Below are positions 1 through 64,000 of a stretch of 64,000 nucleotides of DNA, in pieces (position 1 is the stretch's first letter; every line of letters starts with the position of its first letter). Under the pieces are notes generated by a model, which was not told the DNA's origin, did not search any database, and worked only from the letters and a program-made list of their open reading frames with translations. The stretch covers positions 612,092 through 676,091 of the forward strand of contig NZ_FMAE01000005.1 in assembly GCF_900094575.1 (NCBI RefSeq). The letters run 5' to 3'. Made by a program: the position numbers and the translations under genes. The stretch comes from Bradyrhizobium yuanmingense (GTDB taxonomy: Bacteria > Pseudomonadota > Alphaproteobacteria > Rhizobiales > Xanthobacteraceae).

Positions 1-204
1 AGAACCCCCCACCGTCGGGATCAATATGCCCGCGCCGTTCCGTTAATCAAAATAGTTTATTAGATCAGCTTTGTGGTTTCACTAACCCTGTGGCCGCAAC
101 GCAACACCGGTGTTGAGCCAAAAAGCCTGATCGGGTCATATTTGTAGTTTTCGTGACACCATTACCCTGCTCTGCACTTGCGTCAGAGCAGAGTTGCGTG
201 GACT

Positions 205-762
205 ATGCCCGCCGAAAATGAGCCGGAAAGAGAATCAGCTTGCGGGAGTGACGCTGTGTCCGCGACGAGGAAGGAAGGCGCGCGCCTGCGCACCATCGGC
301 AACCTGGATATCATCAGGCGATTCACCTGGGAGATATCGTCGATCAACATGTATCTCGAGGAGCTGCGTCAGTTCTGGGCGAGGACGCTCGGCATCAGCG
401 GACCGCAATGGCTGATCCTGATGGCCATCTCGGACCTCGACAAGGACGACGGCATTCCGGTCAACGTCGTGTCCAAGCTCCTCCACGTCGATCCGTCCTT
501 CGTCACCACCCAGTCCAAGCTGCTGGAGAAGAAGGGCCTTTTGCGCCGCCGCCCCTCGCCGACCGACGCGCGCGTGGTCCGGCTATCCCTGACCGAGAAA
601 ACGCAGAAGCACCTGGCGAGCCTCAACGAGCAGTACAAGACCATCAAGGAATTCGTCTTCCAGGAGTTCGACGAGGCCGAGCTCGCCGAATTCACCACCA
701 AGCTCGCGACGCTGAAGACCCGGCTGGAAAAGGCCTGCGTCCGCCTCAGCCTGGACCTCTGA
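205..762 (+). CDS. MarR family transcriptional regulator
   Basis: Winged-helix DNA-binding regulator of the MarR family, 185 residues from the ATG at 205. A TTG at 178 in the same frame would add nine residues, but the ATG looks better placed. The centre carries the MarR core: a helix with VNVVSKLLHVDPSFVTT as recognition segment, then the wing KKGLLRRRPSPTDARVVRLSLT with the usual D-x-R wing tip. The first 35 residues are a polar tail. It faces away from the minus-strand hydrolase that follows, and the two genes converge. Ligand and targets cannot be read from the sequence. Confidence 0.85.
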   Translation: MPAENEPERESACGSDAVSATRKEGARLRTIGNLDIIRRFTWEISSINMYLEELRQFWARTLGISGPQWLILMAISDLDKDDGIPVNVVSKLLHVDPSFVTTQSKLLEKKGLLRRRPSPTDARVVRLSLTEKTQKHLASLNEQYKTIKEFVFQEFDEAELAEFTTKLATLKTRLEKACVRLSLDL

Positions 763-772
763 CGGCTCGCCG

Positions 773-1885
773 CTAGATCCGCCCCGCGCCACGGAGCCGC
801 GATTCCAGCCAGTCGAATATATATTCGTTGGCAAGGCTCGGATTGTCGGCATGGGCCTGCGCGGCGCCGGTCTCCGCCGCGGTGAACACTTTCAGCGTGA
901 CATCCGAGCTGCCGAGCCGGGAATTCCGGACGAGCTGACGCGCCCGGTCGGCCTTGAGCCAGCCGTCCTCCCCGAGCGTGATCAGCACCGGGCAGTCGGC
1001 GCTGGAGGCCATCAGCGGCGCATGCGGCACAGGGACGATGCTGACGTCGCTCATCGCGAATCGGCTGGCGAAAAAGGCCCGCTCGTGCAGATCCCACAGG
1101 CCGCCGTCGCAGACGGCGGCGGCAAGCCGCGGCTCCTGCAGCACCGCGCGCGCCACGAAGGACGAGCCCCAGCCATCGGCGATGATCCCGACCCGCGCGA
1201 AATCGACGTCCTGCCGCATCTCCAGATAATCCATGACGCCGGGGATCGCGCTCTCGAGATCCTGGCGCCGCAATAGCGCCTCGAGAAAATCGTCGCGCTG
1301 GTCGCCGAACAGGTCGAGCGCCAGCATCGAGAAGCCACGCTCGCGCGCGTGCGGCACGAGCTTGAACAGAAATTCTTCCTTGCGGTGGCCGGGCTCGCCG
1401 ATGCAGATCACGGTCGGCGCCGGCTCCTTCCCCGATGGCGCGGGCAGGAAGTATCCCTGCAGCGAGTGCCCGTCGAGCCAGGGTATCGTCACCACCTCGC
1501 CGGCCGGGCTGCGCGCGGCGAGATAGCGGCGCGCGCATTCCTGCATGGCCAGCACGGCGACCCAGCGGCGCTCGTCGGCGGGATCGAGCGGCATCGCTGC
1601 GGCACCATAATAGTTCATGGCGCGCAGCCAATTGCGCTGCGCACTGGCGCGGTGGCCCTCCGCGAACGCGGTCTCCGCGCGCTGCCGATTGGTCTGCGCC
1701 AGCTTCTTCCACTCGCGGTGCCAGGAGCGGTCGTCGCCGCGCTTCAGCTGCCGCGCGATCATCAGGCATTCCGCGATCGTGGCGCCACCCTCCTGGGCCG
1801 CCGCGAGCAGCCGCGTGAACTCAGCTGAAATGTCCTCTCGCTCCGGGCAAAAGGTCCAGTCGTCGGAGAGGCATGCGGGCATCAT
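773..1885 (-). CDS. Alpha/beta-hydrolase fold protein, probably lacking the catalytic serine
   Basis: A 370-residue protein with a helical N-terminal half (about 1-125) and a C-terminal alpha/beta-hydrolase fold, the layout of FrsA / 2,6-dihydropseudooxynicotine hydrolase-like proteins. The strand-turn-helix that should hold G-x-S-x-G reads ADGWG at about 236-240, so glycine 238 sits where the serine is expected. A candidate acid (GEDGW, near 305) and histidine (AHADN, near 345) remain. What is seen: the fold pattern and the missing serine. Inferred: it may be a pseudoenzyme or binding protein. The first two codons are both ATG, so the start may be three bases later. Confidence 0.7.
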   Translation of the reverse strand: MMPACLSDDWTFCPEREDISAEFTRLLAAAQEGGATIAECLMIARQLKRGDDRSWHREWKKLAQTNRQRAETAFAEGHRASAQRNWLRAMNYYGAAAMPLDPADERRWVAVLAMQECARRYLAARSPAGEVVTIPWLDGHSLQGYFLPAPSGKEPAPTVICIGEPGHRKEEFLFKLVPHARERGFSMLALDLFGDQRDDFLEALLRRQDLESAIPGVMDYLEMRQDVDFARVGIIADGWGSSFVARAVLQEPRLAAAVCDGGLWDLHERAFFASRFAMSDVSIVPVPHAPLMASSADCPVLITLGEDGWLKADRARQLVRNSRLGSSDVTLKVFTAAETGAAQAHADNPSLANEYIFDWLESRLRGAGRI

Positions 1886-2239
1886 TGGGAGCTACGCTCT
1901 AATCGTCGCGTTACCCCGATTGACTAAACCATTTCAAGTCGCCGACCAAGCCGGCGCGCGCGTCATTACAGGCATGTGAGATCAACATCGCTTGAACAAC
2001 GTCATGACGGATGCGTGACATTGCAACAGATCATGGTGCGCGACGAACATTGGCGGGAGCTGGCACTTAGAATTGTCCAAGTATCTCTTGCCATGACGAC
2101 CATCATAGCCATATCGGCGCGCCTTGCTGGGCGCGCTAAAGAATATGACCCCTAGCGGCGGCGTGCGCGCACGCCTCTCCTTCGAGACGGCGCTGACGTG
2201 CCTCCTCGGGTGCGATGGGTGGGCGCCCCGGCAGCGGCC
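1886..2239. other. Intergenic region without a recognisable gene
   Basis: About 350 bases between the divergently placed 5' end of the hydrolase gene and the 3' end of the SDR gene. It should contain the hydrolase promoter near its left end. No convincing coding frame, RNA gene, repeat or terminator was seen. Confidence 0.5.
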
Positions 2240-3211
2240 TCAACCAAGCCGCCAGCCGACCTCCTGCGTAATACTTTCGAAGAAGGCACGGTCATAGGCC
2301 TGCTCCGGCGCGGCGCGCACGCGCTCGTCGAGAAGCTTGGCGTCCTCGCCGACCAGAATGCGCCACCGCTCCGCCTTGACCCCGTCGAGGATGATCTTGG
2401 CGGCTTCTGCCGCCGTCGTCGGCGCATCCTCCAGGAAGCTGCGGGCGCGCTCGGCGAACGCCGCCTGGATGTCCTCGTCCGACATCCCGTCGGCATCCGG
2501 CACGCCGGCCGCGACCATGCGCTTGCGGGTCAGCGCGACCTCATCGGCATTGAGCCGCTCCGAGCCGTCGGCGCTCTGCACCTTGCGCGAGTTGGAGACG
2601 ATCGAGGTGCCGATATGGCCGGGCATCACCACCGAGCATTTGACGTGCGGCGCATGCAGGCGCAAATCGTTGATCAGCGCTTCGGTGAATCCCTTCACTG
2701 CGAATTTGGCCGCACTGTAGGCGGTGTGCGCCTGGTTCATGCCGATCGAGGCCCAGAAGCCGTTGACGCTGGCGGTGTTGACGATGTGGGCTTCGTCCGC
2801 GGCCACCAGCATCGGCAGGAAGGTGCGCACGCCGAGATAGACGCCGCCCCAGCAGATGTTGAAGGTGCGCTCCCATTGCTCGCGGGTGTTGGTGAACAGG
2901 CTGCCGCCGCCGCCAATGCCGGCATTGTTGAACAACAGATGGATCCTGTCGGTCTGCTGCTGCTCGGCGAGCTCGTCGCGAAAACGCTTCAGATGGTCCT
3001 CGATCGCGACGTCGGCGACGTGCGTCGTGACGCGCAGCCCCTGCGGCAGCTTCTCGGCCTCGCACAGCCGCTTGGTCTCGGCCATCGCGGCCTCCGAGAC
3101 GTCGCACATGGCGACGTTGCAGCCCTCGGCCACGAGCTGCCGCGCGAGCTCGCGCCCCATGCCCGTGCCGCCGCCGGTGATGACTGCGATCTTTCCAGCA
3201 AAATCCTTCAT
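2240..3211 (-). CDS. SDR family NAD(P)-dependent oxidoreductase
   Basis: Short-chain dehydrogenase/reductase of 323 residues. The Rossmann glycine motif TGGGTGMG lies at 12-19, NNAG at 95-98, the catalytic serine at 148, and the YSAAK active-site motif gives Tyr165 and Lys169. All catalytic residues are therefore present. The ATG at 3211 follows a GGAGGGACC ribosome-binding site and gives the standard N-terminus; longer in-frame starts upstream add an atypical tail. The C-terminal 100 residues extend beyond the usual 250-residue SDR length, as in polyol- or steroid-dehydrogenase-like members. Substrate unknown; it stands alone as a transcription unit. Confidence 0.88.
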   Translation of the reverse strand: MKDFAGKIAVITGGGTGMGRELARQLVAEGCNVAMCDVSEAAMAETKRLCEAEKLPQGLRVTTHVADVAIEDHLKRFRDELAEQQQTDRIHLLFNNAGIGGGGSLFTNTREQWERTFNICWGGVYLGVRTFLPMLVAADEAHIVNTASVNGFWASIGMNQAHTAYSAAKFAVKGFTEALINDLRLHAPHVKCSVVMPGHIGTSIVSNSRKVQSADGSERLNADEVALTRKRMVAAGVPDADGMSDEDIQAAFAERARSFLEDAPTTAAEAAKIILDGVKAERWRILVGEDAKLLDERVRAAPEQAYDRAFFESITQEVGWRLG

Positions 3212-3619
3212 GGGACTTCGGTCCCTCCCCTTGTCGGTGTGTTTCTTGGTCACGGCGCCGCTGACCGCGGCGCGCGCAAAACTGTAGCAGCGCGACATCC
3301 GCGGGTAAAAGCCGTGCGCTGCCCTCTTCGCCTTCGGTAATTTCGGCGGGCGGACTACGCGCGATGTTGCGCGCGGGCCTTGTGAAGTGGCTCATAGGCG
3401 ACACGGCCCGGATAATCGATCATTCCTGAGTATTTTCCAGCGGGTTCCCCGTATTTGTCCGGCTTCGGGTTAATGGCAATTTTTCTACAATCCGAATCGC
3501 CAAATGGGGGTGGACGCTGGATTGAGTCGGCCAGGCCAGCGTGTTGTTTGCGTGTCACAGGCTCTGGCACTCCGCTTGCATCCTCTTCGTGGTCAGAAAC
3601 AACCAACGAGGTGATAGGA
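3212..3619. other. Intergenic region, no convincing gene
   Basis: About 400 bases between the SDR start and a small plus-strand gene. It must hold the promoters of both divergent genes. A minus-strand open frame at 3355-3708 overlaps the small gene and was not accepted. No RNA gene or known repeat was seen. Confidence 0.45.
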
Positions 3620-3859
3620 ATGTTCGTGACCGTCGTTGCCGTGCTTTGCCGGCTTGGCGCAGCCAGCTCAGGCAGTTGTGTCGAGGAAATCGTGACAGAC
3701 AGCAACATGACACCCGAGATTTCGCTAATGCAGTGCGCGATCGGCGCACAAGCGCCTCTCGCGAAGTGGATGGGTGAGCATCCGATCTATCACGCGAACT
3801 GGCGCCTCGAGCGCTACAAATGCGTGCCGGGTCATTACGAGATCAAGGGCCACGCCTAA
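3620..3859 (+). CDS. Small conserved hypothetical protein
   Basis: A 79-residue protein, starting at an ATG at 3620 behind a GAGGTGATAGG ribosome-binding site. The first 18 residues are hydrophobic and could be a signal peptide ending near a cysteine. The rest is polar with two further cysteines (MQC and YKCVPG) and a WRLERYKC segment, a pattern I associate with small periplasmic proteins of unknown function in rhizobia. The frame is open further upstream, but the ribosome-binding site favours this start. No function is assigned. Confidence 0.6.
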   Translation: MFVTVVAVLCRLGAASSGSCVEEIVTDSNMTPEISLMQCAIGAQAPLAKWMGEHPIYHANWRLERYKCVPGHYEIKGHA

Positions 3860-4010
3860 GGCCCCGCAAAACCACTGGTACCGAGACCACGGATACCAGA
3901 ACGATCGATCCAAGAGGAAACGCCCGGGGGCCGCTTATCCCTGCGTGCGGACACTGCCAGCGCCAGACCGATCACGGCAGGCGCTCTGTGACAATGATCA
4001 CGCCCTCCCT

Positions 4011-4982
4011 CTAAGCCACTTCACGCAAGATGATCGCGCGTGCCCGCCGTCCTTCCGGCGTCGGCATCAGCGCGAAGTTGTGCGGTTGCTCGCGCAATAG
4101 ATGCAGCTCGATCGGCACGCCCACCGCCCTCGCTCTTGCGGCAAGGTCGACGCTGTCTGGATACAGAAGATCGCGCGTGCCCGAAAAAATCGTCATCGGC
4201 GCGAGCCCGCGGAAACTGCCGTTGAGCGGGCTGACGAAGGGATGGCCGACTTCGAGCTCGCCGGCATAGAGCCGCGCGGCCTCGACGATGCCCGGAATAT
4301 CCTGGATCGGATCGCGCGCCGCGATCGCAACCTGCTCCGGACGGCCGACCGAGGCATCGGCCGCGGGCGAGATCAGCAGCAACCGGCTCGGCTGCCGATG
4401 ACCGCGATCGCGCAGCCATTGGCAGGCGGCGAGCGCAAGCCCAGCGCCGGCCGAATTGCCGACGACCGTCACTTTTGCATCGCCAGCGTCTTCCAGCAGC
4501 ATGCGCAGCAGCTCGGCCGTCGCCGGCACGACGTCCTTGGCGGTCGCCCGCGGCGCCAGCGGGTAGATCGGCACGACGCAGCAGATTCGCGCCTTGCGCG
4601 TCATCTCACCGATGAAGCGCCAATGCGCCGGCGCGATCTCGTTGATGTAGCCGCCGCCATGCAGGAACATGACGTAGTTGCAGCCCTCGTGGCCTGACGC
4701 CGGCTCGGTGTAGTAGACCGGCCAGCCGCCCATCTTGGTCAGCGTCACCTCGACGTTGCCGACCCCGACCGGCTCGTGAGAGGCCGGCGCCAGCGCCAGC
4801 TTCTGCACACGCGCCAGCACCGCCTCGGCGGATGCAAGCTGCTGCTTGTAGGGAAGCTGCCGCAGCAGCAGGTTAAGGGCCCGGCTTTGCAGGCTTGGTG
4901 CTGGATCGCGCGGCGCCCGCGCGCCGAATACGCAGCCGCCCGGACAGAATTGGAAGGCCGATACAAGTCTCGCAACGCTCAT
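4011..4982 (-). CDS. Alpha/beta hydrolase of the hormone-sensitive-lipase family
   Basis: Serine esterase/lipase of 323 residues. The HSL-type oxyanion motif HGGG is at 108-111, the nucleophile elbow GNSAG at 175-179 with Ser177, Asp271 in SGTRDLLYPD, and His301 in EQPHNF. The triad is complete. The ATG at 4982 was chosen because the longer frame would run through the TetR gene's start on the other strand. It is transcribed divergently from that TetR regulator, about 60-120 bases apart, which suggests TetR control of this hydrolase. The natural ester is unknown. Confidence 0.85.
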   Translation of the reverse strand: MSVARLVSAFQFCPGGCVFGARAPRDPAPSLQSRALNLLLRQLPYKQQLASAEAVLARVQKLALAPASHEPVGVGNVEVTLTKMGGWPVYYTEPASGHEGCNYVMFLHGGGYINEIAPAHWRFIGEMTRKARICCVVPIYPLAPRATAKDVVPATAELLRMLLEDAGDAKVTVVGNSAGAGLALAACQWLRDRGHRQPSRLLLISPAADASVGRPEQVAIAARDPIQDIPGIVEAARLYAGELEVGHPFVSPLNGSFRGLAPMTIFSGTRDLLYPDSVDLAARARAVGVPIELHLLREQPHNFALMPTPEGRRARAIILREVA

Positions 4983-5043
4983 CGCCACATCCCCATCCGG
5001 CTGTTTCGACCCGGCGACGAAGAGGGTTGCCGACCCGCCGCCA

Positions 5044-5724
5044 TTGGTCGATATAATGCGAGCATTCACTCGCTTTTCCTACTCGCATTCAGATCACAAG
5101 TCCGTGGCCCGCAAACCGTCCACAACACCCCGGAAAAATGCCTCGCAGGAGCGATCCCGTGCCACCGTCGACGCGCTGGTCGAGGCAACTGCTCGCATTC
5201 TGGTCAAGGAAGGCTTCGAGAAGGCCAGTACCAACCGCATCGCCGAGATCGCCGGCGTCAGCGTCGGCTCGCTCTACCAATATTTTCCCAGCAAGGAGGC
5301 CCTCGTCGCCGCCGTGATCGATCGCCACAATGATGCGATCATGAATGTCGTCCGCGCCGCCTTCGCGGAGGTCGCCGACCTGCCGATCGAGATGGCCGTG
5401 CACCGCCTCGTCACCGTCGCGATCGAGGCCCATCACATCGACCCGAACCTGCATCGCGTCCTCGCCGAGCAGATCCCCCGCTCCGGTCACCTCGCGGAAG
5501 TCGAAGCCTACAGCCACGAAATCCACGCCCTCGTGCGCACCTATCTCGAACGCCACCGCAAGGAGATGCGCAAGATCGATCCCGCGCTCGCAGCATTCAT
5601 GTGCGTGAGCGCGATCGAAGCCATCGCGCACAACACCGTGCTGAACGGAGAGATGCTGTCGGAGAAGATGGTGAAGGTGCTGGTGGACGAGACGACGCGG
5701 ATGGTGGTGGGGTATTTGAGGTAG
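5044..5724 (+). CDS. TetR/AcrR family transcriptional regulator
   Basis: TetR-type regulator of up to 226 residues; ATG at 5056 or GTG at 5104 are alternative starts in the same frame. The N-terminal helix-turn-helix is clear: RIAEIAGVSVGSLYQYFPSK, typical of the family. The C-terminal half is the ligand-binding/dimer domain. It is divergent from the HSL-type hydrolase and probably controls it. The 3' half of this gene (5410-5720) is repeated at 7361-7674, and shorter pieces of its last 45 bases recur near 8641 and 9371, which is unusual. Confidence 0.88.
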   Translation: MVDIMRAFTRFSYSHSDHKSVARKPSTTPRKNASQERSRATVDALVEATARILVKEGFEKASTNRIAEIAGVSVGSLYQYFPSKEALVAAVIDRHNDAIMNVVRAAFAEVADLPIEMAVHRLVTVAIEAHHIDPNLHRVLAEQIPRSGHLAEVEAYSHEIHALVRTYLERHRKEMRKIDPALAAFMCVSAIEAIAHNTVLNGEMLSEKMVKVLVDETTRMVVGYLR

Positions 5725-6092
5725 CGGAGCCTGAGATTACGGAAATCGGCGACAGCGCGCCCATTTGGATGAGGCAGCGTCCTGCGCCCTGAGAGGCGCG
5801 CCAGAATGCAGTCCAGCACTGTCACCGTAATGTCCGAACACGACGGATCGAGGAAGCGCCCACTTCGCCAGGCCCGATGACACAAAGCGCACCGCGTTTG
5901 TTCGGGACCAAGTTACCATGCATAGTACCGGGGCTCTCGGCGGGCCGCTTGACTCAGGTCAATATCCCGCCGGCCTCAGCGCGCCAACATTGTCGTATGG
6001 GTGTTGTATTGCCTGCCATCTAGCGTGAGCGATCCCGGCGGAGTGCCGGGGCGCGGACATCGATCGTGAATCGTGACACGACGGAAAGCAGA
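5725..6092. other. Intergenic region ahead of the OpgC-like gene
   Basis: About 370 bases between the TetR stop and the OpgC-like start. It should contain the OpgC-like promoter. Composition is lower in GC than the flanking core genes. No gene, terminator or known repeat was recognised. Confidence 0.4.
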
Positions 6093-7346
6093 ATGAAGCT
6101 CGCGCTTGCGCTGCCACCACCGCAACGTGATTTGCGTCTCGACCTGTTTCGCGGCCTCGCCAACTGGGCGATGTTTCTCGGCCATGTGCCCGGCACAGTG
6201 CTGGTGTGGTGTTCGTTCCGAAATTATGGATTCAGCGACGGGGCCGACCTGTTCGTGTTCATCTCCGGCTACACCTCGGCGCTCGTTTATACCCGAAAAA
6301 TGGAGCGAGGCTTTGTGTTCGGAACGAGCAGGCTCTTCAGGCGCGTATGGCAAATCTACACCGCCCATATCGTGCTATTCATGATCTACCTGGCTTTCAT
6401 CCATTTCCTGTCGGAGAGGTTCAACGCGCCTGATCTGATCGATCTGTTCAACGCCGGACCGGTCACCAGCGCGCCGATCGAGATGATGACGCAGGGGCTT
6501 TTGCTGCGATACAAGCCTCTGAATTTGGACGTGCTGCCGCTGTACGTCGTCTTGATGGGCCTGTTTCCTCCGATCCTCTGGTTGATGTTGAGATTTCCCG
6601 ACGCCGCCATGATCGGGTCGGTGCTGTTATATCTGGCTGCGCGGCAATTCCATTGGAACCTGCCTTCCTATCCGTCGGGAAGCTGGTACTTCAATCCGCT
6701 GGCGTGGCAGCTTCTGTTTGTTACGGGCGCATGGCTCGCGTTGACCGGTGCGGGGCGTCTGCATTTCTTGCTGCGGTCCAGGTTCGTGCTGGTTGTTGCG
6801 GTTGCCTATTTGATTTTTGCGGCGATCATGACGTTAGCTGCTCACCAGCCTCAGCTCCGGGCCTTGTTTGCGCCTGCCTTGTTCGAGCTTTTCAATCCCA
6901 ACGACAAGACCAATCTGGCGCCCTACCGCTATCTTCATTTGATGGTACTGATTATCCTTGGTGCCCGGTTCATACCGATCGATGCGCGCGGGCTACAAGC
7001 CACCATCTTGCGACCCCTGGTAAAGTGCGGCCAGCAGTCCCTCGAAGTGTTCTGTGTGGGCATTCTCCTGGCCTTCATCGGGTACTTCATCCTGCAGTTG
7101 GCAGGGAACGGCATCCTCGCTCAACTGCTCGTCGGAGCTGCGGGAATCGCGATCATGACGGCGGTTGCCTACTACAGATCCTGGTCAAAGCGAGTAGAGA
7201 AACCTTCACATGAGAGTCCGGTGGATGGAAAGAGGGCGCCGGAAAGCACCGGCCCCCTCGAGCATCTTGTAGTGCGCGCCGCCGGAACGGTGCCGCAGGT
7301 CGCTTGCGGGACGGGTACGCAGCAGCAGCCGTTAAGGGAAGTTTGA
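6093..7346 (+). CDS. OpgC domain-containing membrane protein
   Basis: Polytopic membrane protein of 417 residues resembling OpgC, the family that transfers succinyl groups to periplasmic glucans. The N-terminus RDLRLDLFRGLANW..GH followed by DGADLFVFISGY matches the family's start, with about ten hydrophobic segments after it. The last 50 residues are hydrophilic and look unrelated to the family. ATG at 6093 is preferred; an ATG at 6066 adds nine residues. Codon use and base composition are less GC-biased than in neighbouring core genes, and the gene lies exactly between two copies of a TetR 3' segment. Acquisition by transfer or duplication is likely. Confidence 0.78.
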   Translation: MKLALALPPPQRDLRLDLFRGLANWAMFLGHVPGTVLVWCSFRNYGFSDGADLFVFISGYTSALVYTRKMERGFVFGTSRLFRRVWQIYTAHIVLFMIYLAFIHFLSERFNAPDLIDLFNAGPVTSAPIEMMTQGLLLRYKPLNLDVLPLYVVLMGLFPPILWLMLRFPDAAMIGSVLLYLAARQFHWNLPSYPSGSWYFNPLAWQLLFVTGAWLALTGAGRLHFLLRSRFVLVVAVAYLIFAAIMTLAAHQPQLRALFAPALFELFNPNDKTNLAPYRYLHLMVLIILGARFIPIDARGLQATILRPLVKCGQQSLEVFCVGILLAFIGYFILQLAGNGILAQLLVGAAGIAIMTAVAYYRSWSKRVEKPSHESPVDGKRAPESTGPLEHLVVRAAGTVPQVACGTGTQQQPLREV

Positions 7347-7360
7347 CAACCGCGCCGGCC

Positions 7361-7674
7361 GTCAAGATCGCGATCGAGGCCCATTCCATCGACCCGAATC
7401 TGCACCGCGTCCTCGCCGAGCAGATCCCCCGCTCCGGCCACCTCGCCGAGGTCGAGGCCTACAGCCACGAAATCCACGCCCTCGTGCGCGCCTATCTCGA
7501 ACGTCACCGGAAGGAGATGCGCAAGCTCGACCCCGCGCTCGCAGCGTTCATGTGCGTGAGCACGATCGAAGCCATCGCGCACAACACGGCGCTGAACGCA
7601 GCCGAGATGCTGTCGGAGAAAATGGTGAAGGTGCTGGTGGACGAGACGACAAGGATGGTGGTGGGGTATTTGAG
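7361..7674 (+). pseudogene. Truncated second copy of the TetR 3' half
   Basis: These 314 bases repeat the 3' half of the TetR gene (5410-5720) with roughly nine bases in ten identical and one added codon (GCAGCC for GGA). The reading frame is kept, but the helix-turn-helix half is absent and the frame runs on past the old stop into unrelated sequence. It begins 15 bases after the OpgC-like stop. Without the DNA-binding domain it cannot be a normal regulator; a translated ligand-domain fragment remains possible. Confidence 0.8.
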
Positions 7675-8053
7675 CTGGGTGGGCGACAAGCCAGGGCACT
7701 TGCGATCTAGCTCCGCACGATGCTTCTTGAGCTTCGCATCTGGCCTGATGACGATCGCACTGCCCGCGTCCAAAGCTGATCGTATTTGCGCGACTCATCC
7801 TCCGCCGGGACGCGACCGCGTCAGTCGTCGCGCGGTAACTCGCCTCGCCAATTTAAATATTTATGCATATTTAATTTTGACAAATTAAATCATTATTATT
7901 TGAGGCCGGGCAGAACCGGAGCGTGGCCAATCTCAGTCAGGCACGCTCTTGCTCCGCGATGTCGGTATGTCATCACCGTTTTGCGCGTCTTGAGGAACGC
8001 GACCTCTGAGCTTGCATTGTCGGCTTGATCTTCAATCGTTCACGAGGTCGACA
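7675..8053. other. Non-coding stretch after the TetR fragment
   Basis: About 380 bases with no convincing gene. It contains a markedly AT-rich run near 7850-7900 that may include the promoter of the RlpA-like gene. No terminator or RNA gene was identified. Confidence 0.4.
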
Positions 8054-8560
8054 ATGCATCTTCTCGTCAGAATGGCGGCGATTGCGACAGTCCCTGCTTG
8101 GATCGGATTGAACGCGAACGGCGCTGCAGCACAGGATTTCCATGACCGGTGGTCCATCATTCCGAAGGCTCAGGCAGAGCCGGCGCCTGCTGGACCCGAA
8201 CAGCCGAAGAAGGATCAGATTGAGGCGCCACCTCCAACCGCACAAGAGCCATCGGCTGATCGCTCGGGCATGCGATCTTTCAATCGAGTCTTTTCGGGAA
8301 AGGCCTCCTATTATTCATATTCCAAAGGCAAGACAGCGAGCGGTTCGACATTCAATCGGAATCACCTCACGGCGGCGCATCGCAGCCTGCCGTTCGGCAC
8401 CAAGGTCCGCGTGACCCATGGAGGAAGCAGCGTCATCGTCACCATCAACGACAGAGGCCCGTTCATTCGTGGCCGCGTCCTCGATCTCTCGCTCGCTGCC
8501 GCGCGCAGCTTGGGGATTACGAATCGCGGCGTAGCTCAGGTTCGTGCCGAGGTGTTGTAG
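8054..8560 (+). CDS. RlpA-like septal ring lytic transglycosylase family protein
   Basis: Exported protein of 168 residues with an N-terminal signal peptide ending near ANGAAAQ. A proline-rich linker (about 35-75) leads to the double-psi beta-barrel typical of RlpA: GKASYYS, TASGSTFN, LPFGTKVRVTH, and VTINDRGPF at the C-terminal half, containing the catalytic-type Asp. RlpA cleaves peptidoglycan strands lacking stem peptides and acts at the septum. There is no lipobox and no SPOR domain, so this is a short soluble version. The ATG at 8054 has GAGG just upstream. Confidence 0.85.
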   Translation: MHLLVRMAAIATVPAWIGLNANGAAAQDFHDRWSIIPKAQAEPAPAGPEQPKKDQIEAPPPTAQEPSADRSGMRSFNRVFSGKASYYSYSKGKTASGSTFNRNHLTAAHRSLPFGTKVRVTHGGSSVIVTINDRGPFIRGRVLDLSLAAARSLGITNRGVAQVRAEVL

Positions 8561-8640
8561 CGGGCGGCTTTTGAACGGCCGTGACATTGAAAACCCGACG
8601 CGTTTGTGGATATGACCTCGAGTACTCACCGCCTTCAACG

Positions 8641-8665
8641 GGATGGCGATGGGGTATTTGAGGTA
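8641..8665 (+). repeat. Short remnant of the TetR 3' end
   Basis: Twenty-five bases matching the last codons and stop region of the TetR gene (around 5699-5723) with two mismatches. It lies downstream of the RlpA-like gene and has no coding role that can be seen. Confidence 0.55.
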
Positions 8666-8760
8666 TCAGCGCTTGTGCCTTTTGGGGAAGCCGGCGGAAG
8701 CCTCGCAGAATAACAAGTAGTCCCGCAACGCCGATCATGTCGGCGGGCAGACGAAGGTCG

Positions 8761-9252
8761 TCAGGCTTCCTTCTTCTTCACGCTGATATTTCCGTCGCCC
8801 TCGATATATGCCTCTACGACGTCCGAGGGACTCGCTATCCCCTCCTCGCGAAGCTTGCTCATCAACTCATCCATCGTCACCAGCTCCTGCCGCATGTGGC
8901 GGCGAAGGACCTGCCCGTTTTTGATGAGCAGGAGCGGCGCCGGCCGAGCAAGCCGCTCCACGAAAGGCACGTGATACCCGACCCAGTCGATGGCTAGATT
9001 CCAGAAAATGATGGTGGCAACGAGCACGATACCTTCTGTGATCGAGTGGTATTCGCCCGCCATGCCATTCTGCGCCGCGTCCGCCAACAGGACGACGAGA
9101 AGCAAATCGGGAATGCTGAGTCCGCCGGTTTGTCGCTTCAAAATGAACCGCATCAGGGTGAAGATGCCGAGATACATGATGGTGCCCCGCACGATCATTT
9201 CCATGATGGAATGCGTCGGGACGAAGATCTCGTTCCACGATAGCTGAAACAT
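8761..9252 (-). CDS. DUF421 (YetF-like) membrane protein
   Basis: A 163-residue protein with three hydrophobic segments in the first 95 residues followed by the cytosolic DUF421 domain: PLLLIKNGQVLRRHM and MTMDELMSKLREEGI-type sequence, as in YetF/YkjA-like proteins. The function of this family is not established. The C-terminal tail is charged (VKKKEA). ATG at 9252 was chosen over one five codons earlier. It stands alone between the RlpA-like gene and the outer-membrane protein gene. Confidence 0.82.
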   Translation of the reverse strand: MFQLSWNEIFVPTHSIMEMIVRGTIMYLGIFTLMRFILKRQTGGLSIPDLLLVVLLADAAQNGMAGEYHSITEGIVLVATIIFWNLAIDWVGYHVPFVERLARPAPLLLIKNGQVLRRHMRQELVTMDELMSKLREEGIASPSDVVEAYIEGDGNISVKKKEA

Positions 9253-9370
9253 GTGTTGCCCTCGCACCTAAATGGAAGCGTCCTGATACCACGTATCGAT
9301 GGTCCGCTATGAGGCGGCTGATCGTAGCGTCTTCTGGGAGGCTCAACCGTACTGGCGTGATGGCACGGAG

Positions 9371-9414
9371 ATGGTGCGGACGCTGGTGGACGAGACGACG
9401 CGGGTATTTGAGGT
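9371..9414 (+). repeat. Second short remnant of the TetR 3' end
   Basis: About 44 bases resembling the last 55-60 bases of the TetR gene, with an internal deletion. Translated in the old frame it still reads MVRTLVDETTR, against MVKVLVDETTR in the intact gene. It lies between the DUF421 gene and the outer-membrane protein gene. Confidence 0.65.
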
Positions 9415-9448
9415 CGGTGGGCCCTTAGGGCACGATCTGCTCAAAAGG

Positions 9449-10324
9449 TCAAAAATGATAGTTCACGCCGACTCGGGCGACGTGGAAATCCGCCCGGCCG
9501 AAATTTGCGGTGTATCTGGACAAGTTCGGACCAATACCCGTTGCGAGTGCGTTGGCCGTCACTGACGATTTGCCGAGGTCAACGTAGAGATATTCGGCCC
9601 TGAAGCTCCAACCAGGCGCAAAGCGCCATTCACCGCCTCCGCCGACCGTCCAGCCAGTCTGAATGCGGGAATCGTTCCCCGTGAAGCAAGTCGATCCGAT
9701 CGTACAGCTGAATGAAGTGCCGGCGACGGAGACACTCAAAGCGCCCCCCGGTCCGTTCACGATGTAGTCGTCAAATGTCGCTACTCGACCAAAAGCAAAG
9801 CCGCCGGTCCCATACAGAAGAACGCTAGGCGTGACCAGCGCCCCCAGACGACCACGAACGCTCCCCCACCAGTCAATCTTTTGCTCAGCCGAGATGGTCT
9901 GTGCGAAGGCTGGGGGTAGAATCGGCGTTGTTTCACGACCGCCGCCGCGCAAGCTGGATGCGCTCAAGTCAGCTTCCACGCCGACTAACCACTTGCTATC
10001 GAGTTGCCAATTGTAGCCGGCTTGCAAGCCTCCCGTTACACCACTCATCGAAAAATCGTGAGGGCCGGGAGCAACCTGCCCCGCAAAAGGAGGCAGAATC
10101 GGAACTCCAGGATTGAAGATGAAAGCGGTGGCCGCGTCACTCGTAAAATTGACGGACCGGTCTGCCCATGCGCCGCCAACGTTGCCGCCAGCATAAAATC
10201 CCGTCCAGCTTGGGCTGGAGTCAGCCGTGCGCGCTTTCGTGAAAAGTGCAGGGCTTTGGTCAGCAGCTTCCGCCCCCGAAGCGACACTCGCCAAGACTGC
10301 TACAGCAGCCAGTGCTCTTCTCAC
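9449..10324 (-). CDS. Outer membrane beta-barrel protein (Omp25/RopB-like)
   Basis: Outer-membrane protein of 291 residues. A signal peptide (MRRALAAVAVLASVASGAEA) precedes a mature part opening with WTGFYAGGNVGGAW, the hallmark of rhizobial/Brucella Omp25-Omp31 type barrels. Alternating hydrophobic strands follow, and the protein ends in phenylalanine (GVNYHF), the usual signal for BAM-assisted insertion. A GGAGGGGT ribosome-binding site lies just upstream of the start. Such proteins structure the outer membrane; porin activity is possible. Single-gene unit. Confidence 0.88.
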   Translation of the reverse strand: MRRALAAVAVLASVASGAEAADQSPALFTKARTADSSPSWTGFYAGGNVGGAWADRSVNFTSDAATAFIFNPGVPILPPFAGQVAPGPHDFSMSGVTGGLQAGYNWQLDSKWLVGVEADLSASSLRGGGRETTPILPPAFAQTISAEQKIDWWGSVRGRLGALVTPSVLLYGTGGFAFGRVATFDDYIVNGPGGALSVSVAGTSFSCTIGSTCFTGNDSRIQTGWTVGGGGEWRFAPGWSFRAEYLYVDLGKSSVTANALATGIGPNLSRYTANFGRADFHVARVGVNYHF

Positions 10325-10488
10325 GGGACACCCCTCCGCGATTCCAAAGTGCCCAAAATTCTTAAATCATGTTGACACTGGATGGTGTGACGCGAGGGCA
10401 ACACCTGCGGAACGTTGCAAAATCAACCGCAAACGGCCGGCCCGCGGTCAACCGACGGCCCGGAAAGGAATTCCGTTCTTGAGGAATT

Positions 10489-10566
10489 TGGTCGGAGCGA
10501 GAGGATTTGAACCTCCGACCCCTAGTCTCCCAGACTAGTGCGCTAACCGGGCTGCGCCACGCTCCG
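10489..10566 (-). tRNA. tRNA-Pro (anticodon GGG)
   Basis: A complete cloverleaf can be drawn on the minus strand. The acceptor CGGAGCG pairs with CGCTCCG, followed by A and an encoded CCA. The anticodon stem CTAGT/ACTAG carries the loop CTGGGAG with GGG at positions 34-36, and the T arm contains GGTTCGAATCC. It reads proline codons CCC/CCU. It lies downstream of the MerR-type gene on the same strand. Confidence 0.95.
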
Positions 10567-10674
10567 AATGCCGTTCCATTAGCTAGGATCGCCGCTTTGC
10601 GCAAGGCGAGGCCGCAGCATTTTGGTGTATCCGCCCAAAGCTCCCGGAACTGCCCCGCAAAGCCGGGGACCGCC

Positions 10675-11250
10675 CTAGCCCTCCTTCAGGGCCTGATCCA
10701 GCATCTCGCGGCAGGCGATGAGGTCGCCGAGGACCCGCTCCAGCCGCTCGCGGTCGAGCGCGCTGGGGCCGGCGGGCACGGCGGCGCCGCCTTTGCGGAA
10801 GGTGGTGAGGATCTCCTCGTCGTCGACCTCGGTGAAGCGGAAGTCGATGCCTTCCTCTTCATCGCCCTGATAGTCGTCATCGTCGGTGTCGGTGATGCCC
10901 TTGATGGGGGCCTCGTCCTCGGGCTCCATCAGGCTCGCGCCGATGGCGTCCTCGATGGCGCCAAAGGAGACCGCGGCCGCGCTGTCGGCGAGGCCCTGCA
11001 CCGATTTGACGCCGTGCTCTTTCAGGATCCGCTGCACCCCGCGGATGGTATAGCCTTCGCCGTAGAGCAGCCGGCGGATGCCTTTGAGCAGGTCGACGTC
11101 GTCGGGGCGATAATAGCGGCGGCCGCCGCTGCGCTTCATCGGCTTGATCTGGGAGAAGCGGGTCTCCCAGAACCGCAGCACGTGCTGCGGAATGTCGAGT
11201 TCCTGCGCTACTTCGCTGATGGTTCGGAACGCATCCGGCGCCTTGTCCAA
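10675..11250 (-). CDS. MerR family transcriptional regulator
   Basis: A 191-residue protein with an N-terminal MerR-type winged helix: [25 protein letters not shown], then [14 protein letters not shown]. The C-terminal half is acidic, with no metal-binding cysteine pair of the classical MerR kind. It lies 24 bases after ihfA and is the last gene of the plsX-fabH-ihfA-merR group conserved in alphaproteobacteria. Targets are unknown; this constant companion of ihfA is probably a core regulator rather than a metal sensor. Confidence 0.88.
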
Positions 11251-11274
11251 AGGCCAGTCCTTTCCGAAAGGCGG

Positions 11275-11616
11275 TTACGCCTCTTCTTGAGCCTGGGTGG
11301 CGTCACCGTTGGTACGGTGCTGGGCGTTGATCCGCTGCTTCAGGATCGCCGACGGCTTGAACACCATGACGCGGCGCGGCGAGATCGGCACCTCGGTGCC
11401 GGTCTTCGGGTTGCGGCCGATGCGCTGGCCCTTCTTGCGCACCATGAAGGAGCCGAACGAGGACAATTTCACCGTCTCGCCCTTCTCCAGGCAGTCGGTG
11501 ATCTCCTTCAGCACGAGTTCCACGAAGGCAGACGATTCCGTGCGCGATAGGCCCACCTTCTGGTAGACGGCTTCGCACAGATCGACACGCGTTACGGTTT
11601 TGCTGGTCTCGCTCAT
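11275..11616 (-). CDS. ihfA: Integration host factor subunit alpha
   Basis: DNA-bending protein of the HU/IHF family, 113 residues. It shows the alpha-subunit start [19 protein letters not shown], the dimer core [24 protein letters not shown], and the beta-arm [23 protein letters not shown] with the intercalating proline. It pairs with IhfB to bend DNA at promoters and recombination sites. The ATG at 11616 gives the family N-terminus; upstream in-frame residues are rejected. It sits between fabH and the MerR-type gene. Confidence 0.95.
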
Positions 11617-11748
11617 CGCCCTGCCCCACCTCACGGCGAACAATTCTTGTCTGAAATTATGAGCTTACGATACGGCGGTCAACACCGCACATCAATGCAC
11701 ACGTCGCGATAATCGGCGCGGATTCCGGCAAAATTTTATCGGTGTGGC

Positions 11749-12729
11749 TTACCAGCGCACCAGCGCGGAGCCCCAGGTAAAGCCGCCACCCATGGCCTCC
11801 AGCAGGACCATGTCGCCCTTCTTGATGCGGCCGTCCTTGCGCGCCACCGAGAGCGCCAGCGGGATCGAGGCCGCCGAGGTGTTGCCGTGACGGTCCACCG
11901 TCAGCACCACCTTCTCCGGCGCGATGTGCAGCTTGTGCGCGGAAGCGTCGATGATTCGCTTGTTGGCCTGGTGCGGCACGAACCAGTCGATGCCGTCGGC
12001 ATTGAGCCCTGTCGCCGCAAAGGCATCGACGATGACGTCGGTGATCATACCGACCGCGTGCTTGAAGACCTCGCGGCCCTCCATGCGCAGATGGCCGACG
12101 GTCTGGGTCGAGGACGGCCCGCCGTCCACGAACAGCTTTGCCTTGTGGCGGCCGTCGGAGCGCAGATGCGTGGTCACGATGCCGCGGTCGGTCGCGGCAT
12201 TGCCGGGCTGCTCCTGCGCCTCCAGCACCACGGCGCCGGCGCCGTCGCCGAACAGCACACAGGTGCCGCGATCGTTCCAGTCGAGGATGCGCGAGAAGGT
12301 CTCCGCGCCGATCACCAGCGCGCGCTTGTAGGCCCCGGTGCGCAGGAAATTGTCGGCGGTGGCGAGCGCGAAGACGAAGCCCGAGCACACTGCCTGCAGA
12401 TCGAAGGCCGCGCCATGATTGATGCCGAGGCCGTGCTGCACGGCGACGGCGGTCGCGGGGAAGGTGTTGTCGGGCGTCGAGGTCGCCAGCACGATCAGCT
12501 CGATCGATTGCGCGTCAACGCCGGCATCGCGGAGCGCCGCCTGTGCCGCCTTGATGGCGAGGTGCGAGGTGAACTCGCCCTCGGCCGCGATGTGCCGCTC
12601 GCGAATGCCAGTGCGCTGCACGATCCACTCGTCGGAGGTATCGATGCGCGCCGCCAATTGGGCGTTGGTCACCACCTGCTCCGGCAGATAAGAGCCGCAG
12701 CCCAGCACGACCGAACGAATCTGAGTCAC
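11749..12729 (-). CDS. fabH: Beta-ketoacyl-ACP synthase III
   Basis: Starts each round of type II fatty-acid synthesis by condensing acetyl-CoA with malonyl-ACP. The 326-residue protein has the full triad: Cys115 (AVCSGF), His253 (VPHQAN) and Asn283 (GNTSAAS). The start is a GTG at 12729 that overlaps the plsX stop as GTGA, so translation is probably coupled. The neighbourhood plsX-fabH couples fatty-acid and phospholipid synthesis. Confidence 0.96.
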
Positions 12730-13787
12730 GAAACATCCTCCGGCGCGGGCTGCACGAATTTGAGTGCACCACCCTCGCGGTTGAGCATCTGATTGATCTT
12801 GTTCAGGAGATCGTAGTGAGCCATCTCATAGCCAACATCGATCGCATAGGCAAAGCCTTCGGCGTTGGTTCCGCCGTGGCTCTTGACCACCACCCCGTTC
12901 AGTCCCAGCAGCACGCCACCATTGGACTTGTTGGGGTCCATTTTGTCGCGCAGGGCCTGGAAGGCGCTGCGCGCGAAGAGGTAGCCGAGCTTGGACATCC
13001 AGCTCCGCTGCATCTCGTGACGAAGCAATTCCGCCATCTGCCGTGCGGTTCCCTCGGCCGCCTTCAGCGCTATGTTGCCGCTAAAGCCTTCGGTGACGAT
13101 CACGTCGGCGAGCCCCTTGCCAATGCCGTCGCCCTCGACGAAACCGATATAGTCGAGCTCCGGCAGGTTCCGCGCCCGCAGGATCTCGCTGGCCTCGCGG
13201 ATCTCCTCGTGGCCCTTGATCTCCTCGGCGCCGATGTTGAGCAGCCCGACCGTGGGCCGGGTTTTGTTGAACAGCACGCTCGCCTTGGCCGCGCCCATCA
13301 CCGCCATCGACACCAGATGGTGGGCATCGCCGCCGAGGGTGGCGCCGAGGTCGAGCACGACGGACTCCCCGCGCAGGGTCGGCCAGATCGCCGAGATCGC
13401 CGGCCGGTCGATGCCCGGCAGGGTGCGCAGATGGAAGCGCGCCATCGCCATCAGCGCGCCGGTATTGCCGGCGGAGATCGCGACGTCCGCCTCGCCCTTC
13501 TTGACCGCGTCGATCGCGAGCCACATCGAGGAGGTCTTGCGGCCGCGCCGCAGCGCCTGGCTCGGCTTGTCCTTCATGCTGACGGCGACGTCGGTATGGA
13601 TGATCTTGGAGGCGGCCTTCAGCTTCGGGTGCTGGTCGAGCTCGGGCTCGATCCTGGCGCGGTCGCCGACCAGCAGGAACTCGGTGTCGCGATGCCGGCC
13701 AAGCGAGATGGCGGCGCCCGGAATGACCACGGCGGGGCCGACATCGCCCCCCATGGCGTCCAGCGCGATGCGAACCTTGCTTGGCAT
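12726..13787 (-). CDS. plsX: Phosphate acyltransferase PlsX
   Basis: Converts acyl-ACP to acyl-phosphate, the substrate of PlsY, for phosphatidic acid synthesis at the membrane. The 353-residue protein begins [13 protein letters not shown], the family signature, followed by GNTGALMA and [10 protein letters not shown] motifs. The ATG at 13787 was chosen because the signature starts a few residues later; the longer frame is atypical. The stop overlaps the fabH start. Confidence 0.96.
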
Positions 13788-14086
13788 GTAAGTCCTGGAA
13801 ACCTGGTCTGGTGCGGTCTTGGGATCAGCGGGGCCGCAAAATGGGTTCGCCACCGGGACGGCGGCCGGCCAAGCGCCACGCCGCACCCGGACCGGGGCGC
13901 GACAATAGCGTTTTGTACCCCCGAAACAACCTCTTGCCCCCAGCCTTTTGCATTCGGGGCAATCCGGCCGCCGGGCGCGGATTTCGCGAGAAATCCATTG
14001 AAATCAGTGAGATAAACAGCTGTCTCAAACCATCAGGGCAAATGGCTCGCGTCCCCTGGCAAGGCAGCCGCGAGCCAAAATGCCCC
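13788..14086. other. Intergenic region between DUF177 gene and plsX
   Basis: About 300 bases that should hold the plsX promoter. It contains an inverted repeat at 13979-13996 with arms GGATTTC and GAAATCC around a four-base loop. The hairpin has no following T run, so a terminator role for the upstream gene is uncertain. In many bacteria rpmF lies here; no rpmF was seen. Confidence 0.5.
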
Positions 14087-14650
14087 TCATTGGCCCTTCT
14101 TCTTGTCCTGCAATGCCTTCAGCACGGCGAAGGGATGGTCTTCGGGGTCGGGAGCGGTGACCTCCGCCTCGAACACGGCCCCCTCCTTGCGTGGATAGGG
14201 ATCGATCGCCAGGAACAGGACGTCGGTGGCGAGCCGGCCGAGGTCGATGATGCCGCCCGTGATCGGCTCGGGCGGGTCGGCAACCTCGGGCGGCGCCTCG
14301 TCGTCCTGCCCCTCCTCGATCAGATCGGCCAGGCGGCGCGCCTCGGCCTCGGGGGCGAACATCAGGTCCACCTCCTCCTCGATCTCGCTCTCGATCGGAT
14401 CCAGCGTGACGACGCAGGTCTGGCCGATCCGGCCACGAACCAGGCCCGTGACCTGGACCCGCCCCCCGCTTTTCGGCACAACATCGAAGCTGGCATGGGC
14501 GGACAGGATCTCGCGCAAGCCCGCAACCTCCGCCATCGCCTGCCGCTCGGCCACTGAGGCCTCGAGCTCGCGATGCAACCCGCCGTCCGGGATTTGCGCA
14601 ACGATGACGGGCGCCCGCCAGGGATCGCGCTCGGTATCTGGTCGGCTCAT
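14087..14650 (-). CDS. DUF177 (YceD-like) protein
   Basis: A 187-residue protein of the DUF177/YceD family, usually found just ahead of rpmF or plsX and linked in plants and bacteria to 23S rRNA accumulation. The core GRVQVTGLVRGRIGQTCVVTLDPI and the acidic region EEEVDLMF are visible, with the late motif IDLGRLATDVLFLAIDPYPRK. Only one of the usual paired cysteines is present. Its ATG overlaps the preceding gene's stop by four bases, so the two are coupled. Confidence 0.85.
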   Translation of the reverse strand: MSRPDTERDPWRAPVIVAQIPDGGLHRELEASVAERQAMAEVAGLREILSAHASFDVVPKSGGRVQVTGLVRGRIGQTCVVTLDPIESEIEEEVDLMFAPEAEARRLADLIEEGQDDEAPPEVADPPEPITGGIIDLGRLATDVLFLAIDPYPRKEGAVFEAEVTAPDPEDHPFAVLKALQDKKKGQ

Positions 14651-15198
14651 GGCGTGACATCCTCTGACAGCGCCCGGGGAAACTTGAAGGACGCGCGCAG
14701 CAGCGCGGCCTCGTCGGTCCGGCCAAGATCGGCCTCGCTGGCCCTCGCATAGGCCGCGAGCCGCTCCGCCTGGTCGAAGCCGGTCCCATTCAAGATATTC
14801 TTGCAGATCGCCGCTGCCAGCGCCTCGCCGCCGGCTTCCATCGCCTGGTCGTAGGCCTGGACGCGGCCGTAGAATGCCTCGCCGAAGGCCCGCATCCGCT
14901 TCGGCACGGTCTGGTCGCCCACCCCCATCTCGCGCAGATTGTCGTCCATGTCCTCGCAGAAGCGGTCGAACAGCGCCTGCGACAGCTCCGCGGCGCCCTG
15001 AACCGCGCGCAGACGGCGCAGCAGCAGCCAGAGATGCAGCAGCAACAGGTCGAAACGCCCGTTAACCGTATCGGGCACACCCAAAACCCGGTAAAACAGG
15101 GGTTCTCGCGCCTGCGTCACGATCATGCCATAGATGGCCTCAATGGTGCCGGGCGGGGTTCGCCGGGGTTTCCTGAAGTGATTGAACGGCCAAAGCAT
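14647..15198 (-). CDS. Ubiquinol-cytochrome c chaperone family protein
   Basis: A 183-residue protein of the Cbp3/UQCC1 family, which assists cytochrome b insertion in the bc1 complex. The typical features are IEAIYGMIVTQAREPLFY at the start, a leucine-rich central helix (FDLLLLHLWLLLRRL) and DNLREMGVGDQTVPKRMR. It is divergent from bamE, with 98 bases between the two starts holding both promoters. Its 3' end overlaps the DUF177 start. Confidence 0.88.
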   Translation of the reverse strand: MLWPFNHFRKPRRTPPGTIEAIYGMIVTQAREPLFYRVLGVPDTVNGRFDLLLLHLWLLLRRLRAVQGAAELSQALFDRFCEDMDDNLREMGVGDQTVPKRMRAFGEAFYGRVQAYDQAMEAGGEALAAAICKNILNGTGFDQAERLAAYARASEADLGRTDEAALLRASFKFPRALSEDVTP

Positions 15199-15296
15199 TG
15201 TGGTTTCCGCAAGCGGGCGCGCGCGAGTTGCATTCAGACGCCCAGCCCGGTACTTCAGCGCCTCGCGCGACGCAAGGGGACGGAATCAGTTCCGCT

Positions 15297-15782
15297 ATGA
15301 CGACAACGAACCAGATCAGCCTGCGCGCGGATATGCGGCGCGGCCTTCATGCCTGTTGGCGCGGCCTGCGCATGCTCGCGGCCACCGCCGTGATCGGCGT
15401 GGCCCTTGCAGCTTGCACCGGCGAGCAGTTCCAGAAAGGCTACATCCTGCCGCCCGGCGCGCTCGAGCAGATTCCGATCGGCGCGAGCCAGGATCAGGTG
15501 CTGATCGTGATGGGCACGCCTTCGACGGTCGCGACCCTCGACGGTGAAGTGTTCTACTACATCTCGCAGCGCTCGGAGCGCCCGGTCGCCTTCATGAACC
15601 AGAAGGTGGTCGATCAGCGTGTCATCGCAGTCTATTTCGACAAGACCCGGCGCGTGCGCCGGCTTGCGAATTACGGTCTCCAGGACGGCAAGATCTTCGA
15701 CTTCATCAGCCGCACCACGCCGACGTCGGGTCAGGAGATGAGCTACCTTACCCCGCTGTTCAAGCTGCTCAGCTTCAACTGA
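15297..15782 (+). CDS. bamE: Outer membrane protein assembly factor BamE
   Basis: Lipoprotein subunit of the BAM complex that inserts beta-barrels in the outer membrane. The 161-residue protein has a signal sequence with lipobox VALAAC, then the SmpA/OmlA fold with the motif IPIGASQDQVLIVMGTPS and FYYISQRSERPVAF. ATG at 15297 was chosen; the upstream frame overlaps the divergent chaperone gene. It is a single transcription unit divergent from the cytochrome chaperone, as in other alphaproteobacteria. Confidence 0.9.
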   Translation: MTTTNQISLRADMRRGLHACWRGLRMLAATAVIGVALAACTGEQFQKGYILPPGALEQIPIGASQDQVLIVMGTPSTVATLDGEVFYYISQRSERPVAFMNQKVVDQRVIAVYFDKTRRVRRLANYGLQDGKIFDFISRTTPTSGQEMSYLTPLFKLLSFN

Positions 15783-15998
15783 GGCCGTCGAAGGATTCGA
15801 TCGAAGCGGCTTGTCGCTTCGCGTCGAAAATGCGCGTCGAACGAGGCTCCTGAAGCCGCTTAATTCCATCGCAAGGTATATGGGCTTACGCCTGCGTCGT
15901 CGTGCCGCTCTCTGCGCGGCACTTGTCGTCGCGCGCGACTTGCGGTCGCACGTGCCGTTCCCTACGGTTCCCGCAAAGCAAAAAGCAGGAGTGGATTC

Positions 15999-17000
15999 GT
16001 GCATAAGCCTTTGTTGTCCCGCCGTCGTGTGCTCGCCGGTGCTGCCGGCCTTTCGGCCGCAGCGATTCTACCGCGATCGAGCCTTGCCGACTGGAAGCCC
16101 ACTGAAAACGTTCGTCTCATCGTGCCGGCCGCGGCCGGCGGCTCGACGGACGTGATGGGCCGCCTCCTGGCCGCGCATCTGCAAACCGCCTGGGGTCAGT
16201 CGACTGTGGTGGAAAACCGCTCCGGCGGCGGCGGCACGATCGGCACCGCCGAGGCCGTGCGCGCCAAGCCGGATGGTCACACCATCCTGGTCGGCAACCC
16301 CGGCCCGAACGCGATCGCCTACAGCATCTTCAAGAACCTCAGCTACAAGCCGGACCAGCTTCAGCCGGTCTCGAACATGATCCGGATTCCGAACATCGTC
16401 TCGGCGCATCCGAAGACCGGCATCAAAACGATTCCCGAGCTGATCGCGTATCTGAAGGCCAATCCGGACAAGCTCAGCTACGCCTCCTCCGGCGTCGGCC
16501 AGAGCCCCCACCTCACCGGCGCCTGGTTTCTCCAGCTCACCGGCCTGAAGATGACGCACATCCCGTTCCGCGGCGCCGGCCCCGCGCTCCAGGCCGCCCT
16601 TGCCGGCGACATCCAGATCCTGTTCGACAATCTCTATCCGACCCTGCCTCAGGTGCAGAGCGGCACGCTCAACGGTCTCTGCGTCACCACGCCCGAGCGC
16701 AGCGACCTCGCCAAAGACCTGCCGACCATGCGCGAGAGCGCGTCGGAGCTGGCGAATTTCGACGTGTCCTCCTGGTTCGCGGTCTTCCTGCCGAAGGGCG
16801 CTTCGCCCGAGGTGCTGGGCGCGCTCAATCTCCAGGTCAAGGCGATGCTGGAGCGCGAGGACGTCAAGAAGCAGATCGCCGCCATGGGCGCCCGCGCCGA
16901 CTACGGCACGCCCGAGCAGTTCGCCGCCTTCGTGGACGCCGAGACGAAGAAGTTCGCCGGCATCATCCAGAAGGAAGGCCTGCAGATGGACGTGCAGTAG
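15999..17000 (+). CDS. Tripartite tricarboxylate transporter substrate-binding protein (Bug family)
   Basis: Periplasmic binding protein of 333 residues, starting with GTG at 15999. The N-terminus SRRRVLAGAAGLSAAAILPR looks like a twin-arginine signal. The mature part shows the Bug pattern: NVRLIVPAAAGGSTDVMGRL, VENRSGGGGTIG and the PHLTGAWF..THIPFRG segments. These proteins feed organic acids to TctAB-type permeases, but no permease genes are nearby, as is common for this expanded family. The ligand is unknown. Confidence 0.9.
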   Translation: MHKPLLSRRRVLAGAAGLSAAAILPRSSLADWKPTENVRLIVPAAAGGSTDVMGRLLAAHLQTAWGQSTVVENRSGGGGTIGTAEAVRAKPDGHTILVGNPGPNAIAYSIFKNLSYKPDQLQPVSNMIRIPNIVSAHPKTGIKTIPELIAYLKANPDKLSYASSGVGQSPHLTGAWFLQLTGLKMTHIPFRGAGPALQAALAGDIQILFDNLYPTLPQVQSGTLNGLCVTTPERSDLAKDLPTMRESASELANFDVSSWFAVFLPKGASPEVLGALNLQVKAMLEREDVKKQIAAMGARADYGTPEQFAAFVDAETKKFAGIIQKEGLQMDVQ

Positions 17001-17012
17001 GTCTCTCTCACG

Positions 17013-17096
17013 TCATTGCGAGAGAAGCGAAGCAATCCAGGCTGTCTCTGCGGAACGATGCTGGATTGCTTCGTCGCAAGAGCTCCTCGCAATGAC
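17013..17096. repeat. Palindromic intergenic repeat, family A, copy 1
   Basis: An 84-base imperfect inverted repeat bounded by GTCATTGCGAG and its complement, with inner arms AGCAATCCAG and CTGGATTGCT. Related copies occur at 33541-33622 and 49770-49846. It lies in the convergent gap between the TTT-type binding protein and hppA. Confidence 0.85.
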
Positions 17097-17124
17097 GTCG
17101 GGAGAGCGTCGGATCGCCAAATCA

Positions 17125-17154
17125 AAAACCCCGCGGCTCACGCCGCGGGGTTTT
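17125..17154. terminator. Bidirectional terminator between the binding protein gene and hppA
   Basis: A perfect hairpin: arms AAAACCCCGCGG and CCGCGGGGTTTT around CTCACG. Because A and T runs flank both sides, it can end transcription from both the plus-strand binding protein gene and the minus-strand hppA, whose stop is 22 bases away. Confidence 0.88.
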
Positions 17155-17175
17155 CTCTTGTCGCGTCAGCGCCGC

Positions 17176-19296
<2,121 letters not shown>

Positions 19297-19532
19297 GTGA
19301 TGTTTGCCTCAGATCCTTGATGTACCCCCGGCGCCTTTTGTTGTCCGTCGTGCGGTGAAGCGCCTTGATTTTGAACAAAGCCGCCCCCTTGCCCTTAAGG
19401 GACGGCTCCAGTCGGCCGCGAGCTTGCCAAAATCACATTGAGGGTGCAACGCCGGATCAGCCCGAAAAGGCCGATCTTGGCAGGTATTTAGGACCAAGCG
19501 CTGAGAACTCAGATGCCGGTTTGGAGCAATTC

Positions 19533-20531
19533 CTAGAAGTGGCTGTAGGACAGCCGCGTCAAAAGCAGATCCTGGCCCTGCCCGTCCAGGAAGCGCAGCG
19601 GCTTCTGCCCCTCCGTGATGGTACCGATTGCAGTCACGGCAACGCCGAGGGACTGCCCCGCGGCAATCAGCGTCTCGCATTGTGCCGGCGGAACGGTGCA
19701 GAGCACCTCGTAGTCGTCGCCCCCGGCAAGCAGCGTCTCGACAGACGCGACGTTGCGGGCGCGAAGGCTGGCTGCCGCGGCAGAGAGTGGCAGGCTCGTC
19801 ACGTCGACCGAGGCCGAGACCCCGGAGGCGGCGCAGAGCTTGGTCAGATCGCCGGCGAGCCCGTCGGAGACGTCCATCGCCGCGGTGGCATGATCGCGCA
19901 GGGCCGGCGCCAGCACGTTGCGTGGCTGCGGCACCCGATAGCGCGAGACCAGAAAATCCCGTGCAGCGGGATCGGAGGTCAGCGCGCTGGCGGCAGCCCC
20001 GCCTTTGAGCACGTCGAGGCCGAGCGCGGCATCGCCGATCGTGCCCGTGACCAGGACGCGGTCGCCCGGCCTTGCGCCGGTGCGGCCGATCATCCGCCCC
20101 TGAGGCACACGGCCGAAGGCGGTGATCGAGATCATCTGCGGGCCCGGCGTCGACACCGTGTCGCCACCGAGCAGAGGACAAGCGAAGGTCTTCGCATCCT
20201 CGCCCAGCGCGTCCGCAAAGGGACGCAGCCAGGCATCCTCCTTGCTGCGCAGCGCCAGCGTCAGCACGAAGCCTGCCGGCGTCGCTCCTTTCGCCGCGAG
20301 ATCGGACAGGTTCACCCGCAGCGCCTTGCGCGCGATGTTGTCAGGCGGATCGCCGGCAAGATAATGCACGCCCTCCACCACCGCGTCGGTGGTGACGACG
20401 ATGTCCTCGCCGGACGAGGACAGCACCGCCGCGTCGTCGACCAACCCGAACGCGCCGGAATCGGTCGCCAGCGGTTTGAAATAGCGCGCGATGAGGGAGT
20501 CTTCGCCGGAGGGATTTTGTGTGGTTTCCAT
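19533..20531 (-). CDS. thiL: Thiamine-monophosphate kinase
   Basis: ATP-dependent kinase making thiamine diphosphate from thiamine monophosphate, 332 residues. The N-terminal GEDSLIARYF and the metal-binding DDAAVL match the AIR-synthase-like fold of ThiL, with TTDAVVEGVHY and GGDDYEVLC further on. ATG at 20531 is preferred to an ATG five codons upstream. Downstream of nusB on the same strand, separated by a family B repeat. Confidence 0.93.
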   Translation of the reverse strand: METTQNPSGEDSLIARYFKPLATDSGAFGLVDDAAVLSSSGEDIVVTTDAVVEGVHYLAGDPPDNIARKALRVNLSDLAAKGATPAGFVLTLALRSKEDAWLRPFADALGEDAKTFACPLLGGDTVSTPGPQMISITAFGRVPQGRMIGRTGARPGDRVLVTGTIGDAALGLDVLKGGAAASALTSDPAARDFLVSRYRVPQPRNVLAPALRDHATAAMDVSDGLAGDLTKLCAASGVSASVDVTSLPLSAAAASLRARNVASVETLLAGGDDYEVLCTVPPAQCETLIAAGQSLGVAVTAIGTITEGQKPLRFLDGQGQDLLLTRLSYSHF

Positions 20532-20552
20532 CGGCGTCAGCCCCATCCACCG

Positions 20553-20656
20553 CTGTCATCGCCCGGCTTGACCGGGCGATCCAGTATTCGAGAGACAGTC
20601 GTGTTAGCCCGATAGGCCGCGGCGTACTGGATCACCCGCCTTCGCGGGTGATGACG
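20553..20656. repeat. Palindromic intergenic repeat, family B, copy 1
   Basis: About 100 bases with CGCCCGGCTTGACCGGGCGA, CCAGTATTC.GAGACAG, CCGCGGCGTACTGGAT and a terminal hairpin around CACCCGCC. The same blocks recur at 49871-49994. It separates nusB from thiL. Confidence 0.85.
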
Positions 20657-20706
20657 ACGAAGAATGGGGCAGTCGTCTCGCATCACTTCACCGCCCTCGC
20701 GGGAAA

Positions 20707-21204
20707 CTACCCCCGCCCGAACTCGTCGCCGCGAAACTGCCGGCCGATCTGGTCGAGCACGGCGTTGACCATGCCGGTCTCCTCGCGGTCGACGAAAGCA
20801 TTGGCGACGTCGACATATTCGGAGACCACCACCCGGCCCGGCACGTCCTTGCGATGCTGGAGCTCATAGGCTCCTGCCCGCAGCACTGCCCGCAGGATCG
20901 CCTCGATCCGCTTGAGCGGCCAGCCCTTCGACAGCGCCTCGTCGATCAGAGGATCGAGCTTCTTCTGGTCGCGGACGACGCCGGAGACGACGTCGCGGAA
21001 AAAGGCGGCTTCCGCCGGCAGATACGTCTCGCCCTCGACCTCGTTGCCGAGCCAATGGCTTTCGAATTCGGCAAAGATGTCGTTGATGCCCGCACCGGCG
21101 ATGTCCATCTGGTACAGTGCCTGCACGGCTGCGAGCCGTGCCGCACCGCGCCGGTTCGCCTTCTTCTCGACAACGCCGGTCGGCTTCTTGGTGTTATCGG
21201 CCAT
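20707..21204 (-). CDS. nusB: Transcription antitermination factor NusB
   Basis: RNA-binding helical protein that joins NusE in the rRNA antitermination complex; 165 residues. ANRRGAARLAAVQALYQMDIAG at the start and LDPLIDEALSKGWPLKRIEAILRAVLRAGAYEL in parts match the family, as does the late segment VISEYVDVA-type sequence (VVSEYVDVANAF). ATG at 21204 gives the normal N-terminal tail. It directly follows ribH, a standard arrangement. Confidence 0.94.
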   Translation of the reverse strand: MADNTKKPTGVVEKKANRRGAARLAAVQALYQMDIAGAGINDIFAEFESHWLGNEVEGETYLPAEAAFFRDVVSGVVRDQKKLDPLIDEALSKGWPLKRIEAILRAVLRAGAYELQHRKDVPGRVVVSEYVDVANAFVDREETGMVNAVLDQIGRQFRGDEFGRG

Positions 21205-21208
21205 GGCT

Positions 21209-21700
21209 TCAGGCCCGCGCCAGGCGGCGTTTAATGCGCAGCATCGCAAGCGCGGCGCGCGCGGCATCGCCGCCCTTGTTGAGCTCGCTGGCACGCGCCC
21301 GCGCCCAGGCCTGCGCCTCGGTGTTGACGGTGAGGATGCCGTTGCCGAGCGGCAGCTTCCGCGCAACGGCGAGGTCCATCAGCGCGCGCGAGGATTCCTG
21401 CGAGACGATCTCGAAATGAATGGTGTCGCCGCGGATCACGCAGCCGAGCGCGATCACCGCATCATAGGGCCTGCCGTTCGCCGCCGCGGCATCGACCGCG
21501 ATGGCGACTGCCGCGGGGATCTCCAGCGCACCGGGAACCGTAATGACGTCGTGGGTCAGGCCGGCCGCCTTCAGCTCGGCCACCGCGCCGTCCAGCAGCG
21601 CATCCTGGAGATCGTCATAGAACCGCGCCTCGACAATCAGCGCGCGCGCGCCGGAAATGTCGGTCTGGTCCTTCAGGGGTGCGCGCCGCGCGTCTGCCAT
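21209..21700 (-). CDS. ribH: 6,7-dimethyl-8-ribityllumazine synthase
   Basis: Condenses the ribitylamino-uracil with dihydroxybutanone phosphate in riboflavin synthesis; 163 residues. [15 protein letters not shown], the substrate-loop motif VPGALEIP, and the catalytic segment [16 protein letters not shown] with its histidine are clear. Four bases separate it from nusB, so the two are co-transcribed. Confidence 0.95.
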
Positions 21701-21762
21701 CGTTCAATCCGTTTCGAAAGGGGTCGGCGCTATGTAGTCGCCGGAAGCATGTAAGCCAAGTT

Positions 21763-22392
21763 CTAAGAGACCGTCATTTCCGTCAGCCGCGCCGCGTAGC
21801 GGGCCATCAGGTCGACCTCGATATTAACCTCATCCCCCGCCTTCCAGCTGCCGATCGTCGTAACATCAAGCGTGTGCGGAATGATCAGCACCGAAAAGGT
21901 CACGTCTGCAACCGTATTGATCGTCAGCGAGACGCCGTCGAGCGTGATCGAGCCCTTGGTGGCGATGAACCGGGCCAGCTCCCGCGTCGTCGAGAGCACG
22001 AACCGCGCCATATCCGGCAAGTCCTCGCGGCTGACGATGGTTGCAATGCCATCGGCGTGGCCGGCGACGATATGGCCGCCGAGCTCATCGCCGATCTTCA
22101 GCGCGCGCTCGAGGTTGAGCCTGGTGCCGACCTTCCAGTGCTTGGCCGTCGTCAGCGCCAGCGTCTCGGCCGCGGTGTCAACGTCGAACCAGGTCCTTTG
22201 CTTGGAGTCCCTGCCATCCGAAACGCCCGAGGCAACCACGGTCAGGCACACACCGTTGCAGGCGATCGAGGCGCCGTCCGCAATCGTGCTCTGATCGTAG
22301 CGGCAGGCGATCCGCAGCCGGTGCAGCTGCCCCGGCGCCGTTGGCGTGAAGCTGACGATCTCGCCGATATCGGTGACAATGCCGGTGAACAT
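21763..22392 (-). CDS. ribE: Riboflavin synthase
   Basis: Dismutates two lumazines to riboflavin; 209 residues made of two similar barrels. [12 protein letters not shown] is the classical start, with GASIACNGVCLTV in the first barrel and KGSITLDGVSLT in the second. The ATG shares its A with the last base of the ribD stop (TAATG), so translation is coupled. Confidence 0.95.
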   Translation of the reverse strand: MFTGIVTDIGEIVSFTPTAPGQLHRLRIACRYDQSTIADGASIACNGVCLTVVASGVSDGRDSKQRTWFDVDTAAETLALTTAKHWKVGTRLNLERALKIGDELGGHIVAGHADGIATIVSREDLPDMARFVLSTTRELARFIATKGSITLDGVSLTINTVADVTFSVLIIPHTLDVTTIGSWKAGDEVNIEVDLMARYAARLTEMTVS

Positions 22393-23540
22393 TACGCGCG
22401 CTCGTAGATGGTGAGGTTATCCTTGCCGCAGGTCTCGCTAGCATGAACCTTGTAGGCCGGCGACTGCGTGATTTTCGACAGGGGCAATGCATCGAGCGCA
22501 TCGACGCCGCCTTCGCCGACCGCTTCCGCTCCGCGGAACAGCCAGACCTCGTCGACGAGATCGGCCGCGACGAACGATGCCGCAACGCGGCTGCCGCCCT
22601 CGACCATCAGCCGTGTGATGCCCTTGTCCGCCAGCGCATGCAGCACGGCCGAAAGATCGAGCCCGGATGCACTCCCCGGAGGCATGCGCATGATTTGCGC
22701 ACCGGCCGCGCCAAGGCGCGTCGCGGCGGCCGCTTCCGCAAGCTCAGACGCGATCACCCAAAGCGGCGTCTCGCGCGCGGACCGAACCAGCTGGCTCGAT
22801 GCGGGAATGCGCAGGCTCCGGTCGAGCACCACACGCACCGGCGAGCGCGCCGCCATGCCCGGCAGGCGGCAGTTGAGCTGCGGATCATCCGCCAGCACCG
22901 TGCCGATGCCGACCAGGATGGCATCGCTTTGCGCGCGGAGCAGATGCACGCGGTTGCGTGCCGCCTCCCCCGTGATCGCAAGGGGCTTGCCGCCGGCCGC
23001 ACCGATCTTGCCGTCAGGCGAGACCGCGAGCTTCAGGATCACATGAGGACGCTGGTCCCGGATGCGGCGGAAATGGCCGGCATGGTCGAACGCGGCCTCC
23101 GCCGCGCACAGACCGACGTCCACATTGATGCCGGCGGCGCGCAGGCGCGCATGGCCCTGGCCCGCAACTTCCGGATTGGGGTCCTCGATCGCCGCCACCA
23201 CGCGCTTGATGCCGGCGGCGATCACAGCATCGGCGCAAGGCGGCGACTTGCCGAAATGCGAGCACGGCTCCAGCGTGACGTAGAGCGTGGCGCCCCGCGC
23301 TGCTTCGCCCGCCCGCCGCAACGCCTCGGGCTCACCGTGCGGACGTCCGCCTGCTTGCGTCCAGCCGCGGCCGACGATGACGCCGTCCTTGACGATGACG
23401 GCGCCCACGGCCGGATTGGGCCAGGTCCGGCCCTGCCCGCGCCGACCGAGCGCAAGCGCCAGCTCCATGAAACGGCGATCAGCATCCTTGGCCTCGCGGG
23501 CCTTCTGCGCGAACTGGTCTTCCAGGATGCGGAAGATCAT
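22392..23540 (-). CDS. ribD: Bifunctional riboflavin deaminase/reductase RibD
   Basis: Second and third steps of riboflavin synthesis. The 382-residue protein has an N-terminal deaminase domain with zinc ligands His68 and catalytic Glu70 (HGEPEA), Cys93 (EPCSHFG) and Cys102, and a C-terminal reductase domain starting near [15 protein letters not shown] with [12 protein letters not shown] near the end. The start at 23540 overlaps the nrdR stop as ATGA. The frame continues open upstream across nrdR, but that part is a shadow. Confidence 0.95.
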
Positions 23541-24019
23541 TTGCGGATCGCGGCGAGCCGCGCTTCCTCCTCGCCGGAGAGCTCGCCGAGCACGTCGGCG
23601 AAATCCTTGGCCTCGCGGAAATTGCGGTAGACCGAGGCAAAGCGCACATAGGCGACGTCGTCGAGCGTGCGCAGATGCTCCATCACGGTCTCGCCGATCA
23701 CCTCCGAGGAGATCTCGGCCTCGCCTCCGGTCTCGAGCTCGCGCACGATGGTGGAGACCATCTTCTCGACGCGCTCCGGCTCGACCTGCCGCTTGCGAAG
23801 TGAGATCTGCACCGAGCGCATCAGCTTGTCGCGATCGAACGGCACGCGGCGGCCGTTGCGTTTGATCACCGTGAGCTCGCGCAGCTGTACGCGCTCGAAG
23901 GTGGTGAAGCGGAAATTGCAGGCGACGCACACGCGCCGCCTGCGGATCACGGACGAGTCCTCGGTCGGACGCGAGTCCTTTACCTGCGTATCGAGACTGT
24001 TGCAGTTCGGGCAGCGCAT
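23537..24019 (-). CDS. nrdR: Transcriptional repressor NrdR
   Basis: ATP/dATP-sensing repressor of ribonucleotide reductase genes, 160 residues. The zinc ribbon uses Cys3, Cys6, Cys31 and Cys34, and the ATP-cone domain follows ([20 protein letters not shown]). The upstream in-frame extension covers a palindromic repeat and is not coding. The order glyA-nrdR-ribD is conserved in alphaproteobacteria. Overlaps ribD by four bases. Confidence 0.95.
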
Positions 24020-24038
24020 CCGTGTGACCTTTATTTTC

Positions 24039-24083
24039 GCATGATCTCTTCGGAAAACCGGTACCCACTTTTCCGGATCATGC
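24039..24083. repeat. Palindromic repeat, family G, copy 1
   Basis: A 45-base imperfect palindrome opening with GCATGATC and closing with GATCATGC, with inner TTCGGAAAACCGG and CACTTTTCCGG. A related copy lies at 62495-62543. It fills the gap between glyA and nrdR and could act as a hairpin in the message. Confidence 0.85.
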
Positions 24084-24089
24084 GGCGCC

Positions 24090-25388
24090 TTACTGGTAGA
24101 TCGGGAACCGGTCGGTGAGCGCCTTGACCCGTTCCTTGACCGCAGCCTCCACCAGCGGCGCCTTGCCGTCGGAGGATTGCGCGATCGCATTGAGGACCTC
24201 GGCGATCATGCCGCCGACCTGCTGGAATTCGGCCACGCCGAAGCCGCGGCTGGTCGCAGCCGGCGTGCCGAGCCGAATGCCCGAGGTCACAAAGGGCGAT
24301 TCCGGGTCGAACGGAATGCCGTTCTTGTTGCAGGTGATGGCGGCGCGAACCAGCGCCTTCTCCGAGACGTTGCCCTTCAGGCCCTTCGGCCGGAGATCGA
24401 CCAGCATCAGATGATTGTCGGTGCCGCCGGAGACGATATCGAGACCATGGCCCTTCAACGTCTCGGCCAAGGCCTTGGCGTTCTCGACGATGTTCTTGGC
24501 GTAGACCTTGAAATCCGGACGCAGCGCCTCGCCGAAGGCGACCGCCTTGGCTGCAATCACGTGCATCAAAGGACCGCCCTGCAGACCCGGGAAGATCGCC
24601 GAGTTGAGCTTCTTGGTCAGCGTCTCGTCATTCCACAGCATCAGGCCGCCGCGCGGACCACGCAGCGACTTGTGCGTCGTGGTGGTGGTGACGTGCGCAT
24701 ACGGCACCGGGGAAGCATGCACGCCGCCGGCGACGAGCCCAGCGAAATGCGCCATGTCGACCAGCAGGTAAGCGCCGACGCTGTCGGCGATCTCGCGGAA
24801 ACGCTTGAAGTCCCAGGCGCGCGAATAGGCCGAGCCGCCGGCGATGATCAGCTTCGGCTTGACCTCTTCGGCCTGCTTGGCCACCGCATCCATGTCGATG
24901 ATCTGGTCCTCGCGGCGCACGGTGTAGTGCGCGGCCTTGAACCACTTGCCGCTCATGTTCACGGGCGAGCCATGGGTGAGATGGCCGCCGGCGGCGAGAT
25001 CCAGGCCCATGAAGGTATCGCCGGGCTGCAGCAGCGCCAGGAACACCGCCTGGTTCATCTGGCTGCCGGAGTTCGGCTGCACGTTCGCAAAGCTGGCGCC
25101 GAACAGCTTCTTGGCACGATCGATCGCAAGGTTCTCGGCGACGTCGACCCACTCACAACCGCCGTAATAGCGCGCGCCCGGATAACCTTCCGCGTATTTG
25201 TTGGTCATGACCGAACCCTGCGCTTCCAGCACGGCCCGGCTGACGATGTTCTCGGAGGCGATCAACTCGACCTCGTGGCGCTGCCGACCGAGCTCACCCT
25301 TGATGGCGGCAGCGATTTCCGGATCGGCCTGCTCGAGCGAGGCGGTGAAAAACGAATCGGGCGCGGAGGCGGACTTGGGTGCGGTCAT
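24090..25388 (-). CDS. glyA: Serine hydroxymethyltransferase
   Basis: PLP enzyme interconverting serine and glycine with tetrahydrofolate, the main source of one-carbon units. The 432-residue protein has [19 protein letters not shown], and [16 protein letters not shown] with the PLP lysine at 240. It is the first gene of the glyA-nrdR-ribD-ribE-ribH-nusB-thiL run. Confidence 0.97.
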
Positions 25389-25553
25389 CTTGCGAATATC
25401 TCCACCGCCGCAGCCTTTTGGCGGGCTACGGGCGGGTCTGGTGTGGCGGTCGGAAGCACGCGCGATCTACCACATCGGCCGACCGCGGCCAAGCATTTGC
25501 GGGTCGGGCCTGATATTTATGCAAGATATGGTGGGATTGGAGGTTTTCAGCCC

Positions 25554-25580
25554 GGGAGCGGTCTTGCGAGATCCGCTCCC
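25554..25580. terminator. Strong hairpin downstream of a small hypothetical gene
   Basis: Perfect eight-base arms GGGAGCGG and CCGCTCCC around an 11-base loop that can itself pair further. It lies about 70 bases past the stop at 25652 on the minus strand and could end that transcript, but no T run follows. It may also belong to the glyA upstream region. Confidence 0.4.
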
Positions 25581-25651
25581 CGTCAATATCCGGGTGGGGC
25601 CGCTTTGGGCCTTATTTCTTGCCAGCTGCCGCCGGGGCAGCCGGCGTCGTT

Positions 25652-25918
25652 TTACAGCCCGGTATACCCCGCCTTCACGGGGTCGACGCTGCCGTCGAGC
25701 TGGCGCAGATAGGTCAGGCCGCAGACCGTCAACCTATGGGTGTCGGTCTCGCCGGCTTCCATCAGGATGTTGAGGTAGTTCGTGACCTTTTCACGCGCCT
25801 CGGCGCTGGCCGCCGCGGTGCGGTTGGCGAGCAGGTCGTAGGTCTGCATGATGCGGTCGATGGCAGCTTCCATGGCATCCTCTGGTTGGTCGGGATCTTG
25901 GGGGTTTTGATCAGGCAA
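25652..25918 (-). CDS. Conserved hypothetical protein, 88 residues
   Basis: Small soluble protein with no recognised domain. After an acidic proline/glutamine-rich start it is predicted to be helical (AAIDRIMQTYDLLANRTAAA) and contains one cysteine. Overlaps the 3' end of the preceding 78-residue gene by eight bases, which points to a two-gene unit. I cannot assign a function. Confidence 0.55.
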   Translation of the reverse strand: MPDQNPQDPDQPEDAMEAAIDRIMQTYDLLANRTAAASAEAREKVTNYLNILMEAGETDTHRLTVCGLTYLRQLDGSVDPVKAGYTGL

Positions 25919-26147
25919 CCGCTCTGGCCTCGGTCTGCGCCTGGAACCGGGCGATCGCCCTGTTGGCCAGCCTGATCTTGTTGAATTCGCCCTGCTGGAG
26001 CAGCTTGACGATCAGGTGAAGCAGGCGGTCGTCGGTGACGAGAGTGTCCGGGATTGCGCCGGAGCGGCGAAGGTAGTTCGCGGCGATGGCGTAGGCCTCG
26101 CTGACGAGTTCCACGTTCATCACCCGAAGCCCGCGCTCGACCAGCAT
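25911..26147 (-). CDS. Conserved hypothetical protein, 78 residues
   Basis: Small, mostly helical protein (VSEAYAIAANYLRRSGAIPD, LLHLIVKLLQQGEFNKIRLA). No signal peptide or membrane segment. It is upstream of and overlaps the 88-residue gene by eight bases. The pair lies downstream of the LdtR-like gene after a gap of about 200 bases. Function unknown. Confidence 0.55.
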   Translation of the reverse strand: MLVERGLRVMNVELVSEAYAIAANYLRRSGAIPDTLVTDDRLLHLIVKLLQQGEFNKIRLANRAIARFQAQTEARAVA

Positions 26148-26212
26148 CGCCGTTTCTCCGATCCGAAGAAGATAAGCGCCGAGCCCGGAACTGGTTCCTG
26201 GCTGCCGGGGGG

Positions 26213-26236
26213 ATTTTTTCGCAGGTGCAAAAAAAT
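26213..26236 (-). terminator. Possible terminator after the LdtR-like gene
   Basis: Inverted repeat pairing ATTTTTT with AAAAAAT around a short GC core, about 115 bases beyond the stop of the minus-strand MarR gene. The distance and short GC stem make this uncertain. Confidence 0.35.
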
Positions 26237-26349
26237 ATCAACGCACCGGTCCGGGGCAACTCCGGACCAGCGCGCTTGGGGAAGTCAGGCACGTTCGGGA
26301 GGGCTGCCGGTCTTGTTGCGGGCCGGCTTCGCCCAGATCCCTTTAGAAC

Positions 26350-26868
26350 TCAGAGGCGATAGAGGATCTGGTCGGTCCAGAACCGCTCCAGGCGGTGCAG
26401 CGACTTGTTGAGGTTCGCAAACTCGTCGCCGGAGATGCCGCCGACCTGCTCCACCGTCTTGACGTGCTTCTGGTAGAGCGCATCGACGATGCGGCGGACT
26501 TCCTGGCCCTGCGGGGTCAGGCGGATGCGCACCGAGCGGCGATCGACGCGCGAGCGCTGATGATCGAGGAAGCCGAGCTCGACGAGCTTCTTCAGATTGT
26601 AGGAGACGTTGGAGCCGAGATAGTAACCGCGCGTGCGCAATTCGCCCGCGGTCAGCTCCTTGTCGCCGATGTTGTAGAGCAAGAGCGCCTGGACCGAGTT
26701 GATGTCCGCGCGGCCGCGGCGATCGAATTCGTCCTTGATCACGTCGAGGAGCCGGCGATGCAGCCGCTCCACCAGAGTCAAAGCTTCCAGATAGAGCGAC
26801 TGCACCGAACCCTGCTGGCCGGAGACGCGCTCTGCGGTATCTGCCGCAGTTGCGACGGCTTTCATCAT
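26350..26868 (-). CDS. ldtR: MarR family regulator, LdtR-like
   Basis: A 172-residue MarR protein. The winged-helix core ADINSVQALLLYNIGDKELTAGELRTRGYYLGSNVSYNLKKL is unusual in lacking a cysteine sensor and matches, from memory, LdtR of Liberibacter and rhizobia, which controls an L,D-transpeptidase gene and osmotic tolerance. The wing ends in DRRSVRIRLT. A palindrome TGTCG..CGACA lies just upstream of the start and may be its own operator. The symbol is a family-level inference. Confidence 0.72.
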   Translation of the reverse strand: MMKAVATAADTAERVSGQQGSVQSLYLEALTLVERLHRRLLDVIKDEFDRRGRADINSVQALLLYNIGDKELTAGELRTRGYYLGSNVSYNLKKLVELGFLDHQRSRVDRRSVRIRLTPQGQEVRRIVDALYQKHVKTVEQVGGISGDEFANLNKSLHRLERFWTDQILYRL

Positions 26869-26882
26869 GACACTTCCCCTGT

Positions 26883-26899
26883 TGTCGTTTTTATCGACA
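26883..26899. promoter_or_regulatory. Candidate LdtR operator
   Basis: TGTCG and CGACA arms separated by seven bases, about 15 bases ahead of the LdtR-like start, with another CGAC element 11 bases away (ATTCGACG). MarR proteins usually bind such palindromes and repress themselves. This is inferred from position and symmetry only. Confidence 0.45.
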
Positions 26900-27220
26900 C
26901 TTATTCGACGAAACTTGTGTCCCGTCTGATAGGTGCAACTTAAGAGGGGCGTTTGAAGATCGGCTTAAATAAGAGAATAAAGAGATCATGAATTTAAGAC
27001 AGTGAATTGCGCATTAAGCCTGTGCCACAAGTACTTTTTGAAAGCCTCTGTTGACCTTCGCAAGGTCCTGTTCACCCTCCGTCCGCCGCTGTTGTCGCAT
27101 TCCAGAACAGCCCCGCCCCGTTTCGAAACGCACGCGTAAGAGCTGTGGCGGAACCGGCTGGTCAATGAAAACTTACCGCGAATTTTAGGCAACCAGCGGT
27201 CAACCAAACGCAACATTCTC

Positions 27221-27362
27221 CTGTCCCGGACAAGCGCAGCAAGCGGCGCGCCGACCCGGGATCCCAGAAGCCAAAAGCGAGATATCGGAAAGATGGGCCC
27301 CGGCTCTGCAACGCATCACGCCGCAAACTTCGGCGTGCTGCATTGCGTCCGGGGCACGAGAG
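27221..27362. repeat. Palindromic intergenic repeat, family E
   Basis: About 140 bases of nested inverted repeats: CTGTCCCGGAC..AGCGCAGC at one end and GCATTGCGTCCGGGGCACGAG at the other, with an inner CCCGGGATC..GGGCCCCGG pair. I recognise this type as a common Bradyrhizobium intergenic element. It ends 22 bases from the next gene's stop. Confidence 0.7.
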
Positions 27363-27384
27363 CGTGAGCGTGAATCTCTGCGCG

Positions 27385-29088
<1,704 letters not shown>

Positions 29089-29095
29089 GCTGTCG

Positions 29096-29191
29096 TAGGG
29101 TGGGCCAAGCGAAGCGGGCCCACCGATTCATCCATCGTGTAAGTCGGCGGGCAATGGTGGGCACGGCGCAAGCGCGCCTTGGCCCACCCTA
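29096..29191. repeat. Palindromic intergenic repeat, family C
   Basis: About 95 bases with TAGGGTGGGCCAAGCG at one end and CGCGCCTTGGCCCACCCTA at the other, forming a long hairpin. It lies a few bases past hemB and could end its transcript. Confidence 0.8.
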
Positions 29192-29319
29192 GAGGACCGC
29201 CCGATCCACCGCCCCCGAATCGCCGGAATATTTCGGCTTGCTGCCGCCCGCGCGCCCTTGGCACGGGCATGGCCTGTTCCCATGTCCTGCGGGGGGGGGC
29301 TTCGCTGGGAGAACGGTCC

Positions 29320-29862
29320 ATGTCGTACAACTCGGGCAATTCAGGAGGCTGGCGCGATGACGGCGCCATGCAACCGCATGCCTACGACCCTGACCTGCAT
29401 CCGGAACTGTTCCGGGGCGTCGCGACGCGGCGGGTGTTCGCCTTCCTGATCGACATGGTCGTGATCTCGGTGCCGGTGATCCTCGGCTACATCTTCATCG
29501 CCTTGTTCGGCGTGGTCACCCTCGGCATCGGCTGGGCGCTGTTCTGGATCGCCTGGCCGGCCTCCGTGATCTGGGCTATCGTCTATTACGGCGCCAGCAT
29601 CGGCGGTGCGTCCTCCGCCACGGTCGGCATGCGCCTGATGGACCTGGAGCTGCGCACCTGGTACGGCGCGCCCGGCTACTTCGTGCTCGGCGCCACCCAT
29701 GCCGTGCTGTTCTGGGTGACGGTCTCGTTCCTGTCGCCGTTCGTGGTGCTGGTCGGCCTGTTCAACGGCCGCCGTCGCCTGCTGCACGATTTCGTGCTGG
29801 GAACGGTCGTGATCAACAATTCGGTTCGCATACCCACTCCGCAGGCGGCGCGGACGTGGTGA
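29320..29862 (+). CDS. RDD family membrane protein
   Basis: Membrane protein of 180 residues with the RDD domain: TRRVFAFLIDMVVI is the Arg/Asp-Asp motif helix, followed by two more hydrophobic segments and LHDFVLGTVVI near the end. Some RDD proteins are Na+/H+ antiporters, but the role of most is unknown. Nine consecutive G bases lie at 29291-29299 in the 5' region; GGGAGAAC nearer the start may be the ribosome-binding site. Followed by an arginyltransferase-family gene on the same strand. Confidence 0.85.
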   Translation: MSYNSGNSGGWRDDGAMQPHAYDPDLHPELFRGVATRRVFAFLIDMVVISVPVILGYIFIALFGVVTLGIGWALFWIAWPASVIWAIVYYGASIGGASSATVGMRLMDLELRTWYGAPGYFVLGATHAVLFWVTVSFLSPFVVLVGLFNGRRRLLHDFVLGTVVINNSVRIPTPQAARTW

Positions 29863-29930
29863 GCTAATCGATTGACCGGGGGCTTTTGGAGCGCGATGCT
29901 GATGCCTGTTTCGGAGGCCCACGACGTCCC

Positions 29931-30707
29931 TTGACCCAGCACTCGCGCGACACCCCCCAGTTTTACCTCACGGCGCCCTCACCCTGCCCGTATTTGCCGG
30001 GCCGACATGAGCGCAAGGTGTTCACGCATCTGGTCGGAGACCGCGCCGGTGACCTCAACGACCTGCTCACCCATGGCGGTTTCCGCCGCAGCCAGTCGAT
30101 CGCCTACCGTCCCGCCTGCGACCAGTGCCGGGCCTGCGTCTCGGTCCGAGTCATCGCCAACGAGTTCCGCCCCTCGCGCAACTTCCGCAAGGTGATGGCC
30201 CGTAACGCCGACATCATCGGCGAGCAGCGCAGCGCGGTGCCGACCTCCGAGCAATATTCGGTGTTCCGCGCCTATCTCGACGCCCGCCACCGCCACGGCG
30301 GGATGGCCGACATGACCGTGCTCGACTACGCCATGATGGTCGAGGACAGCCACGTCGAGACCCGCATCATCGAATACCGCAAGCGCGGCCCCGACAGCGG
30401 CATCACCGGCCGCGGCGAGGAGCTGATCGCAGTGGCGCTCACCGACGTTCTCAGCGACGGCCTGTCGATGGTCTATTCGTTCTTCGAGCCTGGCCAGGTC
30501 AGCCGCTCGATGGGCACCTTCATGATCCTCGACCATATCGCCCGTGCGCGACGGCAAGGGCTGCCTTACGTCTATCTCGGCTACTGGATCGAAGGCTCTA
30601 AGAAGATGGACTACAAGGCCCGCTTCCTGCCGCAGCAGCGCCTCGCCCCCTCAGGCTGGCTGCGCATCGACGCGCAGGGCGACACGGCGTCCGAGCCGCA
30701 GGATTAG
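29931..30707 (+). CDS. bpt: Aminoacyl-tRNA-protein transferase (Ate/Bpt family)
   Basis: Adds leucine (or arginine) from tRNA to N-terminal acidic residues, tagging proteins for ClpAP in the N-degron pathway. The 258-residue protein shows [17 protein letters not shown] with the Cys pair, then [12 protein letters not shown] and [20 protein letters not shown], which belong to the family. The start is a TTG at 29931, preceded by GGAGG at 29914-29918; an earlier in-frame start adds an atypical tail. Follows the RDD gene on the same strand. Confidence 0.88.
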
Positions 30708-30768
30708 TGAATGGCGAGTAGCGAATAGGATGACACCCCCCACTCGCTACTCGCCATTCGCTACTCAC
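30706..30768. repeat. Perfect inverted repeat between bpt and mntH
   Basis: Arms built on GAATGGCGAGTAGCGA and TCGCTACTCGCCATTC, separated by about 16 bases. It lies in the 57-base gap between the two convergent genes and probably forms a terminator-like hairpin for both. It uses the repeated motif GAGTAGCGAAT seen on each side. Confidence 0.8.
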
Positions 30769-32117
30769 CCAAAAAACGTATCTGCCAGCAGCTTCAGATT
30801 CAAAATCACGATGATGCCCGCGACGATCCAGGCGACCGCGGCAACCGACATCGGGATCGCGAACTTGCCCATCTTGCGGCGGTCGGAGACGAAGCGGACC
30901 AGCGGAATCACCGCGAAAGGCAGCTGCATCGACAGCACGACCTGGCTGAACACCAGCAAATCCGCAGTGCCGCGCTCGCCGTAGATCGCGGTGACGATGA
31001 TCACGGGAATGATGGCGATGCCGCGGGTCAAGAGGCGGCGCGCCCAGCTGGGCAGGCGCAGATCGAGAAAGCCCTCCATCACGATCTGGCCGGCGAGCGT
31101 CGCAGTGACCGTCGAGTTGAGGCCCGAGGCGAGCAGCGCCACCGCGAACAGCGTCGAGGCGATGCCGAGGCCGAGCAGCGGCGACAGCAGTTCGAACGCC
31201 TGCTCAATCCCGGCCACGTCGGAGTGGCCGCTCTTGTGGAAGGTCGCAGCAGCGACGACAAGGATCGCGGCGTTGATGAACAGCGCCAGCATCAGCGCGA
31301 TGGTCGAGTCCGTCGTCGCCCATTTGATCGCTTCGCGCCGGCCGGTGTCGTTGCGTTCATAAGCGCGCGTCTGCACGATCGAGGAGTGCAGGTAGAGATT
31401 GTGCGGCATCACGGTGGCGCCGATGATGCCGATCGCGATGTAGAGCATGTCGGAATTGGTGAAGATCTCGCTCTTGGGCACGAAGCCCCGCAAGACCTCT
31501 GCCACCGGCGGAGCCGCCGCCGCGATCTGCACCGCGAAGCAAACGGCGATCACCACCAGCAGCGCGATGACGAAAGCCTCCAGGAAGCGGAAGCCCCGGT
31601 TCATCAGCAGCAGCAGCAGGAAGGCGTCGAGGGCTGCAATCAATGCGCCCCCGATCAGGGGAATGCCGAACAGCAGCTTCAGCGCGATCGCCGTGCCGAT
31701 CACCTCGGCGAGATCGCAGGCGATGATGGCCGCCTCGCAGGCGAGCCAGAGCAGGAAGTTCACCACCCGGGGATAGGAGGCGCGGCAGGCCTGCGCGAGA
31801 TCGCGGTCGGTGACGATGCCGAGCCGAGCCGCCAGCGACTGGAGCAGGATCGCCATCAAGTTCGAGATCAGGATGACGGAGAGCAGCGTGTAGCCGAACT
31901 TCGACCCGCCGGCGAGATCGGTCGCCCAATTGCCGGGGTCCATATAGCCGACCGAGACGAGGTAGCCCGGCCCGACGAAGGCCAGCAGCCGGCGCCACCA
32001 GCGGCCCGCGGCGGGAATGGCAACGGTGGAATTAACCTCAGCGAGGCTTTTGGTGGTGGGCGCATCAGCGCGCCAGCCGGCGAGGTCGGGAGTTATGTGG
32101 GGTGATCGGGCATCCAT
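30765..32117 (-). CDS. mntH: Nramp-type manganese/divalent metal transporter
   Basis: Proton-coupled Mn2+ importer of the inner membrane, 450 residues from the ATG at 32117. The Nramp motif [13 protein letters not shown] (first helix) and [15 protein letters not shown] in helix 6 are present, with 11 hydrophobic segments. A start at 32168 is also in frame but runs through the likely operator. In Bradyrhizobium japonicum MntH is the main Mn2+ importer under the Fur-type regulator Mur. Divergent from an MFS gene. Confidence 0.94.
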
Positions 32118-32144
32118 ATCGGCAGAATACCCAAGTTCATTCTT

Positions 32145-32167
32145 ATTGCAACTCATTTGCAACTGCA
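32145..32167 (-). promoter_or_regulatory. Candidate Mur-binding repeats upstream of mntH
   Basis: On the minus strand GTTGCAA occurs twice 11 bases apart, 30-50 bases ahead of the preferred mntH start. Direct repeats of TGCAA-type are what Mur (Mn-responsive Fur) binds in rhizobia. The assignment is from resemblance and position. Confidence 0.4.
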
Positions 32168-32286
32168 TCTAGCGGCGGGCATTCCCGCCGCCGATCGCGG
32201 AAATCGCCTCTTGTCGGGAAGCGGGTGGGTTTGGTGGTCATCGGGGGCCAACATTGGCGCAAATTCGCCTCTACGGGATATGCGCC

Positions 32287-33531
32287 ATGTCAACGCCGCC
32301 TCGCCTTCCTGACACTTTCAACCGCCTCGCCTGGTCCAATCTCGCAGCGCAGTCGGCCGAGCAGATCGCGCTCGCGGCAGCGCCCATCGTCGCCGTGCTG
32401 ACGCTGGGGGTGGCCGAAGGCCAGACCGGCCTGCTGCAGACCGCGCTCACCCTGCCCTTCGTCCTGTTCGCCATCCCCGCCGGCGTGTTTGCAGACCGAA
32501 TTTCCCGCCGCAGGCTGATGGCGAGCGCCGAGGCACTGCGGGCGGTGGCGCTCGCGGCCGTCGTGCTGCTGCTCACGCTGGGAGCCCTCAACCTGCCGCT
32601 GCTGGCCCTGCTCGGCTTCGCCGCCGTGTGCGGCACCGTCGTTTACAGCGTGGCAGCACCGGCGCTGGTGCCCTCGCTGGTGAGCTCCAACTTGTTGCCG
32701 GCGGCGAATGCGCGCATCGAGCTGGCGCGCACCATCGCCTTCGCCAGCGGGCCTGCACTCGGCGGTGCGCTGGTTGGGTGGTGGGGCGCGAGCCCGGCGT
32801 TCGGCTTTGCCGCGGCGCTCTCGGCCATCGCGGTCGTGCTGCTCTCCGGCATCTACGAGCCCGCACGTGCGCCGGCGCCCCGGCGGCATCCGCTCCAAGA
32901 GATCCGCGAGGGCGCGGCCTTCGTGTTTCACCATCCGCTGCTGCGGCCGGTCTTCATCACCCAGTTCATCTTCAACACCGGCTGGTTCCTGCAAATTGCG
33001 GTGTTCGTGCCTTACGCCGTGCGCCATCTCGGTCTGAGCGCCGCCGGTGTCGGCACGGTGCTGACGATGTACGGCGTCGGCATGGTGATCGGCGCGCTCC
33101 TCGCCACGCGCGTGATGAAGCGCATCGCCTTTGGCACCGTGGTGGGGCTCGGCCCCGTCACCGGCTTTGTCGCCGCCTTGGTGATGGCGCTGACGGTGCT
33201 GGTCCCCTCGCCCTGGCTCGCGGGCTTGAGCTTCTTCCTGCTCGGCGTCGGCCCGATCCTATGGGTGATCTCGACCACGACGCTGCGCCAGTCCGTGACG
33301 CCGCCGCGCCTGCTCGGCCGCGTCTCCGCCATCAACATCATGAGCTACGGCGCCCGCCCGCTCGGTTCAGTGCTGGGCGCGCTCGTCGGCGGCCTCTGGA
33401 GCGCGGAGGCATGCCTCTATCTCGCCGCGGCGTTATTCGGCGTGCAGGCGCTGGTGATCCTGCTGTCACCGGCAGTGGGACTGGACCGGCAGCCAGACAT
33501 GGTGGGAGATGAGGTGGCGGCGCGGTGCTGA
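32287..33531 (+). CDS. MFS transporter
   Basis: Major facilitator of 414 residues with about twelve hydrophobic segments and the family's motif A-like loop FADRISRRRLMASAE. The closest pattern is the drug/siderophore exporter group (EntS-like): LAWSNLAAQSAEQIALAAAPIVAV. ATG at 32287 is preferred; an earlier in-frame ATG at 32254 adds eleven residues. Divergent from mntH; both could share the intergenic region. Substrate unknown. Confidence 0.82.
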   Translation: MSTPPRLPDTFNRLAWSNLAAQSAEQIALAAAPIVAVLTLGVAEGQTGLLQTALTLPFVLFAIPAGVFADRISRRRLMASAEALRAVALAAVVLLLTLGALNLPLLALLGFAAVCGTVVYSVAAPALVPSLVSSNLLPAANARIELARTIAFASGPALGGALVGWWGASPAFGFAAALSAIAVVLLSGIYEPARAPAPRRHPLQEIREGAAFVFHHPLLRPVFITQFIFNTGWFLQIAVFVPYAVRHLGLSAAGVGTVLTMYGVGMVIGALLATRVMKRIAFGTVVGLGPVTGFVAALVMALTVLVPSPWLAGLSFFLLGVGPILWVISTTTLRQSVTPPRLLGRVSAINIMSYGARPLGSVLGALVGGLWSAEACLYLAAALFGVQALVILLSPAVGLDRQPDMVGDEVAARC

Positions 33532-33540
33532 CCACAAGTG

Positions 33541-33622
33541 CATTGCGAGGAGCGTAGCGACGACGCAATCCAAGGTCCCTCCGTTGAGGGACCCTCGATT
33601 GCTTCGCTGCGCTCGCAATGAC
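33541..33622. repeat. Palindromic intergenic repeat, family A, copy 2
   Basis: CATTGCGAGGAGCG..CAATCC at one end, GATTGCTTCGCTGCGCTCGCAATG at the other. Lies in the convergent gap between the MFS transporter and the cyclase gene. Confidence 0.85.
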
Positions 33623-33645
33623 GGCGCCTGTTGAGGCCGCGGAGA

Positions 33646-34905
33646 CTAACCCGCCAGATAGCGCTCGTAGCTGCCCCTGACCGGCTCGCTCGCGTCGACT
33701 TCCGGATCGAGCGTGTAGAGATCCTGCGCGCGGCCGATGCCGCGCAGCGCGTAGCGGCCGGTGGAGACGAGATAGCGGCGGCCGGCGGCATCTAGGCCCT
33801 TGTAGAATTCGGACGAGGCCAAGAGCTCGCGATCCACCGAGCGGCTCATCGAGGCGATGCGGCTGACCTCGTTGACGGTCGGGCCGACCACGGTGAAATC
33901 AAGCCGGTCCTCGCTGCCGATATTGCCGTAGAAGACCTCGCCGACATGCAGGCCGATATAGGCTGACGTGGTCGGACGGCCCTCCGCCGCCCGCCGTTCG
34001 TTCAGCGCAGCGACATTCTTGCGGAACAGGTGCTCGGCGCGGAGCGCGGCCCGCCGCGCATCCGCCATGTCCTCGCCCCAGAACATCGCGAGCACGCCGT
34101 CGCCGATCAGCTTCAGTACGTCGCCGCCGGCTTCGTGGATCGGATCGATCACGGCCTGCGCATAGTCGTTGAGGAACGGGATGATCTCGTCGGGACCGAT
34201 GCTCTCGCTGATGCCGGTCGAGCCGCGCAGGTCCGAATACCAAAGCACGGCATTGATGCGCTCGGTGACGCCGCGCGAGATGCGCCCGCGCAGCACCTGC
34301 TCGGAGGCGTCGCGGCCGAGATAGACCCGGCCGAGCGTGCGCGCGATGTCGACCTGCTGCGCCGACTTGATCGCGAGCCCCAACACCGGAACCAGATCGC
34401 GCAGCGCTTCCAGCTCCAGTCCGGAGAACCCGCTCGCGCGGCGGGTGGTCCAGCAGGAATAGAGGCAATCCATCAGGCCAAGCGCGCCGTTCTCGCCGAA
34501 GCGGTGGACGAAGGCGAGATAGTGCTTGTGGCCCTTCTCGGCGAGCTCGCCGATCTGCGAGAAATCCATCGACGGCGCATCGGCGAGATCGATCACCATC
34601 TCGTCGTGGCCATTCTCGAGCATGTGGAAGAACACCGAGCGGCGCCAGCTCTTGGCGGCGTCGCCGTCGGCGGTCGAGCCGTATTCGAAGGCATCGCTCT
34701 CGTTGCTGGGACGATCGCTCCAGCGGAAGCCGCGGCCTTCATAGATCGGATGCAGCGTGTCGATGACGACGAGGCCACGCGACAGTTCCAGCCCCTCGGC
34801 GCAGCAACGCTCGCAAAAGCCGCGGAGCAGTTCAATTTCAGGCAGGCCCGTGAGCCCCTGGCCGGTCAGCCAGTTCATCAGCGTAAGGCGCGAGGTCAAT
34901 TGCAT
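33646..34905 (-). CDS. Adenylate/guanylate cyclase domain protein
   Basis: A 419-residue protein with a C-terminal class III nucleotidyl cyclase domain. Metal-binding aspartates appear in YSDLRGST and IGDGVLAMF; FTVVGPTVNEVSRIAS carries the expected Asn and Arg. The catalytic set looks complete. The N-terminal 200 residues (LMNWLTGQGLTGLPEIELLRG at the start) form an uncharacterised sensory-type domain without membrane segments. Both are known in Bradyrhizobium, where such cyclases are highly expanded. Convergent with the MFS gene. Confidence 0.85.
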   Translation of the reverse strand: MQLTSRLTLMNWLTGQGLTGLPEIELLRGFCERCCAEGLELSRGLVVIDTLHPIYEGRGFRWSDRPSNESDAFEYGSTADGDAAKSWRRSVFFHMLENGHDEMVIDLADAPSMDFSQIGELAEKGHKHYLAFVHRFGENGALGLMDCLYSCWTTRRASGFSGLELEALRDLVPVLGLAIKSAQQVDIARTLGRVYLGRDASEQVLRGRISRGVTERINAVLWYSDLRGSTGISESIGPDEIIPFLNDYAQAVIDPIHEAGGDVLKLIGDGVLAMFWGEDMADARRAALRAEHLFRKNVAALNERRAAEGRPTTSAYIGLHVGEVFYGNIGSEDRLDFTVVGPTVNEVSRIASMSRSVDRELLASSEFYKGLDAAGRRYLVSTGRYALRGIGRAQDLYTLDPEVDASEPVRGSYERYLAG

Positions 34906-35069
34906 GCGCCATTATGGCGTGCATTCGTGACGAGCGGAAGGCGGATGTCTGCATACAACCCAAAGGCTCCCCGCCGGCAGCAGGTCGAATATGCCGCAGA
35001 CGCGGTTGACGCGCTCTCGCCGCGAGCTGCAAATGCGCCGATGACACGGCCGATCAGAAATACGAGGAC

Positions 35070-36227
35070 ATGACCCAGCGCCAGCTTCCGATCATCCTGG
35101 CGCTCGGCACCACGCAGACTCTGGCCTGGGCCTCCAGCTATTATCTGCCGGCGCTGCTCGCCGATCCCATGGGGCGCGAGCTCGGTGTCTCCTCCAACTG
35201 GATCTTCGGTGCGTTTTCGGCCGCGCTGGTGATCTCCGCAATGCTGGGCCCGCGCATTGGACGGCAGATCGATCTCGTCGGCGGCCGTCAGGTGCTGTCG
35301 GCCTCCAACGTGACCATTGCCGCCGGCCTCGTGCTGCTTGGCATATCGCAGTCGGTGATAGTGATGGCGATCGCCTGGCTGGTGCTCGGCATCGGCATGG
35401 CGATGGGGCTCTACGATGCCGCCTTCGCGGCTTTGGGGCGCATCTACGGCAGCGAGGCGCGCAGGTCGATCACCGGCATCACGCTGATGGCGGGCTTCGC
35501 CTCCACCGTCGGCTGGCCGCTCACCGCCTGGGGCCTCGCCCATATCGGCTGGCGCGAAACCTGTTTCGCCTGGGCCGCCGCCAACATCCTGATCGGCCTG
35601 CCGCTCAATTTCTTCATGTTGCCGGCGATCAAGGGCGCCAAGCAGGCGGCGGCCACTGCCGAGAAGCCGCATGTGCCGCTCGATCGTACGATGATCTTGC
35701 TCGCCTTCATCTTCGCGGCAGTCTGGACCGTCACCGGCGCGATGGCCGCGCATTTCCCGCGCATCCTGGAGGCGATGGGGGCGACGCCAGCCGAGGCGAT
35801 CGCGGCCGGCGCATTGATCGGGCCGGCGCAAGTCGGTGCCCGCATGCTGGAGGCCGGCTTCCTCAGCCGCTTCCATCCGCTGTGGTCGACGCGGCTCGCC
35901 AGCCTCACCCACCCGCTCGGCGCCGTGATCGTTGCGATTTTCGGCGGCGCTGCGGCGAGCGCGTTCGCGTTGTTCCACGGCTCCGGCAACGGCATTCTGA
36001 CGATCGCCCGCGGCACCCTGCCGCTGTCGATCTTCGGCCCGAAGGATTTCGGCTATCGCCTCGGCATCATCGGCGCGCCGGCACGGATGGCGCAGGCGGT
36101 GGCGCCGCTCGCCTTTGGCCTGCTCATCGACCTCATGGGCGCCAAGGTGCTGATCGTCTCATCCGCGCTCAGCCTCTCGGCGCTGGCAGCACTGTTCCTG
36201 ATCCGCACCGGGCGGCGGCCAGATTGA
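35070..36227 (+). CDS. MFS transporter
   Basis: Major facilitator of 385 residues with about twelve hydrophobic segments, beginning TQRQLPIILALGTTQTLAWASSYYLPALLADPM. Its first helix pair and GPRIGRQIDLVGGRQVL loop match the unnamed MFS group common in Bradyrhizobium. It starts 164 bases from the divergent cyclase gene. It is followed by a 63-residue membrane protein on the same strand. Substrate unknown. Confidence 0.8.
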   Translation: MTQRQLPIILALGTTQTLAWASSYYLPALLADPMGRELGVSSNWIFGAFSAALVISAMLGPRIGRQIDLVGGRQVLSASNVTIAAGLVLLGISQSVIVMAIAWLVLGIGMAMGLYDAAFAALGRIYGSEARRSITGITLMAGFASTVGWPLTAWGLAHIGWRETCFAWAAANILIGLPLNFFMLPAIKGAKQAAATAEKPHVPLDRTMILLAFIFAAVWTVTGAMAAHFPRILEAMGATPAEAIAAGALIGPAQVGARMLEAGFLSRFHPLWSTRLASLTHPLGAVIVAIFGGAAASAFALFHGSGNGILTIARGTLPLSIFGPKDFGYRLGIIGAPARMAQAVAPLAFGLLIDLMGAKVLIVSSALSLSALAALFLIRTGRRPD

Positions 36228-36258
36228 CCAGATCTGAGCTTTCGCGCACAAGCGGGCC

Positions 36259-36450
36259 ATGAGCGACGATAACAGCCCGCCCCGCACGTTCAAAGACCTC
36301 GTGCGCTGGGCGACCACGCCGCCGCAGGCCTGGGGCGTTTATCTGCTCGCGATCCTCCTGGTCTGGCTGGTCTCGTTCTATGCCGGCACGCTGAAACCGA
36401 AGAAGACGCCGGAGGCGAGCCCGCCGACAGCAACCGCGCCGAAGAGCTAA
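36259..36450 (+). CDS. Small single-pass membrane protein
   Basis: 63 residues with one transmembrane helix (WGVYLLAILLVWLVSFYAG) and a proline/threonine-rich tail. It begins 32 bases after the MFS gene and may be cotranscribed. Its stop overlaps the end of the broken DMT gene on the other strand. No family was recognised. Confidence 0.55.
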   Translation: MSDDNSPPRTFKDLVRWATTPPQAWGVYLLAILLVWLVSFYAGTLKPKKTPEASPPTATAPKS

Positions 36451-36850
36451 GCCACCTTCGACTCGCTGGTCGCAATCCCGATGCCGGCGAACACCGCGAC
36501 CAGCCCGGCCAGAAGATTGGGTTTGATCGGCTCGCCGATCAGCAGCGCCGCCAAGCGGCGGCGATCGGATTGACCGTCATCGTATTGGCGACCCGGGTCG
36601 GCGTCGCCCGCGCCAGCGCCATGACCCAGAGGATGAAGGCGAGCGCGCCGCCGCCGATGCCGAGATAAACGCCGGCAACCCATTGCGCCGCCGTGAAGCG
36701 CTCGAGCGCTGCAAAGCTGCCCTTCACCAACCCCGCCAGCACCAGCACGACGGCGAGCCTGTCGGCGATCTTCTGCATCGAGGCCGGCGGCGGCCGGATT
36801 GACGCTTGCCCCGATCGGATGCCCTTCCAGCTGGCGCGCTCTTCGCCCAC
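36447..36850 (-). pseudogene. Broken EamA/DMT-family transporter gene
   Basis: The C-terminal EamA half is recognisable in two frames: AALERFTAAQWVAGVYLGIGGGALAF..NTMTVNPIAA in one frame, then ALLIGEPIKPNLLAGLVAVFAGIGIATSE to the stop in another. The shift occurs near 36550. The N-terminal half is missing: sequence of another kind takes over near 36850, where the protease gene ends. It is therefore both frameshifted and truncated, and marks an old insertion or deletion boundary. Confidence 0.75.
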
Positions 36851-36851
36851 A

Positions 36852-38852
36852 TCACGGCGGATAGAGATCGCCATCACCTCGCTTCTCGTCCGGAGGGCTG
36901 GCTGGAGCATCGTGCACCGTCAACGGTCGCCGATCCGCAACCAATCGCGCCAGCTGCGGCGCGGCGGCGCTGGTACCGATGAGCCGAAACACCACGCCGC
37001 TTCGATTGCCCCCGGCACGTACACCCTGCAGAGCATCTGACTCGTCGCAGAACAGCGCATAGTCGGGACCAACTCGCCGCGGGAGCGGCCCGGTTCGTAC
37101 GGGGCCCGCCGACGAATAAGGCGACTTGCGTTTCGGCGCCGACAGAATGTAGCCGCCGGCCACCTGCACACCCGCGACGCTGTCCGTACCGATCCCGTTG
37201 AGGGTGCCCAGGCGAGAAACAAGCGAGCCGGTCTTGTCAAATTCCCCACCGGCATACGTGCAGCCGGCCTCGGCCGCGCGGCCCGCCTCCCATCCGGCGT
37301 CGATGAAGTACGAACGCTTCGCACCCGTGCGCATGTTCATGTTCGGATCGGTACGTGCCACATAGGCATGAACCTCGCTCCCCAACTCGATGCCCTCCAC
37401 CTTGATCTTCCAATTCCCATGCTCGGGCACCATGCCGGCTCCCGCGATGGTGGGCTCGACCGCAATCAGCCACACCCTATTGTCACCCCAGTCAACGGGG
37501 GCATACGCACCGGTATAGGGCGGAAGCGCCGGTGCAGCGGGCGGCGGGGGTGGGGGACCGGGAGGCGCTGGACCGGCAGTCGACGAGGAGCTACGACCGC
37601 CGGGCGAGGTGAGCGTAACAATGACATTGTCCGTGCAGTTCTTCTTCATCCAGACTTCGGCAAAGCAGAGCACGGTATTGTCGGGGGGAAGGCGCCACGT
37701 CCATTCGACATGGTCGGGCTCTGCCATGGTTTGCCTGACGAAATGGATGTGCCCATCGCTCAGATAGTTGTTGCCGGCAGGCAGGAAGACGTCGAGCTTT
37801 GGACTTACGGAAACGCCGTCATAGTGGGTGACAAGCTCCCTCAGCTTGCCCTCGAGCTCCGACGTGCCGTTGTGAGGTCCGGTTGTCGGCCCGTAGCTGA
37901 CATTGATCACCACGTTCGTTGTGCCAGAATCGACAAATGACATGATGTAATCGACTGCATCGGCGACGTAACCCTTCAGCCAGACGCCGGTCGCGTCACG
38001 AAGGCAGCTCTCGGGAAACTGCACGAACACGATATCTGCTTCGCAAGCGGGATCGGTCAGGGGATCTCCGGGCTGCCAACTTGGCGGATCGCGGCGCGCG
38101 ATGCGTGCCGAGAGCGGAATGCGTCCGGCGAGGACATCCATTACATGTGCACCATGCGAGGCCTGATGCTTGAGGGTCTTGAAACCTCCACGCGCGTAGC
38201 AGCCATCCTCGTCGATCGTGTTTGCCCTCTTGTGCAACTGGATCCAGTCGTTGAGCCCAACCACGCCGGATATGGAGTCTCGAAGGAACTCGAGGCCGTA
38301 ATTGAAATCGAACGGCTTCTCGCCAAAGACGTCGGCACCTACCGGGATCGGGACTCGGCCTGCGTGCTCGTTCTGATCCCAGACACCGCGCACGCGTGTC
38401 CCGGATGCGACACCCGCGATCCTTTTGACAAACTGAGCGGCCGCGAACGGACAGCCATCGTCGATCACGCCGATGAGGAGAGGTGTCGGTGGTTGTTCGC
38501 TCGCGGACCTGTTGCGCTGCGCACCCTTTTGTATGGCCGTCGGCTTCAACGGGAGGGACAGCTCGACCCGGGATACGTTGTCGTCCCACGCCCGGAAACT
38601 GTCCTTCTCGACAGCCCTTATGTAAGCCCGCATGGTCAGATATCGCGAGTTCGGGCTGGTCAGCCCGAATTCGGCGCCGAAGTCACTAGGACTCATGGCT
38701 CTCACAAAATTATCGGCCAGCCCGGCGTGCTTAAGCTCCACGAACAGAAATAGCTTGGACTCCTGCTCGTCGAAAAAATCGAAGTTCTTAAATTCGCTCG
38801 CGATTGCGTACCGGAGGTACGGGTCGAAGCATCTCGGCAATTCCTCGGCCAT
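36852..38852 (-). CDS. Subtilisin-like serine protease (S8 family), large cytosolic
   Basis: A 666-residue S8 protease. The triad is complete: Asp131 in GVIDDG, His233 in SHGAHV, Ser628 in GTSAAAP; Asn361 (PAGNN) is the oxyanion residue. Between Asn361 and the Ser is a 260-residue insertion with a proline-rich linker (about 427-446) and a beta-rich segment ending WKIKVEG that recalls the P-domains of convertases. There is no signal peptide; the first 125 residues form an unknown N-terminal domain. Last gene of a tight three-gene unit. Target and activation unknown. Confidence 0.85.
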   Translation of the reverse strand: MAEELPRCFDPYLRYAIASEFKNFDFFDEQESKLFLFVELKHAGLADNFVRAMSPSDFGAEFGLTSPNSRYLTMRAYIRAVEKDSFRAWDDNVSRVELSLPLKPTAIQKGAQRNRSASEQPPTPLLIGVIDDGCPFAAAQFVKRIAGVASGTRVRGVWDQNEHAGRVPIPVGADVFGEKPFDFNYGLEFLRDSISGVVGLNDWIQLHKRANTIDEDGCYARGGFKTLKHQASHGAHVMDVLAGRIPLSARIARRDPPSWQPGDPLTDPACEADIVFVQFPESCLRDATGVWLKGYVADAVDYIMSFVDSGTTNVVINVSYGPTTGPHNGTSELEGKLRELVTHYDGVSVSPKLDVFLPAGNNYLSDGHIHFVRQTMAEPDHVEWTWRLPPDNTVLCFAEVWMKKNCTDNVIVTLTSPGGRSSSSTAGPAPPGPPPPPPAAPALPPYTGAYAPVDWGDNRVWLIAVEPTIAGAGMVPEHGNWKIKVEGIELGSEVHAYVARTDPNMNMRTGAKRSYFIDAGWEAGRAAEAGCTYAGGEFDKTGSLVSRLGTLNGIGTDSVAGVQVAGGYILSAPKRKSPYSSAGPVRTGPLPRRVGPDYALFCDESDALQGVRAGGNRSGVVFRLIGTSAAAPQLARLVADRRPLTVHDAPASPPDEKRGDGDLYPP

Positions 38853-38888
38853 GGAATGCTCTCCACTTCGGTTGCAGGGACGTGTTTC

Positions 38889-40034
38889 CTACGGAAATCT
38901 TGTCGAAACTTCGTAGTAGGCCTTGTCCCATAGTTCCTTCATCAGGAGGGACTGCGTAACAGTCCCTCCTGTGGTTTCCGAATAGAACTTGTTGGCATTG
39001 AGCGCCTGGTCAGCATGGAAGGGATTGAAATCCGTGCGAGAGTTACTGTCGGCGTGGCTGGCGTTGAATTTGCGGCTCTTGGTTGCCGTGCTCCCGAGAC
39101 AACGGCCGACGAAGTACTCGCCCAAGGCGATACCCAGCATCCGCCCTGCCATGCTGTCGACTGGAAAATGGACTCCGGCCACGACCCGATTGGTTGCGAT
39201 TCGTGCGGCCTGCCGGTCGAGCTGCTCGACGATCTCCGGGAATCCGGATGTCGTCTTGTGCAGGCTCAATAGCCGTTTCAGCACGTAGGCTACCGCGTAA
39301 GCCTGCGTCGCATGTCCGCTCGGGAAACTTCCGTGTCCCGGCGTCGTGATCATCGGCTGAACCTGGGCGTTGTATTCCACGGGACGCGAGCACCCCAGCG
39401 CATGCTTGAAGCGCATTTCCACGTAAACGCAGAATTGCAGGACCATGTTGATGAGCTCGAATGTCCGCCTGGTCCTCTCGGGATGCAGGTAGACGATCGA
39501 GGACCAGAAGGCATACTGGGGATCGATCTGCGCCATGATTTCTGTGGCGCGTTCGTTGCGCAGCTCGGCCCAGCTCACGACCATCTCAATCTGGTCTTGA
39601 AACGTCGATTGGACCGGACGCCCTATCTCCGCAATCACGTATGCGGACGAGCGAACCAGGAATGCGTTCGGATCGGCGCCCGACACCTGAAGGGTGATGC
39701 CCTGCAGCATCTCCCCGACCGCTGTGTAGGCGCGCACCCACGGCTCCCAGCGATCCAATTGGGCTGGGTCTTCGATCGCCGGCAAGGCCGGCGCGTAGTA
39801 GTAAAAATACGGAGAGGTCGGTCGCTCCGGAACAACGATTGTCCCTTCGCGAGCGTGGATGAGTGCATCCACCATGATGGGATTGGCCCAGACGTCGCCG
39901 AGTGTGCCAATTATCGCCCCACCGGCCCCTCCAGCGCCGCCCGCTCCGCCTGCACCTCCTGCCCCCCCTGCGCCGCCGGCTCCGCCAGCACCACCTGCGC
40001 CGCCTGCTCCTCCCGCCCCGCCTAGTTGAGCCAT
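38889..40034 (-). CDS. PAP2/vanadium-haloperoxidase-like protein with Gly-Gly-Ala repeat
   Basis: A 381-residue protein. Residues 5-40 are twelve Gly-Gly-Ala triplets. The rest has the PAP2 phosphatase/vanadium haloperoxidase motifs: K-x6-RP (Lys210, Arg217), PSGH (238-241), and NR-x5-H-x3-D (282-293), with Asn in place of the usual Ser. No signal peptide or transmembrane helix is evident, so it resembles soluble vanadium haloperoxidases or acid phosphatases more than membrane lipid phosphatases. It is 39 bases after the cyclase gene and 36 before the protease gene. Confidence 0.82.
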   Translation of the reverse strand: MAQLGGAGGAGGAGGAGGAGGAGGAGGAGGAGGAGGAGGAIIGTLGDVWANPIMVDALIHAREGTIVVPERPTSPYFYYYAPALPAIEDPAQLDRWEPWVRAYTAVGEMLQGITLQVSGADPNAFLVRSSAYVIAEIGRPVQSTFQDQIEMVVSWAELRNERATEIMAQIDPQYAFWSSIVYLHPERTRRTFELINMVLQFCVYVEMRFKHALGCSRPVEYNAQVQPMITTPGHGSFPSGHATQAYAVAYVLKRLLSLHKTTSGFPEIVEQLDRQAARIATNRVVAGVHFPVDSMAGRMLGIALGEYFVGRCLGSTATKSRKFNASHADSNSRTDFNPFHADQALNANKFYSETTGGTVTQSLLMKELWDKAYYEVSTRFP

Positions 40035-40073
40035 TGCCTGCCTCCTTATGAAAACAAGTCGGTATGAGGTTAG

Positions 40074-41906
40074 TCAGCCTGTCGTCGGTAGTCCTGCCAC
40101 TTCGAGGCAGCGAGCCCAGTGCCTGCCTGTTTCGAGATGCGCATTGGGGAGGCGCCCGATGTATCGATCTAGGGTCAAATGCGGCTCGAGCTCGCACATC
40201 TTGCCCAAGGCTTCGCGGGCCTCCGCGACCCGTCCCTGCGAAACGAGTGCGATAGCGAGGACCCGCCACGTAGACGGATGCATGCGATTGAGAATGAGAG
40301 ATGAGCGCGCGAGCTCTTCCGCCTCGTCGTATCGATGCGCCGATAGAAGCGCCGTGGCGCCCAGGGACTCGAAATAATACCGCTGCGGATCGAGCGGGGA
40401 GAGTTTCAGAGCGCGCCGCGTTGCGTCCACGGCTGCCTCGCCGTCGCCTTTGAAGGCGTCGACGGTGCCCCGGTAGAGCCAGCCCAACGCGTGGCTGGGG
40501 TTGGCATCGACGGCCTGCTCGCACCGCTTTCGGGCAGCGTCCAGGTCCTTCAACATGTGACAATAGACGAAGCCTTCGGTCGCAAGCGCAAGCGCGTCGG
40601 ACGGGTCACGGTCGAGCGCCGCGCGAGTGGCGCTCAAGGCCTCGGCGGCCTCGCGTTTGCGGTCCTCGGACCAGCCGCGCGTCATGCGCAGGATGTACCA
40701 GTTGGCGAGCCAGGCGCGCGGGGCAGCTATTCGGCCGTGGCGATTGATCAGTTCCTCCAGCACCGTCCGGGTCTGGAGAAACTCCTCCCTGCTCGACCGG
40801 TGCATCAGGCGGATGCTGCCAAGCAGCAGCGAGTAGCTTTCTAGCGTCGGTAACGGCTGGGTCAGGATATGCTCGACCTCGGCATCGAAGACCGACAGAT
40901 GCACTGCAGCGGCGATGCGGTGAGCCAGTTCGCTCTCCGGCTGCAGCAGATCGCCGATATTGCCGCTCAGGCGGTCGGTCCAGACGACTTGATTGGTTCG
41001 CGCCGCGGACAGCTCCGCCGTCACCAGAATCCGGTCCGCATCGACCACATAGCTGCCGCTGAGAATGTAGGTGGCACCGAGATGCGCCGATACTTCCGCC
41101 ACATCGCTGACCCTGCCGCGAAATATGTTGGTCGACAGACGCGAGATCACCTTGAGGTTCGCCGATCTGGAGAGGCACCAGATCACGCTGTCCGCGATCA
41201 GGTTACCAACGTCGAGATGCTCCTCCGCGTCCTTGCGCGCGTCGAAGGGGATGACGGCGATCGTCGGCTCCATGGGAGTTCCATAGTCTCGCCGAGCTGC
41301 GAGGCTTGGGTGTGGACTGGCCGGACCAACGCGGTAGGCGCGAACCGGCTTGTCAAAGTGCTTGAGGATACAGTCGCCCAAATCTTCGCACAGCGCATCC
41401 ACTCCGTGCGTCAGCTCGTCGCGCGCCGCAGCGCTGCCAATCGTCTCCCCCGGACTGGCCAGGCTGGCAAGAGCTGTCGCCAGTTGCTCATGCGCGGCCT
41501 CGCTGGCGATGGTTTCACCGGGACCGGCAAGAGTTGCGAGCCGGGCTGCGAGGTTGATGCCGGTGCCATAGATGTCAGTGCCGTCACTCCAGGCGGTGGA
41601 GGAGTTGATCCCCGCACGAAGCTGGAAGTGTTGATCTTCAGGCCGCCCGGTGTTCTGAACGGCGATACTCCGGTGCATTTCGGCGGCGGCATTGACGGCG
41701 TCACGCACGGATTCGAAGCGGGCCATGAGCCCGTCTCCGAGGCTCTTCACGAGGCCGCCGCGATAACGCGGCAGAATTTGGCCGGTGGCAAGTTGGACGA
41801 AGTCGGTCCATCGACGCACCGCGGACGCCTCATGCTCCCGCATCAGACGCACGGACTCGACGAGGTCGACCAAGAGGACCACGGTGTCCTGCTGCACGAG
41901 GCCCAT
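40074..41906 (-). CDS. Class III adenylyl cyclase with TolB-like and TPR regions
   Basis: A 610-residue cytosolic protein. Residues 1-165 hold a cyclase domain with metal Asp14 (VDLVES), Asp58 (LGDGLMARF), Lys54, and DIYGTGINLAARL with Asn118 and Arg122: predicted active. Residues about 220-345 are a TolB/FlgO-like domain (TIAVIPFDA.., ILSGSYVVDADRILVTAEL). Then come TPR-like repeats to residue 600. The linker after the cyclase contains a 23-residue tandem duplication (about 123-168). First gene of a three-gene unit. This architecture is common in Bradyrhizobium; the fused neighbours are not. Confidence 0.88.
   Translation of the reverse strand: MGLVQQDTVVLLVDLVESVRLMREHEASAVRRWTDFVQLATGQILPRYRGGLVKSLGDGLMARFESVRDAVNAAAEMHRSIAVQNTGRPEDQHFQLRAGINSSTAWSDGTDIYGTGINLAARLATLAGPGETIASEAAHEQLATALASLASPGETIGSAAARDELTHGVDALCEDLGDCILKHFDKPVRAYRVGPASPHPSLAARRDYGTPMEPTIAVIPFDARKDAEEHLDVGNLIADSVIWCLSRSANLKVISRLSTNIFRGRVSDVAEVSAHLGATYILSGSYVVDADRILVTAELSAARTNQVVWTDRLSGNIGDLLQPESELAHRIAAAVHLSVFDAEVEHILTQPLPTLESYSLLLGSIRLMHRSSREEFLQTRTVLEELINRHGRIAAPRAWLANWYILRMTRGWSEDRKREAAEALSATRAALDRDPSDALALATEGFVYCHMLKDLDAARKRCEQAVDANPSHALGWLYRGTVDAFKGDGEAAVDATRRALKLSPLDPQRYYFESLGATALLSAHRYDEAEELARSSLILNRMHPSTWRVLAIALVSQGRVAEAREALGKMCELEPHLTLDRYIGRLPNAHLETGRHWARCLEVAGLPTTG
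41403..41540. repeat. Tandem 69-base duplication inside the cyclase gene
   Basis: Two adjacent segments encode LATLAGPGETIASEAAHEQ and LASLASPGETIGSAAARDE, 23 residues apart. They are diverged at the DNA level but plainly related, indicating an old in-frame duplication in the loop after the cyclase core. Confidence 0.8.
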
Positions 41907-42194
41907 TGCTCGTCTCTCCGAAGCCCGGCCTCCGCTGACCGGGCTCTCAGGTGAATGGCCCTTAAGGCCGGTACTGCTTCACTACCTTGATGTTGACCGG
42001 ACCTTGCCCGGCAGTTGCGAACTCAGCGCACGCACGTCCTCATCGAGCGCACGTCAATCCATACTGCGCAGCTGGCCGCTCGGTTATGAACCAGATCACG
42101 ATTTGCGAAACGCCCGCGTGGGTCGCACTCGCGACAACTCAAAATGAAAACGCAAACTTCTTCTCGTCATGCGCGAAGTCACGTTCACTCACTG

Positions 42195-43154
42195 CTAATG
42201 CGGGCAGGTCTCGACCTCGACCGTGACGTGGCTGAGGCCCTTCAGCCCGGCGAGCCGCCGCTTGTAGACGGCCGGCTGCTTCGGCTTGTCCGACACCACC
42301 GAGAGCAGCACGGCACAATGGCCGGGGCCGACCTGCCAGAGATGCAGGTCGGTGACGCGATCCTCACCGACCTCCATGCGGGCGCGGATCACCCGCTCCA
42401 GCTTCTCGTCGGCGCGCACGTCGAGCAGCACCGCACCCGATGATTTGATCAGGCCGAATGCCCAGCTCGCGATCACGGCGCTGCCGATCAGACCCACCGC
42501 CGGGTCGGCCCAGACCCAGCCGGAATACATGGCAAGGCCGAGCGCTGCGATCGCCAGCACCGAGGTTGCGGCATCGGTCATGACATGGACATAGGCCGCG
42601 CGGAGGTTGTTGTCGTGCTGATGGTGGTGATGATCGCGCTCGTGGTCATGCTCGGCGTGGTCATCATGCGCATGGCCATGGCCGTGGTGATGATCGTGGC
42701 TGTCGCGCAGCAGCCACACGCTGGCGAGATTGACGCCCAAGCCGAGAGCAGCCACGGCCATGGCCTCGCCGTAGACGATCGGCACCGGATTGATCAAGCG
42801 CAGCACGCTCTCATAGGCGATCTCGACCGCGATCAGGCCGAGGATGATCGCGCTGGCGAAGGCGGCAAGATCGCCGAACTTGCCGGTGCCGAAGGTGAAA
42901 TGCGCATTCCCCAGATGCCGCCGCGCGAAGCGATAGGCGAAGGCGGCAATGCCGAGCGCCGCCGCATGGGTGCCCATGTGCCAGCCGTCGGCGAGCAGCG
43001 CCATCGAACCGAACAGCGAGCCGGCGACGATCTCGCCGACCATCATGACCAGCGTCAGCACGACCACGAACCAGGTGCGGCGCTCGTTGTCGTCGTGCTT
43101 CTCGCCCAGGAAGGCGTGGTCATGGGTCCATTGTTCGATGGAATGGGAATGCAT
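42195..43154 (-). CDS. dmeF: CDF family Co/Ni efflux transporter DmeF-like
   Basis: Cation diffusion facilitator of 319 residues exporting divalent metals by proton antiport. The start SHSIEQWTHDHAFLGEKHDDNERRTW is characteristic of DmeF. The metal site ALLADGWHMGTHAAA is in helix 2; a histidine-rich loop (HDHHHGHGHAHDD..HDHERDHHHH) sits between helices 4 and 5, and the C-terminal domain follows. Six helices in total. It is divergent from chrB, with about 190 bases between starts. Confidence 0.86.
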   Translation of the reverse strand: MHSHSIEQWTHDHAFLGEKHDDNERRTWFVVVLTLVMMVGEIVAGSLFGSMALLADGWHMGTHAAALGIAAFAYRFARRHLGNAHFTFGTGKFGDLAAFASAIILGLIAVEIAYESVLRLINPVPIVYGEAMAVAALGLGVNLASVWLLRDSHDHHHGHGHAHDDHAEHDHERDHHHHQHDNNLRAAYVHVMTDAATSVLAIAALGLAMYSGWVWADPAVGLIGSAVIASWAFGLIKSSGAVLLDVRADEKLERVIRARMEVGEDRVTDLHLWQVGPGHCAVLLSVVSDKPKQPAVYKRRLAGLKGLSHVTVEVETCPH

Positions 43155-43348
43155 CGAATTCTCCAGAAGATTCAGCTCTGTTGGCCTCCAATATAGACGG
43201 CAGGCACCAATTTTCTAAGGACCAATCGTCCCGCGGATTGACAGTGCTTCTTAGTTTCGCTGTAATCTGCGCCATGGGGATTTGAGCGATCTCCCCACGA
43301 GGCGACAGGCCCAAGCATCGCGTCCCGTTTGGTTCTCGAGGACGCATC

Positions 43349-44167
43349 ATGTCTACATTCACGACCATCTCATCCGACAAAATGGCACGGCTGATCGGCA
43401 CGGCGAATGCGCCTGTTCTGATCGATGTGCGCACCGAGCAGGATTTCGCCGCCGACCGGCGGCTGATTCCCGGCTCCATCAAGCTCGGCCACGACAACGT
43501 GGCGGACTGGGGCGGCGCCTTCGCCGGCCGCCGCGCCGTAGTCTCCTGCCTCCGCGGCGAGAAGCTCGCGCAAGGCACCGCGGCCTGGTTACGCCAGCTC
43601 GGCGCGCAGGCCGAAACGCTGGAGGGCGGCTTCGAGGGCTGGAAGGCGGCCCAGCTGCCGCTGGTCGACGCCCGCAAGCTGCCGCCGCGGGATGCCAAGG
43701 GGCGCACCGTCTGGGTGACGCGGGCGCGGCCGAAGGTCGACCGCATCGCCTGCCCGTGGCTGATCCGCCGCTTCGTCGATCCGGACGCAGTGTTCCTCTA
43801 TGTCGCGCCGTCCGAGGTGGTCGCCGTCGGCGAGCGGTTCGGCGCAGCGCCCTTCGACATCGAGAACGTGTTCTGGAGCCACCGCGGCGAGCTCTGCACC
43901 TTCGACGTGATGATCGAGGAGTTCGGCATCGCGACTCCGCCCCTGCTGCGCCTCGCGACGCTGGTGCGCGGCGCCGACACCGCGCGACCCGACCTCGCGC
44001 CGGAGGCGCCCGGCCTGCTCGCGGCCTCGCTCGGGCTGTCGCGCATGTATGACGACGACCTCGAGCAGCTCGAGGCCGGCATGCTGCTCTATGATGCCTT
44101 CTACCGCTGGTGCCGCGACGCCACCACCGAGACTCACAACTGGCCGACCAACAAGGTGAAGGCGTAA
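43349..44167 (+). CDS. chrB: Chromate resistance protein ChrB, rhodanese-ChrB fusion
   Basis: A 272-residue protein. Residues 10-105 are a rhodanese-like domain: the catalytic cysteine is in VVSCLRGEK. Residues from about 115 match the chromate-resistance exported/regulator domain (VWVTRARPKVDRIACPWLIRRFVDP). It probably works with chromate transport, as a sensor or reductant. The stop overlaps the chrA start (TAATG). Confidence 0.86.
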   Translation: MSTFTTISSDKMARLIGTANAPVLIDVRTEQDFAADRRLIPGSIKLGHDNVADWGGAFAGRRAVVSCLRGEKLAQGTAAWLRQLGAQAETLEGGFEGWKAAQLPLVDARKLPPRDAKGRTVWVTRARPKVDRIACPWLIRRFVDPDAVFLYVAPSEVVAVGERFGAAPFDIENVFWSHRGELCTFDVMIEEFGIATPPLLRLATLVRGADTARPDLAPEAPGLLAASLGLSRMYDDDLEQLEAGMLLYDAFYRWCRDATTETHNWPTNKVKA

Positions 44168-45549
44168 TGGACGTTCGCGCCGATCAAGCGGGAGCTGGTG
44201 CCGGTCACGGCATCAGCTTCAACGAAGCTTTCCGCGTCTGGCTCCGTGTCGCCTGCCTGAGCTTTGGCGGGCCCGCGGGCCAGATCGCGGTGATGCACCG
44301 CATCCTGGTCGAGGAGAAGAAGTGGATCTCCGAAGGCCGTTTCCTGCACGCACTGAACTATTGCATGCTGCTGCCGGGACCTGAGGCGCAGCAGCTCGCG
44401 ACCTATGTCGGCTGGCTTATGCATCGCACCGCCGGCGGGCTGATGGCGGGCGGGCTGTTCATCCTGCCCGGCATCATCGCCATCATGGGCCTCAGCTACA
44501 TCTATGCCGCCTTCGGCAATGTCAGCTTCGTCGAGGCGCTGTTCTTCGGGCTCAAGGCGGCCGTGCTCGCCATCGTCGTCGAGGCGGTAGTGCGCGTCGG
44601 CAAGCGCGCGCTGAAGAACCGCATCATGATCGCGCTCGCGGCCGCGGCCTTCGTCGCGATCTTCTTCTTCGCGGTCCCCTTCCCGATCATAATCATCGCC
44701 GCCGGCCTCATCGGTTATGCCGGCGCCCGAAGCGGCCGTCCGGAATTCGCGCCGGCCGGTCACGCCCATGGCGGCGGCGCTGCGATCGACAGCATGCTCG
44801 GCGAGGCCGTGCCCGATCACGTCCGGCCCAACACGGCGCGCGCGATCCGCGTCGGTGCACTGTGGCTGGCGCTTTGGCTGGTGCCGGTGATCGCACTGCT
44901 GATGGCCCTGGGTCAGGCCAATGTGTTCAGCCAGATCGCGCTGTTCTTCTCGAAGATGGCGCTGGTTACGTTCGGCGGCGCCTATGCGGTGCTGGCCTAT
45001 GTCGCCCAGCAGGCGGTCGAGCATTATCATTGGCTCAAGCCGCATGAGATGCTCGACGGTCTCGGCATGGCCGAGACCACGCCGGGCCCGCTGATCATGG
45101 TGCTGCAATTCGTGGGCTTCATGGCGGCCTATCGCGACCCTAGCGGCCTGTCGCCGATGCTCGCGGCCACGCTCGGCGGCCTGCTCGCGACCTGGGTTAC
45201 CTTCATGCCCTGCTTCCTCTGGATTTTCGTCGGCGCGCCCTACATCGAGCGCCTGCGCGGCAACGCGGGCCTCGCCGGCGCGCTCAGCGCGATCACCGCC
45301 GCCGTGGTCGGCGTGATCCTCAACCTGTCGATTTGGTTCGCGCTGCACATCCTGTTCCGCGAGACCGTGCCGGTGCATGCGTTTCCGCTGAACTTCGACA
45401 TGCCGGTGCTGAGGAGCGTCGACGTGCCGGCGCTGGTGCTGGCGATCGCGGCGGCCACCGCGATCTTCCGGTTCAAGCTCGGCATGCTGACGGTGCTGGC
45501 GGGCAGCTGCGCGGCGGGCGTGGCGTTGCGGATGGCCGGGATGATCTGA
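44167..45549 (+). CDS. chrA: Chromate transporter ChrA
   Basis: Inner membrane chromate/sulfate antiporter of 460 residues, built from two homologous CHR domains. First domain: FRVWLRVACLSFGGPAGQIAVMHRILVEE; second: FFSKMALVTFGGAYAVLAYVAQQAVEHYHW, with TPGPLIMVLQFVGF. About ten hydrophobic segments. The ATG at 44167 shares a base with the chrB stop, and chrB-chrA form a unit. Together with DmeF it makes a metal-resistance patch. Confidence 0.9.
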   Translation: MDVRADQAGAGAGHGISFNEAFRVWLRVACLSFGGPAGQIAVMHRILVEEKKWISEGRFLHALNYCMLLPGPEAQQLATYVGWLMHRTAGGLMAGGLFILPGIIAIMGLSYIYAAFGNVSFVEALFFGLKAAVLAIVVEAVVRVGKRALKNRIMIALAAAAFVAIFFFAVPFPIIIIAAGLIGYAGARSGRPEFAPAGHAHGGGAAIDSMLGEAVPDHVRPNTARAIRVGALWLALWLVPVIALLMALGQANVFSQIALFFSKMALVTFGGAYAVLAYVAQQAVEHYHWLKPHEMLDGLGMAETTPGPLIMVLQFVGFMAAYRDPSGLSPMLAATLGGLLATWVTFMPCFLWIFVGAPYIERLRGNAGLAGALSAITAAVVGVILNLSIWFALHILFRETVPVHAFPLNFDMPVLRSVDVPALVLAIAAATAIFRFKLGMLTVLAGSCAAGVALRMAGMI

Positions 45550-45639
45550 TGCCAGGGACGTGACTAATCGTGAGTCCAGGATGAGTTGGAACGCCGCGGC
45601 CGAACGCCACCTAAGCAGGGGGCGTTTGGAGAAACAGCG

Positions 45640-45903
45640 ATGCGTTTCCTTCTGGTTTTCAGTTTTCTGATCACCTTGGTCGGCGCTGCCGACGCCGCAC
45701 AGGCGCGTCATCCACACCGGCGGCACGCGATTGTCCATTCCGGTCAGGGTATGGTCCCGTCCGGTCCAGCTTCGGGCTTCGCCTACGCGCCGCCCCCGGA
45801 AACCTCAGCTTATCCTGGCGCCACTGAATCTTATTTCGGCGCTTCTCAAGGTTATGCGCCCGGCGAAAAGGAGCGGTTTCTCCGCAGCTTGTTCAGTCCA
45901 TAG
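45640..45903 (+). CDS. Small secreted protein, unknown
   Basis: 87 residues with a clear signal peptide (MRFLLVFSFLITLVGAADAA) and a basic then proline/glycine/tyrosine-rich mature part ending RFLRSLFSP. No family recognised. The ATG at 45640 is behind a GGAGAAACAGC ribosome-binding site. It is about 90 bases after chrA on the same strand but may have its own promoter. Confidence 0.55.
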   Translation: MRFLLVFSFLITLVGAADAAQARHPHRRHAIVHSGQGMVPSGPASGFAYAPPPETSAYPGATESYFGASQGYAPGEKERFLRSLFSP

Positions 45904-46001
45904 ACCCGTTCCACCTTGGGCCGGCTCGCTGATGCCGCGGGAAAGCTGCTGAGTCGAACCCAGCAGCCTTCCCTTATTCACGTCGTAAGCGCCGACGTTT
46001 G

Positions 46002-46328
46002 TTAGCGTCGGATTGGATCGTTTGTGCCGCCCGGGCGGATGGTCTGAGGACCGCCCTGGCCGGAACCTGCGCCACTGCCGCCGCCGGAGCCTACGCTGGA
46101 TCCCGTCGAACTGCCGGTACCTGCATCGCCCGCTCCTGTTCCACCCGCCGCGCCGCTCGTTCCGCCGCTGGTTCCTCCGGCCCCGGCGCTAGCGCCCGCA
46201 CCTGCGCCGCCCGCTCCACCTGCGCCTGCCCCGCCTCCGGCACCTCCGCCCGCCTGCGCATGGGCGAACCCGATCGACGCGCCAGCAAGCAACGCACACA
46301 TGGCTACTGAGAAGATTGTCTTTCGCAT
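46002..46328 (-). CDS. Secreted glycine/alanine/serine-rich small protein
   Basis: 108 residues: a good signal peptide (MRKTIFSVAMCALLAGASIG, ending near FAHAQA) then about 70 residues of almost only Gly, Ala, Ser and Thr, ending TIRPGGTNDPIRR. Low complexity makes function assignment impossible; such proteins occur in Bradyrhizobium as small extracytoplasmic proteins. It is alone on the minus strand. Confidence 0.6.
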   Translation of the reverse strand: MRKTIFSVAMCALLAGASIGFAHAQAGGGAGGGAGAGGAGGAGAGASAGAGGTSGGTSGAAGGTGAGDAGTGSSTGSSVGSGGGSGAGSGQGGPQTIRPGGTNDPIRR

Positions 46329-46523
46329 TGTTCAAACTCCGATTGACGATGACATGCCAATCGAAGCCGCGCGCAAACGTTCCTGATGATATTCGTCGGA
46401 GGCTTTCAACATTGGTAGGAACGATGTCGCGCAACGTTGAATTGAGTCTAGGTCCCGCCACTCGCCCATCTTCCGCGACGCAGGCATGACTCAACACAAT
46501 GCGTCTTGAATCCCGGCTGCCGG

Positions 46524-48068
46524 CTACCGCATCATCATCCGCGCGATCGCTTCCCCGATCACCACCGTCGTGAAGTGCGTGTTGGCGCGGCAATCGGACG
46601 GCATGATCGAGGCGTCGGCGACACGCAAGCCGCCGATCCCTTTCACGGTGCCGTCGGGGTTGACCACGCCATCCGGGTCGTTCCCGCCGCTCATGCGGCA
46701 GCTGCCGGCGGCATGCTGGATGTCGCCGGTCTCGCGGCGCAGCACCGCGTCGAGCTCGTGATCGGGCAGGCTGGCGGCCTGCGGCAGCGTCAAATCCGTG
46801 TCAGCGAGCCTGATCCAGTCGGCGATGCCTGACAGCGCCGGCTGCGACGTGATGACCGCGAGGCGTTTCACCGCATCGATCATGCGCAGCATGTCGCGCG
46901 GATCGGCCAGCATGTTCTCCTCGACGACCGGATCGATTGCAGGATCGGTCGAGGCCAGCTTGAGCGTCCCGCGCGAATAGGCGTTGAACAGCCCCGCGCC
47001 GATCGCTCCGGGGTTCCCGATGCCGCGATGATTGAAGGCGATCAGGATCATGTCGCGCTTGCCGCCATTGGCGAGGCCGGAGGAATAGGTCACGCAGCAA
47101 TTGGTGTGGCGCGTATCCGGATCGGTGGGACGAAGCTCGTCCCGGAGCTGGATCGTGGCGCGAAACAGCGGATGGTCGAAGAAATGGCGGCCGACCGGCA
47201 GATCGCGCGTGACAGCAATCCCCATTGCCTTCAACTCCTCGGCCGGCCCGATGCCCGAGCGCAGCAGGATCGCCGGACTGTGGATGGCGCCGGCGCACAG
47301 CACGATCTGGCGGGCGCTGATCTCCTGGGTGCCCTGCCCCTCGACATGAACGCGGACACCGGTCGCCCGTCCGTCGCTGATCAGCACGCGATCGACCAGC
47401 GCATGCCCGCGGATCTCCAGGTTGGCGCGCCCGCGTGCGGGCTCGAGATAGCCCTCATTGGTGGTGATGCGGCGCAAGTCGCGGCTGTTGATGGGGTAGC
47501 ACGCAACGCCCTCGCCGTCCGGACCATTGACGTCGGCGCACCAGGGATAGCCGCTCGCAAGTGCCGCATCGCGCAAGCCGCGGTCGATCGGACCCCACTT
47601 TTGCAAAGGCGCGCGGTAGACCGGCAGTGGCCCGCCGCGGCCGTGGCCCTCGACATCGCCGAATTCCAGATCGTCCTCGATCACCGAAAACAGCGGCATC
47701 ACCTCTTTCGCCGACCAGCCGGTGCAGCCATTGGCCGCCCATTCGTCGAACGCATCGGCAACGCCGCGGATCGCGATCTGGCCGTTCATCATCGACGAGC
47801 CGCCGAGCCCCTTGCCGCGCCAGTAGAAGCGCGGCTCCTGCCCAGCGACGCGGCGCGTCAGAAGATCGGGCCATTGCCATTTCTCCTGGTACTCGCGCTT
47901 GTGGATGATCGGGATCGGATTCGGCGTCCGCACCTCCCAGGGCGCCTCGTCGGCGCGCCAGTCGAGCCCCGCCTCGAGCAGCAGGACGCGCCGTGCGGGA
48001 TCTTCGGAGAGCCTTGCGGCCACGGCGGCGCCGGCGGAGCCGCCGCCGACAACAATGACATCGTACAT
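46524..48068 (-). CDS. GMC family FAD-dependent oxidoreductase
   Basis: Glucose-methanol-choline oxidoreductase of 514 residues. The FAD dinucleotide motif VGGGSAGAAVAARLSE is at 7-22; GLGGSSMMNGQIAIRG and LCAGAIHSPAILLRSGIGP are the two GMC signatures, and the C-terminal SCRMSGGNDPDGVV ends with the catalytic His region (NTHFTT). Choline dehydrogenase-like alcohol oxidation is likely but the alcohol is not identifiable. It starts five bases after the stop of a peptide-binding protein gene, forming a two-gene unit. Confidence 0.9.
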   Translation of the reverse strand: MYDVIVVGGGSAGAAVAARLSEDPARRVLLLEAGLDWRADEAPWEVRTPNPIPIIHKREYQEKWQWPDLLTRRVAGQEPRFYWRGKGLGGSSMMNGQIAIRGVADAFDEWAANGCTGWSAKEVMPLFSVIEDDLEFGDVEGHGRGGPLPVYRAPLQKWGPIDRGLRDAALASGYPWCADVNGPDGEGVACYPINSRDLRRITTNEGYLEPARGRANLEIRGHALVDRVLISDGRATGVRVHVEGQGTQEISARQIVLCAGAIHSPAILLRSGIGPAEELKAMGIAVTRDLPVGRHFFDHPLFRATIQLRDELRPTDPDTRHTNCCVTYSSGLANGGKRDMILIAFNHRGIGNPGAIGAGLFNAYSRGTLKLASTDPAIDPVVEENMLADPRDMLRMIDAVKRLAVITSQPALSGIADWIRLADTDLTLPQAASLPDHELDAVLRRETGDIQHAAGSCRMSGGNDPDGVVNPDGTVKGIGGLRVADASIMPSDCRANTHFTTVVIGEAIARMMMR

Positions 48069-48072
48069 CGCG

Positions 48073-49623
48073 CTACTTCTCAACGTTCCAGAACACCGGG
48101 ATGGCGGACGGTATCAGACCGCGCAAAGTCGCGCGATAGGCGGCCGGCTGCGCGAACTGGCCCCACGGGATTCCGGGCGCCTGATCGTACATGACGGCCT
48201 GGATCTCGCCCGCGATCTTCTTCCGGTCCGCCTCGGCCGGCGCCTTGGCGAAGGCTTCCATCAGAGGGGTGATACGCGCATCGCATTGCCAGCCGGTGAA
48301 GTCGGCACAGTTGAAGGCAACCATGACATTGGTCAGCGGCGAGCCGAGGTCGAAGCCGCCGGCGTGGACGCCATAGACGCTCCAGCCCTCCTTCTTGGCG
48401 CGGCGCGCCAGCACGCTCGCCCAGTCCATCACCTGCAGATCGACGTTGAAACCTGCAGCCTTCAGCCGCTCGGCGAGCACCTGCGCCGAAACGCGCGGGG
48501 CTTCGAGGTCGTTGGCCTGCATCACGACGACGGGCTCGCCGGCATATTTGGTCGCCTTCAGCGCAGCCTTCGCCGCTTCGATCGAGGGCTTTGCGGCGGC
48601 TTCCGTGCCGGCCTTGCTCTCGTATGTGGTGCCGCAGGTGAAGTAGGTCGCGCAAGGGGTGGCGTATTTGGCGTCGAGCCCGAGCGCATCCAGCACTTCG
48701 CGCTGGTCGACCAGCTTCCACAGCACGCGGCGGATCTCCGGATCATCGAACGGCTTCGAGGCCGCGTTGAGACGGTAGGCGCCGGCGAACATGTTGCCGC
48801 CGGTGAAGTTGACGAGCTTGACGCGCGTGTTCTTCTCCAGCTGCGGCAGCAGATCGAACGGCGCGTACTGCATGAAATCGATTTCGCCGGCCTGCAGCGC
48901 AGAGGCGGCAGTCGCACCATCGGGAATGACGCGGACCTCGAGCGTGTCGACATTGACGCGCTTGCCGCCGGCCAGGAAGTCCGCGGGCTCGGGACGCGGC
49001 ACATAGTCGCCGAACTTCTTCAGGATCATGCGGTCGCCGGTGCGGTGGTCGGCCTTGCTGTAGACGAACGGGCCGGAGCCGACGATCTCGGTGGTGCGCT
49101 GGTCGCCGGGCGTCCTCGCGATGCGTTCGGGCATCATGAAAGCGACCGGGCTGACGGGATTGCCGAGCGCGTCGATGACGAGGCCGGACGGCTCCTTCAG
49201 CGTCAGCACGAAGGTTTTCGCATCGACCGGCTCGAGCGAAGCCGTGATCGCGAAAATGCGGCGGCCGAGTGCGCTGCGGGTGCCCCAGCGACGCAGCGAG
49301 GCCACGCAATCGGCTGCCGTGACGGGCTGGCCGTCGTGCCATTTCAGGCCGTCGCGCAGCGTGAACGTATAGGTCAAGCCATCGGGCGAGACTTTCCAGT
49401 CCTGCACCATTTGCGGCTTGATGTCGCCCTTGGCATCCTTCGCAAACAGCGTGTCGAACACCATGTAGCCGAACGTGCGCGAAATATAGGCCGTGGAGAA
49501 ATGCGGATCGAGCGTGACGATCTCCGCCTCGAGCACCGCGACGAGATTGCCCGCCGCATGCGCGGGCGCCGCCACCAGCGCAAGGCCGAACAGCGCGGGA
49601 ATGAAAGTCTTCAGTTTGAGCAT
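48073..49623 (-). CDS. ABC transporter peptide/opine-type substrate-binding protein
   Basis: Periplasmic solute-binding protein of family 5, 516 residues. The signal peptide is MLKLKTFIPALFGLALVAAP then HAAG. The mature part has IVTLDPHFSTAYISRTFGYMV and VSPDGLTYTFTLRDGLKWHDG, both standard for DppA/OppA-like proteins. The ATG at 49623 gives the signal peptide. No permease or ATPase gene is near; its partner here is the GMC oxidoreductase gene directly downstream. Confidence 0.88.
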   Translation of the reverse strand: MLKLKTFIPALFGLALVAAPAHAAGNLVAVLEAEIVTLDPHFSTAYISRTFGYMVFDTLFAKDAKGDIKPQMVQDWKVSPDGLTYTFTLRDGLKWHDGQPVTAADCVASLRRWGTRSALGRRIFAITASLEPVDAKTFVLTLKEPSGLVIDALGNPVSPVAFMMPERIARTPGDQRTTEIVGSGPFVYSKADHRTGDRMILKKFGDYVPRPEPADFLAGGKRVNVDTLEVRVIPDGATAASALQAGEIDFMQYAPFDLLPQLEKNTRVKLVNFTGGNMFAGAYRLNAASKPFDDPEIRRVLWKLVDQREVLDALGLDAKYATPCATYFTCGTTYESKAGTEAAAKPSIEAAKAALKATKYAGEPVVVMQANDLEAPRVSAQVLAERLKAAGFNVDLQVMDWASVLARRAKKEGWSVYGVHAGGFDLGSPLTNVMVAFNCADFTGWQCDARITPLMEAFAKAPAEADRKKIAGEIQAVMYDQAPGIPWGQFAQPAAYRATLRGLIPSAIPVFWNVEK

Positions 49624-49769
49624 TGGGGTGTTTTTGCCTTTTGACCAGCCGTTTGCGTTCAGCAGGAAAAAAGCAATGTTCGTGCCCACACGTATGCGCT
49701 CATAGCTAGCTGCCACGCGTTTGCAGGATGCACATACTTAGAGTTGGAGAGCGAGGCTGGCGCAGCTCG

Positions 49770-49846
49770 TCATTGCGAGCGCAGCGAAGCAATCCAGAGT
49801 CTTTCCGCGGTGGGATTCTGGATTGCTTCGCTGCGCTCGCAATGAC
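49770..49846. repeat. Palindromic intergenic repeat, family A, copy 3
   Basis: GTCATTGCGAGCGCAGCGAA..CAATCCAGAG at one end, CTGGATTGCTTCGCTGCGCTCGCAATGAC at the other: the cleanest copy, forming a nearly perfect hairpin. It lies between the ParC 3' end and the binding protein promoter region, next to a family B copy. Confidence 0.88.
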
Positions 49847-49870
49847 GGTGGAGCAGAGAGCACAACACGC

Positions 49871-49994
49871 GCTGTCGCCGCCCGGCTTGACCGGGCGACC
49901 CAGTATTCCAGAGACAGCTGATGGATACGGAGAAGCCGCGGCGTACTGGATGCCCCGCCCCCGTGCGCAATTGCGCACTAGGCGGGGCATGACA
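49871..49994. repeat. Palindromic intergenic repeat, family B, copy 2
   Basis: Same blocks as the copy at 20553-20656: CGCCCGGCTTGACCGGGCGA, CCAGTATTCCAGAGACAG, CCGCGGCGTACTGGATGCCC, then a terminal GGCGGGGCATGACAG hairpin with TGCGCAATTGCGCA in its loop. Ends 33 bases from the parC stop. Confidence 0.88.
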
Positions 49995-50026
49995 GCGTCG
50001 TTGCGGCGACAGTTGGGGCCAGTGCC

Positions 50027-52285
50027 CTACCCGATCACTCGACCGAACTTGTTCGACTTCGGGAAACCCTTCGGCGGCAGGCGGCCGGCGTCGGCGCGCG
50101 TGCCCTGCCACTCCGCCAGCTCCTTCATGGTCGCGGAGAATTCGCGTCCTGCGGAATCCTTCCAGGTCAGGCCCGCCTTGGCGTCGAATACCGCAACGTC
50201 GGACAGGCCGCCGTCCTTGTATTTCTGCAGGCGCACGCCGCGGCCGCGGGCCATCTCCGGCACCTGGTCGAGCGGGAAGACCAGCATCTTGCGGTTCTCG
50301 CCGATGACGGCGACGGTGTCGCCCGTCACCTCGGTGATCGCGCGGGCCTCGTTCGGCATGTCCACGTTGAGGACCTGCTTGCCCTTCTTGGTGGTGCCAA
50401 CGCAATCGTCCTCGTTGACCACAAAACCCTGGCCCTCGTGGCTGGCGACCAGGAATTTGCGGCCGCCCTTGTTGACGAACAGCGCGACGGGCGCGGCCTC
50501 CTGCTCGAGGTCGATGAACAATCGGATCGGCTCGCCATGGCCGCGGCCGCCCGGCAGCTTGGCGACGTCGAGCGAGTAGAACTTGCCGTTGGTGGCGAAC
50601 AGCAGGAGCTTCGAGGTCGTCTCGGCGAAGAAGGCGAAGCCGAGCTTGTCGTCCTGCTTGAAGGCAAGGCCCGAGAGATCCTCGACATGCCCCTTCATGG
50701 TGCGGATCCAGCCCTTGTCGGAGACGACCACCGTCACCGGCTCGCGCTCGACGAAGGCCTCCTCGATCGCGGCGAGGTCGTGCTCGGGCGCATCCGCGAA
50801 GGTGGTGCGACGCTTGCCGAGCGGTGTCTTCGGTCCGAACATGTCGCGGACCTTGCCGACCTGCTCGCCGACCTTCTTCCACTGCTCGGCTTCGGAGGCG
50901 AGCACCGCATTGATGCCCTTGAGCTCGGCGCGGAGGTTCTTGTCCTCGGTGCGGATCTCCATCTCCTCGAGCTTGCGCAAGGAGCGCAGGCGCATGTTGA
51001 GGATGGCTTCCGCCTGCACCTCGGTGAGCTTGAACGCCTTCATCAGCTCAGGCTTCGGCTCGTCCTCGGTGCGGATGATCCTGATCACCTTGTCGATGTT
51101 CAGGTATGCGATCAGGAAGCCGCCGAGCACTTCCAGCCGGTGCTCGATCTGCGCCTTGCGGTAGTTGCTGCGGCGGATCAGCACGTCGCGCAGATGGTCG
51201 AGCCATTCGCGCAAGCACTCCGCGAGCCCCACGACCTTGGGGATGCGCCCCTTGATCAGGACGTTGAGGTTCAGCGGAATCTTGTTTTCGAGCTCGGTGA
51301 GGCGGAACAGCGATTCCATCATCAGCGCCGGATCGACGTTCTTCGACTTCGGCTCGATCACGATGCGGACGTCTTCGGCCGACTCGTCCCTGATGTCGCC
51401 GACCAGCGGCAGCTTCTTCTGGTCCAGCAGCTCGGCGACCTTCTCGATCAGACGCGACTTCTGCACCAGGAACGGAATCTCGGTGACGACGACGACCCAG
51501 GTGCCGCGCGCACCCTCCTCCTGCGTCCACCGCGCCCGGACGCGGAACGAGCCGCGGCCGGTCGTGTACGCTTCCGCAATCGCCTGCTTGGAATCGACGA
51601 TGATGCCGCCGGTCGGGAAGTCCGGCCCCTTGACCCATTTCAAGAGGGCCTTGGATTTCGCGTCGGGCTTCTCGATCAGATGCAGCGCGGCGTCGCACAG
51701 CTCGGCGGCGTTGTGCGGCGGGATCGAGGTCGCCATGCCGACCGCGATGCCCTGCGCGCCGTTGGCGAGCAGGTTCGGGAAGCCGCCCGGCAGCACGATG
51801 GGCTCTTTCGACTGGCCGTCGTAGTTGGCGCGGAATTCGACCCCATCCTCGTCGATGCCCTCGAGCAGAAGCCGCGCGACGTCGGTCATGCGCGCTTCGG
51901 TGTAGCGGTAGGCGGCGGGGTTATCGCCGTCGATATTGCCGAAATTGCCTTGGCCGTCGACCAGCGGATATCGTGAGGAGAAATCCTGCGCGAGGCGGAC
52001 CATGGCGTCGTAGATCGCCTGGTCGCCGTGCGGATGGAACGAGCCCATCACGTCGCCGACGATCTTGGCCGACTTCTTGAAGGCCGTGCCGGGGTCGAGC
52101 CTGAGCAGGCGCATGCCGTAGAGGATGCGCCGGTGCACCGGCTTCAGGCCGTCGCGCGCGTCCGGCAGCGCACGGTGCATGATGGTGGAGAGGGCATAAG
52201 CGAGATAGCGCTCTTCCAGCGCCTCACGCAGCGGCACCTCGTGGATTTCAGCCGGTTCTTCCGGCGGAACGATTCGTTTTCCCAT
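50027..52285 (-). CDS. parC: DNA topoisomerase IV subunit A
   Basis: Decatenates daughter chromosomes with ParE; 752 residues. The breakage-reunion domain has [19 protein letters not shown], the QRDR-type [10 protein letters not shown], and catalytic Tyr128 in AYRYTE. The C-terminal repeats lack the canonical GyrA box, which with length and start favours ParC over GyrA. The position equivalent to E. coli Ser80 in the quinolone pocket is Gln89. Single unit, last of the recO-side group. Confidence 0.93.
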
Positions 52286-52349
52286 GCCGCCCGGTTAAAC
52301 CGTGGAAGCGAATCGGGCAAGGATCGAATGGTTCCCTGTGGGCGACGTA

Positions 52350-52634
52350 CTAACCTGCCCAGCCGGCTGTGACGGTCTGGGTTGGGGCTGGACCAGGTGT
52401 TTGCGCAGGCGCCGGCGCATTGGTCAGGCAACGGCGGGCGGCCTCGATCTCGGCGTCGGTCGCGCCCCGCGACCGCGCCCATGTCTCTGCAGCGGCAGCG
52501 GAATATTTCGCCACATAGTACCGCACCACCGTGCACGAGGCCCGGCGAAACGCCCCGGGCTGCGGCTCGCCAGCCATGGCGTCGGGCGCGAACGCAAGCA
52601 GCGTCGCCGACAAGGCGAATCCCTTGATCAACAT
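52350..52634 (-). CDS. Small periplasmic hypothetical protein
   Basis: 94 residues. A signal peptide (MLIKGFALSATLLAFAPDAMA) precedes a mature part with two cysteines (SCTVVRYYVAKYSAAAAETWARS and RRCL), then a proline/threonine-rich tail. It lies between recO and parC on the same strand. The pattern is seen in small periplasmic proteins of rhizobia; no function known. Confidence 0.6.
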   Translation of the reverse strand: MLIKGFALSATLLAFAPDAMAGEPQPGAFRRASCTVVRYYVAKYSAAAAETWARSRGATDAEIEAARRCLTNAPAPAQTPGPAPTQTVTAGWAG

Positions 52635-52737
52635 TTGGGCTGTCCCCCGGATGTGGAACCTCAAGCCCCAAGTCCGCGCGGGCCGATTTCGTTCCAGGGA
52701 ACTGCATGCTGCTGGGCAAGGCTGAGCAGCTACTACG

Positions 52738-53490
52738 TCATGGCGCCGGGATCGCCGCCCTCGCCTGCTGCCGCATCAGGGCGTTGATGAAGCCGGCCCG
52801 CGCATCGGAATGGCCTTGGCCACGCGGCTCCAGCACGTGGCGGAGCAGGAACAGGCCGGTGAGCCGAAAACCGTCCTGGAGATCCTGCTCGGTGAGATCG
52901 CCCGCGGTTTCGCCCTGGCGCAGGAACGGCGGCAGCCGCAACAGCCGGTCGCGCCACGGCTCGCCCGCGCCGCGCGATACCGCGCCGCCTGATTTCGGCG
53001 AGACATAGATCAGGTCCGTGGTCTCGCCGGTCACGGCACAATTGTCCAGCGCCAGGCCAAAACCCAGCTCGGCGAGCATCGCCAGCTCGAAATGGATCAG
53101 GTGCACGGCCGCGCTGCCGATGTCGTCGAAATCGTCGAGCGAATGCTCGAGCAGCGCAAAGATGTCCTCATGCGGATCGCGCTCCGGCAGCAGCCGCGCG
53201 ACGGAGGCGAGATGGGTGACGCCGTAGACGCCGTGGGACGATGCCAGCAGCGTTGCCGCGCGCAGCTTCAATCCCTCGATGGCGTAGGTGCCCAGATGCT
53301 CGTCGAGCCGCGCCCGCCACACCGCACTGACGCTGTTCCCCGGTTGCAGCAGCGGCCGCATCCGCGAGCCGGCGCCACCGCGGACGAGGCCGAGATGCCG
53401 GCCATGCGCGCGCGTCAACAGCTCGACAATGGCGCTGGACTCGCCATGCCGCCGCACCCCCAGCACGATGCCTTCGTCGGACCATTCCAT
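52738..53490 (-). CDS. recO: DNA repair protein RecO
   Basis: Helps RecA load on gapped DNA with RecF and RecR; 250 residues. An OB-fold start ([37 protein letters not shown]) and the helical C-terminal part ([15 protein letters not shown]..) match. The zinc cysteines of some RecO proteins are absent, which is normal for many alphaproteobacteria. ATG at 53490 is preferred to one ten codons earlier. Confidence 0.93.
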
Positions 53491-53522
53491 AGGGGAAGTG
53501 TAGCGGATTCCGGCGTTCAATC

Positions 53523-53605
53523 GTAGGGCGGATTAGCCGAAGGCGTAACCCGCCAATCGCCCGTGCACGTCAAAGGTGGATTACGCTTCGCTAATCCACC
53601 CTACG
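53523..53605. repeat. Palindromic intergenic repeat, family D
   Basis: GTAGGGCGGATTAGCCGAAGGCGTAA at one end, TTACGCTTCGCTAATCCACCCTAC at the other. It lies between a small membrane protein gene and recO. Confidence 0.85.
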
Positions 53606-53610
53606 GCGCC

Positions 53611-53991
53611 TCACGCGTTGAACCAGTCCCGCGCGTCGCCGCTGAAGGAGAAATACAGGCCCATCGTCGTCAGCGCGCAGGAGACGATCTCGATGGCGCT
53701 GTCGAGCTCCAGGCCCTTCTCGCCGATGATCTGGCCGAGCGAGATCACCGACAACACGAGGGCCGCCGCCAGCACCCAGCGTGGCCAGTTCTTGCGATGA
53801 TGCGCGGCCAGCCGGACGAAATAGAGCAGCAGGAGGATCATGCCGCCGGCGAGCAGCGTCGCGGTCATGATCATCTGCTCGGTCACCGCGGCATTGGGCG
53901 TGCGGTCCTGCACGGCGACCGAGACGGCGTCCAGCATCAACGATGCATAGAGCAGCGCTTCGAAGCGCTGGACGTTGGTGGGTAGGCTCAT
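53611..53991 (-). CDS. Small inner membrane protein, unknown
   Basis: 126 residues, with four hydrophobic segments (about 12-22, 43-60, 72-85 and 98-116). The start MSLPTNVQRFEALLYASLMLDAVS resembles a family found next to era in Bradyrhizobium. Begins 21 bases after era. Function unknown. Confidence 0.6.
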   Translation of the reverse strand: MSLPTNVQRFEALLYASLMLDAVSVAVQDRTPNAAVTEQMIMTATLLAGGMILLLLYFVRLAAHHRKNWPRWVLAAALVLSVISLGQIIGEKGLELDSAIEIVSCALTTMGLYFSFSGDARDWFNA

Positions 53992-54012
53992 CGAATGCCG
54001 ATCTTTTCTTGG

Positions 54013-54939
54013 TTATTCTTTTGGGAAGTCCAGGCCCATCTCGCGATAGCGATCGGGATCGTCGCCCCAGTTCTCGCGCACCTTGACGAACAGGAACAGG
54101 TGCACCGGCACGTCCAGAATCTGCATCAGCTCTTTCCGCGAGTCGGCGCCGATCGACTTGATGGTGGCGCCGCCCTTGCCGAGCACGATCTTGCGCTGGC
54201 TTTCGCGCTCGACATAGATCGTCTGCTCGATCCGCACAGACTTGTCCTTGCGTTCCTCCCACTTGTCGGTCTCGACCGTGGACTGGTAGGGCAATTCCTG
54301 GTGCAGCTTCTGATAGATCTTCTCGCGGGTGATCTCGGCCGCCAGCTGCCGCATCGGCGCGTCCGACATCTGGTCCTCGGGGTAGAGGAACGGACCCGGC
54401 GGCACCATGTCCGCGAGCGTCTTGCGGATGTCGTCGACGCCATCGCCCGAGATCGCCGAGATCATGAAGGTCCTTGCGAACGCCATGCGCTCGTTGGCGG
54501 CCCGCGCCAGCGCCAGCAGCTTCTCGCGCTGGACCAGGTCGACCTTGTTGATGACGAGAATCTTGTCGTGATTGACGCTGGCGGCCTTGGCGAGGATCGC
54601 CTCCGCCTCCTCGTCGATGCCCGTTTTGGCATCGAGCAGCACGCAGACCAGATCGGCATCATGCGCCCCGCTCCAGGCGGTCGAGACCATGGCACGGTCG
54701 AGCCGGCGCTTGGGCGAGAAGATGCCGGGCGTGTCGACAAGGATAATTTGCGCGTTGTTCTCGATGACGATACCGCGGATCAGCGCGCGCGTGGTTTGCA
54801 CCTTGCGCGAGACGATCGTGACCTTGGCGCCGACCAGCGCGTTGACCAGCGTCGACTTGCCGACATTCGGCGCGCCGATCAGCGCGACGAAGCCGCAGCG
54901 CGTCGCGCCGGGTGCCCCGCCGCTTGCTTCAACCGTCAT
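54013..54939 (-). CDS. era: GTPase Era
   Basis: Ribosome-assembly GTPase binding the 3' end of 16S rRNA; 308 residues. G1 is GAPNVGKS (22-29), G3 DTPGIF, G4 NKVD, with the KH domain in the last 80 residues (GKGGATIKSIGADSRKELMQI). Overlaps the rnc stop by 11 bases, so the rnc-era pair is coupled. Confidence 0.97.
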   Translation of the reverse strand: MTVEASGGAPGATRCGFVALIGAPNVGKSTLVNALVGAKVTIVSRKVQTTRALIRGIVIENNAQIILVDTPGIFSPKRRLDRAMVSTAWSGAHDADLVCVLLDAKTGIDEEAEAILAKAASVNHDKILVINKVDLVQREKLLALARAANERMAFARTFMISAISGDGVDDIRKTLADMVPPGPFLYPEDQMSDAPMRQLAAEITREKIYQKLHQELPYQSTVETDKWEERKDKSVRIEQTIYVERESQRKIVLGKGGATIKSIGADSRKELMQILDVPVHLFLFVKVRENWGDDPDRYREMGLDFPKE

Positions 54940-55750
54940 TGCTGCCGCCGACGCCTTCGCGTTCGATCATCACTGACGCTGCCACTTTCTCTGCCGCGCG
55001 CTTGCTGCCGCCGATACCCTCGGCGGGGGCCAGGCCCGGCAGATCGACGGCGACACGGAACTGCGGATCGTGATGCGGGCCGGTGCGCTCGACCTCGCGA
55101 TAGACAGGCGTCGGCAGTCCCTTGCCTTGCGCCCATTCCTGCAGCACGGTCTTGGGATCGCGCAAGGGCCGGCGCGGCTTGTGCATCCGCTCGGTCCAGT
55201 TGCGCTTGACGAATTCGGCTGCCGCCGCATGGCCGCCGTCGAGGTAGATGGCGCCGATCACGGCCTCGCAGATGTCGCCGAGGATGGATTTGCGCAGGCG
55301 GGCATCGGCACTGGAGCCGACCGAGCCCAGCTTGATGTCGTCGACGAGACCGAGCGACTTGGCGACGTCCGCGCAGCTCTCCTTGCGCACGAGCTCGGCA
55401 AGCCGCTTGGACAGCTCGCCCTCATCGGCGTTCGGGAAGGCGTGATAGAGCATGTCGGAGACGACGAGCCCGAGCACGTGGTCGCCGAGGAATTCCAGCC
55501 GCTGATAGCTGTCGCCTCGCTTGCGCCCGGACTTCAGGGCCGAGACATGCGTGATCGCCTGCATCAGCATATTTGGATCGGCGAAGCTGTGGCCGATCCG
55601 CGCCTCGAGCGCCGCGTTGGCATTCGTGCCCTTGGCCTTGCTGCTCCGCGGCCGTTTCTTCTTGGCAGGCGCCTTCGCCGCAGCTTCGCCCTCGGGAGCG
55701 GCTTGCACCTCGGTCGGTTGGATCGCGATGTCCTTGGCTTCGTCTTTCAT
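54929..55750 (-). CDS. rnc: Ribonuclease III
   Basis: Double-strand-specific endonuclease for rRNA processing; 273 residues. The signature YQRLEFLGDHVLGLVVSD is intact, and GDICEAVIGAIYLDGG carries the second metal site; the dsRNA-binding domain ends the protein (KTVLQEWAQGKGL..GGSKRAAEKVAA). The ATG at 55750 gives an N-terminal tail of about 45 mostly lysine/alanine residues not present in E. coli. Overlaps lepB by four bases. Confidence 0.95.
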   Translation of the reverse strand: MKDEAKDIAIQPTEVQAAPEGEAAAKAPAKKKRPRSSKAKGTNANAALEARIGHSFADPNMLMQAITHVSALKSGRKRGDSYQRLEFLGDHVLGLVVSDMLYHAFPNADEGELSKRLAELVRKESCADVAKSLGLVDDIKLGSVGSSADARLRKSILGDICEAVIGAIYLDGGHAAAAEFVKRNWTERMHKPRRPLRDPKTVLQEWAQGKGLPTPVYREVERTGPHHDPQFRVAVDLPGLAPAEGIGGSKRAAEKVAASVMIEREGVGGSNDG

Positions 55751-56511
55751 CGGACGATTTTGAAGAACCGATTCCAGCGCACCGCCCACGGCCAGCGCCA
55801 GAGCATCCAGGCGTGCTCGCCTTCAGCGATGGAGAAGAAGATCATCTGGGCGCGGCCGATCAAGTGCTCCTGCGGGACGTAGCCGACCTGGCCGAGAAAG
55901 CGGCTATCGGTGGAGTTGTCGCGGTTGTCACCCATCATGAAGAAGTGGCCGGCCGGGACGGTGTAGACGTTGGTGTTGTCCATGTAGCCGTTGTCGGCGC
56001 AGTCCAGCGTCTCATAGGACACGCCGTTCGGCAGCGTCTCCTTCCAGCGCTTCACCCGGGAGATGCCGCCGCCTTCCGAGCCGCAAGGGTCCTCGCCGAC
56101 ATATTCGCTCATGCGCTGCCGCTCGACGGGCGTATCGTTGATGTAGAGCAGCCCGTCCCGCATCTGGACACGGTCGCCGGGAAGGCCGATCACGCGCTTG
56201 ATGTAGTCGGTGGAATCGTCCTTCGGCAGGCGAAACACGACGATGTCGCCACGAGCGGGGTCCGAGCCCCAGATCCGTCCTGAGAACAGCGGCGGCGAGA
56301 ATGGAATCGAGTAATGGCTGTAGCCGTAGGAATATTTCGAGACGAACAGATAGTCGCCGACCAGCAGCGTCGCCTTCATCGAGCCGGACGGGATGTTGAA
56401 GGGCTGAAACAGGAAGGTGCGGATCACGAGCGCGATCAGGAGAGCATGAATGACGACTCGGATCGTTTCGCCGACGCCGCTCTCAGTTTTCGTTCCCGAA
56501 GTCACGCTCAT
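55747..56511 (-). CDS. lepB: Signal peptidase I
   Basis: Membrane serine protease cleaving Sec/Tat signal peptides; 254 residues with one N-terminal membrane segment. The catalytic pair is Ser44 (IPSGSM) and Lys105 (YIKRVIGLPGD); GDNRDNSTDSRFLG is also intact. The gap of about 250 bases upstream, up to acpS, is AT-rich and probably contains its promoter. Confidence 0.96.
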   Translation of the reverse strand: MSVTSGTKTESGVGETIRVVIHALLIALVIRTFLFQPFNIPSGSMKATLLVGDYLFVSKYSYGYSHYSIPFSPPLFSGRIWGSDPARGDIVVFRLPKDDSTDYIKRVIGLPGDRVQMRDGLLYINDTPVERQRMSEYVGEDPCGSEGGGISRVKRWKETLPNGVSYETLDCADNGYMDNTNVYTVPAGHFFMMGDNRDNSTDSRFLGQVGYVPQEHLIGRAQMIFFSIAEGEHAWMLWRWPWAVRWNRFFKIVR

Positions 56512-56760
56512 TGCTCTCTCAATTCCGGCCGGCGATCATAGAGCGCCCTCCTCCCGCGAACGGCCCACCGGTTCGCGGCGCAAGGAGATTGTCCTGATTC
56601 TGATAGTGAGGGCCAATTCCGGCGTAAAGCCGAATTCGCCCAGGCTGATTTGCGTTCGCGGACTTTTAGACGGTTGTCGGAGGCCACGCAATCAAGGATC
56701 GCATCAAAACTGATTAAGATATTGATTTATAAAGAAAATCACAAAACGCCCGAGCCGCGA

Positions 56761-57180
56761 TCAAGGTTTCGGCAGCGGGACGGCGGAAATGACGACAAAA
56801 GCCTGCGCCAGCGGCCAGTCGTCGGTGATCGAAAGGTCGATCCGCGCCTCGAACCCCTCCGGTGTCAGGGCCTGGAGCCGGGCCAGCGCGCCGCCGGTCA
56901 GCTGCATGGTCGGCCGCCCGCCCGGCAGGTTGACCACCCCCATGTCGCGCCACCAGACGCCGCGCCTGATGCCGGTGCCGAGTGCCTTGGAGCAGGCCTC
57001 CTTGGCGGCGAAGCGCTTGGCGTAGGTCGCCACCACCATCTTCTCGTTCTTGGCGCGCCGTTCCGCCTTGGCACGCTCGGCCGCGGTGAAGATGCGGTCG
57101 AGAAAACGCTCGCCGTGGCGCTCGATCACCTTGGCGACGCGGGTGATGTCGATCAGGTCGGAGCCGATGCCGATGATCAT
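56761..57180 (-). CDS. acpS: Holo-ACP synthase
   Basis: Adds 4'-phosphopantetheine to acyl carrier protein; 139 residues. Metal-binding Asp8 (IGSDLIDI) and Glu61 ([15 protein letters not shown]) are present. Its ATG overlaps the pdxJ stop by four bases, as in many proteobacteria. Confidence 0.95.
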
Positions 57181-57929
57181 GCCCGGCTCCGGCCACGATC
57201 CATCGCCCCGCGCATGCTGCGCACGGTCTCGGCCAGCCCCACGAACAGCGCCTCGCCGATCATGTAATAGCCGATGTTCAGCTCCATGATTTCGGGCAAG
57301 CTCGCGATCTTCTCCGCCGTCGCATAGTCCAGCCCGTGGCCGGCGTGAACCTCGAGTCCCGCGTCCTTCGCCAGCTTCACCCCGGCCACGATCCGCTGCC
57401 ATTCAGCCTCGGCCTTGTCGGTGTGGCCATCGACGACGGCATCGCACCAGGCACCGGTGTGGATCTCGATCACAGGGGCGCGCAGCCGTGCCGCCATCTC
57501 GATCTGGGCGGGATCGGCCGCAATGAACAGCGAGACGCGGATGCCGGCCTCGCTCAGCCGCGCGATATAGGGCGCGAGCGCGCTGCGCTGGCCGACCACG
57601 TCCAACCCGCCTTCGGTCGTCACCTCCTGGCGCCGCTCCGGCACCAGGCACACCGCGTGCGGCTTGGTGGCGAGCGAGATCCGCATCATGTCGTCCGTCG
57701 CGGCCATCTCGAAATTGAGCGGCTTGGAGATCTCCGCCTTCAGGCGCGCCATGTCCTCGTCGCGGATGTGCCGGCGGTCCTCGCGCAAATGTGCGGTGAT
57801 GCCGTCGGCGCCGGCCTCGATCGCGAGCAGCGCGGCGCGCACCGGATCGGGATGGCGGCCGCCGCGCGCGTTACGCACGGTTGCGACGTGATCGATATTG
57901 ACGCCGAGGCGGAGCGGAGGTGCGGGCAT
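57177..57929 (-). CDS. pdxJ: Pyridoxine 5'-phosphate synthase
   Basis: Last step of de novo vitamin B6 synthesis, a TIM barrel of 250 residues. [17 protein letters not shown] is the start signature; [14 protein letters not shown] and [15 protein letters not shown] match catalytic loops. Coupled to acpS; 45 bases downstream of the rsh stop. Confidence 0.96.
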
Positions 57930-57974
57930 TTCAGAACTCGCGAAATCAGAGGGAACGGCGCATGCGAGATGCGC

Positions 57975-60263
57975 CTATCCATTAACACGTTCGACTTTGG
58001 CGACGACCGCCTTCGCGCGCAGCTGGGCCAGGATCGCGCTGAGGTGCTTCAAGTCGTAGACTTCGAGATCGATCGTCGTCTCCGTAAAATCGGGCGAGCG
58101 GCGCTGCATGCTGATATTGTCGATGTTGCCGTCGTGCTCGGCGATCACGGTCGCGATCTGCGCCAGCGCGCCGGGCTCATTGACGTTCTCGACCTTGATG
58201 CGGGCCGGGAAGCGCTGCGGCGCGGAATCCTCGATGTCCCAGCGGACGTCGAGCCAGCGCTCCGGCTCCTCCTCGAAATCCTTCAGGGCCGGCGCCTGGA
58301 TCGGATAGATCGTGATGCCCTCGCCCGGCGTGACGATGCCGACAATGCGATCGCCGGGGACGGCGCCGCCGTTCGGCGCGAACTTCACCGGAAGGTCGGA
58401 ATTGATGCCGCGGATCGGGATCGCGACCGGGCTGCGCGACTGTTCGGAGACCCCCTTCTCCTTGAGCTTGGCGGCAAGGCCCTTCTTGACGCCGTAGCGC
58501 GCGATGCGCTCCTCCTTGTAATCCGGGTACATCGCACGCGCGACATGGGAGGCCTTGATCTCGCCGCGCCCGACCGCCGCCATGACGTCCTCGATCGATG
58601 TGCGCGCGAGCCGCGGCAGCGCGCCCTTGAGCTTGTCGTCGGCGTATTCAATCTTGGCGCGCTCGAACAGGCGCTCGACGATGCGCCGGCCGAGCCCGAC
58701 ATATTGGTCGCGCACCGCGGTGCGCGTGGCGCGGCGGATCGCGGCACGCGCCTTGCCGGTGACGGCGAGCGTTTCCCAGGCCGAGGGCGGCGCGGACTGC
58801 GCCTCCGAGGTCAGCACCTCGACCTCGTCGCCGTTCTGAAGCTCCGAGGACAGCGGCGCGAATTTGCCGTTGATCTTGCAGCCCACCGCGCTGTTGCCGA
58901 CGTCGGTATGCACCGCATAGGCGAAGTCGATCACGTTGGCATGGCGCGGCAGCGCGATCAGCTTGCCCTTCGGGGTGAAGCAGAACACCTGGTCGTGGAA
59001 CAGCTCGAGCTTGGTGTGCTCGAGGAATTCCTCCGGGTTCGCGCTTTCCGAGAGGATGCCGATGGTGTGGCGCAGCCAGGCGAACGCGTTGGACTCGCGC
59101 TTGAGGAATTCGGTCGGCGAACCCACGCCCTCCTTGTAGAAAACGTGCGCGGCGATGCCGCGCTCGGCGATCTGGTCCATCGCCTCGGTGCGGATCTGCA
59201 GCTCGACGCGCTGGTTGCCGGGGCCGATCACCGTGGTGTGGATCGAGCGGTAGTCGTTCTGCTTCGGCGTCGAGATATAGTCCTTGAAACGTCCGGGCAC
59301 GACCGGCCAGGTGGTGTGGACGATCCCGAGCGCGCGATAGCAGGCCTCGACGTCGCTGACGACGAGGCGGAAGCCGAAGATGTCGGACAATTGCTCGAAG
59401 CCGACCGACTTGCGCTCCATCTTGGTCCAGATCGAGAACGGCTTCTTGCGCCGGCCATAGACCCGCGCCCCCAAGCCCCGGTGGCGCAGATTGTTGGAGA
59501 GCTGGTCCTCGATCTCGCCGATCAGGTTGCGGTTGCGCTCAGCCAGCGCGTCGAGCCGCTGCATCACCACCGAATAGGCTTCGGGATCGAGGGTGCGGAA
59601 GGACAGATCCTCCAGCTCCTCGCGCATTTCCTGCATGCCCATGCGCCCCGCCAGCGGCGCATAGATGTCGAGCGTCTCCTCGGCGATGCGCCGGCGCGAT
59701 TCCGTCGGCACGAAGTCCAGCGTGCGCATGTTGTGCAGACGGTCGGCGAGCTTGACCAAAAGCACGCGGACATCGTCGGCAATGGCCAGCAACAATTTGC
59801 GCAGATTCTCGGCCTGCTTAGCCTCCCGCGACACCAGCTCCAGCCGCTTCAGCTTGGTCAGGCCATCGACCAGCGCGCCGATCTCCGAGCCGAAGATCTG
59901 ATCGATCTCAGCCCGCGTTGCCTCGGTGTCCTCGATCGTGTCGTGCAGCAGCGCGGCCACGATGGTGGCGTCGTCGAGCTTGAGGTCGGTGAGAATCGCA
60001 GCCACCTCGAGCGGATGCGAGAAATACGGATCGCCCGAGGCGCGGGTCTGCGAGCCGTGGGCCTTCATGGCGTAGACGTAGGCACGGTTCAGCAGGTCTT
60101 CGTTGGTGTTGGGATTGTAGGACCTGACGCGCTCGACGAGGTCATATTGACGCATCATCCGGGCGCGAGGCCTGGCGGGGCGCGCGACCGGCGCAGTCGG
60201 GGCCACGGCAACCGATTCGGTTGCGGCCTGCATCTGCGTGGATCTGCGGCGCCGATATACCAT
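57975..60263 (-). CDS. rsh: Bifunctional (p)ppGpp synthetase/hydrolase
   Basis: Stringent-response enzyme making and degrading (p)ppGpp; 762 residues. HD hydrolase: FSHPLEVAAIL and HDTIED (107-112). Synthetase: FSIWTKMERK and GRFKDYISTPKQNDYRSIHTTV. TGS and ACT domains follow. Both activities look intact, as expected for the single long Rsh of alphaproteobacteria. The start is uncertain: ATGs at 60158 and 60155 give the usual start, while 60263 adds a low-complexity tail. Confidence 0.95.
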   Translation of the reverse strand: MVYRRRRSTQMQAATESVAVAPTAPVARPARPRARMMRQYDLVERVRSYNPNTNEDLLNRAYVYAMKAHGSQTRASGDPYFSHPLEVAAILTDLKLDDATIVAALLHDTIEDTEATRAEIDQIFGSEIGALVDGLTKLKRLELVSREAKQAENLRKLLLAIADDVRVLLVKLADRLHNMRTLDFVPTESRRRIAEETLDIYAPLAGRMGMQEMREELEDLSFRTLDPEAYSVVMQRLDALAERNRNLIGEIEDQLSNNLRHRGLGARVYGRRKKPFSIWTKMERKSVGFEQLSDIFGFRLVVSDVEACYRALGIVHTTWPVVPGRFKDYISTPKQNDYRSIHTTVIGPGNQRVELQIRTEAMDQIAERGIAAHVFYKEGVGSPTEFLKRESNAFAWLRHTIGILSESANPEEFLEHTKLELFHDQVFCFTPKGKLIALPRHANVIDFAYAVHTDVGNSAVGCKINGKFAPLSSELQNGDEVEVLTSEAQSAPPSAWETLAVTGKARAAIRRATRTAVRDQYVGLGRRIVERLFERAKIEYADDKLKGALPRLARTSIEDVMAAVGRGEIKASHVARAMYPDYKEERIARYGVKKGLAAKLKEKGVSEQSRSPVAIPIRGINSDLPVKFAPNGGAVPGDRIVGIVTPGEGITIYPIQAPALKDFEEEPERWLDVRWDIEDSAPQRFPARIKVENVNEPGALAQIATVIAEHDGNIDNISMQRRSPDFTETTIDLEVYDLKHLSAILAQLRAKAVVAKVERVNG

Positions 60264-60402
60264 GCCGTCCTGCCTTCAAACGGGCTTGAGCCGGCCCGCT
60301 GCATACATCCTAACTCCGATCGCGCTCGTGTCCGATCAATTCAGTGACAGGGCCAAGCACCGACCGCAGCGCTATGGTAACCACGAAAAGGTCAACAAAA
60401 GC

Positions 60403-60430
60403 AAAGGCCCGAACGATCGTTCGGGCCTTT
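60403..60430 (-). terminator. Intrinsic terminator of rpoZ
   Basis: A perfect 28-base palindrome, AAAGGCCCGAACGA then its complement, followed on the minus strand by a T-rich run (GCTTTTGTTG). It lies 38 bases past the rpoZ stop. Confidence 0.85.
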
Positions 60431-60468
60431 GATATGATCACAAGAAGAAGATGATCGCGATGGAGGAA

Positions 60469-60861
60469 TTACTCGTCTTCCTCGGGCTGCTCCTCGGGAG
60501 GCGCGAGGCCTTCCAGGCCCTTCAGCAGCTCCTCCTCGGTCATGCGCTCCACGGCGACCTCGGTGTCGTCGGCATCGACGCTTGCCCCCGCGGAACCGAT
60601 CAGCGGCACTGTATCCGGCTCGGGCTCGTCCACCTCGACGAACTTCTGCAACGAGTGGACCAGCTCCTCGCGGAGGTCCTCCGGCGAGATCGTCGTCTCG
60701 GCAATTTCACGCAAAGACACAACAGGGTTCTTGTCGTTATCGCGGTCAACCGTTAGTTGTGAACCGGATGAAATCATGCGGGCACGGTGGGCGGCCAGCA
60801 GGACCAAGTCAAACCGGTTGTCGACCTTGTCGATACAATCTTCTACGGTGACGCGAGCCAT
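60469..60861 (-). CDS. rpoZ: RNA polymerase omega subunit
   Basis: Small RNA polymerase subunit that aids assembly and ppGpp binding; 130 residues. [34 protein letters not shown] is the family start. The C-terminal half is acidic and extended, normal for rhizobia. It lies just upstream of rsh on the same strand but has its own terminator. Confidence 0.95.
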
Positions 60862-61191
60862 GGACTGTCGCTCCGTTGTGGGTGGGACGAAATATGTGGA
60901 TGATTGGGGCTAGTTATAGGGGCCGGGACGGTTTCGCAAGACCATTTTGTGATTTGGCCTCGCCAAACCGCTCTGCTACCCCCACATTGGGGCTGGGACG
61001 GGTGGTTTTCCGGGCTGCCGTTGGGGGCGGCCCCGGGGTGTATGCAAGTCCGCCATAACTATACCTTGATTGCCCCGACTTCTCCGGATTTGCGGTTTCG
61101 ACGGGTTTCTGCGGCACTCTAGAACTGCGCGGCCTGTTGTCGCCGCGCCAACAAAAAACGATCAATCACGAACGCTACGCGAGCAAACTGA

Positions 61192-61836
61192 ATGTCACCT
61201 TCTCCTACCAACAAGATCGCGCTCTTCATCGACGGGGCCAATCTCTACGCGACGGCGAAAACCCTCGGCTTCGACATCGACTACAAGCGCCTGCTGAAGG
61301 AGTTTCAGAGCCGCGGGACGTTATTGCGGGCGTTCTATTACACCGCCATCATCGAAGACCAGGAATACTCCTCGATCCGCCCGCTGATCGACTGGCTGGA
61401 CTACAACGGCTACACGGTCGTCACCAAGGCGACCAAGGAATTCATCGACGCCTCCGGGCGCCGCAAGGTGAAGGGCAACATGGACATCGAGCTCGCCGTC
61501 GACGCCATGGAGCTCGCCGAGCACATCGACCAGATGGTGCTGTTCTCGGGTGACGGCGACTTCCGCTCCCTGGTCGAGGCCGTCCAGCGCCGCGGCGTGC
61601 GGGTCACGGTGGTCTCCACCATCGCCAGCCAGCCGCCGATGATCGCCGACGAGCTGCGCCGCCAGGCCGACGTCTTCACCGACCTCGTCGAGCTGCAATC
61701 CAAGCTCGGCCGCGATCCGTCCGAGCGCCCCGCCCCGCGTGACCGCGGCGAGCGTGGTGAACGCCACCACGCCCCGCAATTCCTCCAGCGCGCGACCACG
61801 ACGGCGCCGAGGGGCGATGACGACTTCGAGGAGTGA
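61192..61836 (+). CDS. NYN domain (LabA/DUF88) protein
   Basis: A 214-residue protein of the PIN-like NYN family, possible RNase. The acidic active-site positions appear in KIALFIDGANLYATAK, MDIELAVDAME and VLFSGDGDFRSLVEAVQ. The C-terminal 40 residues are a charged Arg/Glu-rich tail. Its end overlaps the glycosylase start by 20 bases in another frame. RNA or DNA target unknown. Confidence 0.85.
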   Translation: MSPSPTNKIALFIDGANLYATAKTLGFDIDYKRLLKEFQSRGTLLRAFYYTAIIEDQEYSSIRPLIDWLDYNGYTVVTKATKEFIDASGRRKVKGNMDIELAVDAMELAEHIDQMVLFSGDGDFRSLVEAVQRRGVRVTVVSTIASQPPMIADELRRQADVFTDLVELQSKLGRDPSERPAPRDRGERGERHHAPQFLQRATTTAPRGDDDFEE

Positions 61837-62491
61837 GGCGGCCCGGTCAAGCCGCCAGCCTCTCACAATCGTTCCCGACCGTGACTGCCCGCTCTGCCCG
61901 CGCCTGGTCGCCTTCCGCGAGGCGAACCGCGCGCGCGAGCCCTCGTGGCACAATGCGCCGGTTGCGCCCTTCGGCGACATCAAGGCCCGCCTCCTGATCG
62001 TGGGCCTCGCCCCGGGAATGCAGGGCGCCAACCGCACGGGGCGGCCGTTCACGGGCGATTATGCCGGCGACCTGCTCTATGCCACGCTGATCGAATACGG
62101 CTTTGCGAGGGGCACCTATCAGGCGCGTCCCGACGACGGCCTGAAACTCGTCGACTGCCGGATCGCCAATGCCGTGCATTGCGTGCCGCCGCAGAACAAG
62201 CCGCTGCCGATCGAGATCAACACCTGCCGCCAGTTTCTCGTGGCCAATCTGGCGACGATGCCGAAGCTGCGCGCGATCGTCGCGCTCGGGCGAATTGCGC
62301 ACGACAGCGTGCTCAAGCCGCTGAATTTGAAGGCCTCGCAAGCCCCCTTCGGCCACGGCGCGGTGCATCAGGCCGGCGCGTTCAGGCTCTACGACAGCTA
62401 TCACTGCTCCCGCTACAACACGAACACCGGCGTGCTGACGCCAGACATGTTCAGATCCGTGTTCGCGAAGGTGAAGGCGGATCTCGATTAG
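61817..62491 (+). CDS. Uracil-DNA glycosylase family protein (family 5-like)
   Basis: A 224-residue glycosylase removing deaminated bases. Motif A is GLAPGMQGANRTGRPF; motif B is HCSRYNTNT near the end, and the region IANAVHCVPPQNKP resembles family 4/5 UDGs. CPLCPRLVAFRE and CRQFL provide cysteines for a possible Fe-S cluster (four cysteines in total). Starts inside the end of the NYN gene, so the two are coupled. Confidence 0.85.
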   Translation: MTTSRSEAARSSRQPLTIVPDRDCPLCPRLVAFREANRAREPSWHNAPVAPFGDIKARLLIVGLAPGMQGANRTGRPFTGDYAGDLLYATLIEYGFARGTYQARPDDGLKLVDCRIANAVHCVPPQNKPLPIEINTCRQFLVANLATMPKLRAIVALGRIAHDSVLKPLNLKASQAPFGHGAVHQAGAFRLYDSYHCSRYNTNTGVLTPDMFRSVFAKVKADLD

Positions 62492-62494
62492 CTA

Positions 62495-62543
62495 GAGCAT
62501 GATCCGGAAAAGTGCGTAGCGGTTTTCCGAAAAGATCATGCTC
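62495..62543. repeat. Palindromic repeat, family G, copy 2
   Basis: GAGCATGATCCGGAAAAG and its near-complement CTTTTCGGAAAACCGC..GATCATGCTC, 49 bases. Same type as 24039-24083. It ends the convergent gap between the glycosylase and peroxiredoxin-like genes and probably terminates the first. Confidence 0.88.
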
Positions 62544-62576
62544 AAACAATAAGCTAAAGCGCGATGACGATTCATC

Positions 62577-63170
62577 CTAATCGCATCGCGCCTTATTGAC
62601 GGGATTTGCCTTGAGCCAGGCCAGCACGTCGCCGGCGTTCCGGTCGGGCGGAAACACCGGATAGAACACGTGCGTGATCCTGGCGTCGTCGATAACAAGC
62701 GCGAGGCGCTTGATCAGCGTCAGGCCCGCGACCTCCATGGTCGGCAAGTTCAAGGCGCGCGTCAGCGCCAGCTTCTCGTCCGAGAGCACCGGGAACGGCA
62801 GATGCAGGCGCGAGGCCATCTCGATCTGATAGTCGTTACTCTGGGTCGAGAGGCCGAACACGTGCGCGGCGCCGGCGGCCTTCAGCTCGGCGTAGAGATC
62901 GCGAAAGGCGCAGGTCTGGGGCGTGCAGCCGCGCGCTCCGGGGATCATGTCCCAATCGTCGACCAGCGCGATCTTGCCGGGCTCGCCGGTGCGGGGATAG
63001 GCGAACACCACGGTGCGGCCGCGCAGCGCCGACAGCGTGACCGATGTATCGTCGGTCGCGAGCAGGCCGATCGGCGGCAACGTCATGCCCTCAAGATGCG
63101 CGGCGGCGCCATCGTCGGAAGGCGCGGGAATCTGGCTCCAGTCGACCTCGAGCAGGTTCCGTTGATTCAT
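62577..63170 (-). CDS. Peroxiredoxin-like protein
   Basis: Thiol peroxidase-type protein of 197 residues. The redoxin core TVVFAYPRTGEPG and ARGCTPQTCAFRD place cysteines at 82 and 87, in the bacterioferritin-comigratory/Prx pattern of two close cysteines. The ATG at 63170 is preferred. No partner reductase is adjacent. Minus strand, just downstream of smpB with four bases between them. Confidence 0.85.
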   Translation of the reverse strand: MNQRNLLEVDWSQIPAPSDDGAAAHLEGMTLPPIGLLATDDTSVTLSALRGRTVVFAYPRTGEPGKIALVDDWDMIPGARGCTPQTCAFRDLYAELKAAGAAHVFGLSTQSNDYQIEMASRLHLPFPVLSDEKLALTRALNLPTMEVAGLTLIKRLALVIDDARITHVFYPVFPPDRNAGDVLAWLKANPVNKARCD

Positions 63171-63174
63171 CTCG

Positions 63175-63648
63175 TCATCCCCTCGCCCGCAGCAGCCGGC
63201 CCTTCTCCCGGCTCCAGTCGCGCTTCTTCTCGGACTCGCGCTTGTCGTGCAGCTTCTTGCCCTTCGCAACCGCCAGCTGCAGCTTGGCCCGGCCGCGCTC
63301 GTTGAAGTAAAGCTTGAGCGGGATCAGCGTCATGCCCTCGCGGTCGACCGCGCCGATCAGCTTGTTGATCTGCCGGCGGTGGAGCAGCAGCTTTCGCGGC
63401 CGCTTGGGCTCGTGGTTGAAGCGGTTGCCCTGCAGGTATTCGGGAATGGTGGCGTTGATCAGCCAGATCTCGCCGTTCTTGGAATCGGCATAGGATTCCG
63501 CGATCGTGCTCTTGCCGTTGCGGATCGACTTGACCTCAGTGCCGGTCAGCGCAATGCCCGCCTCGATCGTGTCCTCGATGGCGTAGTTGAAACGCGCCTT
63601 GCGATTTTCCGCCATCACCTTGATCGGACGTTCGTTCTTATCGGCCAT
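63175..63648 (-). CDS. smpB: SsrA-binding protein SmpB
   Basis: tmRNA partner for rescue of stalled ribosomes; 157 residues. [29 protein letters not shown] and the C-terminal [16 protein letters not shown] tail are the family hallmarks. ATG at 63648 was chosen. smpB is followed by a peroxiredoxin-like gene at four bases. Confidence 0.96.
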
Positions 63649-63707
63649 GACGGGCAAACCTGATCGAGATGCGCTCGGATTCTAACAGTTCGGATGAAGT
63701 GGGCGCG

Positions 63708-64000
63708 TCACTTCTTGAGGAGATCGCGGATCTCGGTCAGCAGCTCGACCTCGGCCGACGGCTTTGGCGGAGCAGCGGGTGCCGCCTCCTCCTTGCGCTT
63801 CAGCGTATTCATGGCGCGGATTACCAGGAACAGCACGAAGGCGACGATGATGAAGTTGATCGTCAGTGTCAGGAAGCTGCCGTAAGCAAGGACGGCGCCT
63901 TGCTTTTTCGCATCCGCCAAGTTGGTGGCGGTGACCGCCTTCGACAAGGGAATGAAGTAGTTCGAGAAGTCGAGGCCACCGGTGACCGCGCCGACGATCG
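63708..64000 (-). CDS. mscL: Large-conductance mechanosensitive channel, partial (5' end missing)
   Basis: C-terminal three quarters of MscL; the gene runs beyond the window, so the N-terminal helix is cut. Read from the right edge: [20 protein letters not shown], then [28 protein letters not shown] (second helix) and the cytoplasmic tail [14 protein letters not shown]. It is a safety valve against osmotic downshock. Intact as far as visible. Confidence 0.93.

What the first reader, a model, noticed from the sequence alone, without database searches (positions are those of the whole stretch)
36852..41906. Tight cyclase - PAP2/haloperoxidase-like - subtilisin-like protease unit
Three minus-strand genes with gaps of 36-39 bases join an apparently active adenylyl cyclase with TolB-like/TPR regions, a soluble PAP2-type enzyme with a Gly-Gly-Ala N-terminus, and a 666-residue leaderless S8 protease. 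I do not know a described system with this set. Signal, hydrolase and protease together suggest a cyclic-nucleotide-linked response or defence-like module. Catalytic motifs are seen; the joint function is inference.
Basis: partly seen in the sequence, partly recalled or inferred. Interest (0 to 1): 0.65.

Follow-up and report, generated by a model that had tools for sequence, protein, structure and literature searches.

The report
Repeat-tailed phosphatase, protease and sensor cassette
Three neighbouring bacterial genes (a sensor that makes a signal molecule, a phosphatase-like enzyme with a strangely perfect short repeat at its front end, and a protease) are inherited together across many species as one unnamed unit, which looks like a protease-controlled enzyme switch whose job is still unknown.

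Summary
The cyclase, PAP2 and S8-like genes (36852-41906, minus strand, gaps 39 and 36 bp) form a conserved, horizontally moving cassette: among the 80 best genome matches, 74 have all three slots side by side; the other 6 are cut by contig ends. Three features stand out. (1) Slot 3 is a protease of exchangeable catalytic class: Csp-like S8, shorter S8, glutamic A4/G1 or cysteine C70; S8 and G1 cassettes sit between the same flanking genes in different strains. (2) Slot 1 is a sensor/regulator: a TPR part fused to an adenylyl-cyclase domain or, in some loci, to a putative DNA-binding domain. (3) The PAP2 enzyme has an N-terminal array of perfect short peptide repeats (12 x GGA here). The unit differs between loci (52 units in 123 arrays) and can switch in all copies between near relatives, although synonymous codons inside arrays are scrambled. 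Most likely mechanism: a sensor-controlled operon in which a dedicated protease clips the disordered tail of a soluble, acid-phosphatase-like enzyme. Defence is possible but unproven. Nine text searches of an open library found no paper describing this set.

The parts
40074..41906 (-). Slot 1, sensor/regulator: class III adenylyl-cyclase domain (residues 8-145) + TolB/FlgO-like region (216-308) + TPR (408-576), 610 aa
   Evidence: Pfam and NCBIfam; catalytic D14, D58, D111, N118, R122 conserved in 45 aligned proteins
40035..40073 (-). 39-base gap with AAGGAGG before the PAP2 ATG
38889..40034 (-). Slot 2, soluble PAP2 / acid-phosphatase-like enzyme, 381 aa
   Evidence: Pfam PF01569 in all 50 members of alignment A2; K210, R217, H241, R283, H289, D293 invariant; fold match to class A acid phosphatases
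39915..40022 (-). Array of 12 perfect Gly-Gly-Ala units, residues 5-40 of the PAP2 protein; predicted disordered
   Evidence: TRF sees only 73-79% DNA match between units; pLDDT under 50 for residues 1-49
39120..39416 (-). PAP2 catalytic region (residues 207-305: K-x6-RP, PSGH, R-x5-H-x3-D)
38853..38888 (-). 36-base gap between PAP2 and protease genes
36852..38852 (-). Slot 3, Csp-like S8 protease without obvious leader, 666 aa (D131, H233, N361, S628)
38547..38756 (-). Probable prodomain of the protease (about residues 33-102), by alignment with Csp proteases
   Evidence: structural alignment to CspA/CspC starts at residue 33-34, the catalytic domain at 123; exact limits are inference

Best explanation
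It is a self-contained cassette with three slots. Slot 1 is a cytosolic sensor (TolB/TPR part) whose output is either cAMP, made by a class III cyclase and perhaps read by a Crp-type protein, or direct DNA binding; it controls expression of the operon. Slot 2 is a soluble PAP2 phosphatase held inactive, or held in an assembly, through a disordered N-terminal tail made of perfect short peptide repeats. Slot 3 is a dedicated protease, itself probably a proenzyme, that clips the tail and so switches the phosphatase on or releases it. Because the substrate is an exposed repetitive tail, proteases of unrelated catalytic classes can fill slot 3. Shown by computation: the three-gene unit, intact catalytic residues, protease exchange, regulator exchange, conserved arrays. 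Inferred: the tail is the protease's substrate, the PAP2 enzyme is a phosphatase, cAMP is the signal. Unknown: the trigger, the PAP2 substrate and the benefit to the cell.
For: Linkage: 74 of 80 with all slots, 6 cut by contig ends; congruent distances. Slot 3 is a protease in each class identified by Pfam or structure: long S8, A4/G1 PF01828 (3 representatives, E 1.2e-21 to 8.5e-32), short S8 PF00082 (2 representatives), C70 PF12385 (2 representatives). S8 and G1 cassettes occupy the same place and orientation between P450-TetR-MFS and an ABC-transporter operon (S8 in L108; G1 in L090, L096). Members of all four classes have a repeat-tailed PAP2, as expected if the tail is what the proteases act on. 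The closest solved relative, CspB, is needed for proteolytic activation of the hydrolase SleC, and its prodomain stays bound over the active site (abstract of PMC3567191). Slot 1 exchange; a Crp-type gene cluster in 29 loci (one member checked by Pfam) and next to the cassette in Roseibium.
Against: No cleavage was observed. In the Hydrogenophaga group the cores of the S8 motifs around the S1 wall and oxyanion hole stay the same while the unit's variable residue is A, T, I, V or L, so the protease does not seem to read that residue; cleavage next to the constant glycines would still fit. Cleavage alone does not explain why the variable residue is identical in all copies. For 10 non-redundant loci with slot 1 no third gene of the known classes was detected within 1.5 kb, partly because loci end there, and L094 has a neighbour of unknown kind.
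Confidence: 0.42

Rival explanations
1. Homotypic assembly code: the tail self-associates (or binds a matching partner) only with identical units, so each cassette builds its own insulated assembly; the protease dissolves or matures it. The unit sequence itself is arbitrary, homogeneity is what is selected.
For: Perfect units within arrays while synonymous codon identity between units is near or below chance (0.344 observed, 0.368 expected; neighbouring units 0.307); 52 units in 123 arrays; whole-array switches between cores 82-88% identical; 3 tandem copies of the unit were found in no other ORF of the fetched loci, which points to self- rather than partner recognition; the S8 motifs do not follow the unit.
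Against: Units are chemically very different (GGA, DF, MT, MG, NK, DAR), so no common self-assembling structure is obvious; arrays were picked by their longest perfect run, which favours perfection; units two apart are more alike than expected (0.394) and a few arrays look recently expanded, so DNA duplication contributes; the model shows the tail as disordered.
Confidence: 0.25
2. Anti-phage or abortive-infection module: infection activates the cyclase, cAMP or the regulator induces the operon, and the protease-released phosphatase kills the cell.
For: Patchy presence (S8-type protease match in 20 of 146 genomes of the genus), atypical codon use (3 of the 5 lowest scores among 51 window genes of 150 aa or more), several insertion sites and exchangeable effectors, PAP2 relatives on 101 plasmid records. 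A cytosolic phosphatase could be toxic (inference).
Against: PADLOC has no model for PAP2 or protease, only weak PycC scores for the cyclase. Of 148 neighbouring genes from 28 loci, the most frequent PADLOC model (mad3) hit 5 and PycC 2; single strong hits exist (PD-T4-6 1e-82, mad6 1e-58), and there is no background control. Almost absent from phages (1 weak record); viral contigs gave only PAP2-domain hits of at most 41% identity.
Confidence: 0.17
3. Peptide-maturation system: the protease cuts the tail into many copies of one short peptide that acts as a private signal, and the rest of the PAP2 protein is the carrier or a modifying enzyme.
For: Within-array homogeneity with divergence between lineages is how peptide precursors look (recalled analogy); in two Rhizobium plasmids the cassette is followed by a HEXXH putative peptide-modification gene, a ThiF-type gene and a 65-66-aa ORF.
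Against: Those genes are absent in the seven other annotated plasmid regions read with long flanks; no neighbour family recurs in more than 29 loci; the PAP2 active site is conserved.
Confidence: 0.08
4. Ordinary phosphate or stress operon: an acid phosphatase with a linker tail, its processing protease and a regulator, exported by an unknown route.
For: Closest folds are class A acid phosphatases, known as secreted enzymes (recalled).
Against: The array starts within 10 residues of the first possible start codon in 87 of 123 arrays, leaving no room for a signal peptide (read from the sequence, no signal-peptide program was run); a linker does not explain homogeneous, switching units.
Confidence: 0.08

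Closest known systems
Clostridial Csp proteases and their substrate SleC (CspB, CspBA, CspC)
   Same: Slot 3 here has the Csp-like subtilase fold with intact triad and probable N-terminal prodomain; in the known case the protease is needed for proteolytic activation of a hydrolase (abstract of PMC3567191).
   Different: The partner is a PAP2 enzyme with a repeat tail, not a cortex hydrolase; the protease class is exchangeable.
Class A non-specific acid phosphatases (PhoN, PhoC) / PAP2 superfamily
   Same: Best structural match, Z 19 over about 200 residues; same motifs.
   Different: Long N-terminal extension with peptide repeats in place of a signal peptide; operon with protease and regulator.
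Vanadium-dependent haloperoxidases
   Same: Same superfamily, Z 11-14.
   Different: Lower structural similarity and shorter protein; vanadate binding untested.
Pycsar anti-phage systems
   Same: A class III-type nucleotide cyclase beside putative effectors; weak PADLOC PycC scores.
   Different: TolB/TPR cyclase with adenylyl-type residues, replaced by a putative DNA-binding domain in some loci; no PADLOC effector model hits the partners.
VMAP/MoxR and related conflict systems of Kaur et al. 2020 (PMC7159879; passages read)
   Same: Mix-and-match peptidase and cyclic-nucleotide cyclase domains, including one replacing the other.
   Different: Its core parts (VMAP, MoxR, EADs) do not appear among the Pfam hits of the proteins scanned here but were not searched for as such; 'haloperoxidase' and 'acid phosphatase' do not occur in that paper's text, nor 'pap2' (search listing).
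HilA/SARP-type regulators (wHTH + TolB/TPR-like)
   Same: Slot 1 variants have this architecture; NCBIfam gives the window protein a weak HilA/EilA match over its TolB/TPR part (2.9e-9); annotated relatives are called SARP.
   Different: In the window the DNA-binding domain is replaced by a cyclase.

Membership tests
S8 (subtilase) peptidases, Csp branch | Asp-His-Ser triad and oxyanion Asn | tested here: met
   D131, H233, N361, S628 invariant in the 45-sequence alignment
S8 (subtilase) peptidases, Csp branch | Subtilase fold with Csp-like prodomain and jellyroll insertion | tested here: inconclusive
   Z 27 to CspA/CspB, aligned from residue 33 to the end with CspA/CspC; the jellyroll was not examined separately; no Pfam S8 hit for the window protein
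PAP2 superfamily | PAP2 motifs and fold | tested here: met
   PF01569 in 50 of 50; invariant residues; fold
Class A acid phosphatases | Secreted enzyme with signal peptide (defining feature recalled) | tested here: not met
   Repeat begins at residue 5 in the window; read from sequence only, no signal-peptide program
Vanadium haloperoxidases | Vanadate-binding site and haloperoxidase activity | not testable with these tools
   Motif residues are shared by the whole superfamily; fold similarity Z about 13
Class III adenylyl cyclases | Two metal Asp, adenine-selecting Asp, transition-state Asn and Arg (roles recalled) | tested here: met
   D14, D58, D111, N118, R122; window Pfam score 19.8 against cut-off 21.9, relative L093 31.9
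Pycsar | PycC cyclase together with a Pycsar effector (TM or TIR; recalled) | tested here: not met
   PADLOC: weak PycC 2.8e-5 for the cyclase, no family up to E 0.1 for PAP2 or protease
Peptidase A4/G1 and Peptidase C70 (slot 3 variants in relatives) | Curated Pfam score | tested here: met
   PF01828 93.2, 110.7, 77.5 bits against cut-off 22.3; PF12385 24.7 and 34.9 against 19
SARP/OmpR-type wHTH (slot 1 variant in relatives) | DNA-binding domain | tested here: inconclusive
   Trans_reg_C E 0.0016 and 0.0045, below cut-off, in 2 of 3 tested; annotated relatives are named SARP or winged-helix

The most novel reading that the evidence does not exclude
The N-terminal arrays are an arbitrary self-recognition code: any short peptide unit works provided all copies are the same, and cassettes evolve new units to stay insulated from each other. 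The array drives assembly of the phosphatase, and the cassette's exchangeable protease dissolves the assembly. It would be a bacterial signalling or effector switch based on repeat homogeneity and not on a particular sequence.
Probability: 0.25. Interest if true: 0.95.

Novelty: categorically new. Interest (0 to 1): 0.8.

Why it matters
A three-gene unit found in many Alpha- and Betaproteobacteria appears to be undescribed (within the nine searches named). Its protease slot accepts serine, glutamic or cysteine proteases, and its phosphatase carries perfect peptide repeats whose unit is free to change but uniform within each array. That is an unusual form of selection (homogeneity without fixed sequence), with ready natural experiments: near relatives with switched units, and one chromosomal site that carries different protease classes in different strains.

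Tried and rejected
DNA slippage as the sole source of the repeats: rejected, because third codon positions vary in 382 of 400 unit columns (132 arrays, some from duplicate loci) and synonymous identity between units is 0.344 against 0.368 expected (121 arrays; 38 of 121 lie above expectation). Against this, units two apart are more alike than expected (0.394) and some arrays look recently expanded (L184: 7 identical DNA units). Caveat: arrays were defined by perfect amino-acid runs, so invariance at codon positions 1 and 2 is partly built in.

Protease S1 pocket reading the variable residue: looked for and not seen in the Hydrogenophaga group. A column-by-column comparison of same-unit and different-unit pairs is confounded by phylogeny and was not used.

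Repeat as tag shared with another protein of the locus: no second ORF with 3 tandem copies of the unit in the fetched loci, some only 4 kb long. Phage origin: 1 weak phage record; a single-sequence viral scan confirmed nothing. Defence island: not established (of 149 listed neighbours I left out one large cyclase of L114; only the first 25 of 42 matching families were shown; no background set). Sigma-70 promoter scan: 0 sites, 1.1 expected, uninformative. CRP-like sites before the cyclase: at least 8 of 10 matching positions in 22 of 103 loci against about 6.8 in shuffles, but with mononucleotide shuffles and non-independent loci; the window's best is 8 of 10: a hint only. A vanadium-haloperoxidase reading is not excluded, only less similar. 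Different units in co-resident cassettes of one genome were noticed but not tested.

Several scan loci are the same records as G-handle loci (L109/L060, L110/L061, L118/L065, L131/L064, L143/L066); one search used 88 non-redundant of 93 loci, 78 of them with the cyclase type. Alignments A2, A3 and A4 hold chosen subsets (50, 45, 45 rows). 'All three slots' means detected by profile within 1.5 kb; some genes are in pieces (L135). Weak or missing arrays: 16 of 139 PAP2 ORFs: miscalled starts (L102 has GGY), cut loci, short arrays (L136, L204), and distant PAP2 proteins, of which L205, L207 and L208 have no slot-1 gene.
Full report
What is there. The three ORFs, their strand and their gaps are as described. 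Slot 1 is a cyclase-TolB/FlgO-TPR protein, slot 2 a PAP2 protein, slot 3 a 666-aa protein that no Pfam model hits up to E 1. With 45 sequences aligned, slot 3 shows an invariant D-H-S triad and oxyanion Asn; its profile finds germination (Csp-type) proteases in the PDB (best 3.9e-29) and its model (pLDDT 84.6, pTM 0.90) aligns to CspB with Z 27.4, rmsd 2.9, over 399 residues. The PAP2 model (mean pLDDT 83) is below 50 only in residues 1-49, which hold the repeat; it matches class A acid phosphatases (Z 19) better than vanadium haloperoxidases (Z about 13).

The unit is real. In 146 genomes of the genus the protease matches in 20, and 19 of these have a strong PAP2 match (E 8e-45 or better). 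In the 18 fetched loci with the S8 type, PAP2 and protease are neighbours and a slot-1 gene lies beside them (two loci are cut by contig ends inside a gene). The twentieth genome (G040) has a distant S8 protein without PAP2 nearby (L072). Of the best 80 loci of the all-genome scan, which favours the window by design, 74 have all three slots (70 with a same-strand cyclase, 4 with the divergent slot-1 variant) and 6 are cut by contig ends. Record titles name Bradyrhizobium, Microvirga, Methylobacterium, Tardiphaga, Variovorax, Polaromonas, Hydrogenophaga, Paraburkholderia, Caballeronia and others. Distances of the three proteins correlate (cyclase-PAP2 0.853, PAP2-S8 0.894, cyclase-S8 0.751; maximum of 500 permutations 0.124; 78 loci). 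Profile matches at E up to 1e-20 occur in 25 of 297 genomes of the order sample and 24 of 398 of the phylum sample (the samples overlap); of the 28 loci of the first, 25 have a slot-1 gene beside PAP2, and 16 of 19 further loci of the second.

It moves. The three genes are 3 of the 5 with the lowest codon score among 51 window genes of 150 aa or more (GC3 0.72-0.76, median 0.86). Cassettes sit at several unrelated sites: beside dmeF (window, L054, L056), between a MaoC-like gene and obgE (L061-L063, L065; in both orientations), and behind an MFS gene (L057, L058, L060). PAP2 relatives lie on 101 plasmid records, all below 60% identity; of nine annotated plasmid regions read with long flanks, eight show regulator or cyclase, PAP2 and S8 genes in a row, and the ninth (L237) has split or shortened versions of the first and third.

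Slot 3 is exchangeable. Around more distant PAP2 genes the third gene is Peptidase A4/G1 (11 loci), Peptidase C70 (6 loci, one lacking upstream sequence) or a shorter S8 (L073, L101, and L204 by profile); Pfam was run on representatives, the rest were assigned by profiles built from them. The clearest case of exchange: in L108 an S8 cassette and in L090 and L096 a G1 cassette stand in the same orientation between P450-TetR-MFS on one side and the same ABC-transporter genes on the other. At the obgE site L073 has cyclase-PAP2 with a short S8 gene on the other strand where L061-L063 have the long S8 type.

Slot 1 is a regulator. In 10 non-redundant loci (among them L064, L066, L067, L142, L176) the first gene is of a variant that keeps the TPR part and has, where the cyclase should be, an N-terminal region resembling a wHTH domain; in those read closely it is divergent from PAP2. 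Annotated relatives are called SARP or winged helix, in some of them on the same strand as PAP2. A Crp-type gene recurs in the flanks of 29 loci, at a median of 2.0 kb from PAP2 and so typically just beyond the protease (a loose cluster, 20-100% identity, one member checked by Pfam), and precedes the cassette in a Roseibium plasmid.

The repeat. Of 139 non-redundant PAP2 ORFs, 123 have at least 4 perfect copies of a short unit near the N-terminus (period 3 in 99, 4 in 16, 2 in 6, 1 in 2; median 9 copies), with 52 different units; 116 of 123 arrays contain glycine, but DF, MT, NK and AQR occur, and DAR and QTQ in further loci. None of 402 other called genes in 40 loci has one, with a gene caller that kept the array in 20 of 38 PAP2 genes. 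Third codon positions vary in 382 of 400 unit columns, first and second in 16 and 6. Synonymous codon identity between units is 0.344 against 0.368 expected, 0.307 for neighbouring units and 0.394 for units two apart: the peptide is uniform while the DNA mostly is not. In the Hydrogenophaga group, cores 82-88% identical carry SGGA, SGGT, SGGI, SGGV or SGGL. In general close pairs tend to share the unit (at 60-80% core identity 152 of 195 pairs, at 80-90% 10 of 25), and in 12 alleles from Rhizobium, Neorhizobium, Phyllobacterium and Aliiroseovarius the unit stays NK. So the unit can switch, but need not.

Mechanism. The most economical reading is a Csp/SleC-like pair: a proenzyme protease acting on the tail of a hydrolase, under a sensor. 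It explains why a tail is present in all protease classes and why the class may change. It does not explain why every copy of the unit is the same; homotypic assembly would. Neither has been tested. A defence role fits the patchiness and mobility but has no direct support.

Literature. Nine text searches of the open library (listings only) gave no paper describing the set; I read passages of PMC12419801 and PMC7159879 and the abstract and section list of PMC3567191. Subscription papers and preprints are not covered.

Noticed in passing
window 43271-43351 (+) with 43349-45549: A chrB-a cis-regulatory RNA (77.5 bits, Rfam) directly before two genes that look like chrB and chrA, next to a DmeF-type Co/Ni exporter (42195-43154): a metal-resistance cluster beside the cassette.
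   Followed up: no
L241 8205-10938, L242 7997-10598 (Rhizobium plasmids): Behind the PAP2-S8 pair lie a HEXXH putative peptide-modification gene, a ThiF-type gene and a 65-66-aa ORF (with CC in L241); a possible peptide-modification locus, absent in the seven other annotated plasmid regions read.
   Followed up: partly
L093 3957-4571, L097 10116-10778, L092 6595-7257: In these C70-type cassettes a further gene of about 204-220 aa stands behind the protease; no Pfam or NCBIfam hit for the L093 copy.
   Followed up: partly
L072 6869-8674 and 214-2730: A CspBA-like S8 protease (NCBIfam 4e-75) a few kilobases from an 838-aa protein whose start looks like a caspase (by eye); no PAP2 nearby.
   Followed up: no
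L094 8202-11648: A PAP2 protein with 17 Met-Gly dipeptides; the neighbouring 822-aa gene on the other strand has no Pfam hit.
   Followed up: no
window 36539-36910 (-): Short EamA-type transporter ORF (Pfam below cut-off) overlapping the end of the protease gene; may be a remnant at the insertion junction.
   Followed up: no
window 33646-34905 (-): A second class III cyclase gene about 2 kb from the cassette, without TPR hits.
   Followed up: no
window 6132-7888 (+): Two genes with codon use as atypical as the cassette's; possibly another acquired segment.
   Followed up: no
L148, L156, L170, L184 arrays: DNA traces of array growth: two-unit blocks repeat in L148 and L156, runs of one 12-bp unit in L170, seven identical 12-bp units in L184.
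   Followed up: partly
L062/L063/L065 against L061, L118: At the obgE site the cassette is found in both orientations relative to the flanking MaoC-like and obgE genes.
   Followed up: no
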